Shown: in pieces, positions 1-64,000 of the stretch
Position numbering within the stretch: the stretch's first letter is position 1
Layout of the letters: the number at the start of each line of letters is the position of its first letter
Assembly (NCBI RefSeq): GCF_003013715.1
Contig: NC_072816.1
Span: 1 to 64,000, forward strand
Source of the DNA: Candidozyma auris
Lineage: Eukaryota; Ascomycota; Pichiomycetes; Serinales; Metschnikowiaceae
Length of the DNA: 64,000 nt
Reading direction: 5' to 3'
The notes under the pieces: model-generated
Told to the model about the DNA's origin: nothing
Seen by the model: the letters and a program-made list of their open reading frames with translations, nothing else
Databases searched by the model: none
Position numbers and translations under genes: made by a program

Positions 1-206
1 CCAGACACCACCTAAGAAACCCAGACACCACCTAAGAAACCCAGACACCACCTAAGAAAACCCAGACACCACCTAAGAAAACCCAGACACCACCTAAGAA
101 AACCCAGACACCACCTAAGAAAACCCAGACACCACCTAAGAAACCCAGACACCACCTAAAGAAAACCCAGACACCACCTAAAAACCCAGACACCACCTAA
201 GAAAAC
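1..206. repeat. Telomeric repeat array, C-rich strand
   Basis: About ten tandem copies of a unit of roughly 20 bases, CCCAGACACCACCTAAGAAA, with small length changes (18 to 22 bases) confined to the A runs. The other strand reads TTTCTTAGGTGGTGTCTGGG, a TG-rich strand with the GGTGT core seen in long Candida-type telomere repeats. The C-rich strand at the left end of the + strand is the orientation expected for a left chromosome end. That it is a telomere, not an internal minisatellite, is inferred from position, orientation and base bias. Confidence 0.85.
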
Positions 207-688
207 CCGGACCGGCTCTCTTTCTTTTCATGGTGGTGTCGATGCAAGCTTTGAATCATCTTCACTTGGTGGATGAGATAGGTGGGTGCATATAGCCGAC
301 GACGATTGCCCCAGTGAGTGCACTATCACCGCAAGGAAGAGGTCAGGCGCATCGCCTAATGAGGCAGGCCTGCTGATAGACAGGGTACTACATAACGGTG
401 AGGAGAAACGGAATAATAGAGTAGAGCGCAAAAGGGCAGGTATGCCCGGCACAGATGCAGGCCCCCTTGATAGCAGACGCTTTGTCTGGCTGAGTGCTGT
501 ATTCCGCTGCCGTTGGAAGCTTATATTTTTCTCGCTTACAATCAACCGTATTCCCCGATTTGGCGCTTGGGCTCGGTTATCGGCTCCATTGATAGCTCGA
601 CCCCATGAATACAAAAGACAATGGTTCTCTCGTCCATCCTAGAGATTTCTCTTTATTGAACAAAAATAATAAAAAAAGAAAATCTCCC
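207..688. other. Subtelomeric spacer without a recognisable gene
   Basis: Single-copy sequence between the telomere repeats and the amidase. Open frames exist on both strands but overlap each other and resemble no protein I know. No subtelomeric repeat family or helicase gene is visible, so unique gene-bearing sequence starts within about 500 bases of the telomere. Confidence 0.5.
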
Positions 689-2382
689 ATGTTCGGCAAA
701 TATATCAACGACACCGAGGACCCGCAAAAGTACAAGCTCTGGAAACCCAAGATCGAGGCGTACAGGGCTCGGTTGCATGCGGGCATCAAGGACGAGTTCA
801 AGTTGCCCGATTACCTTTTGCCGACGCCTGAGGAGTTGGAGCATGGCATTGATGCCCGGGCTTTGGCTGCAAAAGCCTTGACTGGCGAGGAAATGGACAT
901 CACCTCGTGGTCGGCCACGCAATTGGCCCGGAAAATCGCCAAGGGCGAATTGACCGCTGTGGAGGTGTTCAAGGCGTTTGCCAAAACTGCGACCGTGGCT
1001 CATCAATTGACAAATTGTGCTATGGAGCTTTTTGTGGAGGAGGGCTTGCATAGGGCGCTGGAGCTCGATGCCTACTACGCAGAAACAGGCAAAACAGTGG
1101 GGCCTTTGCACGGGTTGCCAATTTCTTTAAAAGAACACTACGCCTTCAAAGGTAAAATTGTCCACGCAGGGTACGTGGGGAAGTTGGATTATGTCAGCGA
1201 CAAGAACTCGGCTATCGTGCAAGCGTTGTACGACCAGGGCGCTGTGTTCTACGTGAGGACCACAGAGCCCCAGATGTTGATGCATGTGCACCAACAACAA
1301 CATCACTGGCAAGTGCAGAAACCCTTGCAACACGGCATTGTCGCCTGGCGGCTCCTCGAGCGGTGAAGGTGTGTTGGCGGCAATGAACGGCAGCGCATTT
1401 GGCATTGGAAGTGACATTGGCGGGTCCATTCGTGCTCCAGCAGCTTTCTGCGGTGCCTGGGGGTTGAGGCCCTCCACAAAGAGAATTTCCTTGACCGGTG
1501 TAGTGGGGCCTTACGACGACCAGGCTCCCGACATTGTGTATCCAACATTGGGTCCCTTGGCAAGTGTGCCGAGGATCTCGACTTGTGTATGAAAGCATTG
1601 ATCGATTTGCAGCCCTGGCAACACGATCCGTTGGTGTTGCCTATTCCTTGAGAGATGCACCCTCCCGAGCCCAAAAACCTCAAAATTGCAATCTGCTACG
1701 ATGACGGGGTGGTGAAGCCCACGCCTCCGATACTCAGAGCTCTCAAAGTGGCCAAGGCAAAGCTCGAGGCTGCAGGTGTGGAGGTGGTAGAGTGGAAACT
1801 GAAGGACGTGGAGAAGTTGGTGTACACTTGCTACGTTGCATACAACTACGACCACAACTATGGCCAGAAAAGAGACTTGCCCTTTCTGGAGAGCCTGTGG
1901 TTCATTTGAGTCAGAAGAATTTCAGCTTCGGCAAAGGTGACGAGCAGCTTACCGGTCTCGATGTCCAGAGACTCATCAGTATAAGAGACGAGTACAGATG
2001 TATCTACATGGACCTTATGAACGAGATGGGTATCGACTACATTCTTTCTCCCACGTACGTCGCGCCAGCATCAAAGCCAGAAACCATAACATACTGGGGT
2101 TATACTTGTTTGTGGAACATCTTGGACTTCCCCAACGTGGTGTTTCCCACTGGCCTCAGAGTTCAGTCTGAGGACCAGATTGACAAATCTTTCGTTCCTC
2201 GCAACGAACTTGAACAATACGAGTACACCCTTTACAGTGGGCCCGAGGATTTTATCAATGCTCCCATCTGCTTGCAATTGACGGGAAGAAGGTACACCGA
2301 CGAGAACGTAGTCAAGGCAGCCAAGGTTTTGTCTTCCATCATGACTGCCGAACAAAACACTTCCGAAAGAGCCATGCTCTAG
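689..2382 (+). pseudogene. Fungal acetamidase-type amidase (AMD2-like), broken
   Basis: Amidase-signature enzyme, which would hydrolyse small carboxamides to acid and ammonia. The parts are collinear with the family: a catalytic lysine in PISLKEHYAFKG (near 1130), the serine-rich GGSSSGEG (near 1350), GSDIGGSIR (near 1410) and a C-terminal NAPICLQLTGRR (near 2255). The chosen start is the ATG at 689; an upstream ATG at 605 only adds a Lys/Asn-rich leader. The frame changes near 1280, near 1580 and near 1900. In addition there is an in-frame TGA at 1649-1651 inside PLVLPIP-stop-EM, where the family has tryptophan. The nonsense codon is not explained by a homopolymer slip, and the gene lies some 480 bases from the telomere, so real decay is likely. 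Family is certain; loss of function is probable. Confidence 0.8.
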
Positions 2383-2728
2383 ATTATTTATTGGCTATTA
2401 TGGCCAAAACTGCTATGACAATTTCATATGCGATGCTTTATATAGAGCAATAAACAGTTACCACAAGTGCCATGCAATCAAATTAATTGAGTTCGCAAGG
2501 ACATTTTGCTGCCATCGCCGGCGCAACCAATAAGTAACAAGCCAAAATGTAAAGTTGTAGTAAGAAATTGTTATACTTCCTTGAGCAAGCGATTTTGATA
2601 CTAAATATTGTGATGCAGTTCGGCCAGTTTCGTTTGGTTGTATCACCCTCCATCGCCTGCATAGGTGTGTTATCAACAGAATCTCTACTACGAATCACCT
2701 TCCTACCCTTCAACCTCCCAATGCTCCG
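2383..2728. other. Intergenic, GRC3 upstream region
   Basis: AT-rich spacer between the amidase and GRC3. I see no RNA gene, repeat or strong motif in it. Confidence 0.4.
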
Positions 2729-4446
2729 ATGAGTGCCTTTGCCGCCTTAAACCGACTGTCAAACAAATCCTCTGAGGCACTGCTATACAATGCTAATCTT
2801 AGTGGTACCATCACTTCCTCCAATGTCACCTTGGGACCTAAGAATGCCATCTTCATGGATTCTGCAGTGCTAGTAGGGCTCAACAAAGACGAATTCATTA
2901 TGGTGGATGGCTTCTACGACCTTTCAGTGGTTAAGGGATGTGCATCAGTAAACAATTTATTCAAGATCTCGTCGGGAAATGCGTATCCCGTGGTGACCAG
3001 TAAGAATGAGTCGCTCCCTGTAATCTGTGGGCTAGAAAGCGAAGAAAGCACACAAACAGGTGTTCTACCATCTTATTCAACCGTTATAAAGCTTTCAAAC
3101 TTGGACACTGGCTTACAGAATTTTGGGTTTATCCTGCCAAATCTCCAGGATCTATTTCACACACAGCCAAGCTCACCCTACACGTTTGAGGTGGTGGAGA
3201 CACCAAGGAATAATGTTGTTGGGCTTCGTGTGGATCAAAAAGCTCATTATGCGATCACAGAGGTATCAGAAAAGCTTCGCTTTCAAGAATCGAGGGCTGC
3301 TATCGTTGTGGGTGCTTCCTTCTGTGGAAGGCTGACCTTCGCCGATTTGCTAGTAAATAATATGCTTCTTGCGGGAGTTCAGAGGGTTGCACTTATAGAC
3401 TTAGACCCAAGTAGCCCCAAGTTTACTCCCACAGGATGCATCGGCTTGACATTTCATTCCCAAATCTCAATTGGTGTACATCTTCAAACACATGACTCCA
3501 ACAACAAACTACACTTTTACGGACACGAGGACCCCGCGGTGGCGCCATCCTACTACTTTCGTTGCACGGAGAGCTTAAAAAAGCATTATATCACACATTG
3601 GAAGTCAATCCCTTTAATTGTGATTACCCCAGGTAACATTCGTGGGTTTGGAAGAGAGACGTTGGCTCATTTATTCAAGGTTTTCGGTGACCTAGAGCCT
3701 TCACTTATCTATTTGTCACACAACAACTATCTAAGCATAGGCAACTTTGAACCCGATGAGTTTGAGGTCCAGGATAACCCAGACGATGAAGTCCTTGCCG
3801 ATCTCACTTACAAAACTGTCTATAAATTGGATTCCACGAGAAGAAAGCCCAAGTATCTGGGCATTCTCGCATCTGAAATCGCCTTACTTCAGTATTTTCA
3901 CAGGATCTCTCGCCATCATTGGGACTTCAGTTCATTTCTTTTGGAGCTGGCACCTCTGATTCTCAGCTTCACACCAGGCAACGAATTCTCTGTTCCACTA
4001 ATTACCTCTCTTCATGAGCCAGTCAAATGTTTGAATGAAAGTGAGATGCAAACGTTTATCGAGGCCTCTGTTGTGGCCCTTTGTGCAATTAATGTTCCCA
4101 AAGTTCACTCCAGTCTTCTCCTCAATTCATTAACACAACTGAATTGCTGCATCTCGACTGCACTTTCATTTGTCTTTGCATTGTTCACTCAATAAATCTC
4201 AAAGAAAGATTCTTCCTTGTTTACTTGCCCAAAGATCAGAACCTCTCTGGAAAGCTACTGCGGGCAACAGCTAATGGTCATACACTTGCACTTGTGAGAG
4301 GAACTGGCTCCATCCCAAGTGGGGAGATTCTTGCTTCGCCGTTCATTGGGAAAAAGATTCCGTTCGTGAATCGGGAGCCTACGAACAAAATTGGAGGGAT
4401 TTGGAATGCCAGGAGGAACCTTGGTCGAAAAAGCCAGAGGTCTTAA
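2729..4446 (+). CDS. GRC3: Polynucleotide 5'-kinase of rRNA processing, Grc3-like (frame change near the 3' end)
   Basis: Homologue of Grc3, the RNA 5'-kinase that works with Las1 in ITS2 processing and in RNA polymerase I termination, in the nucleolus. Visible family marks are a P-loop at codons 195-203, a Walker-B-like ALIDLDPSSPKFTPTG, and IPLIVITPGNIRGFG. The P-loop reads GASFCGR-CTG-T; with CTG as serine it becomes GASFCGRST, the GxxxxGKST pattern except that lysine is arginine (AGG, one base from AAG). The frame closes at 4195, but the expected C-terminus (CIVHSINLKERFFLVYLP to the stop at 4446) continues in the next frame, so one base appears lost near 4155. Grc3 is essential in S. cerevisiae, so a sequence error is more likely than decay. 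Total about 570 residues, close to the family. Confidence 0.85.
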
Positions 4447-4450
4447 CATG

Positions 4451-4462
4451 TGGCTGCGAAAA
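4451..4462 (-). promoter_or_regulatory. Recurrent intergenic 12-mer TTTTCGCAGCCA
   Basis: Exact copy of a 12-base word found five times in this window, always between genes. Here it lies about 250 bases upstream of the EMP47-type start. The cognate protein is unknown. Confidence 0.5.
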
Positions 4463-4712
4463 GTCAAAGATACTTTGACATCACTTTGTGCGACAATTTT
4501 TACTTTTTCAAGAATATTAAGCATTTGAGCAATGATGTCTCGAAACCTATTGCAATTTTTTTCTTTCCAATATGTTGATGCCTCTGTAACTTGCCTTGTT
4601 CTTGGTCCCCTATGACGACGTCTGCATAAATTCACCCTACACAGGTTTAGCGAGAAGATCCAGCGATTCGTGATTAACAAATTTCATCTTCTCTCAGCTC
4701 CCCACGATATTC

Positions 4713-6107
4713 ATGAAACCGTCTTTGCTTCTAGCCGCAAGCCTCGCTTCTGTGACTTTGGCAATCGTTCCTGAGGGAATCATCTCGGGCGAGAAAGCAG
4801 CTGTGCCTGGATCGCAGTCGCTTCCGAACTTGTTTACCGTGTCTTCAGCTAGTGAGATTGATGGCTGGGATGTGGGCGGCACCTTGAAGCTTGAAGCAGG
4901 TCGGTTAGCCTTTGGTACTGGACAGGGTGCTCTTTGGTCAAAACAGCCGTTGGCAAACTCCAGAGACGAGTGGGTGATTGAGGCAGTATTTAGAAACTCC
5001 GAGGTTAAGGAGACAGCAGATCATTCATTTGTGGACACAAACGGCCTTTCATTTTGGCTTTTACAAGCTGACACAACTCCAAAGTTGTACTACGATGTGC
5101 TGAACTTTGGTGGTCCCGCAAGTTTGACGGGTTTCAACTTTTGGTGAACAATAAAGAGAAACCAGGTCTTAAGATTTTCGCTGGAGATGGCACAAGAGAT
5201 CCCCAACCAACTCGATAAAACGATTGGTACATGTACCTTCAATTATCTTGACTCAATGGTTCCTTTCACGCTCAGAATATCGTACTCTGCCAAGAAGAAG
5301 TGGTTCAAGGTGCAAATCGATAACAATTTGTGCTTCAAGACGGATGCGATTTCTTTTAAGAACCTCAAGGAAGACTTAACATTTGGTACCACGGGCTCTA
5401 TTGACGGTAAATCTGATGAATATTGGGAAATTCTCAAGATGTCAGTTTATAACGAGCTCACCGAGGACGCCATCGACGATCATGGAATCATTGCTGACGG
5501 TACTGCAAAAGTTGTCACTGTCACCCAGCAAGAACAGCAAGCAACTTTTCATCCGTCTCACAACAGAGAGTCACTCATGGAGAGAACAAGAAAATGGAGG
5601 GAGCAAAATGGCCAGGAGCCACAAGAGCAACGAGCTGCTGGAAGCCTTGATGCGAGCACGATTGATCTTTCGGAGGTTCATCAGAGACTCGACAAATTAG
5701 AAAATTTGATTTTGCTGCTTGCAAATAGAGACAGCGCTGCTCCAGACTCAACTGTCCTCAATCAGATCGTGGACGCACAGATTCGTCAAAATCGAGTGCT
5801 CGAAACGTTGCAGAACAATTACGCACGCTTGGAAGAACAAATTCAGAATCAAAACAACGATATTGCCAGATCAATTCTCAAAGAATTCAGCAATCAGAGA
5901 AAAGAGATTGGGAATTTGGGCAGCTACGTTCAATCACTTGCCAAGTCAGGAACCCCGGATTTGAGCTCTACAATTGCCCCGGAGACCGTTGAGTCATTTC
6001 AAAGATACCTGAAATGGATCTTGATTACTATAATTGCGGTCATTGTGGTTTTGAGTGTGATTGTTCACAGACTCAGAAAGGATGTCAAACACTCGAAGCT
6101 ACTTTGA
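4713..6107 (+). CDS. EMP47: L-type lectin cargo receptor, Emp46/Emp47 type (two frame changes)
   Basis: Type I membrane lectin that cycles between ER and Golgi and carries glycoproteins in COPII vesicles. Features in order: signal peptide (residues 1 to about 17), L-type lectin domain (GLSFWLL, YYDVLNFGG, then NKEKPGLKIFAGDGT), a coiled-coil stalk (about 150-260 of the second part) and one C-terminal transmembrane segment (ILITIIAVIVVLSVIV) followed by a short basic tail ending KHSKLL, like the dilysine/LL retrieval signals of Emp46/47. The frame shifts at about 5122 (one base lost in a GCAAGTTT context) and back at about 5195 inside the lectin domain; a continuous lectin fold is recovered across both, so these are probably sequence errors. 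EMP46 and EMP47 cannot be told apart by eye. Confidence 0.85.
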
Positions 6108-6226
6108 TTAATACATATTCCTAAACTATACACATCTCGCATCACACGCGGATTCTGAAACAAAACGATTGAATTTTTTTTTTTGTTCTTTTTTCTCTCT
6201 GTGACTTTTATGATGAATGCTCGCCA

Positions 6227-8885
6227 TTAGGCATGAGAAATGTAACTTCCAGTAGTTAAGCTTCTGTAGCTGGGTATACTGGTGCCAAAACTGTCCTCGA
6301 TCGGTACATATGCCGTGGGTGAATTGATTACGTTAAACTTGAGTTGAACCCCAGTAGGTGCCTCGGCGGCTTGTCCGTTAGTCATGAATCTTGCAATCAA
6401 CTTCTCCTCATTCACACCGTTACCCAAGATGAGTGGTTTCGTGTACCTCCAAGTAATCCTATTTTTGTCTTTATTGTAGGTTCCTTCAGGCTTCGACGAG
6501 GCCGAAGTTGACTCTGAGTTTTGATCTAAAGATGCAGAGATCACCAAGCCATCGAGCTGAACTTGCTGACCGAACGATGGGTTGTGAGAGAGCTTGATTA
6601 TGAGACTTGCCTGATGTGGTTCGAATTTCCAAATTTGTCTAACCAATACAGGAACTTTGCTTCCATCGATGTTCAAGATGTATTTGAGACCGCCCAAAGT
6701 ACGCGACGCAATCCGCGAGAGATCCAAAGTATACTTCCTTTCGTCAACTTGACGCATGAATTGTTCATTCAACAAAAACTTGTTGAACGAAACTGGGATG
6801 GAAATTTCCTGAAGTTGCTGTGGCAGAGCCACAGAGTTGTAGTTAAAAGCTACCTCGCCTAAAACTTGTGACTTTGCCACTTCACCTGTCTTGAATGTGG
6901 CATTGATGATTTCAGCGACTGAAGTGTGAAGACCCTCACTGACCAACTGCTGGCTCGACCCGAAATGCTTGAACTGGTTGTCATGCCTGAAAAATGAATT
7001 GCCTGTATGTTGACTCACCAATGAAGTTCTGGTGCCGGCCTCATCATGGGGGATACGTGGTTGAATCATCAGCTCCCGAGCTGGAGGAAGGTTGTGGAAT
7101 GTTCCTGAGTGAAGGTCTCTTCTGTTGACTTTAGCGTCACCAGTTGTGTGCACCTTTCTAGAAGGTGGAGGTGGAGGAGCTGCTGAGATTGGTGAGTACC
7201 TGAAGCTGCTGAACCTGGCGCTGCAGTAGCTGCAGTTGCTGCTCCCGCAGCTCCTGCTACTGCCGCTACTCCTGCTACTCCTGCTGCTCCAACAGGAACA
7301 GTAGAATCTTGTGGCTTTGCCAGTATCAGAGAATCATGAGTATGATGTTGGAGGGCTGTGGAGGGCCAACCTCGTTAGCGATGCTAGTGGCCGTGGCACT
7401 TGATGGGGCAACGTTTTGCGCAGACCAGGGTAACATCATCAGAAGTAGCTGGAGCGTTTCAGCGGGGAACTCTGGAACAGCATTGGTCTTGGGAGTGGCC
7501 CCGACAGAGATCCTTGTTTTCCTCATCACCGTAGTCGAAACTGTACTTACCAGAAGACGTGTTTCGAGAACGAGGCTCAGACTCAGATTCCATCTTGGGT
7601 GGTACGTCCAATTGGTGGGCCTGCAACATGGACAAGCGATTACCGTGTACATCTATAGGGACATCACTGTCCTCATCAGATGATGCATACTTCACGAGGT
7701 TGGGGCCCTCGGGTTCATGGTTCTCCTGGATAGTTGACAGAGGACCCTCAACAGATTCGTGTTCCTTTTTTTGTGGGACAGCAGGCTGAGAGGTACAGTC
7801 TCTGAGAATGTCTGTGAACGAATGCCAGATGGTTGACCTGGTCCACCATTTGCAGACACAGGCGCCACAAAGAGCCTCTTTCCACACGTGGTTTCTGTTG
7901 CTGTTGTTGAAGATGGCTACTCAGGTTATCTGGTACGGAAGCACGCGTGAGTATGTGTTCTGCCTGGAAGGAATTGAAGACACTGACTGGTCTTCAGGAA
8001 TGGCATCCACCGTGCTTGCTTTAGTCTGCTTATCCTTCTTTCTTCTTCCAAGAATTGAACCCATTTTAGAGCGCAACTTCAGCTTTTTCTTCGTCTCAGA
8101 CAGTCCGCTAGACACCGAGGCTCTGGAGCTGCGGTTTTTGGCAGGGCTCGACGAAGCAGCAGCAGTCCCAGCAGCCGTGGAGCTACGACTGGACGCACCT
8201 ACAGCCTGAGCGGGAGGTTCGACTTTTGCGTGAGTCATGTAGTCCACATAAGCGGCCATCTCATTGTCGACATTGAACTCCTTCAAGATGTAGTTAACGG
8301 CGTTTTCGTTTTTCTGCAACATTTCGGAGGTCTTGGCGTTGACAGCATTCATGTAGCTCAAGAAGCTACTAGATAACAAGCCTTTTTCGTGGCGCTTGTA
8401 GTTCTCGAAATTCGAAAGCACCGCTGGAGCCTTTACGTTCCACTGGTACTCGCCATTGGGGTCATCATTGTCCAATGATTTGCTAATTTCCGTCAATTCC
8501 TTCGAATTTACCAAAGCTCCGAAAATCTCACGTCGTCACGCATAGCAGCAGACAACTGGCCCAACACATCGTGGCGCATCGTCTTAATCAAGGAGTCGTT
8601 GACGCTTATCTGAGATGTGACACACGAAGCGACGCAATTCCAGATTTTGTCAATCAGGCCGAATTCCTCGCCCGAATTGGCAAAGAAATCCTTGCCGTTT
8701 GCCACCAACAAGTTCAAATCCTGATTATACCTTATGAGCATCTTCCTATAATTGGAAAACCATACCACCAAGTTTTTTTCAATCAATGTTTGTGATAGGT
8801 CCAACGAATGGGGGATGAAGTTGGCGACGTCACGTGGCAGCGTAGACGTCAAAATGGACGTGGCAAAGTCGGAATTTTCTGCCAT
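6227..8885 (-). CDS. SYP1: Syp1-type muniscin, F-BAR endocytic adaptor (several frame changes)
   Basis: Early-arriving endocytic adaptor that also regulates septins and Cdc42/Wsp-type signalling at the bud cortex. The N-terminal part from the ATG at 8885 is an F-BAR domain (WFSNYRKMLIRYNQDL; then EKGLLSSSFLSYMNAVNAK). The middle is a Ser/Ala-rich, basic linker with an acidic patch followed by GNRLSMLQAHQLD. The C-terminal 300 residues (6227-7153) form the mu-homology domain that binds cargo (LGEVAFNYNSVALP, SLIIKLSHNPSF, KNRITWRYTKPLILG). Span about 886 codons matches Syp1 (about 870). The frame changes at about 8512, 7925, 7800 and in 7160-7460; the parts are collinear and in order. Probable sequence errors, although the linker is low-complexity and its true frame is uncertain. 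Confidence 0.8.
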
Positions 8886-10948
8886 GGTAGCTCTTTGATG
8901 TCTTTCACGTTGGTGTTTGGTGCTTGTTGAAATGGAGAGGTAACACCTGTGCCGGGTATACCGGTATGCAGGAAACGAACATATAGGGGACAGAGCCTAA
9001 AGGAAAAATTACAGGTAAAAAGTGAAGGTGGAAGAGGTTGTTCAGGTGTTGAGTTGCAAAGAAGCGATTTAACCTTGATTCTCTTGTTGTGCTGCTTTCA
9101 GCGATGAGTGTGGAGATGGTAGCTTTTTTTGCTGCTGGTAACATCGCCGTTTTCGCAACCGAGCCTTGCTCTTTTAAAAATCAATCTGGAATTGAAAAAT
9201 ATGTGGTCTAACTGGAGTGACCCCGAAAGAAGTAAAACGAGATTCGTGAGTGTCTGGACGCAATTGCATCAATCAGAGTCAAAATTCTAGAAAATCTTAC
9301 ATTGTGTCCTAATCGGACAAGGTAATGCCGTAGCTTAGATGGTAAGACTTGCTGCGAGAGAAAATAATGCCTTGAATTTGATGTGGGACAGATCTGAGAC
9401 GTGAGCCCTCTCCGTGAGTTTGTACGATGAAACGAGTAATGTGCCAGCGTAGTCTGGAGGGGCTTTGCTTCATGTGCCCAAATCTCGGTGAATGGATCTG
9501 GTTGAGTTGGTGAAGTGAAGCAAAAGCCTCGAGAAGTACTCGCTTCACTAGTTACTTTATGTGTTAATCAGCCGTTATACTTCATAAAGTCACAAAAACG
9601 TATGATTTGTAGCTTTGATTGATGTTTGCGTGGTGTACTTCACTAAGTAGTTCATCGGTGTATTAGTTTTGAGGAAGCAATAGCCAGATTTACCAGAATA
9701 AAAATGTTTGTTTCTCATTGCCAAAGCTAGGCGTTAACTTTGGACTGTGGGTGTCAGTCTTCACCAATTACAGCCTCACTCGTCTATTTGGCCAAAATCG
9801 ACCATAACATCCAACGCTAGCCTCCACTATTGTCCCATTCAAACGAAATAGAGTAGAATTGAGGATCGGCCTTCGGGTTTCGGGTGCACTATCTGCCAAT
9901 CACGATCCCTCCAGAGTCAGCCAAGAACAAACCTAGCTTCGGCCAAACGGCCAGATAACACTCCCTCGAGTCAACATCACAGCGTGATTAATTTTCTCAC
10001 ATTCAGCGCCAAAAAAGACCAAAGAATTTAAGGGATGCGCAGGGCTACATTCGTCCTTTGTAATGCCCTACTTTCTGAGCAAGCAAACCTCTTGTCCATC
10101 TCTACACTATCAAGCATAATCAAAAACAAGAAGATTTCTTGACCTACGCATCAACAGCCTTTTTCAAAGGTCAGCCTTGCAAAAAAGTTTCAAAGCCACC
10201 ACCCCGATCTTGGCTCCCAGCGTCTTCAACTATACCCGTTATCAGTGTCCTACAAAACGCACACTAAACGAGTCACCACAGGCGCTGCACCGCACAAACT
10301 GCCGAATTACGAACGCCCTACCGGTTTTGTGACATACCCCGTGTTTGTGACAACCCGTGTTTGTGTTGACAGTGGAGAATTGAAGTTTCTTTTGGTTCTC
10401 CTTGTCTTATCAGCGACAAGCTGGGCCTGAGCCAAGCATTCTGTAGCCTCTGACAAAGTGACCAATTGAGCTTTAAACAAGAACTTGGCCAACGTGAACT
10501 GCACGTTTGGATTCTCGAAACTGCTTCTTCACAATCCCCGGCCAATCATAATTTTCATCACCTCCCTCAGCAGCATCTCTTATCTATTTTGTGCAGCTGC
10601 AGGACCTTCAACTAATCGCATTCAGACGGTGGCTCAACCCTCCGTAGTTGTCCCCTGTAATCATCGAGAATTTCACAGTTAAATCACATTTACCACCTGC
10701 TCGCCGAAGTTATGAATATCTAGTCCACACCACAAGTGGGATTTTTCCAGATCCCCACGCTTTTCGCCATTTCTACCTTCCGCCGTCGCTTATCAGTAAC
10801 GCAGTATCTACATGCGCGCTGCACGCTGATTGGCCTATTGCGCTATCAACACTTCACCACTATCAACCGACACCACCCATCAAGTATTTAAATCCCCCAT
10901 TTCCACCCCGTAGACCATGTTCTCTAACATTAAGACTAATCGCTGAAA
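8886..10948. other. Divergent intergenic region SYP1 / MEP2
   Basis: About 2 kb without a credible gene. It holds a variant of the recurring word, TTTTCGCAACCG, at 9150-9161 (265 bases before the SYP1 start), three CTTATC GATA-factor sites near the MEP2 side and a TATA-like TATTTAAAT near 10885. Small open frames in 9300-10700 overlap each other and show no family features. Confidence 0.5.
10406..10794. promoter_or_regulatory. Three GATA-factor sites (CTTATC) upstream of MEP2
   Basis: CTTATC (GATAAG on the other strand) occurs at 10406-10411, 10579-10584 and 10789-10794, that is 155 to 543 bases before the permease start. In yeasts, ammonium permease genes are activated by Gln3/Gat1 GATA factors under nitrogen limitation, so this arrangement fits nitrogen catabolite control. 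Function is inferred from motif and gene identity. Confidence 0.55.
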
Positions 10949-12467
10949 ATGTCCACGACCTCTATCGAAGGCGCCACCGGCACCGGCACCGGTGGAGACT
11001 CCTTGACCGTCGACTTGAGCGCCCAGTTCGACGGCTCCAACATGGTGTGGGTAGCCACCTCTGCTGTGCTCGTGTGGATCATGGTGCCTGGTGTTGGGCT
11101 TTTATACTCGGGCCTTTCAAGAAAGAAACACGCTTTGTCGTTGCTCTGGGCGTCGATCATGGCGCTTTGCGTCACTACCTTCCAATGGTTCTTCTGGGGA
11201 TATTCCCTTACATTTTCCCACTCTTCAAGAAGCCAGTTCCTCGGTACGTTGGCCAACATCTGCCTTAAGGACGTCCTTGGTGCTCCTGCCGTTGTCGACT
11301 CGCTTCCCGACATTTTGCAGTGTTTCTTCCAGGGCATGTTTGCCTGTGTCACTGCCATTTTGATGGTGGGTGCCGGCTGCGAAAGAGCCCGTTTGGCGCC
11401 CATGATGGTGTTTTTGTTTGTTTGGTTGACGGTGGTGTACTGTCCCATTGCTTTCTGGACCTGGGGAAGCAACGGCTGGTTGGCCAATCTCGGTGCTTTG
11501 GACTTCGCTGGCGGTGGTCCCGTGCACGAGAACTCTGGCTTTGCCGCTTTGGCCTACTCCATGGTGTTGGGCAAGAGACATGATCCTTTGACCTCGGGTA
11601 AGGTGCCTAGTACAAACCACACTCTGTTTCTTCCATCGTGTTGGGCACAGTGTTTTTGTGGTTTGGCTGGTTTGGCTTCAATGGTGGCTCTACCGGAAAT
11701 TCTACCATTAGATCGTGGTACGCCTGTGTCAACACCAACCTTGCTGCTGCGTGTGGTGCCTTGACGTGGATGTTTGTTGATTACTTCCGTACTGGCGGCA
11801 AATGGTCCACTGTGGGTCTCTGTATGGGTGCCATTGCTGGTCTTGTTGGTATCACCCCTGCTGCTGGATTTGTTCCAGTGTACACTCCATTGCTTTCGGC
11901 ATTGTCCCTGCCATCGTGTGTAATTTCGCCATTGACTTGAAGAATGTTATTGGCATCGATGATGGTATGGACGTGTTTGCCTTGCACGGTGTTGGCGGCT
12001 TCCTTGGAACTTTCATGACTGGGTTGTTTGCTGCTGACTACATAGCTGCCACCGATGGCTCCACTCAAATTGACGGAGGCTGGATGAACCACCACTATAT
12101 CCAGTTGGGCTACCAGTTGGCTGCTTCCACTGCCAACGGCGCTTGGTCGTTCGTGGTAACCTCCATCATCTTATATGCCATGGACAAGGTTCCATTCCTC
12201 AGATTGCGTTCGCACGAGGACGAGGAGTTGTTGGGCGTCAACTTGGCTGAAATTGGCGAGTTTGCCTACTATGATAGCGACAATGAGTCTGCTTTGGGCA
12301 TGAAGAACTCAGCGTACATTGCTGAGCCCATCAGATCCAATGACCCACGTGTTGCCCAGTTGAAGGCAGCTGCTTCGAAGCAGCAGGAGCAGGTTGATGG
12401 TACCCACAAAGATGGCGAAAAGTTCACCCCGGAGGACTCTAGCGAAAACCAAAGCACAAAGCACTAA
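10949..12467 (+). CDS. MEP2: Ammonium permease, Mep2 type (two frame changes)
   Basis: Amt/Mep/Rh-family plasma-membrane transporter for ammonium. Recognisable segments in order: VPGVGLLYSGLSRKKHALSL, WFFWGYSLTFS, GAGCERARLAPMMVF, DFAGGGPVHENSG, LGTVFLWFGWFGFNGGS, CGALTWMFVDY, and FALHGVGGFLGTFMTGLFA. Both histidines of the pore pair are present (VHENSG and ALHGVGG), the state of Mep2 and not of Mep1/3. The cytosolic C-tail is acidic and rich in Lys/Gln. The frame drops by one at about 11610 (CCTAGTAC where CCTAAGTAC would restore the family sequence) and again at about 11880 (TACACTCC). Both fit a lost homopolymer base. About 505 codons, the normal size. Regulation by GATA factors is suggested by the upstream sites. 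Confidence 0.9.
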
Positions 12468-13301
12468 AAATCTTGTATTCATACATTTATATGTCGTTTA
12501 ATTCTTAATATTAGCAATTTGCATCGAGAGTGTAGCCAAGGAAATGACTCAACAACATTACCTGAGCTTCCTTCAATTTTATCATGGAACGAAGCCAATT
12601 CAGCCGCGTGCAATGTTGAGTGGACCATGAGCTCCTTGATGAAAGTACTTCAGATTCACAAATATAAGACATATCTCGATTGTGTCTGAGGGTCCCAGAG
12701 ACCTACGATGGTGTTGCCAAGGATAATTTAAAGAAGTTGCTAGCAAACAATGACTTAACATCGACCGAATTGAGCGTTGCTGACATCAAACACAAAACTG
12801 TATAGTGAGAAGCCCGTCTATGGTGCCAATTCACTTGATTCCTTTATATATCAATCAGCGTCCCAGAGAAAACACCGCTTACCTTGTATTCAGACAAATC
12901 GTATGTTCGCTCTAGGCATTCTTCTAGGATAGGCAATTCTCAAGGTTGGAAGAATCAAGAACACATTTATGGTTTTTTAAGTGGAAAATCACGCTTTACG
13001 GGTTATTGATACACCCTTTGGCATTCCTGAGCGAGCATGTCGAAAATGAAGATTCCCGGAGACCAAGAGCTTCAATGAACAGCTCTCAAGGGTTCCAAAG
13101 ATAGACTAGTTGAAAAAAAAAAAACAATTCGTTGACATCGTTATGATACATGTGGGACCAGCATAAGAGTCCTCTTCAGATATCGCGACCACGCCAAAGG
13201 CCACAGTTGATAGCACTGCACATAAGCCACGGGGTCACCTCAACACGCAGGCTATCAATCCCAAAGTTCCTCTTTACAGTATCAAACCTCTCACTTAAAA
13301 A
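12468..13301. other. Intergenic with possible gene remnant
   Basis: No intact gene. Two short frames without start codons look protein-like: one near 12520-12690 ending in VLQIHKYKTYLDCV-stop, the other near 12705-12805 with YDGVAKDNLKKLLANN and ending in a stop at about 12803. They might be a decayed gene on the + strand; I do not recognise it. A 12-base A run is at about 13113. Confidence 0.3.
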
Positions 13302-14699
13302 ATGACTTCCACCATCGTTCCAGGCGAAGGATTCGCCGATTTCTTATACTTGGGCACCTCCCTCTATGATACCGTGGCCACGTTGAAATCGACCAACCAC
13401 CCGATGCAAATTGCCTACTCGGCTAGAAAGTACCTTGAGTCACCGATCCTCATAACAATCCCAACTTTGGGACTACGGCTCACGTTTCTGAGCGCACAGT
13501 GCCAGGAGCTTCAGCTTATAGAAGTGTTGAACTTTGATATGGTGAAGTTTGCGTACAATGGACAGCAATTGAACGAGATTCTGTTCATTGAGGCTCCGGA
13601 GGAGAGCGGTCCAGAAACTGGGGGAATGCGCCCATTGCAGAAACTGGTGGAACCGCCGTCTTTAAAAGTCATCTACAATAAAATATTTGGCCCCACGCAT
13701 CCCGGGACTTTGGATATGGCCAAGAAGTCGTATACGTTGAGTTACCCTGGCATTTGTTTTAAGTTCACCATCAAGCTGAGAGAGCTACTTAGCAAGCTTG
13801 CAGGCCTCAAAGATGACAACCAGATTCTCTCCAAGCTCGCGAATTGGGACGTGGCTCCGGACATCCCTTGTCGGGCGTTAACGATATTCAACGGCAAGAG
13901 CTTTGACACTTTCCTCACAAACTTGAAAGAAAACACAGCGTCCAGAACTGGCCTGTTGAGCTCCAGAGAGAAGATTACTGTCATGCTCAGCACACGGGAG
14001 ATCCTCATTGATTTCCCGGAAGTAAATGGCACAAAGCGAGCCAGCGAGACTCTCCTATTGGGGGTCAGCACCCAGCAAGATGCTCTTCGAATTCTAGGCC
14101 CCCCGGATGCATACTTCAACAAGTTCGATTCACACTTGTTGATCCACAAACATCTCAAAAAAGAAGCCAGCTCGCCGCCATGTGAAAGAGCTGGCGTTGT
14201 GTACAAGTTTCACAACTATTTTCGGCTAGGCATTGATCTTCTCTATAACCTTAACCCTAGCGAGAGCTCGGGTGGAGTGCTAGAGAAGATTGTGCTCCAC
14301 AATGGCGGGATTGTTGAATCTATAGATTTCATGCATTGGAACAATTGTAACTGGGAGATTCGTTGGAACCGAGAAAGTCAAGCTAAAGTGACCTCAGCAA
14401 TGTATTTCCACGAGTTTGACCAGGACTTCCTAGAAGCGATCAGCACCTATAAAACTGAGCCTGTTTTGCTCAACAGAAACGAATCTGAGATCACCCGCGA
14501 TGAAGACTTGGAGATTGTGCACGTTGCTGCTAACGGCAAGCTGGACTTGTCGGGACAGGGTCTGTCAACGGAGTCGATTGGGTCCAAGCCATCCAATGAG
14601 TTCAAAACGTGGGGCCAGTCCAAATTGTACGGCTTCGACCGTTGTATATGGGAGGTGATCGAAAGCAACAACTGCATTTCCAATGTAACCATTTATTAG
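13302..14699 (+). CDS. UPF0183 / PHAF1-family protein
   Basis: Intact frame of 465 codons with the marks of the UPF0183 family (human PHAF1/C16orf70, a partner of BCAS3 at the phagophore; plant homologues exist). Matching blocks are LGTSLYDTVATL at the N-terminus, LGLRLTFLSAQCQELQLIEVLN, then IFGPTHPGTLD, YPGICFKF, LLGVSTQQDALRILGPPDAYF, YKFHNYFRLGIDLLYN and KIVLHNGGIVESIDFMHWNNCNWEI. No signal peptide or membrane segment. Role in yeast is unknown to me; a link to autophagy membranes is inferred only from the animal homologue. Confidence 0.75.
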   Translation: MTSTIVPGEGFADFLYLGTSLYDTVATLKSTNHPMQIAYSARKYLESPILITIPTLGLRLTFLSAQCQELQLIEVLNFDMVKFAYNGQQLNEILFIEAPEESGPETGGMRPLQKLVEPPSLKVIYNKIFGPTHPGTLDMAKKSYTLSYPGICFKFTIKLRELLSKLAGLKDDNQILSKLANWDVAPDIPCRALTIFNGKSFDTFLTNLKENTASRTGLLSSREKITVMLSTREILIDFPEVNGTKRASETLLLGVSTQQDALRILGPPDAYFNKFDSHLLIHKHLKKEASSPPCERAGVVYKFHNYFRLGIDLLYNLNPSESSGGVLEKIVLHNGGIVESIDFMHWNNCNWEIRWNRESQAKVTSAMYFHEFDQDFLEAISTYKTEPVLLNRNESEITRDEDLEIVHVAANGKLDLSGQGLSTESIGSKPSNEFKTWGQSKLYGFDRCIWEVIESNNCISNVTIY

Positions 14700-15049
14700 A
14701 ATGCAAGCGGCATGGATGCAAAAGAGAAAGTATGGGTGGTTTCGTTGTGATATCAAGCATTATTTGTCTTCGAGTGTACAAAGTCACCTTGCTCAAAGTC
14801 ACCTTACTCACATCGACTACCCCGTCACCACAGATTCTGCAACATATGCTCATGAAGGCTTTCATACCTTGCAACCTCAACAATATATATTCATTTTCTC
14901 ATTTCATTCCTACTTTTCTTCCTATGGTTTCATTCGTTGGCCTCTAAATACTTTTCTGGATTTGACCTGCACACAGTGCTCCCTCCAGAAATGCCTACCA
15001 CGAAGCTTCTGCGGTTTGCAATGCCCAGATTCGATAGAGTGCCGTCACC
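14700..15049. other. Intergenic, LEA1 upstream region
   Basis: Contains a short direct repeat, two copies of about 15 bases around CAAAGTCACCTT (14779-14808), immediately followed by TACTCACATCG. Nothing else recognised. Confidence 0.4.
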
Positions 15050-15741
15050 ATGAAGCTCACTCCACACATAATAGCGCAAGCCCCATATACACCAATCCAG
15101 AGAAAAAACTCACTCTCAATCTTCGAAGCCTACAAATACTATTCATTGAAAATCTCGATGCCACCAACAACACCTTCAGTGTGATCGATTTGACCAACAA
15201 CGATATCATTGAATTCAGCGGGATCCCCGAGCTGCTAGATAAGCTAGAGACGGTTCTACTAGCAAGAAACAATATATCTAAAGTGAAGAAGGTTCACAAT
15301 CATAGCATCACCTCACTTTCCCTAGCACACAATAACCTTACCCGCCTAACTCAATTGGTAGAGCTCAGGCACCTCTCGCTACAACACCTTGTTCTCATAG
15401 GGAACAAGGTCACAAGGGAGCACACTTACCGTCTTTTTGTGGTGTGGCTCATCCCCACGTTGAAGGTGCTCGACGGTGAAAAAGTGACACTCAAGGAAAG
15501 AAACGAGGCTAAAGAGCTTTTTGGAGAGAGTTACGAAACAGCCACGCCGGCTTTCGATGCCACTATAAACGGTGGGGCATCCGTGCCGGCACCAGAACAG
15601 TCCAAGGAGGAGAGGTTGACAGAGGCCACAGTCAGCAAGCTCAGCAAGGAAGAAAAAGAAGAGCTTCTTCGACAGCTTGACGAAGCAGAGTCCTTGGAAG
15701 AAATCCAGAAAATTCAGGCTGCTCTCAAGGGCAATGTGTAG
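15050..15741 (+). CDS. LEA1: U2 snRNP A' protein, Lea1-like (one frame change)
   Basis: Leucine-rich repeat protein that holds U2B'' (Msl1) on U2 snRNA in the spliceosome. The start MKLTPHIIAQAP matches the conserved MKxTPxII opening of the family. LRR core follows: VIDLTNNDIIEF, LLARNNISKV, LSLAHNNLTRL, LVLIGNKVTREHTYR and the cap motif PTLKVLDGEKVT. The C-terminal helix ends EAESLEEIQKIQAAL, as in Lea1. The opening is one frame away from the rest; the switch falls at the CCCC run near 15090, where a fifth C would give APIYTNPEKKL and join the frames. About 230 codons, matching the yeast protein. Probable sequence error. Confidence 0.85.
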
Positions 15742-16116
15742 GTGTACGATACGAAAACGGGTGGATAGAGGGAACTTTATAGACAAGAAAGACTGGAAGC
15801 AACACGGATACAATTAGCCGGAAATGACTAGTGGTAAGCCTCTGTAGAGCAAAGCACCTTCTGGTGGACCGCTTTTTTCTCCTTCCATGTGCTCTTTCCT
15901 GGAAGGGGTGTAGATATATGTCCTCTGATATGGACGCACTCAAAATTCTCACCTTCTCTTTTTCCCAGTGTCGACGCTCTTTTGTCCCGAAAAGACGTAA
16001 AGCAAGCCTCAAGGTGTCCTCCTCGCACTTGAAACTTCTTTGTTTGACCGTCTTTTCATATAAGAATCCCCTTCTCCATCTCCACACACACTCTTGGAAA
16101 CGGCACCTCTGTTCAA
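15742..16116. other. Intergenic LEA1 / SNT2
   Basis: SNT2 upstream region. Open frames on both strands overlap and look spurious. No motif recognised. Confidence 0.4.
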
Positions 16117-19100
16117 ATGACCACTGCTCTGGCCAGACCCAGGAGAAAGGGCGCTGGCAACAAAAATTACTCAGATGCGTACCCAGAGCAGCTACTAGAA
16201 GCGTTGGATCCCCCTGCTGGATCGGCAGCGACGAAGAATTCCAATTCGGCAAGAGGTAAGAAACCTTTAGCACGAGGCTCGGCTACCACTCCCACACCAA
16301 TATCAACGGGGAGACTCCCTTTCAATTGGCAACCTCCCGCCGGACCAGGCGATTATTTCTCCCAGAAACTTAACCTAGAAGGCGCCTACATAAACACGAG
16401 GCTCCAGACCTTGTATTGTCCTGAGCATCCGTACTACGACAGCAAGGGTGGAGACAAGGCGACTGGACATGTGCAGCTGCTTCTATCGCTGCACCCATCG
16501 TTGGCAGGTACTGCAAGAGCGGCCTCAAGACGACGAGCCACCAAGGAGCCCTATTTTTGCTTGAAGAAGGGCGACTACATCTACATGGTGAGTGAGCCTC
16601 CAGGCGAGCCTTACTACATTGGCAGGGTGATGGGATTCACGAGGAAGAGCAAGCAAGATCTCAGCGAGGAGGAGCCAGAGCTCGTAGACGCCTCGCTCTA
16701 TGTTTTCCAGATTCAATGGTTCTACAGACCCAGAGATATTTCTAAACACACGTCGGACTCTCGTTTATTGTATGCTTCGATGCACAGCGATACGTGTCCG
16801 TTGCAGAGCTTTCGTGGCCTCGTGACAGTCAAACACAAGGCGGAGATCGATCTCCCGCCTGGTTCCTCCAAGGAAAACACGCCAATGTCGGCGCTAGAGG
16901 CTTACTGCTCGATCCCCAACTGCTTCTACTTCGATAAGTTGTTCGACAGGTATATGATCAAGTTTTACGACATCATAAAGACTTCCACGCTTCTCCAGTA
17001 CGTCAGCAACGCCGCCAACAACAGTCAACATTACATTTTGGCGCTCAATAAGCGGTTTGAGTTCATCTTCATGGAACCTTCCAGAAGCAAGCAATTCATC
17101 AACAACTTTGATTCGACACTGAGTTCTCACTGTGACATCTGCTCTGAGTGGTGTGCTACCAACGAATCAGTCACCTGTGCCGGGTGTGAAAAACACTTTC
17201 ATATGCTATGCTTAGACCCCCCACTTCTAAAGAAACCAAGCAGAGGTTTCAGTTGGTCCTGTGCACTTTGCACCAAAAAGCACGAGCTTGAATACCAAAG
17301 CAAAAAGATGGTTATGCTTTCTCACGACAACAAATCTTCCAACGAGAAGGAAATTTCCGAAACGAGCGATACGATAGAGTCCACTCCTGAAGAAGCCCTC
17401 GAGGAAGAAGCCCCAAAAAGAAAAACTGAGAGGTCTCTTCCGAAGTATGAGCAGATGGCCAAGAACTTCTTGATTGCAGATGCAGCTCTCACCGTCGAGG
17501 ATCGCAGACTCAAGGAGGAATGGAGTATGCGGTACTTGGGTGTCCACACTAGACTCGAAGACGCCGTCGACTTAGACGATAGATCACCTTATCCTAGAGC
17601 CTCCACAAGTTTGGGGCCGAAGTACCAGGCTTCTAACATTCCTGAGTACATCGACCACCCTATAGTGTACTACGACGACGACAAGGCCACCGAAAACGGC
17701 AAGAAAAAAGCCCCGGCTAAGAAGGGCAACAAGAGAAAGACTGTGGAAGAACAGACCAAGCCTCTACCGCTCCCAAAACAGTTTCAGGACGTTCCTCGGA
17801 AGGAGTTTCCCCAATGGCTTCAGCCTAGACCAAAAGGCTACATCGAGCGTGGTGTAGATGACGGCGAAGGTGAAACTTGCACCCTTTTATGGAAGAACCG
17901 GGAAGAGGACTTGGCAGACAATTTTGCAAAGTTTGATGACTATGTTCGTGCGTGTAACCCAATTGCCCAGAAACTCAACATGTATCCGACGTCTCCCAAC
18001 TTTGTGGACGCAATTCTCAAGATTTACTACGACTGTGATGGGGACACCATTGCCTCCATGGAGCAAGTCTCTAAACTCACTCGGGCTTCATTAAAAGAGC
18101 CTACATTCACTGCGGAAGAGATCAGGCGTTTTGAGAATGGTGTTAAGAAGTACGGTAGTGAATTGTATCCCACCTACAAGCTTGTGAAGTCGCAGCCGTG
18201 CTCCATGGTTGTCAGATTCTATTACTTGTGGAAGAAGACTCCCAGAGGACGACAAATTTGGGGTAATTTTCCAGGACGCAAGAAGAAGCCTAACGCTGCA
18301 AGGGACGAGAAACCAGCGAAGGAGTTCGAATCCTTGGCTGATGATGAGGACGATTCTTCATACGAAAATGAGAAGATTGTTATTAAACATCGCAAGTTTC
18401 GATGCAAACACTGCAAAACGTACAAATCGGTGCAATGGTTTAAGATCACCGGATTTGACGAGAAGACAGTCTACGACGACAGTATTGAAGATGATGTTGA
18501 TCCGGACGCAGTAAACGCTCTCTGTTTCCGTTGTGCCAAGCTCTGGAGACGTTATGCTGTATATTGGGAAGATCCTCAGGAGGTCGAGAGGAAAAACACC
18601 AAGGGTGTTGGAGGCTACAGAAGGAAAGTTGAGGCAGAGTTGGTCGCAGACGCTGAAAAGATTTTAGCGAGGGCTCAGCAAGAAGGTGGAGGTCTATCAT
18701 ATGATATAGTACCACCTAGACCTGGTGAAAGCTGCGTTCTCATCACTGACGGCTTTCGTCCGACAACTTTGGATGGAAATTTCAGTGGCCATTCTCGGCG
18801 CCTTTCGGGTCTCAACAGCCTGGCAGCAATTCCTACACCCCGAGCATCCACAATTAAAACTTCTACTGCTAAGGCGCCTACCTCAAGAAACAGGCTGGAA
18901 TCAAATAATGTCAAGGCGCCTGCTACTGTTCAAAAACCTTCTCAGCAAATTAAAACAATAAGCTCTCCCGCAAAGTCACGACAGCGGGCCAATGGGACCC
19001 CAGTCAAGACTGATGATTCTTTGGAGACCAAGCGGAAACCTCTTCAATCGACGAACGGAAAGGCGAAAGCAGAACCGAAGGCAAAGCCAAAGAAAAAACC

Positions 19101-20733
19101 TTCGCCCGTGAAAGAAGAATCGAAAGACAATGTGGCTGGTGCCAAGGTCGAAAAGACACAAAATGGAACGACGAAGAAGCCCAGCAATGTAGGGAACACC
19201 AAAAAACGTGCCCTGCTTGAGGATCAGAGCAAGAACGCTGAAGGGTATGAAAAAGTACAGCCACCAAAGACTAAGCGACAAAAGCGTCAAACCCCATCTG
19301 AAACTTTGAACATTGTCAGTCCCATTCTTAATCCTGACTATATTGTTCCCGCAAACACCATCTCCAAAGTTGACAAAAAGATGTATCCCGCTCTCAACGA
19401 AAATGTTCTAAAAGAGATAATCACAAATTTCAAAACAAGACAATTAGTCGATCTCAAACTGCTCACACTGGCCTTTCAGGCACCTTCTCAGTCCGCCATA
19501 GAACTTCCATTTTCAGTGAATGATAGAAATTGCTGCATTTGCATGGAATACGACGATAAAGATGACTCTCTTCTTGAGATGCTCATCTGTTCCAATTGTG
19601 GTGTAAATGTCCATTCCACCTGCGCTGGTATAGCTATATCAGGTAAACAAAAGCCAGTAAAGCAATGGCTCTGTGATGCTTGCGTCAATGACCTTAGCCC
19701 GCAATACTCAACCACGTATTCTTGTTCTCTTTGTCTCGCCAACGAGATGAACTACGAATACTCTATTCTGGGCTCACCATCTGTCAAGCCAGACTATTTG
19801 ACCCCTGTGCTAGATTCTGGGAAGTGGGTTCATTTGTTGTGTGCCTTGTTCTCACATAATCAAGTTTCGTTTAGAAATATTATACCGCCCTCTTTTATTT
19901 CAAAAGAGGTGATGAATTGTACGAGCACTAGGCACGTCGGCTGTGCAGTTGAGAGCGTTTCGAATGTTTTCGTTGAAAATTACACTTCCAGATGTGGAAT
20001 TTGTAAATCCTACAGTGGTGCTATGATTACATGCGACGCTTGCCGTGGGGAAAAGTACCACATTACCTGCGCCCAAGATACCCCAAATTTCAAACTCGGC
20101 TTCAAGCTCGTGCCTCAAAAAATATCAAGAGCGAGCACAAACACATATATCGGAGAAGAGACCGGTAAGTTGGAGCCGGTCCTTCTTTGCCCCAGACATG
20201 ACCAGAGAAACGCTCTCTACAACATGAGAGCTCTGGGGAAGAGAACACTCAATGGAGAGCTCAAACCATTGATGCAGCTTTTCATTGAAGACATTTGTCG
20301 TCTTGCAAATCACAGACTAACTGGACCGCAGCTTAAGGCACACAACTACATGAAGATGATTGAGAAATTCACGCAGACCGAGGAAGAATTGGCTGCAAAA
20401 GCGAGAGAAAGTGGTCTGCCTCAGAAGAATAGTAGTTGCAATAATCATGTCTGTGAAGTTTGCAAGCTTACAGCGTCACCGAAATGGTGGCCTTCACCTG
20501 AAAAACCAAACGCCTTCAGGTGCCATGGTTGCCATCACCTGAACGATATGGGGAGAATCGCAGAGGCCGATGCTGAAAGTGCCCAACTTGTCAACGAGCT
20601 CAACGAGCCAATAAGAGCGGAACATTTTGGTCTCAAAGAACCGCTGGATCACATATCAAAAGTTTACAAGCCTGTCGACGGGAAACCTAATGTGGAACGC
20701 TCCATGATTACACTAAGCGAGATATTATGGTAG
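16117..20733 (+). CDS. SNT2: Snt2-type chromatin regulator (BAH, PHD fingers, SANT)
   Basis: Uninterrupted 1538-codon gene. Snt2 is part of a histone deacetylase complex with Ecm5 and Rpd3 that acts in oxidative and nutrient stress responses, and has ubiquitin-ligase activity toward excess histones. Domains by residue: BAH from about 149 (LKKGDYIYMV) to about 290; first PHD at about 339 (CDICSEWC ... WSCALC); SANT at about 665-710 (TAEEIRRFENGVKKYGSELY ... VRFYYLWKKT); a C2C2 zinc motif at about 761 (CKHCKTY ... CFRCAKLW); a Lys/Ser/Pro-rich disordered linker at about 890-1080; PHD2 at about 1139 (CCICMEY ... WLCDACVND) with an extended PHD at 1201-1350 (CSLCLANE, WVHLLCALF, CGICKSY, CDACRGEKYHITCA); and a last C2C2 at about 1447 (CEVCKLTASPKWW). 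Domain order matches Snt2; the yeast protein is about 1400 residues. Confidence 0.9.
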   Translation: MTTALARPRRKGAGNKNYSDAYPEQLLEALDPPAGSAATKNSNSARGKKPLARGSATTPTPISTGRLPFNWQPPAGPGDYFSQKLNLEGAYINTRLQTLYCPEHPYYDSKGGDKATGHVQLLLSLHPSLAGTARAASRRRATKEPYFCLKKGDYIYMVSEPPGEPYYIGRVMGFTRKSKQDLSEEEPELVDASLYVFQIQWFYRPRDISKHTSDSRLLYASMHSDTCPLQSFRGLVTVKHKAEIDLPPGSSKENTPMSALEAYCSIPNCFYFDKLFDRYMIKFYDIIKTSTLLQYVSNAANNSQHYILALNKRFEFIFMEPSRSKQFINNFDSTLSSHCDICSEWCATNESVTCAGCEKHFHMLCLDPPLLKKPSRGFSWSCALCTKKHELEYQSKKMVMLSHDNKSSNEKEISETSDTIESTPEEALEEEAPKRKTERSLPKYEQMAKNFLIADAALTVEDRRLKEEWSMRYLGVHTRLEDAVDLDDRSPYPRASTSLGPKYQASNIPEYIDHPIVYYDDDKATENGKKKAPAKKGNKRKTVEEQTKPLPLPKQFQDVPRKEFPQWLQPRPKGYIERGVDDGEGETCTLLWKNREEDLADNFAKFDDYVRACNPIAQKLNMYPTSPNFVDAILKIYYDCDGDTIASMEQVSKLTRASLKEPTFTAEEIRRFENGVKKYGSELYPTYKLVKSQPCSMVVRFYYLWKKTPRGRQIWGNFPGRKKKPNAARDEKPAKEFESLADDEDDSSYENEKIVIKHRKFRCKHCKTYKSVQWFKITGFDEKTVYDDSIEDDVDPDAVNALCFRCAKLWRRYAVYWEDPQEVERKNTKGVGGYRRKVEAELVADAEKILARAQQEGGGLSYDIVPPRPGESCVLITDGFRPTTLDGNFSGHSRRLSGLNSLAAIPTPRASTIKTSTAKAPTSRNRLESNNVKAPATVQKPSQQIKTISSPAKSRQRANGTPVKTDDSLETKRKPLQSTNGKAKAEPKAKPKKKPSPVKEESKDNVAGAKVEKTQNGTTKKPSNVGNTKKRALLEDQSKNAEGYEKVQPPKTKRQKRQTPSETLNIVSPILNPDYIVPANTISKVDKKMYPALNENVLKEIITNFKTRQLVDLKLLTLAFQAPSQSAIELPFSVNDRNCCICMEYDDKDDSLLEMLICSNCGVNVHSTCAGIAISGKQKPVKQWLCDACVNDLSPQYSTTYSCSLCLANEMNYEYSILGSPSVKPDYLTPVLDSGKWVHLLCALFSHNQVSFRNIIPPSFISKEVMNCTSTRHVGCAVESVSNVFVENYTSRCGICKSYSGAMITCDACRGEKYHITCAQDTPNFKLGFKLVPQKISRASTNTYIGEETGKLEPVLLCPRHDQRNALYNMRALGKRTLNGELKPLMQLFIEDICRLANHRLTGPQLKAHNYMKMIEKFTQTEEELAAKARESGLPQKNSSCNNHVCEVCKLTASPKWWPSPEKPNAFRCHGCHHLNDMGRIAEADAESAQLVNELNEPIRAEHFGLKEPLDHISKVYKPVDGKPNVERSMITLSEILW

Positions 20734-20748
20734 ATGATGGGAGATTAT

Positions 20749-20760
20749 TTTTCGCAGCCA
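20749..20760 (+). promoter_or_regulatory. Recurrent intergenic 12-mer TTTTCGCAGCCA
   Basis: Exact copy, 140 bases before the CEG1 start and 15 bases after the SNT2 stop. It is followed closely by two CACGTG boxes. Confidence 0.5.
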
Positions 20761-20772
20761 TTGTGAAAATGG

Positions 20773-20792
20773 CACGTGCTTAGTAGCACGTG
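20773..20792. promoter_or_regulatory. Two CACGTG (Cbf1-type) E-boxes
   Basis: GCACGTGC at 20772-20779 and GCACGTGA at 20786-20793, 14 bases apart, within the 167-base SNT2-CEG1 gap. CACGTG is the core bound by Cbf1, which in Candida-clade yeasts occupies many growth-related promoters. The function here is inferred. Confidence 0.45.
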
Positions 20793-20900
20793 AGCACAAA
20801 ACGCTCTTTTGAAAACGACCGTAACCCTCTGGATGGACAATTCGCTATATTCACATAGAGCCCGGTACAATATAATTCTATCCTCACTAATCACCACATC

Positions 20901-22340
20901 ATGATTCAACTTGGCGACCGAGATATGCCGGAGATTCCCGGCACGAAGTTGGCTGGGGAGGAATTGCACGAGTTAAGGCTCATGCTTGCAGATCTTCTCA
21001 AACGAAGGAATACACTGTTCCCGGGTTCCCAGCCGGTATCTTTCGAAAGGCATCATCTTGAAGTATTAAAAAACAGAGATTACTTTGTCTGCGAGAAATC
21101 TGATGGATTACGATGTTTACTATTTCTTGTTCATGACCCTGCTCGTGGAGAAGGTGTCTTCCTAGTCACAAGAGAAAATGAGTTCTATCATATACCTGGC
21201 ATACACTTTCCATCCCAAGTAAATGAAGAAAATGGCGAAACTTTTCATCATGGAACACTTCTAGATGGTGAGCTTGTTCTAGAAACAAAGAATGTTCTGG
21301 AGCCGTTCCTTCGATACTGTATCTTTGACGCTTTAGTCGTGAACGAGAAAGATGTGACCAACAGGCCACTACCTAAGCGCTTGGGCTACATCACAGAGCA
21401 TGTCATGAAACCATTCGACAGCTTCAAAGCTCGGCATCCTGAAATTGTCAACAGTGCAGACTTTCCCTTCAAGGTGAGTTTCAAAATGATGAAGCTGTCG
21501 TATAGGGCCAATGTGGTCTTGGCGATGCAAGACCAACTATTCCACGAATCTGATGGTCTTATTTTCACTTGTGCAGAGACACCATATATTTTCGGCACGG
21601 ATGCCACATTACTAAAATGGAAACCCGCTCATGAGAACACTATTGACTTCAAGATGAGCATGGTTTTCAAAAGTTTCCAGGACCCTGACATGGATCCTCG
21701 TGACCCGGACTCAACATATACAGACTACGACAGCAAGCCTGAACAGTTCAAGTTGAGTGTGTGGAAAGGTGGAAAAGAATATGAAGAATTCGCTGAGCTT
21801 GACATGCCAGAAGAAGATTGGGAGCAACTCAAGGAGCTCAATGAACCTTTACAAGGACGCATCATCGAATGTCGTAAAAATATCGACAATCCGCCATACT
21901 GGGAAATGCTCAGATTCCGTAATGACAAATCCAATGGTAACCATTACACCATTGTGGAAAAGATTCTCCATAGTATAGCGGATGGAGTCACAGAACAGGA
22001 GCTCAAGGCTGCTTGCCCATCAATAGAAAAAGCCTGGAAACAGAGGGAGTTCGAACGGGCGCAAAAGGCCAAGCAGGGCCAACATCATCCACCAGCACCA
22101 ACATCACAGCATCATCAGCATCATAGCAGCGTGCATCACCAACACCAGACGGGTCCACAGCCAAATCTCAAGTCAATATCACCGCGAACGCTGCCTCAGC
22201 AACAGAAGCGTCGTCCGTCTGAGACTGAGAACTCTGTGCCACGAAAGGTTCAAAAGAATAACAATGTGACTAATTCCGACGAAGCGAAGATGCTACAAGA
22301 CATGATGCCAGATTACGAGGAGGAAAGTGATCTGGAGTGA
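20901..22340 (+). CDS. CEG1: mRNA capping enzyme, guanylyltransferase subunit
   Basis: Transfers GMP from GTP to the 5' diphosphate end of nascent RNA polymerase II transcripts; pairs with the RNA triphosphatase Cet1. Covalent nucleotidyltransferase motif I is EKSDGLR, placing the catalytic lysine at residue 66. Later motifs are visible: [51 protein letters not shown], and the OB-fold C-part GRIIECRK ... [15 protein letters not shown]. The last 90 residues are low-complexity, rich in His, Gln and Pro, and end acidic. 479 residues versus about 460 in S. cerevisiae (Candida name CGT1). Intact frame; start ATG at 20901 gives a conserved N-terminus. Confidence 0.95.
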
Positions 22341-22405
22341 AGAAAAAGAGGAATTGGGTAAATGTATTAGTGTGTTATTATGTACAGTATAGAATGTTGA
22401 TTCAG

Positions 22406-22795
22406 CTATCGTTCAAGCTGGATGTTGTTGCCAAATTTAGCATATAGGTCTTTCTTGTACAGCGCAAGGTGGTCTTCGATCACTTCGATTTGGTCTTTCA
22501 ACTCGGAAATCTGTGTGTCCAACGTCTCGTTCTGCTTGTTTATAGCTTCAATAGCAGCCTCAGCTTTCAAAAACACAAAGGCGTCGCCGATTTTGTACTG
22601 GATCTTCTCATCCTCATCTAGAAGCTCGATTTCCATGGCCAAATCTTCAATGTACTCCTTCTCGGATTTGAGTTTCTCAAGGCGTTCTGTGAGCGCATCT
22701 TTTTTGTAAATAAGCGAGGAAAATTTATTAATTTTCTGCTGGTCCTCCCATAACACCTCCACGGAGTTTTGCTGGCCAGAAGGGAGAAGCTCCAT
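22406..22795 (-). CDS. GIM3: Prefoldin subunit 4
   Basis: Subunit of the six-part prefoldin/GimC co-chaperone that passes unfolded actin and tubulin to CCT in the cytosol. The chosen start gives MELLPSGQQNSVEVLWEDQQ, matching the opening of yeast Gim3; a longer open frame to 22900 adds an unrelated leader and is not supported. The protein is 129 residues, the same length as Gim3, with two coiled-coil helices flanking the beta-hairpin (DEDEKIQYKIGDAFVFL) and the typical end LYAKFGNNIQLER. It is convergent with CEG1, 65 bases apart. Confidence 0.95.
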   Translation of the reverse strand: MELLPSGQQNSVEVLWEDQQKINKFSSLIYKKDALTERLEKLKSEKEYIEDLAMEIELLDEDEKIQYKIGDAFVFLKAEAAIEAINKQNETLDTQISELKDQIEVIEDHLALYKKDLYAKFGNNIQLER

Positions 22796-23269
22796 GGTGT
22801 AGTATCGAGATAGTAGTATGAGGGAGCTTAAGTTAAGTACGTGATACGCTTTATATGCAAGTCGTAGTCTTGGGTACTTTTCAGCTCCTCCAATTTGCAA
22901 GCTTTCACAGACAATTCGAATAGGGGATGGGTTTCTCGTTTAGTTTCATTATTTGGCTTTCTGTGCTATATTTTTGTCCTTTTCGAGACCCATGGTAGAG
23001 ATTTTCATGAGGCTGGGTTTTCAAAAAGGCACAGAATTTCAAGGGAATAGAATTTCGTGGGCAAAATATAAAGTTGATACAAGGCTTCACTGAATAATAT
23101 GAAAAGCTGCAAAGTAAAAACGAGGCTTATTTTCTGTAATAGTTTGTGTGATTAAAAGTACCCCTCGAAATTCAACGCCAGTGGTGTATTATTTTGCAGC
23201 AATTATGCACAATGGGCATCAACGATAACCGATCAAAATTTAACTTGATATTTCCAAGCACATATTACC

Positions 23270-23494
23270 ATGGAATTTCATAATAAGGGCCACGGGGAGT
23301 TTACTAATAACATTTTCAAAGGGAAAATATTTGGCAATGGGCCCTCCGTCAGCCACACTCCCAAACGAGTATTGTACTTGATCAACAAGTTTGTAAAGCT
23401 TGAAGCACTTACCTGGTTATTAGCTGTCATTATAAACCTGATAATCCGTGTGGCATATACGGGCAGAGACGTGCTATACTTCATAGAATCCTAG
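23270..23494 (+). CDS. Hypothetical small membrane protein, 74 residues
   Basis: Short intact frame with ATG start. The N-terminal 35 residues are polar and basic (MEFHNKGHGEFTNNIFKG), then follow a basic segment (TPKRVLYLINKFVK) and one likely transmembrane helix (LTWLLAVIINLIIRVAY) and a short tail. The layout suits a real small tail-anchored or single-pass protein, but I do not recognise a family and chance cannot be excluded at this length. Confidence 0.35.
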   Translation: MEFHNKGHGEFTNNIFKGKIFGNGPSVSHTPKRVLYLINKFVKLEALTWLLAVIINLIIRVAYTGRDVLYFIES

Positions 23495-23738
23495 GAAAGG
23501 TTGAACAAGTGACGACTACATCTCATTCTAAAAAATTGTAACTTACCAGTTTCCTTGTCCAAGCCCTATCGGGCAGTTCAGGAGTCCACGCCTTTCCCTC
23601 TTATATGAATCTAAGGGTGCTCAACATCACGAAATTTAATTGCAAATAAATATATTTCCCTAAACAGTACAAGAAAATGGAATATACCCTGTTCGTAAGT
23701 TCACGTGAAATGAATGGCTCCAAAACATCTCCTTGATT

Positions 23739-24010
23739 TCAACTCTTCGTCGGCTCCATGGAAGCATCGTCAACAAAATCCAAAGTTTCATTACGTGGCG
23801 ATCCATCTGAAGGCGACTCGTAAACCGAAATAGCCTTTTCTGTATCAATTGGTGGAGAATTCTCCATCTCGACTAGAGGAAATTTCTCTACCAGACTTGG
23901 AGGAGGTTGAAGGTAGAGCACTGATAATGAAAGTCCACTAACCAGCCTCATTATCTTATTCCCTAGATAGTTCTCATGAACATCTAGATAGACCTGAAAA
24001 TGAAACTCGA
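23739..24010 (-). pseudogene. Possible gene fragment with acidic tail
   Basis: A reading frame of about 90 codons is open from 24010 down to the stop at 23739, but the first ATG lies in its middle (23951). The content is protein-like: FQVYLDVHENYLGNKIM, then PPPSLVEKFPLVEMENSPP and an acidic end. A TTTTCAG directly before GTCTATCTAG could be a 3' splice site, so it may be the second exon of an intron-bearing gene, or a decayed gene. No family recognised. Confidence 0.25.
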
Positions 24011-24349
24011 AAATTCGTCGTTAAAAAATTTATTCGAAACTACCCCAAAAAGTTTATACAATATAAGAGCAGCGCCCACGATTATTAGTTATTTTCTCAT
24101 TTTATAGGTTTCTTTAAGAGCGTACAAGTATCTACTTCATCAAATAAGTCAAACTTGCAAGCTAGCACCATTTCTAGAACCCACGCGGCCAGATAACGTT
24201 TTCAGAAAACAAGTTGGTTTTTTGGAACCATTATCATACTTTCGACGACTGGCACATTTCTAGCACGCAGTCGCTACATTCAAATTTCGGACTTTACACC
24301 ACTCGTCCATTATATCACCAGGTTTTAAATTATTTATCAAATATTTCTC

Positions 24350-24760
24350 GATGTCGCCGACACTATATATGCCCCATATTTATCAATGCCAAAATGTTGA
24401 ACTTCTCTTTTTCAGGGTCTCCTCATGCTGATTGTATGCCGCCGGTATTGCTGCGTTCTTCAGTTCTTGACACTTGGAACAACGTATGTGCGGTCAGTCA
24501 TTTGACGAACCGGTGGAGGCACCAGTCACCAAAGGCTTTAAATGGCCCACATACAAAGTGCTTGTTTGTATGTCGAATTATCCATGCTAGTCAGTTGTGT
24601 GCAAGCAGTCTGTTGGATAAGGAATCTGCTACGCCGCTTGCTAGCAGCAGTGACCGCATGAAAATCAATTCATGTCGAGCTTTCCCCACGTGGATACTTT
24701 ACCAGGCAGTTTCAACCCGGGCAAGTTTTGCAATTCGAACGAACAATTGATGGTCAATTG
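24350..24760 (+). pseudogene. Possible decayed gene
   Basis: Protein-like pieces occur in different + frames: QSFDEPVEAPVTKGFKWPTY (near 24495), LDKESATPLASSSDRMK (near 24613) and SSFPHVDTLPGSFNPGKF (near 24675) ending in a stop near 24750. A 178-codon open frame crosses the area but reads as low-quality sequence. The pieces suggest a broken gene; I cannot name it. Confidence 0.25.
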
Positions 24761-25050
24761 AGAGCCTATTTGGAACCAGAGATAATAAAGAAACGTTGTA
24801 TCACAACATGTAGAGATAGGTGAACAATACTGTCTGAAGTGGCTGATATAGGGTTTCATTCGACTTTCTACAAATCCTCATGGAGATGCCTACTTCTTAT
24901 GCTCTACAGGCCAATGGACTATGCGTTTGTTCATACGCAATACATTCGAGCCTGGCGTTGTATAATGCTACTAGATTAGACTTTCACCAAAATCAATAAA
25001 CAATAGCGCTCTAACACATCTATGAGGCACTAGTCATGCTATATAAATCT

Positions 25051-26274
25051 TCAAAACCACGGAAGCTTAGTATTATTCTCCCAGATCATCGCTCCACTCT
25101 TCAATTTCTTGTCATCTTCCTCGTTGTTGTACATGACGGCACTTCTAGAGGAATTTTCTAAATGTAAGGCGGCGCCAAACTTCTTCTCGAGGTCAAGCTG
25201 GGCCTGCTCAGAGAGCTCAGACTCCCACACCACCAATGTCGTGAAATTCTTCAAGGGCTCCTCCTCGTGGGGCAGCTCCAAGTAGCCTTTGGCAAGCTCA
25301 AGGAGTTGCAATGCATATGTATCTCTATCAAAGTCTGGCGTGTTCACATGGATTTTGAGCACGGTGGCATGGTTGTGATACTTCTGCTCATCTTTGCAGT
25401 AGTCGAAGTCGTAAGTCCACACGATAAACCCAATGTGTTTTCCAGAAGATGGACAGTCCAAGCGCAAACCAAAGTACTTTGGCTCGACTTTTTGGAATTC
25501 GCTGGCAATGTGCTCGTACGAGTCGGTCCACACATTGACTTGAGCGTTTTTGTCGCCGAAAAGCCTCGTAGAAAGGAACTTTGCCCGCAAGTGGAACCAG
25601 TCCGCAAAATCTGCGGTAGGAACCACAGAGATTCTCTCAATGCCGTCATATTTAACCTTAGCGGTCATTTCTGAAGCAAAGTGGTCTCTGTAGAGTGCAA
25701 AAAGATATTCAAAGCCGTGGTATGGAACCAAGGAGGCACCTGCGGGAAGCTGGACGGGTTGCTTTGATCCTCGGAGCGGAATTTTGGCAATCGGTACGGC
25801 GAACGATTTGAAGCCGTGGTTGGCGTAGTACTCACCGATTTCAGAGTATAAGAATGTGAAGCCATCTGTGCCCAAGTAATCGGTCTGCTTCATCACCTCC
25901 ATGAACTTCCTCACCATCATCGCAGCAAACCCGTTGCCTCGATATTCTGGGTATGTATAAACGGCACCGATACACCCGCTCAACACGGGGATCTTTACGA
26001 CTTGGCCATTGTCGTTTTTGAAACGCCATGCCTGGCGAATTAGCACCTCCATTGAGCTCACCACGGTATCTGTGTCTTTCTTTTTCAATGCAAAAACACA
26101 GAGCCTATTGATGTCCAGCGAGGTGATCTTTGCCTTGGAAAGCAAGAACTCTCTTTCCACGTACTCTTCCTCGGGCAAGAGATTTTTCCATGCTTGAGCG
26201 TTTTTAGCTCTTGTTTCGTTGATAGAACGCAGATCAGTCAATCTGTCGAGATAAAACTCTTCTGAGTGAGGCAT
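25051..26274 (-). CDS. LYC1: Lysine N-acetyltransferase, Lyc1-like (GNAT)
   Basis: Resembles Yarrowia Lyc1, the lysine N6-acetyltransferase that begins lysine catabolism through N6-acetyl-lysine, using acetyl-CoA. The GNAT core lies in residues 60-160: LSGCIGAVYTYPEYRGNGFAAMMV contains the R-G-N-G-F-A acetyl-CoA loop, and DYLGTDGFTFLYSEIGEYYANHGF follows. The C-terminal half (DFADWFHLRAKFLS, IGFIVWTYDFD) is the fungal-specific extension. 407 intact residues. Many yeast genomes carry LYC1 paralogues, so substrate specificity is by family only. Confidence 0.8.
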   Translation of the reverse strand: MPHSEEFYLDRLTDLRSINETRAKNAQAWKNLLPEEEYVEREFLLSKAKITSLDINRLCVFALKKKDTDTVVSSMEVLIRQAWRFKNDNGQVVKIPVLSGCIGAVYTYPEYRGNGFAAMMVRKFMEVMKQTDYLGTDGFTFLYSEIGEYYANHGFKSFAVPIAKIPLRGSKQPVQLPAGASLVPYHGFEYLFALYRDHFASEMTAKVKYDGIERISVVPTADFADWFHLRAKFLSTRLFGDKNAQVNVWTDSYEHIASEFQKVEPKYFGLRLDCPSSGKHIGFIVWTYDFDYCKDEQKYHNHATVLKIHVNTPDFDRDTYALQLLELAKGYLELPHEEEPLKNFTTLVVWESELSEQAQLDLEKKFGAALHLENSSRSAVMYNNEEDDKKLKSGAMIWENNTKLPWF

Positions 26275-27024
26275 AATGGGGCGCTGTTTGCTGTCAACAA
26301 AGTAGTTGATAAATGAGTGACAGGTAATAGGTATAAATAAGAAATTGGATGATCACGATGTGGGAGGAGATAAACTCGAGGGTTATCGCATATCGTTTAC
26401 TCTAACGGCAGGCTGTAGAGACTGATGACATCTAACGGGAAGAGGGCGCGAAGAGATCGTGGCCCAATGCGGTAGGAAGCGCACCTTGGTATGCGAGGGG
26501 CGGTTATCGACGGCTACCTGTCACCAAATTACATAGTGAGGGCCCATAACTCCCCACAGTCACTCGCGCTAGTCACTGGCGGAATCAGTTACGGCGATCG
26601 CATTCCTCAAGGCGAGAATGTGGTAGTTTGCAGGTGGAGAGTATATCAAAGGTATATAGTTTCAGAATAGGGGTCCCTCGGTATGTGCCGATTGGTCATT
26701 TGAGGTCCGTATGCAGCCGAAATGGCAGTGTACTTATCTATGGTCAGCGCAATTCTGTTAGCATAGTCGAATCTCTTCACTTGGATCAAGCATCAGCAGG
26801 TTACTGTCTTTAAGCTGCCGCGGGACTCATCAGCGGGAGTGAAACGCGATCCTGTCCATCTGGAAATATTTGCGCCCAAATAAAAATTAAACTCGTACAA
26901 CGTGGGGAGCAGAATGGGGAGAAGTAGTCGCAGATCACCATTGACTTCCCGAGGTGGAATTGAAACTGCAACAGATATTACAATAAAAATCTCTTCGTCA
27001 AACTTTTTTGTTAATGCCTCGGAG
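26275..27024. other. Intergenic upstream of LYC1
   Basis: 750 bases holding the LYC1 promoter and the 3' flank of the next gene. I see no RNA gene or repeat. Confidence 0.4.
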
Positions 27025-28265
27025 TTACTCGTAGTCTTCGGCGAAAGCGTCTCTCATGCTGTTCACCTCATCATGAATGTTTCTTGTGTTGCTGTTGTAC
27101 AATCTCAACACGATATCGTCATCATCCCACCCCTTGGCAATGTATTCGTCGATCTTGGTCAGCGCAGCGACCAACTTATTGTGGTAGGACTCGTATTCGT
27201 CGATCAACTCGTCAGTAAATTGTGGAATTTTGGAGTTCTGCAAAAGCGCCTCGCCTTCTTCCACCTGGAAAATGTTGATCACAAGACTTACTACAGAAAG
27301 CAACTTTTGCACTTCTGTCTTGTACTTCTTCGACAAGTCGTTGAGATTGACGGGATTCGTGCAAAGGCGCTTCAGAGAGGCACGCAAGTGATACCTGATA
27401 GGGTCGGCTTCAATTCGGTGGCAGAGATCGAAGATCCAGTGCAAGTCGTAGTTAGGGCCTTCGGGAAAGGGTATCAATTTTGAGTAGGGGGAGTCAGCGA
27501 GAATATCAAGCAGCTTTCTTACAAGGGAGTACTTGGAAGTGCCACTTGGGTATCGAGACCAGACCACATCAAGCAACTCGGCTGGGGGATCAGGAACAGA
27601 GAAAACTTGTCAATGAGCAGTTCGCTCATATCCAAGTTAGGCACTCTAAGCTTCCAGAGTATACCCTTGATGTTTGCCCAGTGAACAAACGACTTGAGCG
27701 CCACAATCACTTCTGGCAGCAGCAAAGCCTTTGCTCCGTAAAACTGCTCCACGTAGTCTCTCATGTACGGATCGTCGAGCTTGTTGCCAATATGGTGGTC
27801 CGTATGAAAAAAGCTCAACTTGGCACAGTACAAGAGTATGTACCCCCACTGCAAATGTTGATCTGTGACGCCCTTTGCAAACTCCAAAGCTTTCTTTCTC
27901 ATTTCCATGTCATAATTGAATTTCAGCTGCTTGTATGGGATCACCGACGAGTGTTCTTCCTCATACCAGCCTCTGCGCTCAATCTCCCCTGCGACACCCA
28001 CCACCGTCAAGCAAACGTCTTGAAAATCTGCGAATAGCCGAGTGTCTATACTCTCAAGAATCGAAAACGCCAGAATCGTCGCAAGCGACTCACTCAAGTC
28101 CTGGGGGTAAATCACCAAGTGCTTGTCTTCTTCCTGGACTCTCTGGAAAGCGTCGTTGACATATTTGAATTTTCTTCCCTTCTTGTTGATTGCTACCGTC
28201 AGCAAGCCTTCAGCACGTGAGATGATTGTGTCGGCCACGGCTATCAAAGCGTCTGCAGTGGACAT
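27025..28265 (-). CDS. Unrecognised conserved-looking protein (one frame change)
   Basis: I do not recognise the family. The start is taken at the ATG at 28265 (MSTADALIAVADTIISRAEG); the frame is open further upstream but without support. The protein of about 413 residues is soluble, helical and acidic at the end, without signal peptide or membrane segments. Segments that could identify it are IERRGWYEEEHSSVIPYKQL, FHTDHHIGNKLDDPYMRDYV and DLHWIFDLCHRIEADP. The frame changes near 27600 at a TTTTCTCTG context; the downstream frame continues VPDPPAELLDVVWSRYP smoothly, so one lost base is likely. Composition is normal and codon use like the neighbours. Confidence 0.7.
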
Positions 28266-28529
28266 GGCGATTTGGTTTAGTGATAGCGGTGAAAATCGGC
28301 TGCGTGTATACTGATACGAAATGTAAACAGTCGCGATAGTGTTGGAGACAATGTGGAGGGAAGACATGGAGAGGGCACTGATGGTGCATAGATATATTGA
28401 AAATTTCGAAATGGAAACTTGGCAATAAACCCAATTTAGTGGGAATGGTTTTCATCCTGTGTAGCCTTTGGTACATTTTGTCATTGGAGAGTACTATGAG
28501 GGTGGAGGTAATCTATGGGTTGAGGAAAG

Positions 28530-28541
28530 TTTTCGCAGCCA
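28530..28541 (+). promoter_or_regulatory. Recurrent intergenic 12-mer TTTTCGCAGCCA
   Basis: Exact copy, 265 bases upstream of the start of the unrecognised minus-strand gene at 28265. Confidence 0.5.
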
Positions 28542-29784
28542 CCCAGTAGACGGAATCCACTTACTATGCAAAGGTGACAGAGACTGATATTACTGGGCGT
28601 AGAATTGGACAGTTGAAGGGCAGTCGTTTTAGTTTTTATCTGAAACGAAATTCTGTGAATATTTTGAGTTTTCAAGAGATGAGTAACTTTGTGTTGTTTC
28701 CTAGGTAGACAAGGTCAATAGTACATCTGTGCTGCTTAAGTTGCTTAAATACATTTTGGCAGTAAGCAATGTCTATATAATCATAAAAGTTTGAGTAAGC
28801 ATGTTCATCCGTTTCCTTCCTTCAAGAGGCAATACTTCATGGGATAGCCTTTGCTTATTCTGTTGAGCAACGACACCAAGCAGAGTGACACCTTCAGATT
28901 ATATTCAACTGAAGTAAAATCTCTAATTAAGCATACAAGAGCCGTGTTATTAAGCCGTATCCGCCCATGGTGCTCCTCTAAAATGATAACCTACTTCCGG
29001 TTTAACACCTACGTTAGTCAGCAACAAGAGGGGCCAAGCTTACTAATCTATAACCAAATCTGCTTGACATGTTAGTAAAATCTGTTTTGGACGGGTTGCA
29101 TGGCAGAGATAGGAGTCGCTTCAGCACCAACGCCTATACCAAATAAGCCTGGGTTACACAAAAATGTGAGCGACAGTATCGTATTTTCTATTGCTACGAT
29201 GCCATCCATAGGAAACACAGAGCTTGCCGCTCTTTTCGCTTTTGTCGTTAGTGTCTTGTGGAGTTTAGAAAACAGGATTCTTTAAAAGTGCCCAGAAGTT
29301 ACACAAAACAGTTGGTGACAGCTCCAAGTGACAGTTCTTCATGAGATGCTGAAAATTCCAACAGGTAAAAGTGTCTACGATTCTCTTAATAGTGTGTTAT
29401 TTTATTATGGTGATTGTGTCACGGTTTTTTGGAGGCATCCGTTGAAGACAGGCTTGGCTGAAGAGACCGTAACTATAATACAGCTTTAGCTTCAATTCAA
29501 GGTTGGATGGGTTCATATGTGCGTCATTCTGATTTAGGCAATTACTGACCCTACAGGCATTTTAAGCTTTGGCCATAGCCGAAGTTTAAAGGTTGATCTG
29601 TTGATGATCTATTTGGATCGGAACACTGCTTGACAACAGAATGGCCAGAGTGATGTGGATTTACAATTGGATTATGTGAAGTGGATAGACTTCCGAGGGT
29701 TGTATCATGACTTTGTTGAACAGGCAATGGTAAAGTCTTGTAGGCCACCGAGAATGAAGACTAAAGGAAGACCCCAGTTGAAGC

Positions 29785-29860
29785 AATTTATGAAGGAAAT
29801 ATATTTCATGAAATCAGAGGCGATCTAGTATGTATTTCATGGAATCAGAGGCGATCTACT
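29785..29860 (+). repeat. Short direct repeat
   Basis: Two near-identical copies of about 24 bases, TTTCATGRAATCAGAGGCGATCTA, about 31 bases apart. No gene association. Confidence 0.6.
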
Positions 29861-31503
29861 CATAACCTCAGTCTGGGAGCCACATATTGGTTTCTATTAT
29901 TTACTGGCAGCCTTCATAATTTTCAGCAGCCTACAACGCAACTTCAATAGACCACTGGAACATTGAAAGCATTCAAGAACAAAGAAACAAACAAAGAGGC
30001 AAAAGATAGAAAAATAAAAGTGGACCTTCACAACAAAGGGAAAAGTCAAACCTTAATGTGTGCCTAGTGTCAGTCTTGGTCTCCAAAACTACTAAATCAA
30101 ACATCCTCAACTGAAAACCACTTCCACATCCTACATGCCAACTTTTTCCCGACTCGTAAATTGCTTTTCCAGCCCACGGGCCGAGATAGTATTTCGTTAA
30201 TTTTTTTTTTTTTTTTTCTTTCCTTATTTTTAGTCTCCCACTCGGGTGGTCCTACACCTCCTCCATGTTGCACCCATTCCACGCCGCAGCCAGCACACTG
30301 TCACCCCTATTCCGTCAAGTCTTGGCAGCCTTGCAAATCACCTACACTTTACTTTTGGAAAAAAGAGAAAATGGATGCAAACTTTGAATGTGGCATTGTC
30401 GTTGGAGGTTAACAAGGTGACCTTCCGGAGAACGTTTACCTAATGGGGTTAGTGATCCCCGGCACAGTGGTCCCCTGTACAGTACATGAATCGTCGTCGT
30501 AGCTTAGCGTCGACAGCCAAAAGTCGTCTTTGACATGATGTCTTTGTTCCATTGTCTGTGGGAGCTGCCATTTGCAAGTTCCGTTGTGTTTCTTTCTTTT
30601 TGCGTAGGCCTTTTTTTTTTTCTTTATTATTTTTTTTTTTTTTTTCTTTCTAAAAATTTCGCAGCCGATATGTCCACCTCCGGTATCTCCAGTGCATTGC
30701 AACTTCTCGCCCCATAAGATGGCGAGCTCACGTACTTTTCTGATATTTGCTGGGGGGATGTGCTTCGGTTGTCATATTATCTGGTTGGTTTTCATGACCC
30801 GCTTGTTTGCTTTCAACACCTCCTTTTTCACTCTTCTTTTGGCTCTTGCCTGTTCCTTTTCTCCTTTTTCTTCCCCGTGTATTCTCCGTATGCGGCCAGT
30901 GGCACCATTTACGACGACATAATGTTCTCAAACGCACGCCAAAAGAGATATACCGGCCCACCCTCGGAACTCGTCCCACACCACTTGGAGCACTTACGAG
31001 CTTATTATGTTCGATTATCTGCATCCAGAAATTGAAAACATCAAGGCGGATAGAGCACGAGATGCAGAATCTCGTTAGACATTTGCAGGTGTTGTAGGCA
31101 CAAACTTTTAATGTCGTAGTGTGTGTGGTCACGTGACCTCACCGGGCCTTAACCCCCGGTGGGTGCCGTGCTGTCAAACGGAACCGGAAAGTCCATTCTT
31201 GTATTCCGACTTCCGAGCTAGAAGCGCCTTTACACAAAAAACGAAACAATCAACTACACTCAACGCTCTTTGCCCTATTATATTACCTGAACCTATATAT
31301 TTCCCACCGTAATTGTACATCCTAAGCTTGAGTGATATGCTCAAGCATGCCGTTTGTAGAGAGTCAAGCATCTAGAGCTTGGCTTCGTCCTTAGTCGCCC
31401 GCGATTCGAGAGGCGCTCATCTATGTTACACCGTAGTTTCGTAAAGCTATGCAGCGATGATTGGCTTAGTCAAGCGAGATTCCGCCTTTTCACCTCGGCC
31501 AAG

Positions 31504-32118
31504 TTAGTTTCTTTCAGCCTGCTTCTTCTGGCGTAACAACTTGATCTTCCTTCTCCTAGCATTAATAAACCAGTTACTCAACTGCTGCTGATTGAGCCCT
31601 GTGGTCATCATCAACTGCGTCTTTTCAAACGAATTGGGGTATGGGTGGTTCAAGTGGTCGTTGAGCCACTTCAACAAAATATACGTAGTTTCCTTGGGCA
31701 AGTTGTTTCTCGTTCTGGCTCTTGTAGCCAAACTGCTTGTTTCTGGCGTCAGCGACTTTGACGAAGGCAGCCCTGGTGACGTGGGCAGCGCAACCAGCGG
31801 GCGGCGCTCGCTGCTCGTCAGGTCCCTGTGCAAAGACAAAGACCCAGAGACTTCGCTTTGGCTCCCGCTTCCTGACGCTGGAGCTGCCACGTATGGGGTA
31901 TATGAAGCGTTGCCATAAGGCGAAGGATGGTAGTGTGGGGGCGAGTTGTACATGTACTGGTACAGGTAAACGGGCATCGCCGCGTATGCTGGGGGAGCAG
32001 GCCCCGTGACAAGGGGTCTCTGGATGGCGAACTGGGGCTGCTGCTGTGGTAAAGCGCCCACGTTCTTGTTGGTGAAGATATCTGAGATTGGAGGTAAAGT
32101 GACTCTGTTGTTCATCAT
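31504..32118 (-). CDS. TOS8: TALE homeobox transcription factor, Tos8/Cup9 type
   Basis: Homeodomain regulator of the TALE (three-residue loop extension) class, related to yeast Tos8 and Cup9. The C-terminal homeodomain spans about residues 134-198: NLPKETTYILLKWLNDHLNH, then PYP in the loop and the recognition helix LSNWFINARRRK. The N-terminal 130 residues are disordered and rich in Pro, Ser, Tyr and Gln. The start is the ATG at 32118 (MMNNRVTLPPISDIF); a longer open frame reaches 32340 without support. 204 residues. The 1.7 kb upstream gap has sixteen TGACA/TGTCA words within 1.05 kb, the core bound by TALE homeodomains, suggesting self-regulation or control by a paralogue. Confidence 0.85.
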   Translation of the reverse strand: MMNNRVTLPPISDIFTNKNVGALPQQQPQFAIQRPLVTGPAPPAYAAMPVYLYQYMYNSPPHYHPSPYGNASYTPYVAAPASGSGSQSEVSGSLSLHRDLTSSERRPLVALPTSPGLPSSKSLTPETSSLATRARTRNNLPKETTYILLKWLNDHLNHPYPNSFEKTQLMMTTGLNQQQLSNWFINARRRKIKLLRQKKQAERN

Positions 32119-33890
32119 GATACAGTTTGCGGGTTGTAGTTTTTCTTTAAAACGGAAATGAGTGAACGCACACAAACGTGGTAAGACTTTGGTCTGGGAG
32201 GAAGGAGGATGATCGATCGAGGCGGATCGCGCTTTATATATAGCGGGTGACAAGAAACTCGACCCACAGTTAAGACATGATTGCTTTGGCCAAATTTCTT
32301 GGGAGATCGTTATGCAGCATGCAGATCTGTCTGGAAACACCCGCAGAGCCTGCGCAGAGTGCAGAATAGGAGCCTGCGCACGTTATCCTAAGTTTGGCGA
32401 GCGCTTTGTTTTAGTAAGTATTTGGGGATGTGCCCCTGATTCGTCGGCATGAGCGAGCCGTAATCTAGCATTGACAGGTGCGCAGCCGTTCGCTAAACTA
32501 CCTGCCAGTAGTCAAGAGCGGAGGCTGCCGAGGTTGCCACAGTGTTTTTTTTTTTTTAATGAAGGTTTCATGCTCGGATAGAGGCGCAGCTGCCGAAAGG
32601 TTCGTAAAAACAAGCCAAGCAAATGTCAAAGTGTCAAAGTGTCAAACTCGTGAGTGCCAAGAAAACGCTATGCACTCATGCAGAGAAATTTCTTGACCCT
32701 CGGAACTCGCATGATGCCAAGCGCCCAACTACACGGAACACGGAACAAGCAATTCTCGTTCCGTCGCAGGCCCGCCTGAACCATCTCTTCAAAAACCGCC
32801 ATCTCACAATGTTGTTTTACCAGCACGGCTGAAGTTTATCCTAGCGAGCGCCACCAAGTGACGCCAGTCTGACATTTGACAGTGGTTGCTGCTTGTGTGC
32901 AAAACGGGAATGACCAAAGGGGAAAGCCCGCACCGCTTGGCTGCAGGCAGGTGTTCCCACTCCTCTCAAGTCTAAACTCTGACATATGCACCGCTAAAGT
33001 GCTGTCACAACTTCTGTTGACGGGGTAGCCTGACACGTGGTGCGTGGCACTAGCCTTCACTTGCTTTACTCCGTCTATCCACTCTGTCCACTCCGTCCAC
33101 TCCGTCTATCCCGTTTCTCCCGTTACTGATCCCGATGTGTCATTATTTTATTCCGCCTCCGCCTGCCAAGCTCAGCACCACCACCAAAGCGTTGCGCATG
33201 CCTGGATCCTGCCCTCGGAAGTGTGATGTGTCAAAATCCTCCAGCCTGCATGCACGACCGCCCCCCGCAGAGAACGACAAACTTTTCAAGGGCACCCAGG
33301 CGCTTGTATGCACGCTCCCGAGCCGCCTTCAAGACTTCCGACATAATTCCATGTCAACTTCACTTACCGATTTAGCATCGCGCCCAGAGCCAAGAGTGCT
33401 GCTTCCACCTTCTTGACACCTGTCCTTGGCATCAATAACACCCTAGATAACGCCACGTAATGCCAAGTGTCACCTGAGAATGCCATGATATCATTAATCA
33501 TTGTCACAATTTTTTGGATGACAATACAGTTTCATGACCTGGGAGAGTTCTTTCTTCGCCATCTCTTCAAGAATCGTTCTGTTAATTTCGCAACCTCAGG
33601 CAAGTGTTGAGACTTTTAGCACACTTGCGTGTTGAACGAGTGGTTGATGCCATTCGGATTCTGGTGGCGAACTTCCGAGCCGGAGCCAGAGCCAGACAAG
33701 CCGCAAGGCCCCAGGTTACTTTGAGAGGAAAGCTCATCCTGCAGAAATCCTGCCGGGCACGTCTCGGGAGCTCGGGCCGCGCAATCTCGGTTCCAACCTG
33801 TCAGTTGCAACCAACTAGTACAAACCGAACTTCGGCTGATGGAATAGATTATTCCAAACGCTGGTCAGTATTCCCTGCCAAGATATTCGC
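32119..33890. other. Long TOS8 upstream region
   Basis: 1.77 kb of promoter-side sequence without a gene. It carries the TGACA/TGTCA cluster, an imperfect repeat of about ten bases (CCACTCCGTC-like units, 33066-33120), a T run at 32545-32558 and the variant ATTTCGCAACCT at 33586-33597. Overlapping small frames look spurious. Confidence 0.5.
32472..33523. promoter_or_regulatory. Cluster of sixteen TGACA/TGTCA words (TALE homeodomain core)
   Basis: Copies start at 32472, 32624, 32632, 32640, 32870, 32877, 32980, 33003, 33031, 33138, 33229, 33352, 33414, 33468, 33502 and 33519. Chance would give about two in this length. TGACA is the known core for Cup9/TGIF-type TALE homeodomains, and the next gene downstream encodes such a protein. 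Three copies form an exact 8-base series (AAGTGTCA-like) at 32622-32644. Confidence 0.6.
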
Positions 33891-35704
33891 TTAAAGCTTC
33901 TCGTTCAACAACCGCTCAAACAGCACCTTGTCGTACTTGACGTACTTGGCCTTATTCTTGGTGAAATCGCCGCTTCCGTACTTATCATACAACTTGTTGT
34001 AGGCATTGATGATGAGCTTTTTGATCTCGCTTGAAAGGTAGTTCCGCAAATCCTTCTCTTGAATGTTGAATTTCTCGTAGTTCTTGAGCGCCTCTTCAAA
34101 CAGCTCGTTGAAGTTCTTGAAAAGCTCCTTCACCTGCTCTCTTTCCTTGTTGCTGTTTTGTCCACCATGCTGAGCATTGGTGGTAGTAATCTGCGTCATG
34201 TCGCGGATGATGATGTACGAGGCGTAATTCCAGTCATCCAAGAAGAGTTTGAGGAACCTGTTTTTCAAGCGCTGAAGCCTTTCCTGGCCAACGACTCGGA
34301 GTTTCTTGTAGAGACCCTCCAGGCGGTTGACGATAGTTTCGATCATGACAATGTTCTTTACGAGCAAAAACCCTTGCGTCAGCTTTCGAAGGCCATTATC
34401 GCCAGACTGCTCCTTCAACCGGATTTCGATATTCACCATGAGCTCATCGATGAGGTCCAGAATATATGAAGAGATTAGGAACGCTTTTCTGTTGGTAGCA
34501 TCACCTTCAGCTCCGGGGATCACAGAGGTGTAAACTGAAATAAATTGCAAAGGGGGCTTCACATCAAGCCAGCTGCCAAGCTTCATGTCCTCCATTAAAA
34601 GCGATACAGAGTCGTACTCGGCGATCCTTCGGATTCTCGATAACACTTCCACAACAACTTCAGGGATACTTTGGTCTGTACACTTCTCCAAAGCTAGCAC
34701 TCTGCTCTCCACGTACCTGACCCACTCGCTTAGCAAGCCCTGGGCAATATTGAGAAGACGAGTGTACTCACTGAAAGCGACTTTACTCACCCCCAAGTTG
34801 CAATTCACAACCTTACCCAAATGGTCATCGAGGATAGCAAGATTGTCCAATACGTCCAAAATCACGAGATCCTGGCCTGTTACGCCGTTCAGCTCCAAAA
34901 AATTACAGTATAAGCCAAGGATCTTGGCAACTCGGTTGTCCAAATACTGAGCCACTGCATTTCTCGCAACCGGCGTGTCCAGCACCAGTAGCTCTGTGCT
35001 GACCTGGTAGAGAGCACTTGCAGCTTTGTTCAACTCATCCACATATTGGGCCACACCGTTGCTGCCTCTTTCATAAGGCATGTTGGCGGCACGTTTCTGA
35101 AATTGCATGCCTCCTCGAATGGAGCCATCTTTACAGTCAATTTTCTTGCAAGGGCCTTCTCCATCGCCTCATGAGCCATACGTAAATTACCTTTGTTGGA
35201 GAAAAATGCAAGCACGGCCACAATGTCGGCCTGTTTGGCAACTGCGCCTCCATCAAGGTCAATTGACAGCACTAGTTTCGTAAAATGACTAACGACATTG
35301 ATCTCTGCCTTGTCCACTACATTGGCAAACGTTACCACCACATTGTCAAATTGGTGGATTTCTTTCTTCATTTCTCTGGACAAGTCGTACGACTCCAGCA
35401 AACACTGTAGATACTTGACTGTGCCCACGGTTTCTATGGGACTCGTGAGAAGCCTCTGGGATTCAGCAGCACGACCAGCATACAAAGAAACATCTTTTAA
35501 AAGCTGCAATCCCTCATCAACAGAGCGCTTCTTCGACGTAAGCGCATTGAACTCACTCAATACGGGCTTGATTGTTGTTGAGGCGGAGGACGTTTTTGTG
35601 GAGATGGTGTGAAGTCTCTTTGTGATATCGTTGAAAAGCTCCTTAGACCGCGAGAGATTTTGTGTGAGTACAGCCACGTCGGCTTCGTCAATGTCAACAT
35701 TCAT
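33891..35704 (-). CDS. EXO70: Exocyst subunit Exo70 (one frame change)
   Basis: Exocyst component that binds PI(4,5)P2 and Rho3/Cdc42 and tethers secretory vesicles at the bud. The start is the ATG at 35704 (MNVDIDEADVAVLTQNLSRS). The protein is helical throughout; the N-terminal coiled coil is followed by the Exo70 rods, with C-terminal family blocks NYASYIIIRDMTQITTTNA, LRNYLSSEIKKLIINAYNKL and YGSGDFTKNKAKYVKYD. The frame changes at about 35107, between KMAPFEE and MQFQKRAANMPYERG; an extra G in GAGGAGGCATG joins the frames. About 604 codons in total, near the yeast 623. Essential in S. cerevisiae, so a sequence error is likely. Confidence 0.9.
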
Positions 35705-36335
35705 TGGGGGCGTTTTTGTGTTGTTAAAAGTGCAGTTGAAGGAGGTGGATTTGGTCAAGTGTTGATATGGGGGCGTGTGCAGGAAAAGTGAAATATGTAA
35801 TTGACAAGAGCAGGCTCTACGAACCCTGAAAAATGAATGATGTATAGGTAGGGATTGAGACAATAAGGCTTGATAACAGTGCCTTGGAGATTTTTTTTTA
35901 AGTTGAGATGTGATTTGTTTATAGTTCGTGCAGTAAGTCAGTGAAACTTGCTTGAAAGCACACAACTATGGACTGGAATATGATCTTAGCAATATAATGG
36001 GTATTTTCAGGAGTGACTGAGTAAAGTTTGGATTGCAACTGGTGTATACGAGATCTGTTTGAATAGTATGGTTCTCTATCATCTATCCCTAGGGCATCTG
36101 CAGGAACGAATCTAGTCGAAGGCTAATCTATCTTCACCAACGAAGGCAACTAGTGAATTGGGAAGATTTCGATTCTCAAAACCATCGAATAATCCGCCCC
36201 CTTACTTTTAATTGCCTACTTTTCCCTTACATTCCTCGAGAGAATCTTTTGGAAATCAGTGTGCATATTTAGTGCCGCCTACATATTACTGCTTCATCTT
36301 GATTCAGTCATCTCATCAAGTTCGTGAATATCGTC
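35705..36335. other. Divergent intergenic EXO70 / TRL1
   Basis: 630 bases holding both promoters. No clear motif or RNA gene seen. Confidence 0.4.
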
Positions 36336-38834
36336 ATGTTAGAGCCAATTCCCGTATTTCGTGACTCTGCTGAGGATTTGAGAGACTTCTTCGTTGATTT
36401 GGAGAACTCTCTTATCAAAATCAGAAAGGAGAGAAGTACAAGGAAACAGTACAAGTTCCCGACCACTAATGGAGAAGCGGTGGTTGATTCATGGAAGTTC
36501 AACGAATTCGCCTATGGTACTGATATAGAGCTTCCCAGTCAAGCTAGAGGCTTGTTCACGCGAGATGGCAAGATCATTGCAAGAGGCTACGATAAATTCT
36601 TCAATGTGGGAGAGGTTGAAAAATCTAAGCTTGAACACCTCCAGAAACTAAAAGGGCCCTTTGCGCTAACCATGAAGGAAAATGGGTGCATTGTATTCCT
36701 CTCCGGTCTTGAAGACGGAACGCTTGTCGTTTGCTCAAAACATGTGACAGGAGAGCCAGTCATAGAGAGTGATGGTAAAGGCTCTAGGCACTACGAAAGG
36801 GCCAAGAAAACCGTCTATGAGCATCTAGAGAAAGCAGGGAAACTTGCCGAAGAATTGGCCACCTTCTTGTACAAACACAACATCACAGCAGTCGCTGAAC
36901 TTTGCGACGATGATTTCGAAGAGCATATTATAGAGTATCCTAAAGAGTTGGCAGGGCTTTACTTACACGGTATCAACGCCAACACCATCCAGTTTCATTC
37001 TTACCCAATGAAGAATGTGTACGCTGTCGCAGACTACTTTGGGTTCAAGAGGGTGTACTATGAGCAGTATGACTCGTTTGACACCCTTTGGCTGTTTCTT
37101 GAAGAGAAGAGTAAGACGGGTATCTTTCAAGGAAGAGAGATCGAAGGATTTGTCATTCGAGCCAAAGATAAGGAAGACGATGACTTTTTCTTCAAGTATA
37201 AATTTGAAGAGCCCTATGCGTTATATCGTACATTTAGAGAGGTTACCAAGGACCTCATCACCAAGAGGAGGGCCAAGGTACAACTCATTCTTGAGCAAAG
37301 AAAACATGCCAGAATTGTCCAAGCGTATCTTGACTTCGTCGAAAAGTTATTTTCGGAGCAGCCTGAATTAGCAGAACAGTATCTCGAAGAGAAGGGTATT
37401 ATCAAAGTTAGAAAAATGTTTCTCAAGGATATTGGTCTTGATCAGCAAGATGGTATGGGATTGGTTGCCTTGAACGAGAGCGAAAAGCTCACTAAACGAT
37501 TCAATGAATTTTTTGAAGAAGTGAAATTCAGGTACATCTTATTTCCGATTGCCGTTGTTGGCTGTGGTAAGACCACCGTCTTCAGAACCCTTGCTAACTT
37601 ATTTCCCAAATGGCAACACTTCCAAAACGACAATTACAGTGCTCCAAAAGAGTTTAGAAACTCGTGCGTGAAGTCTCTTGCCGACCTGCCACTATTACTC
37701 CTCGACAGAAACAACAGTCTGAGAAAAGAGAGACAAAGTTTAATAGATGACATCTTCCAGATGCGCTGTAATGTGCTCGTTCCTAATGTGGGTCTACGCT
37801 TCGTGGGAATCAATCTCACCGCATGCGATGACAAAGAGAAGTTTTCGAAGGTAATAAGAGAACGTATCGAGGCTCGTGGTGACAATCATCAATGCGTCAA
37901 CGCCAAAACAGAGAGACAAAAGACGGAAAGAATCATCCTCTCTATGGAGGCGCGTCTTCAACCACCTACGCTTGTTGCTTCTGCACCAAAGAATAAGGTC
38001 GTCAAAGGCGAAGATCTTGAATCTCCAGATGACCTGTTTTACTCAATGATAAATTTCGACATCACCAAACTGTCATCTTTGGAAATCGCCAAGGAAATCT
38101 GGGCATATCTATCACAGCTTCAGCAGTTTAATGATGAGCGTGATCCTACAGAGGAGGAATGGCAAAGAGCATACCAAGAAGCCCTTGACTATAAGCCAAC
38201 CTTCAAAAAAGTGGTTTCTTCCAAGAACTTAGGTGACAAGAGACCAGAGTATTATGGCGTTCGAATAGAAGACGTGAGCGGGTTGATTGATGGAGTGAGT
38301 ACTAAACTTGGTGAGCAAAAGATGTGGCAGTCCATGAGAGCAAATGACAGAGTTCAAAGAGAGCTCCATGTAACCATTGGCCACAAGAACAGCATTTATG
38401 CGTTTCCTTCGCTAAAAGATAAGTGGAATGAGTTGGCCCGCAGATTCGCCATGCAAGTTGCAAAGAAAGAGTCTAAAGAGGACAAATTTGTTCCAGTCAA
38501 GTTCTTCTGCGACGTGCATGTGAAGAAGTTGGTAGTGTTCGACAACAAACTAGTGACTTTATCAGTTCAAATACCTCAGACATACAAGAAGGAGGGGGAG
38601 AACATCATCCTTCAAAACCCAGCTCTAGAGCCGCTAAACGAGCACCTTCATATCACTGTGGGCACCGTCTCTTCTTCGGTAAGTAATGCAGACCTGAACG
38701 TCTTGCTTCATGAGTTACTGAAAAAATACGGTGACGTCTTAGCGGACGGAGAGTATCCTCTTAAAGAGACAATCGCCAGAGTATATTCGTTTGACAGGCT
38801 TCTAGAGAAACAGCAGGTATTTATTTTTTTTTAG
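36336..38834 (+). CDS. TRL1: tRNA ligase (ligase, kinase and cyclic phosphodiesterase)
   Basis: Three-domain enzyme that seals tRNA exons after intron removal and the HAC1 mRNA halves in the unfolded protein response. The ATG at 36336 is used; an upstream in-frame GTG at 36324 is not needed. Adenylyltransferase motif I KENGCI gives catalytic Lys114, the same number as S. cerevisiae Trl1. Kinase P-loop GCGKTT is at 409-414, followed by DRNN and the RIEARGDNH lid motif. The cyclic phosphodiesterase domain has both HxT signatures, HVTIGH and HITVGT. 832 intact residues versus 827 in yeast. Two hundred bases downstream lies a separate protein resembling its kinase domain. Confidence 0.95.
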   Translation: MLEPIPVFRDSAEDLRDFFVDLENSLIKIRKERSTRKQYKFPTTNGEAVVDSWKFNEFAYGTDIELPSQARGLFTRDGKIIARGYDKFFNVGEVEKSKLEHLQKLKGPFALTMKENGCIVFLSGLEDGTLVVCSKHVTGEPVIESDGKGSRHYERAKKTVYEHLEKAGKLAEELATFLYKHNITAVAELCDDDFEEHIIEYPKELAGLYLHGINANTIQFHSYPMKNVYAVADYFGFKRVYYEQYDSFDTLWLFLEEKSKTGIFQGREIEGFVIRAKDKEDDDFFFKYKFEEPYALYRTFREVTKDLITKRRAKVQLILEQRKHARIVQAYLDFVEKLFSEQPELAEQYLEEKGIIKVRKMFLKDIGLDQQDGMGLVALNESEKLTKRFNEFFEEVKFRYILFPIAVVGCGKTTVFRTLANLFPKWQHFQNDNYSAPKEFRNSCVKSLADLPLLLLDRNNSLRKERQSLIDDIFQMRCNVLVPNVGLRFVGINLTACDDKEKFSKVIRERIEARGDNHQCVNAKTERQKTERIILSMEARLQPPTLVASAPKNKVVKGEDLESPDDLFYSMINFDITKLSSLEIAKEIWAYLSQLQQFNDERDPTEEEWQRAYQEALDYKPTFKKVVSSKNLGDKRPEYYGVRIEDVSGLIDGVSTKLGEQKMWQSMRANDRVQRELHVTIGHKNSIYAFPSLKDKWNELARRFAMQVAKKESKEDKFVPVKFFCDVHVKKLVVFDNKLVTLSVQIPQTYKKEGENIILQNPALEPLNEHLHITVGTVSSSVSNADLNVLLHELLKKYGDVLADGEYPLKETIARVYSFDRLLEKQQVFIFF

Positions 38835-39035
38835 TTACACTTTCTGATCCCACGTTCACATGGCCTAGTGAAGTCAGAATATACAAAATGCATGGAGTAA
38901 TTCTATTTTATGTGGATCAAGCAGTATAGCACATTAATTCTTCTCCACAATATTTACACTTTGCATGCAAATTGCGCACCTCAAGCCATAAGTGAAAAAT
39001 AAACTTACACGAACAAAAGACTACATCTTAAGGCG

Positions 39036-39752
39036 ATGTCGATACGTGTGCTTTCGGAGCCGTGGTTAATCATGCCGGTTTCGGTGATTGGGTGTGGCAA
39101 GCTGAGTCTCTTTAGGGCACTCAAGCTGCTCTACCCACAATTTGCTCATATAGAAAGCGATCGCCTGGCTAACAAGAGGGACTTTTACAAGAGCCTTAAA
39201 GATGCATTTAAGGATCATCTGGTCGTTCTTGCAGATAGAAACAATCACATGAAGCAACACAGAAGGGAGATATTCGAGCTATTCGAAGAGGACTTTGTAA
39301 ATATTCTCGTGGTGAATTTTGTGGATCCCAGTGTCGACAAGGAAACAGTGAAAAACACCGCGTTTAAAAGAATCAAAGCAAGAGGCAAAAACCACCCAAC
39401 AATTGACGGACACGATACTCGAAAGGTCAAGATGATTTTGGGCAAATTCATGAAAGATTTTACTCCGTTTGATATCGATGAGGCCACGACGTCCAATCAC
39501 GTATGCGAACTTGATCTTGACATGACGGAGGGGTTGCTTCCTACCACTATGGAGATGTTGTCGTGTCTCCATGAGCACCTTTTCTTAGAGATCCCGGACG
39601 AAAAAGAGGTATTTCGGACTTTGATGAGAGGGATGGAGTACAGAGTACCAAATAAGGAAAAGAAGTTTCTTCAGCTTAAGGGAAAGTCGCAGGATTCACA
39701 TAAGAATATCCGGCAGGGGAGTTCTAAGCGTCAAAACAACCGCAGTGGCTAG
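39036..39752 (+). CDS. Free-standing Trl1-kinase-like protein
   Basis: 238-residue protein resembling only the central polynucleotide kinase domain of Trl1. Its P-loop is encoded GCGK-CTG-AGT; with CTG as serine this is GCGKSS (residues 19-24), aligned with GCGKTT of Trl1. Over the 25 residues from that glycine, 11 are identical to the neighbouring Trl1. It also keeps LADRNN (Trl1 LLDRNN) and RIKARGKNHPTID (Trl1 RIEARGDNHQCVN), so all kinase motifs visible in Trl1 are present. The ligase motif KxNG and both HxT motifs are absent. The last 30 residues are basic (KKFLQLKGKSQDS onward), as in nucleic-acid-binding tails. It lies 201 bases after TRL1 in the same direction, so a partial tandem duplication is likely. 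RNA 5'-OH kinase activity is inferred. Confidence 0.7.
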   Translation: MSIRVLSEPWLIMPVSVIGCGKLSLFRALKLLYPQFAHIESDRLANKRDFYKSLKDAFKDHLVVLADRNNHMKQHRREIFELFEEDFVNILVVNFVDPSVDKETVKNTAFKRIKARGKNHPTIDGHDTRKVKMILGKFMKDFTPFDIDEATTSNHVCELDLDMTEGLLPTTMEMLSCLHEHLFLEIPDEKEVFRTLMRGMEYRVPNKEKKFLQLKGKSQDSHKNIRQGSSKRQNNRSG

Positions 39753-41111
39753 GCAAAGTTCGAGAGGAAGCGGTCGCAAGTGGCACATAGCCAGTCAATT
39801 AGGTCAGGTACTTGTGTCGTCAAGGGTAGGTCTCGCTAGTCACGATTCTGGGATGATACCGTTGAGGATTTCAGCTGTGGACTTGCAATGAAATGGACAT
39901 TTCGTACGTGAACGTAACTCATCAGCGGTTCGTACCACGTCGCGTTGCACTTTGAGAAACTATTTCTACAATGTGATGGTAGATTCAATTCACCCTGAGC
40001 AAAATTATGAGCACAAGATCGGTACATGGGGTTTGTGTGTTTTAGATCTGGGATTATGAGTATTTATAGATGATGATGATTTTGGCATGACAGGCTTTTA
40101 TACGGGAAATGAAGTAGACATTCATAGCAGCCATGCATGCATCGAAATGCCCCATTGTAAGTTAAGTCTAGCTCATAAACGTTTAACTGCTTGGCTGATA
40201 TCACCAGGCCGGAGTTTACAGAAGACTTGAAGTTTCAGAGATTGGCAAAGAGTGCTCAAGAAGGTAAACTCTGCGGTACCAGCACCCACCAATGTACACT
40301 TACATTGTTAATCTACAGCAAGGAGAGTATATTGGGAATTTCGCCCCAAACATCTTAACATGCAATTTCAAAACGAAAATTCACCCACTTGTGTAAATTT
40401 CACCTTAGTCAGACCAGCTAGTTTAGTGTACCCCTGGCTCGTATATTCGCATTTTGAGCCTCTAGCACAGCTCAATTCAGCCCAAAAGATTCTCCAGCCA
40501 GGCCCTACTCCAGAGGATAATTAAGTATAAGAATAACCCCGGCAACCTCAATTTCTTCTAAAGACTCTCTTCTACTACAGCCCTTTCGATTCCCGGGCAG
40601 CTCGGCGTCACGGCCTCGGAGTTATCCCCACAATACCGGGCAAGCAGTGACCATCTGAGACCAATAGGGACAGAGCGAAAAAAAGTGGCCTTTGACACCA
40701 AAAAGCAAAAAACTGCCCAGAATTCTGAAGAAGCAAGGAACAATCCATACAGTTATCGCCCGCCCATCGAAAGCTTCTCCATCCAGTCCACATTCTTCTG
40801 TTACTTTGTCGCAGCGTCCAATTGGTGCTCGTATTTGTCGCTGCCTCGGTTGCAAAACCCTCGAGTGCCGAAAAAGCAACGGAAGCAAGCCCAACAAAAT
40901 TTGAAACAAGGCATACGGGCAATACCAATCACGTCCAGAACTCTCAGTGATCAACTAACATAGATCCAAAAACTTTCTTCATTTCCCACTGCAACCTCTG
41001 CCATCCTCGCCTGTCCCAACAAAAATTTTCCACCCACCCCAGATTCTGTGCGAAATCTTCCATCCGCCCAAATCCACTTTTCCACGTCAACTTCTTTCTC
41101 CAAGTCCCTTG
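39753..41111. other. Intergenic upstream of CAB1
   Basis: 1.36 kb without a convincing gene. Overlapping frames on both strands at 40560-40960 cancel each other out; a 92-codon + frame (40685) has no family features. I see no RNA gene or repeat. Confidence 0.4.
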
Positions 41112-42478
41112 ATGGTCAAGCAGCTCCTCGTCGACAACATAGACTTCGACTCGGTGCCCGCAGGCACCATCAAAATTGACTGTCTGGGCGCGTACATCGC
41201 CAATGACCATTTAATCCGGGGCCAGTATGGGCTTACTCAGAGCTCGCTGCCGCTGCCGCTGGAACTGAGTGAAAGTGAGTCTGAGGAAGAAAGTGGGCCA
41301 CTGGCGTCGACACTGGCTGTGCGTTTGGCGCAGCAAATGGTCACTTGTCCAAGCACAGACTCGGTGAACGCTCAGAACATTGCGTTGCCTCAGCATAACT
41401 CAGACATCATCCACATGAGCGTGGATATCGGGGGGACCTTGACCAAACTCGTGTATTTTACGTCGTCGTCGCTGGACGTGGACGACCCACTGAACCTGGG
41501 AGGAAGTTGCACTTTCAGGATTTCCAGACGGGCAATTTCGAAAAGGAAGCCCTCTCGCATATGATCCAGCTCATTCGCAAGTCCATCATCAACAAGCTGA
41601 ACCCGCCAATCACGTATGTCATGGCCACAGGAGGCGGTGCTCATAAATTTTGCAAGTTGATGGTGCTGGTTTTTAAGACTCATCGCTTTCCTATTCAGAT
41701 TGTCCGTAAAGACGAGATGGAGTGCCTCATCAAGGGCCTCGACTGGCTCATCACCAAGATCCCCAACGAGATCTTCACCTACGATCTCACCGCCAACCAA
41801 ATCAAATTCATCACTAGCCCTTATACTACGGAGGACCAAATATACCCGTATTTGCTCGTGAACATTGGCTCTGGTGTTTCCATGGTGAAAGTCACTGGCC
41901 CCGGTCCCCACGGCTTTGAGCGTATTGGAGGTTCGTCTCTTGGCGGGGGCACTTTGTGGGGGCTCCTCTCGCTCCTTACAGACGCAAAAGATTACACGGA
42001 GATGTTGGAGATGGCCCAACGAGGCAATAACGAGAACATCGATCTTTTGGTTGGTGATATCTACGGCACCAGCTATAACAAAATCGGATTGAAGTCCACC
42101 CACATTGCATCTTCGTTTGCCAAAGTGTTCAAGAAGCTTCGCTTTTCCAAACAGGGAAAGCCGCTCACGCCCAGCGAGAAGTTGGCGCAGTTCAAGCAAG
42201 AGGACATAGCCAGGTCCCTTTTGTACCTGATTTCCAACAACATAGGTCAGATTGCGTACTTGCAAGCGCTTCGGTTCGATCTCAAGCGTATTTATTTTGG
42301 AGGCAGTTACATCCTGGGGCACATGCAAACTATCCACACATTGAGTTACGCTGTGAATTTCTGGTCCAAGGGCGACATGAAGTCGTATTTTCTTCGGCAC
42401 GAAGGATACTTGGGCAGTGTTGGTGCATTTATGATGGGCCCTAACGGTGATGTTCACAACGGGTGCTCTAAGCATTGA
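41112..42478 (+). CDS. CAB1: Pantothenate kinase, Cab1-like (one frame change)
   Basis: Eukaryotic type II pantothenate kinase, first step of coenzyme A synthesis. Motifs: phosphate-binding SVDIGGTLTKLVYF, then MATGGGAHKF, LLVNIGSGVSMVKV, FERIGGSSLGGGTLWGLLSL and the adenosine motif IYFGGSYILGH. The frame drops by one at about 41507 in GGAGGAAGTTGC; one more A gives GGKLHFQDFQTGNF and joins the parts. About 455 codons; the DIGGT motif starts near residue 105, so the protein carries roughly 80 more N-terminal residues than S. cerevisiae Cab1, including a Ser/Glu run. The start is the first ATG (41112). Essential in yeast, so a sequence error is likely. Confidence 0.9.
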
Positions 42479-43420
42479 AAACTTTATAGAGATGTCTACC
42501 GGCGGAAGCAGGGCTGACTCTTATTTATTACCGCAGCAGGCTTGCGGGGTTCATTACACAAGGCATTAGAGACGACGTAGAAACGGTCCACAAATAGATT
42601 TGAGTAGAGTGGCCAATGTGACATTTTTTCTTTTGAAAACCTTACTCTAAAGATTGTGGTTATCTCATGCTCTGTATGGGTCACTAAATCCGGTTACGTA
42701 CCCGTAGACATAAGCGAAAAAACCAGGACGTAAGCAGCCAACTAAAGCCTCAAAAAGGCTCTTGAAATTCTTTAGACATTATTCGTACCTAATTTCGATG
42801 CATCCTCGACCACGAGTCGTCTTTTACCCACAACTCTTGTGACATAGTGGAGATATCAAATGGCTGCGAAAAGATAACGTAAATGCGTTTCAGCGTCCAT
42901 ATGAAAACTTCCACAAACACAAGAAAGTATCATAAGACCCCGAAACTTAATCAGCTACGGCAGTAACAATCTCTATTATCTCAATACCAACTCAAAGTGC
43001 ACCCCTTTATGCAATTCTCTCGAGACTTTGCACTGGATCTCGGAGTTTTCGTGGTGCCTCGGTGTGAAATCCCCACAAAAGGCAACAGGCTCAGGTATTC
43101 AGTCAAGAGATACCTTAAAATGACTAAAAGTGACTAAAAGCTAGAGGTTTTTCCACAAAGTCACTTCAACGAGGGTTTCTGAGCTCTCTAGGAATTTTCC
43201 TCTTTGTTTTCGAATTCTCCATAACTTGATGTTGCATTTCTGGCCACAGACTCCACTCTGCCGGACACTACATCTCAACAAAAAACGAACCCTCACCACC
43301 AATCCAAACAACTCAAGCAAAGCCGTGCTCAAGCCAGCAGAGCAAAGCACACTGTTAATTTGACTAATTAAAAATTTACTACACTTCTCAAGAGCCTCGA
43401 TACCATCTACAATTGGGACC
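42479..43420. other. Intergenic CAB1 / PEX25
   Basis: 940 bases with an exact copy of the recurring 12-mer at 42861-42872 and a short direct repeat (AATGACTAAAAGTGACTAAAAG, 43119-43140). Nothing else recognised. Confidence 0.4.
42861..42872 (-). promoter_or_regulatory. Recurrent intergenic 12-mer TTTTCGCAGCCA
   Basis: Exact copy on the minus strand, about 550 bases upstream of the PEX25-like start. Confidence 0.45.
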
Positions 43421-44718
43421 ATGGAGTTGGTCCAGGTTCAGCACACGGAGGAGTATGGCCCACAAAACGCCTTCCCGCCATACTTCCACAATTTAAAGGC
43501 TTCCTCCAATAGCCCGTTGCACGTGGCCAGCGAGTGGGGCGGCGACTACGACCAAGATCTGCCCCTGAAAAGCAAATCCTCGGCTACTGCAGTGGAAACG
43601 CCACTAAAGAAGGTGGCGGCAGTGCATCTCATCACTCCTGGAAAGTCCAACAACTCTCCCCACAGAGCCCCATGCTGAAATTGGGAACCTCTACAGCAGA
43701 CCTGGCAGCCCCATCTCCGCCGCCAGAGACAAAAGTGGGGCGGAAAGTGCAGCCCACAGACGTGCTTTGGGCAATGCTCAATGACATTGTCGGGAAGGAT
43801 AAGATGGCCAAGTTTGGCCAGTACACGTTGCGGTTGTTGTTGTACCACTCACAGAAGACACAGGACTGGCTCAGTGACGAGTTGGTCAACATCAAGCTGA
43901 TAAACAAGACGTATGCCAGAACAGAGCACATCATGGACTTGGTGATGAACTTCTTGCAGAATCCGCAGGGTTTCGCTCGCGTGCTAATAATCCTTATTTG
44001 TTCTGTGTTCAATCTGAGATTTGCTGCAGTGGTGCCGGCGTTGGGCATGTACAGACAGTTTCTAAGGTTCGGCAAGTCTCCCTTTCGTATACGGAACTTG
44101 TACAACAAGATTCGAGATTCAGTAGACACAAGCTCGACAAAGTGGAAGATCAGCCCCAGCATATTCTCAAACACGACATTGGGTGAGGTCATCTCGCTCT
44201 ACTACTCACTCAACGATGAGTCCATCTTGATGTCCAAAGTTGGACTCATACAGAACCCCACAGTCAAAAACTTTGTCTCCAAGCATGAGGCTTACGCGTG
44301 GTACTGCGAGTCGTGGTACGCTCTTTACAATGCATATGTCAACCTTCAGCACTTGAGGCAGCAAGAGATGGATGTGAAGATTCAGATCCAGGTGAAAAAG
44401 AGAGCGAGAGCGATCTCCAAGCAGCTCTTGGGCGGCGGGTCCGTGCACAATCCTATCCCCAGTCTATCAAGTTCCAATCTAGATGATGACTCTAAAGATA
44501 ACCTCGCGCTAAAAGAAATCATGTTCAAGAAAACAAATGCCAACATTGATATCTACAAGACGCTCTCCGACATTGTCTTCAATTCCTACACAGTCTGGGG
44601 CATGGCGCTCCATTTCGACACCATCCAAATATGGATGGGCATCAGTGCATCGTTCCTCAGTTCTGTCAAGTTGTACAGGGAGAAGAAGAAGGAGTTGGTA
44701 AGTAAATGTAAGACCTGA
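43421..44718 (+). CDS. PEX25: Pex11-family peroxin, Pex25-like (one frame change)
   Basis: Peroxisomal membrane-shaping protein of the Pex11/Pex25/Pex27 group, which elongates and regenerates peroxisomes. After a variable acidic N-terminal region (MELVQVQHTEEYGPQNAFPP) comes the Pex11-type domain: KMAKFGQYTLRLLLYHSQKT, RQFLRFGKSPFRIRNLYNKI, and a C-terminal segment VWGMALHFDTIQIWMGISAS, ending in a basic tail. The frame changes near 43660 at TCTCCCCACAG; one more C joins the frames (SNNSPPQSPMLKL). About 432 codons, nearer Pex25 (394) than Pex11 (236). The family is firm; assignment to PEX25 over PEX27 rests on length and N-terminal extension. Confidence 0.75.
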
Positions 44719-44837
44719 GTCTCGGCGCTTACACATTATGACTTTTATAGTAAATGCCGATACATAATCACGTCCAAGGAACAGATGTTCTTTTGTAGTG
44801 CGTTCGTGATGCCTCGTACAACTCAACACCTGAGAAC

Positions 44838-45983
44838 TCAAGTGTTGAGGATATCTTCGAGCGTAACTGTGGATGGCACTTCTGCAGCGACCTTCCAGAA
44901 TTTCAGCAAATGCCTGGCACCCAGGTCACAAGCAATGACGACAATGTTATGGCCAGGGCCTAGCTCCATGGCTGTCTTAACCGCAGCAACACAATTGACT
45001 GCAGCAGACAGGCCCCAGAAAAAACCATCGTTCACACACAAGAACTTGGCCATTTTCACCGCCTGGTCGTCAGTGACTCTTATGGCACTATCAATGTTAT
45101 GCTCTCCTTGCTTGAAGTTCCATGTGAGCCTATTCAAACCAACACCTTCAACCATCGTATCTACCTGATGCCTTCTTTTGCCCTCCTTCTCAACTGTGTC
45201 GTACATGACACCATAGTTGACTCTATTAGCAAGACCAGATCCTTGAGGATCGGCAAGAATCACCTTGACCAGTGGCAGCTTTTCCTTCAAGTACTTGGAC
45301 ACACCCAGGATCGTGCCGCCGGTGCCAGATCCTGTAATGAACACATCTAGGTCACCTTCAGTTTGCTGCCAAATCTCAGGCCCTGTAGTATTGTAATGTA
45401 TCCTCCAGTTGAAATCGTTCTCGAACTGATCAGCGAAAATGGCATTTCTACCGCTTGACTCCTCATTGACCATTGCAGCACCATTGCGAGCAGCATTCGT
45501 ATACTGGTTTGGATCCACAATGGGCGCTGGTTTCACAGGCTCCAACTCAGCGCCCAACGACTTCAACAATTGTAATTTCTCAGGCGAGGTATCGTCAGGA
45601 AGACAAATGTGGGCAGTATATCCCAAAGCATTGGCCAACACTGTGAAGGAAATACCTGTAGATCCAGAGGTTCCCTCGAAGATGATATCGCCGTTGTGGG
45701 GCTTCAAACGGCCAAGGCGTTCACTTTCCTTGATGATTGCAAGCGCCACACGATCCTTCAGCAGCCCTGCCGGATTCATGAGCTCGAGTTTGGCGTAGAT
45801 TTTGCAACCGGTTAGACGCAGAAGCGACTCAATCTCCACCATCGGCGTGTTGCCGATGAGCAGAGCAACGCCGCGAGTTTTAGGTCTTAGAAGCTCATTC
45901 TTTGGCCGACTTTGCCATAGCGAGTAGACCGTGAAGAGAGCACTTGCTGCCAAAGCTCCATACAGCCAGTCTTTCCACAGCAT
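44838..45983 (-). CDS. MCY1: Cysteine synthase-like PLP enzyme of the mitochondrial outer membrane
   Basis: Homologue of yeast Mcy1 (YGR012W), a PLP enzyme of the O-acetylserine sulfhydrylase / cystathionine beta-synthase fold. The ATG at 45983 gives MLWKDWLYGALAASALF, an N-terminal membrane anchor; a longer frame starts with a non-ATG codon and is rejected. The PLP-lysine motif is encoded NPAG-CTG-CTG-KDR, which becomes NPAGSSKDR with serine decoding, as the family requires. TSGSTGIS binds substrate carboxylate and ITGSGTGGTILG binds PLP phosphate. 381 intact residues, convergent with PEX25. Whether it synthesises cysteine in vivo is uncertain for the yeast protein as well. Confidence 0.88.
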   Translation of the reverse strand: MLWKDWLYGALAASALFTVYSLWQSRPKNELLRPKTRGVALLIGNTPMVEIESLLRLTGCKIYAKLELMNPAGLLKDRVALAIIKESERLGRLKPHNGDIIFEGTSGSTGISFTVLANALGYTAHICLPDDTSPEKLQLLKSLGAELEPVKPAPIVDPNQYTNAARNGAAMVNEESSGRNAIFADQFENDFNWRIHYNTTGPEIWQQTEGDLDVFITGSGTGGTILGVSKYLKEKLPLVKVILADPQGSGLANRVNYGVMYDTVEKEGKRRHQVDTMVEGVGLNRLTWNFKQGEHNIDSAIRVTDDQAVKMAKFLCVNDGFFWGLSAAVNCVAAVKTAMELGPGHNIVVIACDLGARHLLKFWKVAAEVPSTVTLEDILNT

Positions 45984-46762
45984 GGAGTGGTGATGAGATG
46001 TGCAGGCGGGTTTGTAGAATGGGTGCAGGTGAAGAAATGTTCCAGTGGGCAATACGACCGAAGAGGAGGAATATGAGAAATTGGTCGATTGAACAAGCTT
46101 ATTCGTTGAATGGATTTGAAAAGATGAGAGTGTAATGATGGGGGAATCTGAGAATGTAGTGGTGGTTGCACCGTCGAAATGAACATATAAGAATGACTAG
46201 TCTGCCCAGATAGAGATGAAACTGTACTGATTATTGCACTCGAATTTAATACACAAATTATTGAGACTGATAAATGTGCTAGAATGAGTCAGTATCTTTA
46301 TTGTATTTACTTTTAGAGATAAGGGGCAATTGAGGGCAACTCAATGACTGTGGGTGCTTTGAAGAGTGGGTAAGCTACAGCTTGTAGGCAACATTCAGAA
46401 AACAATTTTGAGAGTTTAAGTTGCAGTGGCGTTTATTTTGAAATTTTGAGTATGCAACCAGCACAAGAATATAAATTGAATAGGTAAATGAGTCTGTGCT
46501 TCTTGTGAACAATGGAATTTTAGTGCTCATAACTGTGGAGCGTTGAGACCGTTTTTCTGAGACATGAGGGCGGGAATTGTGGATGCTACGTTGACAAGGC
46601 GACGTAAAAGTGCCATTGAGCCAGCCAATTCCCATGGCAGTTGCTAGCCTGACTTCATTTGCTATTGAGGTTGCTACAGTCTCAAATTCATTAAATACGT
46701 TGGTTACAATTGCATTGGGAAACCGTCAGTTGACTATTTGTACTATGTAGTAGCTGACTCGC
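45984..46762. other. Intergenic upstream of MCY1
   Basis: About 780 AT-rich bases between MCY1 and the small GPI-type gene. No motif or RNA gene recognised. Confidence 0.4.
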
Positions 46763-47045
46763 CTAAAGAATCATGTTTCCCACCAAGGCAGCGACAGTGA
46801 GAACACCACCAGCAGTCTGGCCAGCAGCAGCACCAGAAGAAGACTTGAGGACGCCTTGGAGGAGCTCTTGGCGGAGGAGGAGCCGGAGGACTTGGAAGCA
46901 GCCGAAGCAGAACTTGACGACTTAGCAGAGCTAGACGCAGTGGAAGAGCCAGAGGAGTGGGAGTGGGAAGGGGCGAAGAAGACGAGTCAGCGGCCGAGAC
47001 AGAGACGGCAATGGCGGCAATGGCAGCAATTTGGGTGAACAACAT
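46763..47045 (-). CDS. Small Ser/Ala-rich GPI-type cell-wall protein (two frame changes)
   Basis: The start MLFTQIAAIAAIAVSVSAADSS is a signal peptide. A Ser-rich middle (runs of SSS, SAS, KSS) follows in the next frame, and the end GQTAGGVLTVAALVGNMIL is a GPI-attachment type hydrophobic C-terminus, read in a third frame. Joined in order they give about 93 residues, typical of very small Candida-clade GPI wall proteins. The frames change at about 46975 (CGCCCCTTCCC) and about 46845. Low-complexity DNA makes both the errors and the exact middle uncertain. Possible role in the cell wall, by analogy only. Confidence 0.6.
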
Positions 47046-47917
47046 TGTGTAGAATAAAAGGTGTGGAAGTTGGGTTGAGTCAATATGTGAGCGGGAAAAC
47101 CTTCTGTATTTATATTCTCTGAACAAAGCCAGAGCCTGCGGTCTTCCCCTCGTCCACCTGGCGGGACCGCAAAGCTTATTCAGGCTTGCCGGGAGTCCCT
47201 GCGCATTATGACAATTCCAGTTTTCGCAACCGCAGTAGCTGGAGGCGCACATGGGGCTGCAGTGTGCGCACTGCAATGTGTCGAAGTGCGCGGTGACATT
47301 GGTTTACGGATCGCCCACAGGACGTCCGTCCTCGTAAAGACCCTCCTCTCGCTAAGCGCATGGGGCGGAGCCCAGGGTTTTATGTATTTGATTGATTTCG
47401 GAGCCGGCTTGAGAAGGGCATGCATTCCCCAAATGCGTTACATTCATTTCCGGCAACGGAGAAAGGCTGCTTCATTGCCTGCATTTTCTCGAGCTGACCA
47501 TTGTCCGAGAGTGGGGGGCTTTGATTAAAATTGGAATTGACGTTTGTTGCGCTTTCCCTAATCATCTTCAATTCTCCGTGCTGTGGTATCTCATCTTGCT
47601 GAAGACACAGCCTGATATTAGAGGGCGCCGCAATTCTGTACCGCTGCGCCTGGCTTCAACCTGCTGCCTTGCAGGTCGATAAATTGGCGCAACCGTAGTA
47701 ATTCCTATGCATTAACGTTGTTTGCGTCCCTATTCATTTTTGGCTTTATTTTTGTATTTTTGAGGCTTTTTGCGGTGCCACGGGCTCGCTTATACCCAGT
47801 GGGCGCAGTTGTCTTCAGAGACAGCTCACTAAAGTCGCAATTACAACACCGGGTCGGCCATGTCACATCAAAAGTGTGGCCCGTTGAGCAATCAAGCAAC
47901 ACTACATTTCAGACGCC
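47046..47917. other. Intergenic GPI-type gene / YNG2
   Basis: 870 bases. Contains the motif variant TTTTCGCAACCG at 47221-47232, 176 bases before the small GPI-type gene start and identical to the copy at 9150. A 106-codon + frame (47208) across it looks spurious. Confidence 0.4.
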
Positions 47918-48697
47918 TCACTTCTTTCTCTTCTTCCTCTTCTCCATCTTGGGGGCACAGTCAGGGCAATACCAGATGTCGTCATCTTTAGGCGGACTGG
48001 TTATGCCCACACACGACCAGTGGAACCACTCGTACTTGCAGTCGTCATTGTCGCATCCGATCATCTCACCAAAGGAAACGCGTTGACAGAAACAATACAA
48101 GTTGTTATCGGCGTCTTCGCCTGCTGCGCCTGAAGGAGCTCTCGGACCAGCATGCGCCGCTCTGGAGGAAACCTCTGGCGTGCTTTCCTCCAGTCTTCCA
48201 TCATCATAGTCCTCCGACTTAAGTCTCTTATATCTCCTCATCACAGAGTATGATCTCTTCTTTCTAACTGGATCTGGGGTGTCTCGCGGCGTTGCTGATG
48301 CAGTCTCATCAACCGACTCTTCTAAAGCATCTTCATCCACAGGAGCTAGAAGGTCATCGCGTTCGAGCTTTTGGATATCCACCTCAAAGTTGAACATGTG
48401 TTTTGACACTAGGAAAAGGGCCGTGTTCGCAAGTAAAATCTTCTCCTTTTGTATACTCTGCATCTGTTTCAACTCTTCTTCGATTTTCTGATTTAATTGC
48501 ACCTCCTTTGGGTGCTTGGCGAGGGTGCCATTTGTGCGTATGAACTTGTGGAGCTGGGAGTCTTTGCTTTGGTAACGCCGCCTGGCTTCAGCGAGCTGGA
48601 GGTCCTTTGTCTTGATTTCATCAAATAGATGTTTCACTTCAAGCGGTAGATTCAGGAGATCCTGCGTGTACTTGTCCAACACCGCTGTAGTGTCCAT
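47918..48697 (-). CDS. YNG2: ING-family PHD protein of NuA4, Yng2-like
   Basis: Subunit of the NuA4 histone H4/H2A acetyltransferase (Piccolo module with Esa1 and Epl1). The ATG at 48697 (MDTTAVLDKYTQDLLNLPLE) is used; a longer frame to 48775 is unsupported. The N-terminal ING helices read KDSQLHKFIRTNGTLAKHP and KEKILLANTALFLVSKH. The middle is disordered and basic. The C-terminal PHD (LYCFCQRVSFGEMIGCDN, CKYEWFHWSCV, WYCPDC) binds H3K4me3 and ends in a polybasic EKRKKRKK. 259 residues versus 282 in yeast. HKFIR and the FGEM/CDN spacing fit Yng2 better than Yng1 or Pho23. Confidence 0.88.
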   Translation of the reverse strand: MDTTAVLDKYTQDLLNLPLEVKHLFDEIKTKDLQLAEARRRYQSKDSQLHKFIRTNGTLAKHPKEVQLNQKIEEELKQMQSIQKEKILLANTALFLVSKHMFNFEVDIQKLERDDLLAPVDEDALEESVDETASATPRDTPDPVRKKRSYSVMRRYKRLKSEDYDDGRLEESTPEVSSRAAHAGPRAPSGAAGEDADNNLYCFCQRVSFGEMIGCDNDDCKYEWFHWSCVGITSPPKDDDIWYCPDCAPKMEKRKKRKK

Positions 48698-49706
48698 TCT
48701 GTTCGATGTTTGAAAAGTAGTCAGTGGTGCTGATATGGAGTGAGCCTGTCGTGTGCGCACCATCAGATCAACCACTACTGCAGTAGATGGAGTGAACGGA
48801 CAAAATTAGAAAGAAAAAAAAATCTCATTTCACTTGCTTTAGGAATGTATGATGAAAGTGATTCTACATGTTTTCTTTCTCTTTGTCTTGTGGAGGGAGA
48901 AAAGAACGGCCTACTTTTGTCGCATGTTTGCAATCTTATACGACTTTTGCTAACTCCTTAGCCATTTTCGTTGGGGATTCTCACGGGTTCACGCTTTTAA
49001 ATGAATGTTTCTTGCCAAACATCAGGCATTTATTTTTCCAAGGTTTCAATTAAGAAAGCAAAAAATCAAGAAAGCAAAGAGGCATAGTTATTTTTCGTAA
49101 GTTTTGGGTCCTCGTTTCGACAACAACCTTTCAAACCTATTTCCTATAAAACCCATGAACGTAACTCACTTAAATTTTTCTTCTATGCTTAATGAATTAT
49201 ATCACAAGACAAAAAAGAAGAAAAATTGATAATTGTGTAGCGAAGAGGTCTACGCATTGAAAAGAGTACGGTTCTATTTTGAGGTTTTTTTTTAGTTGCC
49301 TCACACTTCACCTTCGAGGTGAAACTATACTTGTAGTTTATCACAAGGTGGCTGGCTACAATGCCAGGACAGCATCTCAAAACATCAAAGTAATGAGAAA
49401 CTTGAATACTAATCGCATTAAAGAGAAATACTTAGTAGCATGAACGGTACCTGTCATTGCACTTGAGAGCTGGATTCTAGAGAAGCACAAGTAAACCAAG
49501 TACATGAAATCTTGAAAATAAATTTCGTTAGCAAGAGTAGAAGTATTGAGAGTACCGACTTGCTGATATCAATTAAACGCCCCAGATTATGGTGACTGGC
49601 CTCAAAATTCCAAAACGATTAGCACAAACTTCAAGATTGTGCAAAAGGCAAACTCTTCAAGTACTTTTTGTGGGCTCTGATCTACTTGAAATGGAAGTTC
49701 ATGACT
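48698..49706. other. Intergenic, nothing recognised
   Basis: About 1 kb between YNG2 and the PPxY tandem unit, AT-rich, with short non-overlapping frames only. No RNA gene or motif recognised. Confidence 0.4.
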
Positions 49707-50219
49707 TCATTGCTTTCTGCGGCTCTCCTGGGATAACGGATAAGAGTATGTTGGTGGCAGTTTGGGATCATATACCGGTAATGGCTCTTGAATTGATCCA
49801 GTAGTTTTTGAATCTTTGGCAGCAGCCGCATAGTTGGATCTCTCTACCGACGCGAACGTGCCAGTCACCGTAGGTCTAACCCTTTGATTATCATAAGCAA
49901 TAACGGGTATTGCATTCTGACAATTAGAAGTAATATCGTTTTTTGTAGGAGCTCGAGTGTCTTTCTCTTCTGCATTTATCACCCCCACCACAATGGCAAC
50001 AATGAACAAAGTTATAAAAAAAATAAGAAATGGTCCAAAGATTATACCGAACGCTTTAATGCACCTTTCTGCCCAGGTAGTATCGTCGTCCACAAGTTTT
50101 TTCACAGCTGTGATGGTTGTTCCATTGATTGTTATATATGTTGAGTAAAGCTCTCGTGCCGACATGCTAGAAGACAGGCTCGTGAGCTTACTTGGTCCGA
50201 TCCGAGAAAGAGGAGCCAT
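49707..50219 (-). CDS. Single-pass membrane protein with C-terminal PPxY motif, copy B
   Basis: 170 residues. A Ser-rich N-terminal part with NGT sequon precedes one transmembrane helix (about 59-82, IIFGPFLIFFITLFIVAIVV). The cytosolic tail ends EPLPVYDPKLPPTYSYPLSQ, with PPTY at 155-158, the consensus for WW domains of Rsp5-type ubiquitin ligases. Copy A at 51203-51970 shares this tail, the SLSSS opening and the flanking DNA, so the two arose by tandem duplication. A role as Rsp5 adaptor or substrate is an inference from the motif and layout. No family name recognised. Confidence 0.65.
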   Translation of the reverse strand: MAPLSRIGPSKLTSLSSSMSARELYSTYITINGTTITAVKKLVDDDTTWAERCIKAFGIIFGPFLIFFITLFIVAIVVGVINAEEKDTRAPTKNDITSNCQNAIPVIAYDNQRVRPTVTGTFASVERSNYAAAAKDSKTTGSIQEPLPVYDPKLPPTYSYPLSQESRRKQ

Positions 50220-51202
50220 TCTTGATTGCTGATGAAAAGCACAGGAACAACATGCTTTTATCTATGATGCATCTCTGGTGTCTTTCCTTGCAAGCTGAAG
50301 TAATACTTGAGGACACCCAATTGGGAGTTCCTTAAAACTCCGGGAGTGACCATAATGCCATTAGCCTGTCACTTTATCTCATATAAGGCAATCGGGAACA
50401 ACTCCTTGCAGATTCTTGCATTCCCACTTCAACAGAGACCTGAGGTAAACTTTCCACGGAATGCTCGTGAACCAACGTGGAAATTGAATTGACTTAAATC
50501 TACAATGATATGGATTAATATAAGAAAGCCCCATATAACATAATATGTAATCGCTTTTACAAAGATATAGGCCAAAACTCCTTACGGGAACTCACATAAT
50601 CGTAGAATCACTCACCTATCCATGTCGATTGATCTATATCCAAAATAGTGACACCTTTTCATCTTGTAACTTGCAGCCACACTTGCCCCGCAATTTTTCC
50701 AATAACGACCATCATACCTCACTTGCATCTCTTGGAATCTCATACCCAGTATCTCCTGTGCTGAAATTGAGACCTTGTTGAGGGACATGAATGGGGATAA
50801 CATTGCAACAATGAAGTCAAAGTGAATTCTGCAAGATGAACAGTTGATGGCATATTGGGATCAGACTTCAAAAAAAAATAGAAGATGAACAGCACAACGA
50901 AAGTTGAAGAGACAAATATTCAATTGGAGTCAAAAGATAATAGTTCGTAGCTTACTTCCATCTTCTACTACTCTAAGTTCATCTTTAGTTCATTCAGCTC
51001 TTTTGAACTAATTAAACGAAGACAACAAAATCGGAAACCTCGATCATTATAATTAAAGTATTCATAAGTGAATCACGACTCATTTACATCAAAGAAACAC
51101 CTCCGATGAAATTGATGTGCATCAAGTTTAAAGCGCAGACTTCAGAATATTTTTTTGGCGGCAATTGATATCTCTGAAAAATACCAAATTCTCTGCAAGA
51201 CC
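50220..51202. other. Spacer between the two PPxY genes
   Basis: About 980 bases. A 63-codon minus frame at 50612-50803 resembles the copy-A unit at the DNA level (52330-52690) but not as a conserved protein, so it is treated as non-coding or decayed. Confidence 0.4.
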
Positions 51203-51970
51203 TTATTGCTCTCCAATGCTTTCCTGAGATGACGTAAAAGAGTATGCCGGTGGCATCCGGGGATCGTATACGGGCAATGGCTCTTTTATTGATTCAGAGG
51301 AGTTTGAATTGTTGTGAGAAGTTGTATAGATGGACATCTCCGCCGATACGGACGTGTCAGTAGCCGGTGGTCTTCCCTTGATTATTAAGAGGAACAGCGG
51401 GTCTTGCATTTTGTCTATTGGAAGTAGCATCGTTTCTCCTCCTTGATTATTAAGGGGAACAGCGGGTCTTGCATTTTGACTATTGGAAGTAGCATCGTTT
51501 CTTCTCCGATGATTACTAAGAGGAACAGCGGGTCTTGCATTTTGACTAATGAAAGCAACATCGTTTCTTTGGTAAATTTGAGAATTTTCAGTGCGTTTCT
51601 TCTTGTCTTCTATAGCACACAAGACACAACATAATAGGCAAAATCCACATGCAAGTGATCCAAAGATGATTGTGACAATTTTTGCAGCGGTCTTTCCCAC
51701 GCTGTTGCTTCCCAGATAGCCTGAACCTGGTATGTAACCTGTGAAATTCGTAAAATTTCTTCCAGTGGTGAAATTTGTTCTGTTAATTGGGATATATGGC
51801 GAGTAAGATGTTTTGGTCGAGGAAGACGCTTGTGTCCGGTAAGACGCCCGTGTCCGGTAAGACGCCCGTGTCCGGTAAGACGCCCGTGTCCAGGAAGACG
51901 CTTGTGTTGACGTGCTAGAAGACAGGCTTGTGGACTCATCAAACCACCAGTTCCAATCGAATAAACCCAT
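51203..51970 (-). CDS. Single-pass membrane protein with C-terminal PPxY motif, copy A
   Basis: 255 residues, paralogue of copy B. The exposed N-terminal part has an 18-base tandem repeat coding for TRASYR units (about 28-46) and several N-glycosylation sequons (NRT, NFT). One Cys-rich transmembrane helix is at about 97-120. The cytosolic part has three copies of a repeat of about 72 bases coding for RNDATSNSQNARPAVPLNN; the third is read in a different frame, flanked by two compensating indels, so there it reads GGETMLLPIDKMQDP. The tail is EPLPVYDPRMPPAYSFTSSQ with PPAY at 240-243. A WW-domain (Rsp5) interaction is inferred. Confidence 0.65.
   Translation of the reverse strand: MGLFDWNWWFDESTSLSSSTSTQASSWTRASYRTRASYRTRASYRTQASSSTKTSYSPYIPINRTNFTTGRNFTNFTGYIPGSGYLGSNSVGKTAAKIVTIIFGSLACGFCLLCCVLCAIEDKKKRTENSQIYQRNDVAFISQNARPAVPLSNHRRRNDATSNSQNARPAVPLNNQGGETMLLPIDKMQDPLFLLIIKGRPPATDTSVSAEMSIYTTSHNNSNSSESIKEPLPVYDPRMPPAYSFTSSQESIGEQ
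51380..51570 (-). repeat. Coding tandem repeat, three units of about 72 bases
   Basis: Each unit contains AACAGCGGGTCTTGCATTTTG on the + strand followed by GGAAGTAGCATCGTTTCT or close variants. It lies inside PPxY copy A. Confidence 0.8.
51838..51905 (-). repeat. Coding minisatellite, 18-base unit
   Basis: TCCGGTAAGACGCCCGTG repeated three times exactly with diverged copies at both ends; encodes TRASYR-type hexapeptides in the exposed part of PPxY copy A. Confidence 0.85.
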
Positions 51971-53011
51971 TTTGGTCTCTTATGAAAACACACGGGAAAC
52001 CTGCTTTTATCTATAACAATTCTTTTGTTGTAGCACTCGCTTAGGATTCCCTTATTGGAAATCTATAGAACATCAGGAGCGACCATTTTTCTTTCCCTTA
52101 TTACCCTGAGGAAAGTGGGAAGTATTTCTTGCAGATATATGCTTTTCCATACATGCAACCTAAGCAATCAACAGGAGAGCCGACCATAAGGTCGACTCCC
52201 TTGGATTGCTTGTGAATCATCATGAAAAATAAGCTGAACTGGAACAACGATAATAATACCAGTCCAAAGCGGTATACGAGAATACTTCAATACCCTTGCA
52301 AAGTTACTACCAAAACGCACATACATAGGCACCATATTATTCAGCCATCCATACCGACTGATCAAAGTCGGCCTACAGACACCGAATAAAGCGACATCTT
52401 CTCGTCTTGAAGATGCAGTTTTAATTACCAAGCGATTTTTCAATCCCAAGCAGATGCAAAAGGTCACCAATTGGGCCAGTGCCCTTGTGGCTCTTTGTAG
52501 TTGCCTAAGTAGTCGATATCCAATAGTGGCCAATACCATCCAGCAGAACTGAAGGCTCTTTAAAAATCATATACTAAGGACTTGGCCATGTGGAGCCATT
52601 GATACCTTGCAGAGGAGCATGATTGAGGATGAATATACAACAATGAAGTCAAAGGGAATGCTACAATACAAACAATTGAAAGCAGACGGAGATCGGGAAA
52701 AGAAGATAACAATCAACTAAAAAAAAGTAAAAGAAAAAAAAATTAGATGGAGAGGCCAATTTCTTCATCAGAGCTGGAACGATCGAAATTCTTTTGTTGA
52801 CAACCATCACCCACTTCACTAAATTCGTCTCGAGTTCCCTCAGCTTCCCTCCGCTTTCTTGCACGCAAATGAGCAACACTTTTTCCGCCCTGTGGTTGAC
52901 CTGCACAGCGTCCGCGCCGAGCCGCCCCATGGAGTAAGCTCCTCAGAGTGATTGAGACAAACAGTGGCTAGCGAACTTCCTGCCTTTTGCGAAGAATCCG
53001 TCGACCTCAAC
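51971..53011. other. Spacer PPxY copy A / CTF1
   Basis: About 1 kb. A minus-strand frame of 123 codons (52168-52539) has a possible membrane segment (RIPLWTGIIIVVPVQLIF) but its counterpart in the other unit is not conserved as protein. An imperfect inverted repeat of 50 bases lies at 52162-52211. Confidence 0.4.
52162..52211. repeat. Imperfect inverted repeat (hairpin)
   Basis: Arms AAGCAATC (52162-52169) and GATTGCTT (52204-52211), an inner pair GGAG/CTCC and a CGACC-ATAA-GGTCG tip. Absent from the corresponding part of the other duplicated unit. Confidence 0.6.
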
Positions 53012-55738
53012 ATGGCAAAGGTCAAGAGCGAGCAAGAGGAACCAGATTTGAAAAATCAGCTGCAGAAGCTGCTGCTGGCGAAAACTCCGGGCCGCCAAAG
53101 TCAAATTCCTCCACAGCTGACAAGCCTAAAGCCTACACGATCAAATATAAGAGACCTAGAGGTTCAAGAGCATGTACCGTTTGTCGGGCCCGCAAAGTCC
53201 GTTGCGATGCCGAGATCCACATTCCTTGTACCAACTGTATCACTTTTGGGTGTGAGTGTGCTCCCAGAGACGAAGAAGAGGACTGGGACAAGACCCCAAG
53301 CCAGTGAAAAAAGGGCGAGAGGAAGATGGAGAAGACGCTTCTTATGCCCATGCTCATCCTCATCATCCACACCCTCATCTGCATTCTCACGCTGAAGCAC
53401 ATCCTCATACACCTGGTGGTGCGGAGGCTTCTTCGATTTCGATGCTGGCTGCCGAACCCATCCACAATATTTCCCAGGTGAGTGTGCCGCCTTCGTTGAC
53501 GTCGAACTATAAGACCAGACCTTCCATGCACAAGAAAGATATGCTTAATTCTAAAGCCAAGGCTGCCCTTACGTTTGTTGGCCATTCGAGTATTGGTGCT
53601 GTCACTCTGAGACTCGGGCAGAATCACGTCCAGCTCACCGAAGACTTGTTTGAAACAAGTGAGAACTACTCTGCGGACTCTGTGGAGCTTGAAATCTTGA
53701 AAATGAGAGGCGCATTTCTCTTGCCTCCTAAACAGTTGGCTCTAGACATCATAGAATCGTATTTTGAGCACATCCATCCGCTAATGCCCGTGATCAACAG
53801 AACTGAGTTCATGAGAAAGTTCAACGATCCCAACGACAGCCCGTCTCTCATGCTTCTACAAGCGGTGCTTTTATGCGGGTCGAGAGTGCTGGACAATCCT
53901 CTTCTTTTCGATAGCAAGGGCCTGAGCAATTTGGCGTCCTTGACCTTCTTCCGCAGAGCAAAGTCATTGTATGAAACAAATTACGAAAGTGATCCTGTTC
54001 TGATTGTGCAGACAGTTATTCTTATCGGTACGTATTGGGAGGGCCCTGAGGATGTCACCAGAAACTCCTTCTACTGGACCCGCGTTGGTGTTGGCTTGGC
54101 TCAAGGTTTTGGCTTTCATCGTGACGTCTCTTCATCTCCGTCTCACAGAAAATGATAAAAAGATCTGGCGCCGTATCTGGTGGTGTCTTTTTGAGAAAGA
54201 CCGTAACGTGGCCATCGCCTTTGGCAGACCTCCTGCCATTGATTTGACCGATTGTGATGTGCCCATGCTCACCATGGAAGATTTCAATGAGGACGACCAT
54301 GAGACGGGCATCAAATCTCCATACCCCGTTAACGAACTTCAAGCCTTGTATTTCATACATTTGGTCAAGTTGGCCGAGATCACTGGTATCATCATCAAGC
54401 ACCAGTACACAGTCAAAGCAGAGCTGATGAAACGAGTGAACAAGTTCAGTGTCATTCAACACTGTGACATGCTAATGGGTATTTGGTTCACAAACTTGCC
54501 TCCTCAACTACTGTTTTCTCTCACTGAATCATCAAAACAAAACTTTTACGCGTGTCTATTGAACGCACAGTACTATAACAGACTTTATTTGATTCACAGA
54601 GCAAACTTGTTGAGAATGGCTCGCTCTTCGTCAACCAATCCGAACAACTATAGGTATCCATCCTGGGGTATATCTTTCCAGGCTGCTCGCATGATTTCTA
54701 TTGTCTCGAAGATCTTGCTTGACAAGGGGGCCTTGAAATACTGTCCTGTTATGTTCGTGTACATCCTTTTCAGTGCATTGGTGATGTTGATTTACCACGT
54801 GGACTCGACAAACCCAGTGATTGCTTCGACCGCCTCCGATGCATTGTTTATTTCTCGTGCTGTCTTGAAGGAGCTCGCAAAGTACTGGCCGATTGCCAGT
54901 GTGCTTATAAAGTTGTTTGACAAGTATGCAAATGACAAGATGAAGAGAGCAGAGGTCATTGAGAGAAACAATCAGATCGTTGATCATCAGGAACGCCAGA
55001 AGACAAGACACTCTGATACTGGTGCTACGACACGCCCGGAGCGTGTTCAACACGAGAGAGAATATCAGACGGGTGGCCCAGCCTCTCCGGCAAATCTGGC
55101 CACCTCAGGTGTTTCTCCAAGAGGAAGTTCATATAACTATGGCTCGATGCCTCAGACTCTGCAACCACAGCCAAAACATCCCCAACCAGACCTCGAGCAG
55201 TTGGTGCGTCAGTATAAGAAGAAAGATCAGAAGGAGGATAGCAATGGACATGAACAAAGTGCTCAGCTGCATCATTCAAAGTCCAGTCATTCAAATGGAG
55301 AGCATACTCTACATCGGTCAACTCATTCCCTGACATTTCGTTGGTTACCGAAAAGGCACCCCCCTCCCAAGGCTTCTTTGAGAATTTCGAGCCAACACAA
55401 TTATTCCCCGCTGCAGGCATCAGTCATCCACCTCTCGCTCCCAGACGCCTGTTGCAAAGACAAGGAATGATGAAGGAGCAGCGACAGATGAAGAACCTAC
55501 CATGGATGATGCCGTTCAAACTGATGGTCTCGAGGCAGCTCAGCTGATGACACCTCTCACGAACGCCCAAAATAATTCAGGGCCCTTTGCTTCAGCCACT
55601 ACTGCCGGTGCACCTAACGATCTTTTCACCAACTTTATGGACAGCTCGTTCATCAACATGAACTTGCAAGCAACTGCAGAGGAAGATAACTACTTGAATG
55701 ACGATTTTGGATCGTTACTCAACTTTCAGTCCATGTAA
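53012..55738 (+). CDS. CTF1: Zn2Cys6 transcription factor, Ctf1-like (five frame changes)
   Basis: Resembles Candida Ctf1 and the cutinase transcription factors, which activate fatty-acid use and peroxisomal genes. Start MAKVKSEQEEPDLKNQ at 53012. The zinc cluster SRACTVCRARKVRCDAEI with PCTNCITFGCEC shows all six cysteines. A His-rich stretch (SYAHAHPHHPHPHLHSH) follows. The fungal TF middle domain has SYFEHIHPLMPVINRTEF, VILIGTYWEGPEDVTRNSFY, KKIWRRIWWCLFEKDRNVAI and FGRPPAIDLTDCDVPML. The C-terminus is acidic and ends NDDFGSLLNFQSM. The frame changes near 53090, 53295, 54140, 55345 and 55450; the first two look like a lost G and a lost C in short runs. About 909 codons. Probable sequence errors. 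The low-complexity end is the least certain part. Confidence 0.8.
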
Positions 55739-55784
55739 ACTATATCCGTCTCACGGCGTATGTGCTGTATATATATTTGAATAT

Positions 55785-56722
55785 TTAAAAAGTGCGTTTC
55801 CCTTTTGTCCTTTTCAGTTTTTTCCGGCCAAGACTCTCCAAGATTTCGCTTCTTTCAAGTCGTTGACTGTAGCCCACCATATTTTGCACGACCAGTTCGT
55901 ACATCTCCTGACTACTCTTCAACTCTCGTATTTGGGCCTGCCAAAGCGCACTGAGCTCGAGAAGCTGATTGAAGTTTTCTCTCATTTTCGTGAGCTTCTC
56001 CTCTAAAGCCTCGTCAGAGGATGTTTCAAGTATAGTCTCGACGTGTTTTGAAGATTGAACTCCTCAATGCCATCTAGAAGTGTGTTTGTCTGCGCTAGAA
56101 GTTGGCTCTTCTTCTCCTCATCCAACTTGAGGCTGTCAACGTTTGGCACCTCAAAGCCTGTCCAGTCTATGTCCTGTTCTGAAATAGATTTTTTTCGTTG
56201 ATGAGGCATCTGATGACTGATTTGCGCAACATTTCCCTTCTCCAACTCGTCCAAGTTGATCGGTATTCCGAGGTTCACTAGTAGTTTGTGTCTGATGTTC
56301 AGTCTGGTCCAGTTTGGAGGCAGAATGTGGGGTATTTTCGAAAGCAACAGAAATTGCTCTTTTGCGCCATTTCGAAGTAGCCCCTGCCCAGTAGGCACAC
56401 TCTTATATTCTGGGATTTTGAAAATTCGATCAAGTGTATATTGCACTCTTTCGTCTAGAAGGCTTTCACTTTGGAAAACGTCGCTGCTGAAAGTCGGCTC
56501 ACTCGTTTTCGGTGAGGTTTCATAAGATTCGGAAGCCTCCTCACCCTGAAATTCATCAAAGGACGCCTCATCAAAGGAGCCAAACTCGTCGTCCTCGTCT
56601 TGTGCTGGTGCCTCCGCCTGGCGCTCTTCCACGGGTGTTTGTGCATCGATTTTATCATCTATGAGCTCACCATTATCCACATTATTTGTATGCTTGGTTT
56701 TATTATCTATATCATCACTCAT
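55785..56722 (-). CDS. LAA2: Laa2-like clathrin/AP-1 accessory protein (one frame change)
   Basis: About 312 codons. The acidic N-terminal part contains DDEFGSFDEASFDEF, the [D/E]-x-F-G-x-F type of motif that binds gamma-ear domains of AP-1 and GGA adaptors. The middle WTRLNIRHKLLVNLGIPINL and DWTGFEVPNVDSLKLDEEKK and a C-terminal coiled coil (ENFNQLLELSALWQAQIREL) fit the layout of yeast Laa2 (YBL010C), which recruits Laa1 to AP-1 vesicles. The frame changes near 56040 (ACGTCGAGACTA); the next frame continues TILETSSDEALEEKL into the coiled coil. Assignment is by motif and layout, so moderate. It is convergent with CTF1, 46 bases apart. Confidence 0.55.
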
Positions 56723-57021
56723 TTGCTGCTAACTGAAGAACGTGTTTTAGTGCTTTTACGATTCTGTGGGCTGGCGTCGATACAAATATACTGCACAGAG
56801 ACGGGCTATCCCCAACACCACTACAAGGTGGAAGCACCAGTCAAATTGACGTACATCTAGGGAATTTCGCCACCGTGTTTATAGTTTTCCTCAAGACCTC
56901 CAAATTTTCGAGATGAAACAATAAACTCCTTAGTCATCGTGAGTCACCTTGATGAGCCTGCATGAGGGAACAAACATACATATATATCCAAACGATGATT
57001 TAGCAACCACAATTGTTACCC

Positions 57022-57612
57022 ATGTCTAACACAATCATCTTTTTCTCTGTGGGCAACCCTGGTCCTATGAACCGACACTCGGTAGGACATCTAATACTAA
57101 AACACCTCATTGAGGCATTCGGAGCTAGTCAGCTAGTGAAGAAAGGAAAGTACTCTTTCACCAAACTAGAAAATGTGTTTTTTGTCAAATCAAACAGTTA
57201 CATGAACGAATCTGGAGCGCTGCTCAAGACGTTTTTATCAACAGAACGGGTGAGTAATAGTACAATAGTCATTCTCTATGACGACTTTGAGTTGAACTTT
57301 CCCAAGGTTCGAATTCAGAATTTTAAGAAAAATGAGTCCCATAACGGCATCAAGTCAGTACAAAAAGCACTTTTATCGCTTCCGAACACAGTGTATAAGC
57401 TCGGTGTTGGCATCGGACCAAAGCCCCAGGGAGCTCTGAAAGATACCATGGCGGCATTTGTGTTGGCTGATTTTACCTTGGCCCAAAAGCAGTCTATGGT
57501 AGAAGCACTTCACGCAACCGAAGAATATGCATCGGCTATTATAGACAAAGATGGGGAAATTGGGGACTGCAACAAGCTCAATTCGCGTATAAGCAAGGTT
57601 CTAGAGGCCTAA
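57022..57612 (+). CDS. PTH1: Peptidyl-tRNA hydrolase, bacterial type
   Basis: Releases tRNA from peptidyl-tRNA, in yeast in mitochondria. The start is the ATG at 57022; an upstream in-frame TTG at 57013 is not needed. Motifs: VGNPGPMNRHSVGH with the catalytic histidine, FVKSNSYMNESG, LYDDFELNFPKVRIQ and FKKNESHNGIKSVQKAL, then LGVGIGPKP. 196 residues, close to yeast Pth1 (190). Intact frame. No clear cleavable presequence is visible. The 3' end is seven bases from the end of the converging lipase gene. Confidence 0.9.
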   Translation: MSNTIIFFSVGNPGPMNRHSVGHLILKHLIEAFGASQLVKKGKYSFTKLENVFFVKSNSYMNESGALLKTFLSTERVSNSTIVILYDDFELNFPKVRIQNFKKNESHNGIKSVQKALLSLPNTVYKLGVGIGPKPQGALKDTMAAFVLADFTLAQKQSMVEALHATEEYASAIIDKDGEIGDCNKLNSRISKVLEA

Positions 57613-57619
57613 AGAAAGC

Positions 57620-59856
57620 TTAGGCCAAAGTACTGCGGCGCATTCGCCTGGTGCCATTAGACTTGGGATGAGCTTTTTGAATGTCCTCGACAGCTTCTTC
57701 CAGAGAATCGTCAGAGTGCAATTCTAAATCTTCGTCAGAATATACATCATCTTCGGGCTCATCGTCATCATCGTCATCTTTACCATAGCGTATGTCGAAT
57801 GGTGAGGCAAAGTTTCGTCTAATTTCATCATCCGTCGATTCCACATCGCCTCTATCGCTAAGATTAGCTCTTGCAAGGAGATCTCTTGCGGCGGGTCCTT
57901 CGGAATAATCATCAGACTGCACTGCATTCGAGTCCGTGGGCGAAAGCAGCGTAGCTTCTTGGGGTTGTTTTTCTGCAAGAGCCGCTTTCTTTCCTCGTTC
58001 TATGGCTCTTTCTATCCCAAGTCTATGCTTAACGAAAAGAAGACGCGGCCACATACTGCGCTGGCCCTTGAGCAAGTATTCTTCCATCTGAGCCTCGCTA
58101 GGGTCCAGAAGTATATACCAATAGTCTTTCAATCTGTTACGTGGCCAAATAGTGATTGATCCGGTAAATCTCTGTAGCCACACATTCAGCCAGTCTTGCT
58201 CACGCCACATGGGAAGCAAATCTAGAGTTTTCACAATCTCGAGCCACTTTTGATCTCGAGCTTGAAGAGTTGCTCCAAGGCAGTAGCAATAAATCCTCCC
58301 CGAAGCGACGCAAATTTTTGTTTCTTGGTCTTTCTTCTAGGCGTAGCCACAGGTCGTCCCACAGTCCCTTTAGAGCAAAGAAAAATAGGGAAATATGAGG
58401 GTTCACCTGAGACACAATAGTAAAGTTGACATTGTAATAAGTGTTGAGTGCGTTGATAGGAATGTCTGTACGCAAGGAGCCATCTTTCCACTTAATGCCC
58501 AAGCTGAACGGAACAACCTCACCATTTTTGTCTTTCGTCATAAGCACAACGGGGTTGAGGATACCTGGAACAGCCGATGAGGCAAGAAGAGATGACCAGA
58601 TAATACAGTTTGGTGATGTGATTGAATTGCAAAGAATCACAGGTGAATGTGGTTCGGCTGGCACAGTGGAGATATTGAGACGACGGCCCGTGGCCTTGTA
58701 TGCTTCTTGAAAAGTGGTAGAGCCCTTTGTGAAGTAACACGATTTGCTCGCCCAGCTTACGGCATCGAATCTGGCTCCCGTACGTAAGAATCTAGGGATC
58801 CACATACCAAGGGTCTTCGCAAGCCGTGCTTTTCTTAGCTAAACGAGGCACCAAAAGTTGTCTGAGCTCTTCATCTGTCCTAGTGCACGCCAAAGCCGCT
58901 ATAAGACCACCACCTGAAGTTCCCGAGATAATCAGCGGGAGAACGTCGTTGTCTAGAAGCGCTTTGACGATACCGAAATGCGTATAAGCGAAGCAGGCGC
59001 CTCCGCTGAGGCACAAAGCTGATTTGCCGTAGTTTTCAGAACAACTTTGAAGAATTGACGTTTTTTCTTTGCCAGCACGACCAGCGTGCTTGCATTGGTG
59101 ACACAATCAATACAACGAATCACCTCGTCCACATATTCATGAACCAAATCTTTGGTGCCATAGTACTTGTGGGAGTAAAGTTGTTTGTTTTCGATTCCCG
59201 CAAAGTTCTTTTTGAGGCATCCTTGCAAAAACACCATCAAATTGGAGACGTCATTTTTTTTCCTCAACACTCTGATTCTGTGGATGGTCTTCTGGACAGT
59301 CTTGTAGTCGTAGTATGAGAACTTAGGGTTGTGAGACCACTCTTCAAGCCCAAGGTACTTGTCCAACGCTTTGGCGTTCTCCACCCACTCCTCGTATGTC
59401 TTTGAGTTTCTGAGCCGTTCTCGAAGCACCTTCCTCTCTCCTCTCCATGTGAATAGGTACTCCGACAAGGCCACATACCCTCTCACAATTGCATACAAAA
59501 CACAAAATAACCACCCAAATGAGAATGAACACCAACACTGGCCATCGGAGAAGCTTATACGATGACAGGTGCCGAAACTCGTTGGTGAACCGATCTCTGG
59601 TAGACAAGCTCTCCTTCTTCTTTGGCTTGGACCCCGTTATTGGAAACCAGTCTGATGCCAGCGCTATCAACGTTGGTTTCTCCAGATTCAAGGAGTCCAT
59701 CGCCTCTGCCTCCTGTTTCACTTCAGAATACTTGGGCAAACTTGGAGACGAGCTAGTCGAAAGGTAGTCGTCATCGTCCCACACGAGCGCTTTAGCAAAA
59801 GAGTGAATATCGTCTTCGTTGACGTAGGAGCAGTCTTCGTCAAAGAGCGCCGACAT
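57620..59856 (-). CDS. Patatin-type triacylglycerol lipase, Tgl4/Tgl5/SDP1 group (five frame changes)
   Basis: Lipid-droplet lipase with a DUF3336 N-terminal region and a patatin domain. From the start MSALFDEDCSYVNEDD at 59856: an acidic opening, a membrane segment (LLRWPVLVFILIWVVIL), then EYLFTWRGERKVLRERL and HKYYGTKDLVHEYVDEV (DUF3336). The patatin core has ALCLSGGACFAYTHFGIVKA, the nucleophile elbow ISGTSGGGLIAAL (GxSxG) and the aspartate motif KWKDGSLRTDIPINALN. The C-part has FTGSITIWPRNRLKDYW and a long acidic tail. The frame changes at about 59460, 59010, 58800, 58375 and 58240. About 745 codons. The parts are collinear with one lipase, so sequence errors are likely; five changes in one gene leave some doubt. 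Confidence 0.8.
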
Positions 59857-60360
59857 TGACGAAAGCTTTGAAGGTAGTAGCTTTCAGCTAGGATATGGTG
59901 AAAAGATTTCCCCAGTTTCGAGAGTGATTCGCAGATATTAGCAACCGCTGCTTCTGTCATGTGCCATGTGCGCACCTGTTGGGGTAGCAGAGGAGATAAC
60001 AGCTTGAATCGGTTGGATCAGGGGCGAAAGAAACGGAATTGGGTGATTTGGTGAGGTCAATTGGTCTTGAGGGTACCAGAAAGAGAATAAATAAGTAAAT
60101 CGTTTTTGATACAAAGAGCCAACTAGGGTGGGAAAGTCTATGACTATGGAAGACTTCAGCAGGAGATAAGAGTGACTTGAAAAACCACACAACAACTGAG
60201 AAAAGCCAAAAAAAAAGAAAAAAAAAGGTATTAGCTGGAGTATTCCCTCATATACTTGGCTGCTCGTTAGAAATGTTATTCTTTGTGTTTTTACTTTCTT
60301 TATTTTTATTTAAGTCAGACCAGGCGATGTCGTTGAATGATTTTCAGAGTGCATTGTTGG

Positions 60361-60372
60361 GTTTCGCAGCCA
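60361..60372 (+). promoter_or_regulatory. One-mismatch copy of the recurrent 12-mer (GTTTCGCAGCCA)
   Basis: Lies 505 bases upstream of the lipase start. Confidence 0.35.
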
Positions 60373-60845
60373 GCACTTTCTCAGGCAGATGAGCTGGATA
60401 CAATGGGTAGATACGCATCCAGCTTGACTTAGTTTTTTCAGTAAACATCTCATCATCAGCTATAATTTAGAGAATACTTCTTAAGCCAATGAATTTTGGG
60501 AATTTTTGGTAAGTCACTTCACCTCGCAACCGGCAAGGCGAGGATCGTTTTCAGCACATGTGGTTTAAAAGCAGAAGCCTGGAAGTAAGTGAAACAATGG
60601 CCGAGCCCAAATCAAATCTGAAGAGAACCTTTTCAGAAAAAGCTCCTGTGCAGCTACAAATGTTGCTGGTGAGGTGCTGCTATGAAAAGTGGACAAAATA
60701 TGGGGAAAAGGAGGGTAAATTCAAAAATCGAGCTCGTGCTCATGACACATAGTGAGGATGTCTGACTCTTATTATCGTTTTGGTGACGATTTTGTGGCGT
60801 TTTGGTTGATGGTTGAGGACTCGGAGAGGTGCATGGAGATAGTAC

Positions 60846-60857
60846 TTTTCGCAGCCA
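60846..60857 (+). promoter_or_regulatory. Recurrent intergenic 12-mer TTTTCGCAGCCA
   Basis: Exact copy in the gene-poor stretch; about 990 bases from the lipase start and not close to any gene I can support. Confidence 0.4.
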
Positions 60858-61743
60858 CTTCTTAAAGCGTGTAGCAATCTATCCTTGATTAATGTATGTC
60901 TAGCATTTATGAATGAAAAGGAATAAGAAAAAAGAAAAAAAAAGAGATATAACATTAGTTCAACTGCAGAAGATAGAGGACATAATCAATTAGGTCACTT
61001 TACGTAGAAGAGGTCAATACTCTGAGTCTGCTGATGCCAGAGTCAATTCGCAGTAGACTTGAGTCCACTTTCAAATGCTTGGGTTACATAGTACACAAGA
61101 TATATCTTGTAGTACACGTTCAGTAGGATTTCGTGTCTTGGATCACCCTGGCACCCCTCAAAGAGTGTCTGAGTGAGTCAAATATCTCAAACAAGTTCAC
61201 AGGACAGGACTGCCTGGGCTGCCGTAAATCTGCAAATTCTACATGGCCTTTTTATTTGTACCACCCGAGCAGCCTTTGATACGATGCACCCCACGACAGA
61301 ATAACAATAGAAGTCATATTTTGTATGTCTTGTACGTATGTGCTTACATTTATAAAGTTGCACAATCATTTATGCTCATAATGCTTGAAGCAGGAGGCAA
61401 AAGGATCTTAGAGAGGGTTACCCTTCTTGTGTTTACCAACAACAATGAAAGGTTGGTTGATAATCTAAGCAGGCTGAGCCCATAGAAGAGTCTTCGTAGA
61501 ATATTAGGAACCTCTACTATGCTCACTGCATAATTGAGAACTTCCACCCATCTATATCCTCTGACACCTTGACCAGGTCCGTGATATTAGGTGACAAGCT
61601 CGCAAGTTGCGGTTCCTCGGACTGGTTTTCTCCCTTTTGTCAAAGAGTTCCTGAGTGGGAGAATTTGCGTATCAAAAAAACGTGTAAAAAGTACTGAAAG
61701 CGCTTTTTGTCTCCTCTCGGTCTGGAAAATGATAATTAGGATA

Positions 61744-62085
61744 TCAAGTGAGCTCGTTAGTATCATAAGACTTGAAACTTTTACCGCTGATTATGGGATC
61801 AAATGTATAACCACTCAGCTTTCCGGGTATGAAGAAGTTTCCCACTGTAGGAGGGCGCTCATAAGACGATGATCTACAATCTTTCGCCACAATCATCTCC
61901 ACCAATCTGAGCACCGATTCCCTTTCGAGGGAGTTTGTTATGGCCACTATACTTTCAATCGCATATCTTCGATATAGATAACCATTGCAGCTCAATGGAT
62001 TAAGCATACGAATCTCATCGCCAAGCACCGTCGAAGGCACAGCGAATTCACCATCCTTTGGCGTGAGTATGAAAGATTCACCAGA
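61744..62085 (-). pseudogene. Possible decayed gene, unrecognised
   Basis: A minus frame of about 110 codons ends at 61744. It has balanced composition (NGYLYRRYAIESIVAITNSL, VLRLVEMIVAKDCRSS) but begins after a TAG with no ATG near the start. A second minus frame at 62119-62427 could belong to the same broken gene. No family recognised. Confidence 0.2.
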
Positions 62086-62688
62086 GCCATAAATTGGATG
62101 AATTCGACCTGACTGAGACTATTCATGTGAGTTGATGAGGTCAGCAGTCGTTGTGATTATTACATCAATTGCTATGCTGTTACACTGTGTACAAACTAAT
62201 ATCATCACCTCAAAAGAAGCAAAGGTCCAGCATTGCCTATACTTATTGAAGGAAGTATTCAAGCGACTTTCATTCATCTCCGTACCTTCATTCTTACCAT
62301 ACTCTATCCCAATTGTACTATGCACCCTCAGCCAGTGAAAGACACCGAACTGAAGGATCTGGCAAAAGTCTCTTTTTATTTGGAAGACTGGTGAGCTGGG
62401 GAGCATCATGAACTGGTTGTATTGCAACAGTAACTTGAAGCTTTATATAAAATTTTCGATTAGAGAATGGGTTTGCTCTTTGAACCCAAAACGCACAAAT
62501 CCCAGCATTTGAGAAACGCCCAAAATTGACCAAACCTTCATCTTAGGTAAGCTCTTCAAGGATATTGTTGAATTGATTCTTCAGCACCAGCACTTTCCCT
62601 GCTTAACTCCTCTTCTCCCTAACGGTTGTAGCCCGGCTCTTGAGAATCCTACATAGATTAGTCTACCTTCACTTCACTACAACGTGCT

Positions 62689-63384
62689 ATGCCAATCTCC
62701 ATTCTCGACATTGAAGGCACTGTGTGTCCCATCAGCTTCGTCAAAGAGACTTTATTTCCCTATTTCCTCGATAAAGTACCGGAATACTTGAACACGGTCA
62801 CTTTTCCTTTAGATCCATCCCACGGTGCCCTCGCAAAAACACTTCTGGGGTTTCCATCTGAACATACTCAAAGCAAGGACACTTTATTACGTCACCTCAG
62901 GCAATTGGTCGAAAATGACGTCAAGGAGGTGAACTTGAAGGCCTTTCAAGGAACTGTTTGGAAGGAGGGTTACGAAAAGGGCGACATAATGGCTCCAGTG
63001 TACCAAGATGCTATAGATTTCATAAGGAGTCCAGAGAATAAGATCTACATATATTCATCGGGGTCAATTCCAGCCCAGATATTGCTCTTCCAACACGTAA
63101 ACGTTGAGGGAAAATCCACCGACTTGACCTCGTTCATTCTGGGTTACTTTGATATAAGCACTGCTGGGTACAAGCAGGAAAGAAAAACCTACGAAAAGAT
63201 AGTCAAGGAAATAAGCGCGCCGGCCAGCGAACTCACCTTCTACTCAGACGTGACTAAAGAAGTCGAAGCTGCTACAGAAGCTGGTCTTAAAGCGGTAATA
63301 GTTGTGCGTCCAGGGAACGCTCCACTTTCGGCTGGAGACAAAGACAAGTTCAAAGTGATTGAGAGCTTTTCAACTGTGAATTGA
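62689..63384 (+). CDS. UTR4: Enolase-phosphatase E1 (methionine salvage)
   Basis: HAD-family enzyme that converts 2,3-diketo-5-methylthio-1-phosphopentane to the enol and then to acireductone in the 5'-methylthioadenosine salvage route, cytosol and nucleus. HAD motif I is LDIEGTVCPISFVKETLFPY, where the second acidic residue is glutamate, as is normal for this family. Motif II IYIYSSGSIPAQILLF, the GYFDISTAGYKQERKTYEKI lysine motif and the motif IV aspartate in LTFYSDVTKEVEAATEAG follow. 231 intact residues versus 227 in yeast. It is convergent with RAD23, 76 bases apart. Confidence 0.95.
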   Translation: MPISILDIEGTVCPISFVKETLFPYFLDKVPEYLNTVTFPLDPSHGALAKTLLGFPSEHTQSKDTLLRHLRQLVENDVKEVNLKAFQGTVWKEGYEKGDIMAPVYQDAIDFIRSPENKIYIYSSGSIPAQILLFQHVNVEGKSTDLTSFILGYFDISTAGYKQERKTYEKIVKEISAPASELTFYSDVTKEVEAATEAGLKAVIVVRPGNAPLSAGDKDKFKVIESFSTVN

Positions 63385-63460
63385 GCCAGGAATTCCACTC
63401 GTATTATGTGGGCATTAGTATACAGTAATCCTCCGTTGAGTTCTTGTTTGTACACCTTGT

Positions 63461-64000
63461 CTAAGTGTCACGGAACAAGATGTCAGCAGCAACCTCCTCG
63501 TTCTTATCACACGCCATGTAGACCTGAATTACCAAGTTACGCTCGAAGCCCAACTCGCACAATCTATTTATGGCGCTCTCATCTTGCTCAGTCAACGTAA
63601 TACGGACAGTGCCTTCTTCTTGTTCACCTTCACCGCCTTCACCTTCGATTTCAAATCCCAAGTCATCGTCGTCACCGCCAGTGCCCAAAAAGGTTCTCAT
63701 GAAGCCCTCAGGATCTTGTTCAACCATCTCTGCAATTTGTGGGTTGGATGCAGCGAGCTGGTCCAACATTGGCTGGATCAACTCAGGATTACTTTGAAGC
63801 GCCGCTCTGAGGGTAGCCAATTGGCTGCTGTGATCGTCAAGGTTAGGCTCTGCGTGGGCATCTTCGCCACGTTCGCCGGCAGCTGCAGCCTCAGCAGCCT
63901 CAAACATGTTCTCGTGAGGTTGTGCTTCCTCCCTCGAGGTGTCTTGCTCAGTTGGGGCAGCAGCGTCTGTAGAAGTCTCGGTGTTGGGGGCAGCAGCGGG
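63461..64000 (-). CDS. RAD23: Rad23-type ubiquitin receptor, C-terminal part (runs off the window)
   Basis: Shuttle protein that brings ubiquitinated substrates to the proteasome and with Rad4 recognises DNA damage in nucleotide excision repair. Only the last 180 or so codons are inside the window; the frame is open to position 64000. Visible are an Ala/Glu-rich linker, the Rad4/XPC-binding domain (LRAALQSNPELIQPMLDQLA, SNPQIAEMVEQDPEGFMRTF), an acidic Gly/Glu linker, and the C-terminal UBA2 (DESAINRLCELGFERNLVIQ, VYMACDKNEEVAADIL). The N-terminal ubiquitin-like domain and UBA1 would lie to the right of the window. Confidence 0.92.
   Translation of the reverse strand, partial: PAAAPNTETSTDAAAPTEQDTSREEAQPHENMFEAAEAAAAGERGEDAHAEPNLDDHSSQLATLRAALQSNPELIQPMLDQLAASNPQIAEMVEQDPEGFMRTFLGTGGDDDDLGFEIEGEGGEGEQEEGTVRITLTEQDESAINRLCELGFERNLVIQVYMACDKNEEVAADILFRDT

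Follow-up and report, generated by a model that had tools for sequence, protein, structure and literature searches.

A probable stand-alone Trl1-type RNA kinase encoded beside an intact TRL1 gene in Candidozyma auris

The first 64,000 nucleotides of Candidozyma auris contig NC_072816.1 (the window) raise the question of what is encoded by a short frame directly downstream of TRL1, which resembles only the central part of the tRNA ligase. A preliminary description proposed a separate protein of the Trl1 kinase type. The two genes are:

36336..38834, + strand: TRL1, trifunctional tRNA ligase, 832 aa (PF09511, PF08303, PF08302)
39036..39752, + strand: probable stand-alone Trl1-type RNA kinase P0001, 238 aa, code 12

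Translation of 39036-39752 with table 12 (CTG = Ser, four CTG codons) yields 238 residues with the reported motifs GCGKSS, LADRNN and RIKARGKNH, and counting by eye again gives 11 identities between P0001 and TRL1 within the 25-residue stretch that begins at the P-loop glycine. The genes lie on the same strand, with 201 bp between the TRL1 stop and the ATG of the small kinase. TRL1 had been called complete, and Pfam indeed matches its ligase (LIG, residues 69-294, 265.5 bits), kinase (KIN, residues 401-543, 133.7 bits) and phosphodiesterase (CPD, residues 602-793, 88.0 bits) domains. The protein is 99% identical over the aligned residues to P0002 and to C. auris CJJ09_004888. The extreme 3' end of TRL1 (38800-38834, + strand) looks frame-shifted, since its last residues do not agree with those of P0002 and P0004. 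Genome-wide (12.25 Mb, 7 contigs), PF08303 was found at two loci, TRL1 and P0001, and a protein search gives the same pair. PF09511 and PF08302 were each found at a single locus, TRL1.

P0001 matches the Trl1 kinase family PF08303 with 99.3 bits (E 3.4e-28, curated cut-off 22.7), solved tRNA-ligase kinase chains with E 3e-19 in a search of PDB sequences, and the neighbouring TRL1 with a BLASTP E of 2e-20. Its predicted fold is that of the Trl1 kinase domain when the model is compared with structures, although the AlphaFold input alignment contained 88 Trl1s, which biases the model in this direction. Similarity to an unrelated P-loop family was looked for, and the Trl1 kinase was closest both by sequence and by predicted fold. 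The Clp1/Grc3 polynucleotide kinase family is not among the four Pfam families that match P0001 at E <=1, NCBIfam and PHROGs give matches at chance level only, and the bacterial and mammalian polynucleotide kinases 4gp6 and 1yj5 are not matched by the P0001 sequence at E <=10. As the preliminary description had it, the ligase and phosphodiesterase are missing: Pfam finds neither PF09511 nor PF08302 in P0001, and a Trl1 profile run against the six frames of 38801-41300 detects no LIG or CPD remnants beside it, only the kinase-linker stretch of P0001 itself and one match at chance level. These data support the view that P0001 is a separate Trl1-kinase paralogue adjoining an intact TRL1. The alternative that P0001 is what remains of a full TRL1 duplicate with decayed LIG or CPD was rejected for lack of remnants in the same six frames.

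The closest known systems are the fungal Trl1 kinase domains (PDB 5u32, 6tzx and 6u00, the species of which we take to be Candida albicans) and the Trl1-LIG-KIN structure 9r3w. The difference is that P0001 is encoded alone, with neither LIG nor CPD, and carries a basic tail. Furthermore, its RGDNHQ motif is altered by K118 and P121, and it lacks an insertion found in the Metschnikowiaceae clade. The Trl1 kinase structure described by Remus in 2017 is from Candida albicans (PMC6592678, partial text). The statement that the domain is known in fungi only inside Trl1 proved too strong. The PDB contains two small GDP-bound kinases from Mucorales, 9drz, a 165 aa chain from Lichtheimia corymbifera that is not called a ligase, and 9d8a, a 176 aa chain from Rhizopus azygosporus; both are single-domain chains with the same broad fold, which presumably represent whole proteins. 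P0001 is not nearer to them than to Trl1 kinases. Unlike them, it is a much closer relative of the Trl1 kinase, and it is present in addition to an intact TRL1. In Mucorales the RNA ligase is monofunctional and encoded separately from the end-healing enzymes, an arrangement on which a literature search found no paper. The same kind of search, with the main structural papers outside its reach and other sources available in part, found no yeast with Trl1 for which such an accessory kinase is described.

Is the frame a gene at all? Random change of 300 synthetic 238-codon frames to 30% amino-acid identity introduced stops into all of them (9.2 on average, at least 2 in each). Therefore, the P0001 frame has not been drifting freely for most of its history. 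The codon-position GC contents of P0001 (0.50/0.30/0.54) are similar to those of TRL1 (0.51/0.30/0.49) and of the window genes (0.50/0.37/0.53), and its full codon score of 0.13 is inside the span of values from 19 window frames that are at least 250 codons long. The synonymous-codon score is 0.025 for both P0001 and TRL1, with one reverse frame higher at 0.052, and thus cannot separate the P0001 frame from the reverse frame. Codon statistics are therefore weak evidence, and a scan for promoters of the bacterial type carries no information in a yeast. A decaying pseudogene or a chance frame, already disfavoured, appears very improbable, since 238 codons are open at about 19-30% identity to the listed relatives, codon composition is like that of TRL1 and the window genes, and the majority of catalytic residues is retained. 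What speaks for it, besides the synonymous score, is that adjacent genes have broken frames in the assembly, and that a collection of 5.8 billion proteins returns C. auris TRL1 but no P0001.

The absence from this collection may mean that the gene is uncalled there, lacking in those strains, or omitted. A search with whole P0001 at E <=0.001 returned none among 157 candidates, and residues 9-130 in the same type of collection search at E <=10 returned none among 26. Both are weak tests, and because C. auris P0001 itself is not returned either, the empty searches are not evidence of absence in relatives. Scans of viral contigs (13 pattern matches) and of prokaryote contigs (62 pattern matches), also weak tests, confirmed none.

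The broken frames concern EXO70 (33891-35704, - strand), which is split across two frames with PF03081 in one of them, and the pantothenate kinase gene (Fumble, PF03630; 41112-42478, + strand), which is likewise split, with a weak piece in the first frame. Both genes are presumably essential, so indels in the assembly are a likelier cause of the splits than genuine loss. Elsewhere, on contig C6, a block 9.8 kb or more in length is present twice, about 146 kb apart and 99.5% identical (L012, C6:270500-280400, and L013, C6:416400-426300). The duplicated block carries the second copy of PF01885 (TPT1-type tRNA 2'-phosphotransferase). The pair may be a real duplication or an assembly fault. Over 9868 columns, the copies show 25 indels and 12 mismatches relative to each other. 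Together, the split frames and the block differences suggest that the assembly is prone to indels, so that the exact C-terminal end of P0001 is provisional and in need of confirmation.

Residue conservation was judged against the Trl1s returned by a protein search with TRL1, and all Trl1 counts here rest on the best 120 of 2223 matches (7996 candidates scored). The reference comprises 119 kinase domains, namely window TRL1 and 118 of the 120 listed matches, with P0002 and P0003 omitted as near-copies. The putative active site features of P0001 are:

39090..39107, + strand: P-loop GCGKSS, residues 19-24, aligned with Trl1 GCGKTT and fitting G-x-G-K-T/S
39159..39161, + strand: Asp42, presumed catalytic aspartate, invariant in 119/119 listed Trl1 kinase domains
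39231..39245, + strand: ADRNN motif, residues 66-70, with D67 invariant in 119/119 listed Trl1s
39261-39263, + strand: Arg76, invariant in 119/119 listed Trl1s
39369..39398, + strand: lid-like motif RIKARGKNHP, residues 112-121, with R112, R116, G117 and H120 kept

The word lid for the last motif follows what we take to be customary usage for this kinase fold. Eleven columns are invariant across the 119 listed domains, and P0001 keeps eight of them (G21, K22, D42, D67, R76, R116, G117 and H120), compared with 25.7% matches elsewhere (binomial p 0.0015). It also keeps R112, which is Arg in 118/119 listed Trl1s. The three changed invariant positions are, in TRL1 numbering, T414 (Ser24 in P0001, a mild change), Q519 (Pro121) and D565 (Thr152); in addition D516, Asp in 110/119 listed Trl1s, is Lys118, so that RIKARGKNHP has K118 and P121 at the D516 and Q519 positions. 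The preliminary description held that all visible kinase motifs are kept despite divergence, which is correct for most catalytic residues but not for these three invariant positions. The changes would limit, rather than exclude, membership in the PF08303 kinases. From the most to the least conserved columns of the listed Trl1s, P0001 matches the majority residue in 8/11, 6/11 (the columns conserved to 90-99%), 12/27, 11/44 and 16/93 cases, a gradient as expected if the catalytic site was retained while the remainder changed. Window TRL1, P0012 and P0109, scored likewise, each keep 11/11 invariant positions, and 10/11, 10/12 and 11/12 in the next class. P0001 is clearly less constrained than any of these three Trl1 kinases.

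In the Asp42 column, PDB sequence 6tzx_A has Asn and 6u00_A has Asp. In yeast, Trl1-D425N is kinase-inactive (PMC6456296, partial text) and the Trl1 P-loop includes G401 (PMC5434554, partial text). Judged by the spacing to this P-loop, the Asp42 column would correspond to yeast D425. Taken together, the retained residues make it likely that P0001 is catalytically active. The changes within the RGDNHQ motif could possibly relax or alter its preference for GTP.

When did the small kinase arise? A recent tandem copy of the TRL1 kinase was rejected: P0001 is only 23.0% identical to the neighbouring kinase (43/187 aligned residues), which ranks 91 of the 119 listed Trl1s in similarity, and it has no clade insertion. 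The 12 most similar Trl1 kinases among the matches listed are all from outside the Metschnikowiaceae clade, with a top value of 30.4%. An insertion of at least about 12 residues between TRL1 residues 518 and 565 is present in 42/42 listed Trl1 kinases of the Metschnikowiaceae clade and in 0/78 others, and is thus a neat marker of this clade. The distance from the lid His to the D565 position is 46-81 residues in the 42 clade members and 33-35 residues in all 78 other listed Trl1s, and it is 32 in P0001. The simplest reading of these lengths is that P0001 may have split off before the insertion arose. Instead, the insertion may have been lost secondarily, which is thinkable because P0001 has lost about nine residues elsewhere as well (18 against 24-27 in the 120 others listed); compared with window TRL1 it is 9 residues shorter between R76 and N94.

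A tree was built from 103 of 121 rows, with 18 removed by hand as presumed near-duplicates that were not individually checked, and from columns occupied in half or more of the rows. Clade membership was read from it for 35/42 and 67/78 Trl1s; the other 18, including P0002, were assigned as presumed near-copies. P0001 falls outside the starred (100/95) Metschnikowiaceae clade, but within no starred set, and sits on a very long terminal branch of 2.99 changes per column, so that the exclusion, as is known for long branches, can be false. AU tests reject neither a grouping with Candidozyma-like Trl1 (p 0.139) nor one with the whole Metschnikowiaceae clade (p 0.446). Horizontal transfer or introgression of a piece of a non-Metschnikowiaceae yeast Trl1, in place of an old tandem duplication, would account for the lack of the insertion, shared with 78/78 listed Trl1s outside the clade, and for the origin of the 12 most similar kinases. 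We nevertheless consider it improbable, since P0001 adjoins TRL1, which points to tandem duplication, since the AU tests allow both groupings within the clade, and since loss of residues elsewhere in P0001 makes a secondary loss of the insertion possible.

A fused ancestor finds modest support in the C-terminal part of P0001:

39600..39686, + strand: a helix plus a segment similar to the beginning of the Trl1 KIN-CPD linker, residues 189-217, where the similarity ends
39687..39749, + strand: basic C-terminal tail of low predicted order, judged by pLDDT and pI

The HMM alignment with Trl1 continues into the KIN-CPD linker and ends at residue 217, and the predicted model aligns with Trl1 structures as far as residue 203-207. 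The linker similarity of the tail is reached by 6/500 shuffled tails. The linker-like tail modestly supports descent of P0001 from a fused Trl1. From residue 211 onward, pLDDT is 47-54 in ten-residue blocks. Residues 204-238 contain 10 K/R and 2 D/E (pI 11.2). The tail had been described as basic, as it is, and as added, which is true only in part, in view of the weak similarity that continues into the linker. As a guess, it could bind RNA or act as a nuclear signal.

On balance, we regard P0001 as probably an accessory single-domain RNA 5'-OH kinase that descends from the kinase and linker start of a Trl1-type tRNA ligase. The P-loop GCGKSS would bind NTP and Mg, Asp42 would activate the RNA 5'-OH, and the arginines of RIKARGKNH would grip the phosphates of the donor; the reaction would convert a 5'-OH end to a 5'-phosphate. 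Against an RNA kinase count the changes at T414, Q519, D565 and D516, the very long branch, the lack of orthologues in the weak tests above, and the fact that intact TRL1 already provides a kinase. Lys, Pro and Thr in place of D516, Q519 and D565, together with the basic tail, would suit a non-catalytic or donor-shifted RNA-binder, one that shields 5'-OH ends as a decoy or regulator, or one that uses ATP or another NTP. This appears unlikely, as the P-loop Lys, Asp42, Asp67, Arg76, Arg112, Arg116 and His120 are kept, which would be needless in a dead protein.

The yeast Trl1 kinase readies 5'-OH ends for ligation or for Xrn1, two fates that compete (PMC6592678, PMC6456296 and PMC6949252, partial texts), and no-go-decay fragments also require Trl1 (PMC6949252, partial text). 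Lacking both a ligase and a cyclic phosphodiesterase, P0001 would not itself seal its product, which would be freed to the 5'-phosphate-dependent exonucleases Xrn1 and Rat1. The likeliest job would therefore be kinase-mediated decay of 5'-OH fragments, a tentative assignment that we hold with less than even confidence; a kinase without LIG and CPD would suit decay better than sealing. Excised tRNA introns, HAC1 pieces and no-go-decay fragments are candidate substrates. Alternatively, P0001 may be an active kinase that boosts or backs up the splicing of tRNA or HAC1 by feeding extra 5'-phosphates to the TRL1 ligase. This would fit its position beside TRL1 on the same strand, and in yeast Trl1 ligation depends on the 5'-phosphate made by its own kinase (PMC6592678, partial text). 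However, TRL1 has all 11 invariant kinase positions of the listed Trl1s and leaves no gap to fill, and the three invariant changes and the basic tail of P0001 suggest a separate job, which makes such a supporting role rather unlikely. More specifically, kinase-mediated decay could be served by an ancient "RNA decay kinase" that splits end marking for Xrn1 and Rat1 from sealing, with its NTP preference altered via RGKNHP; we consider this extended form of the decay reading doubtful.

If true, one fungus divides repair and decay between two kinases, and a separate kinase beside an intact ligase would be a genetic handle on the competition between ligation and decay. Trl1 is under discussion as an antifungal target (PMC6592678, partial text), and where its kinase part is targeted, the presence of a second kinase could be relevant. 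Profile searches of the genome matched two XRN_N loci, an Ire1-type RNase domain, two PF01885 loci and one Smr-domain locus.
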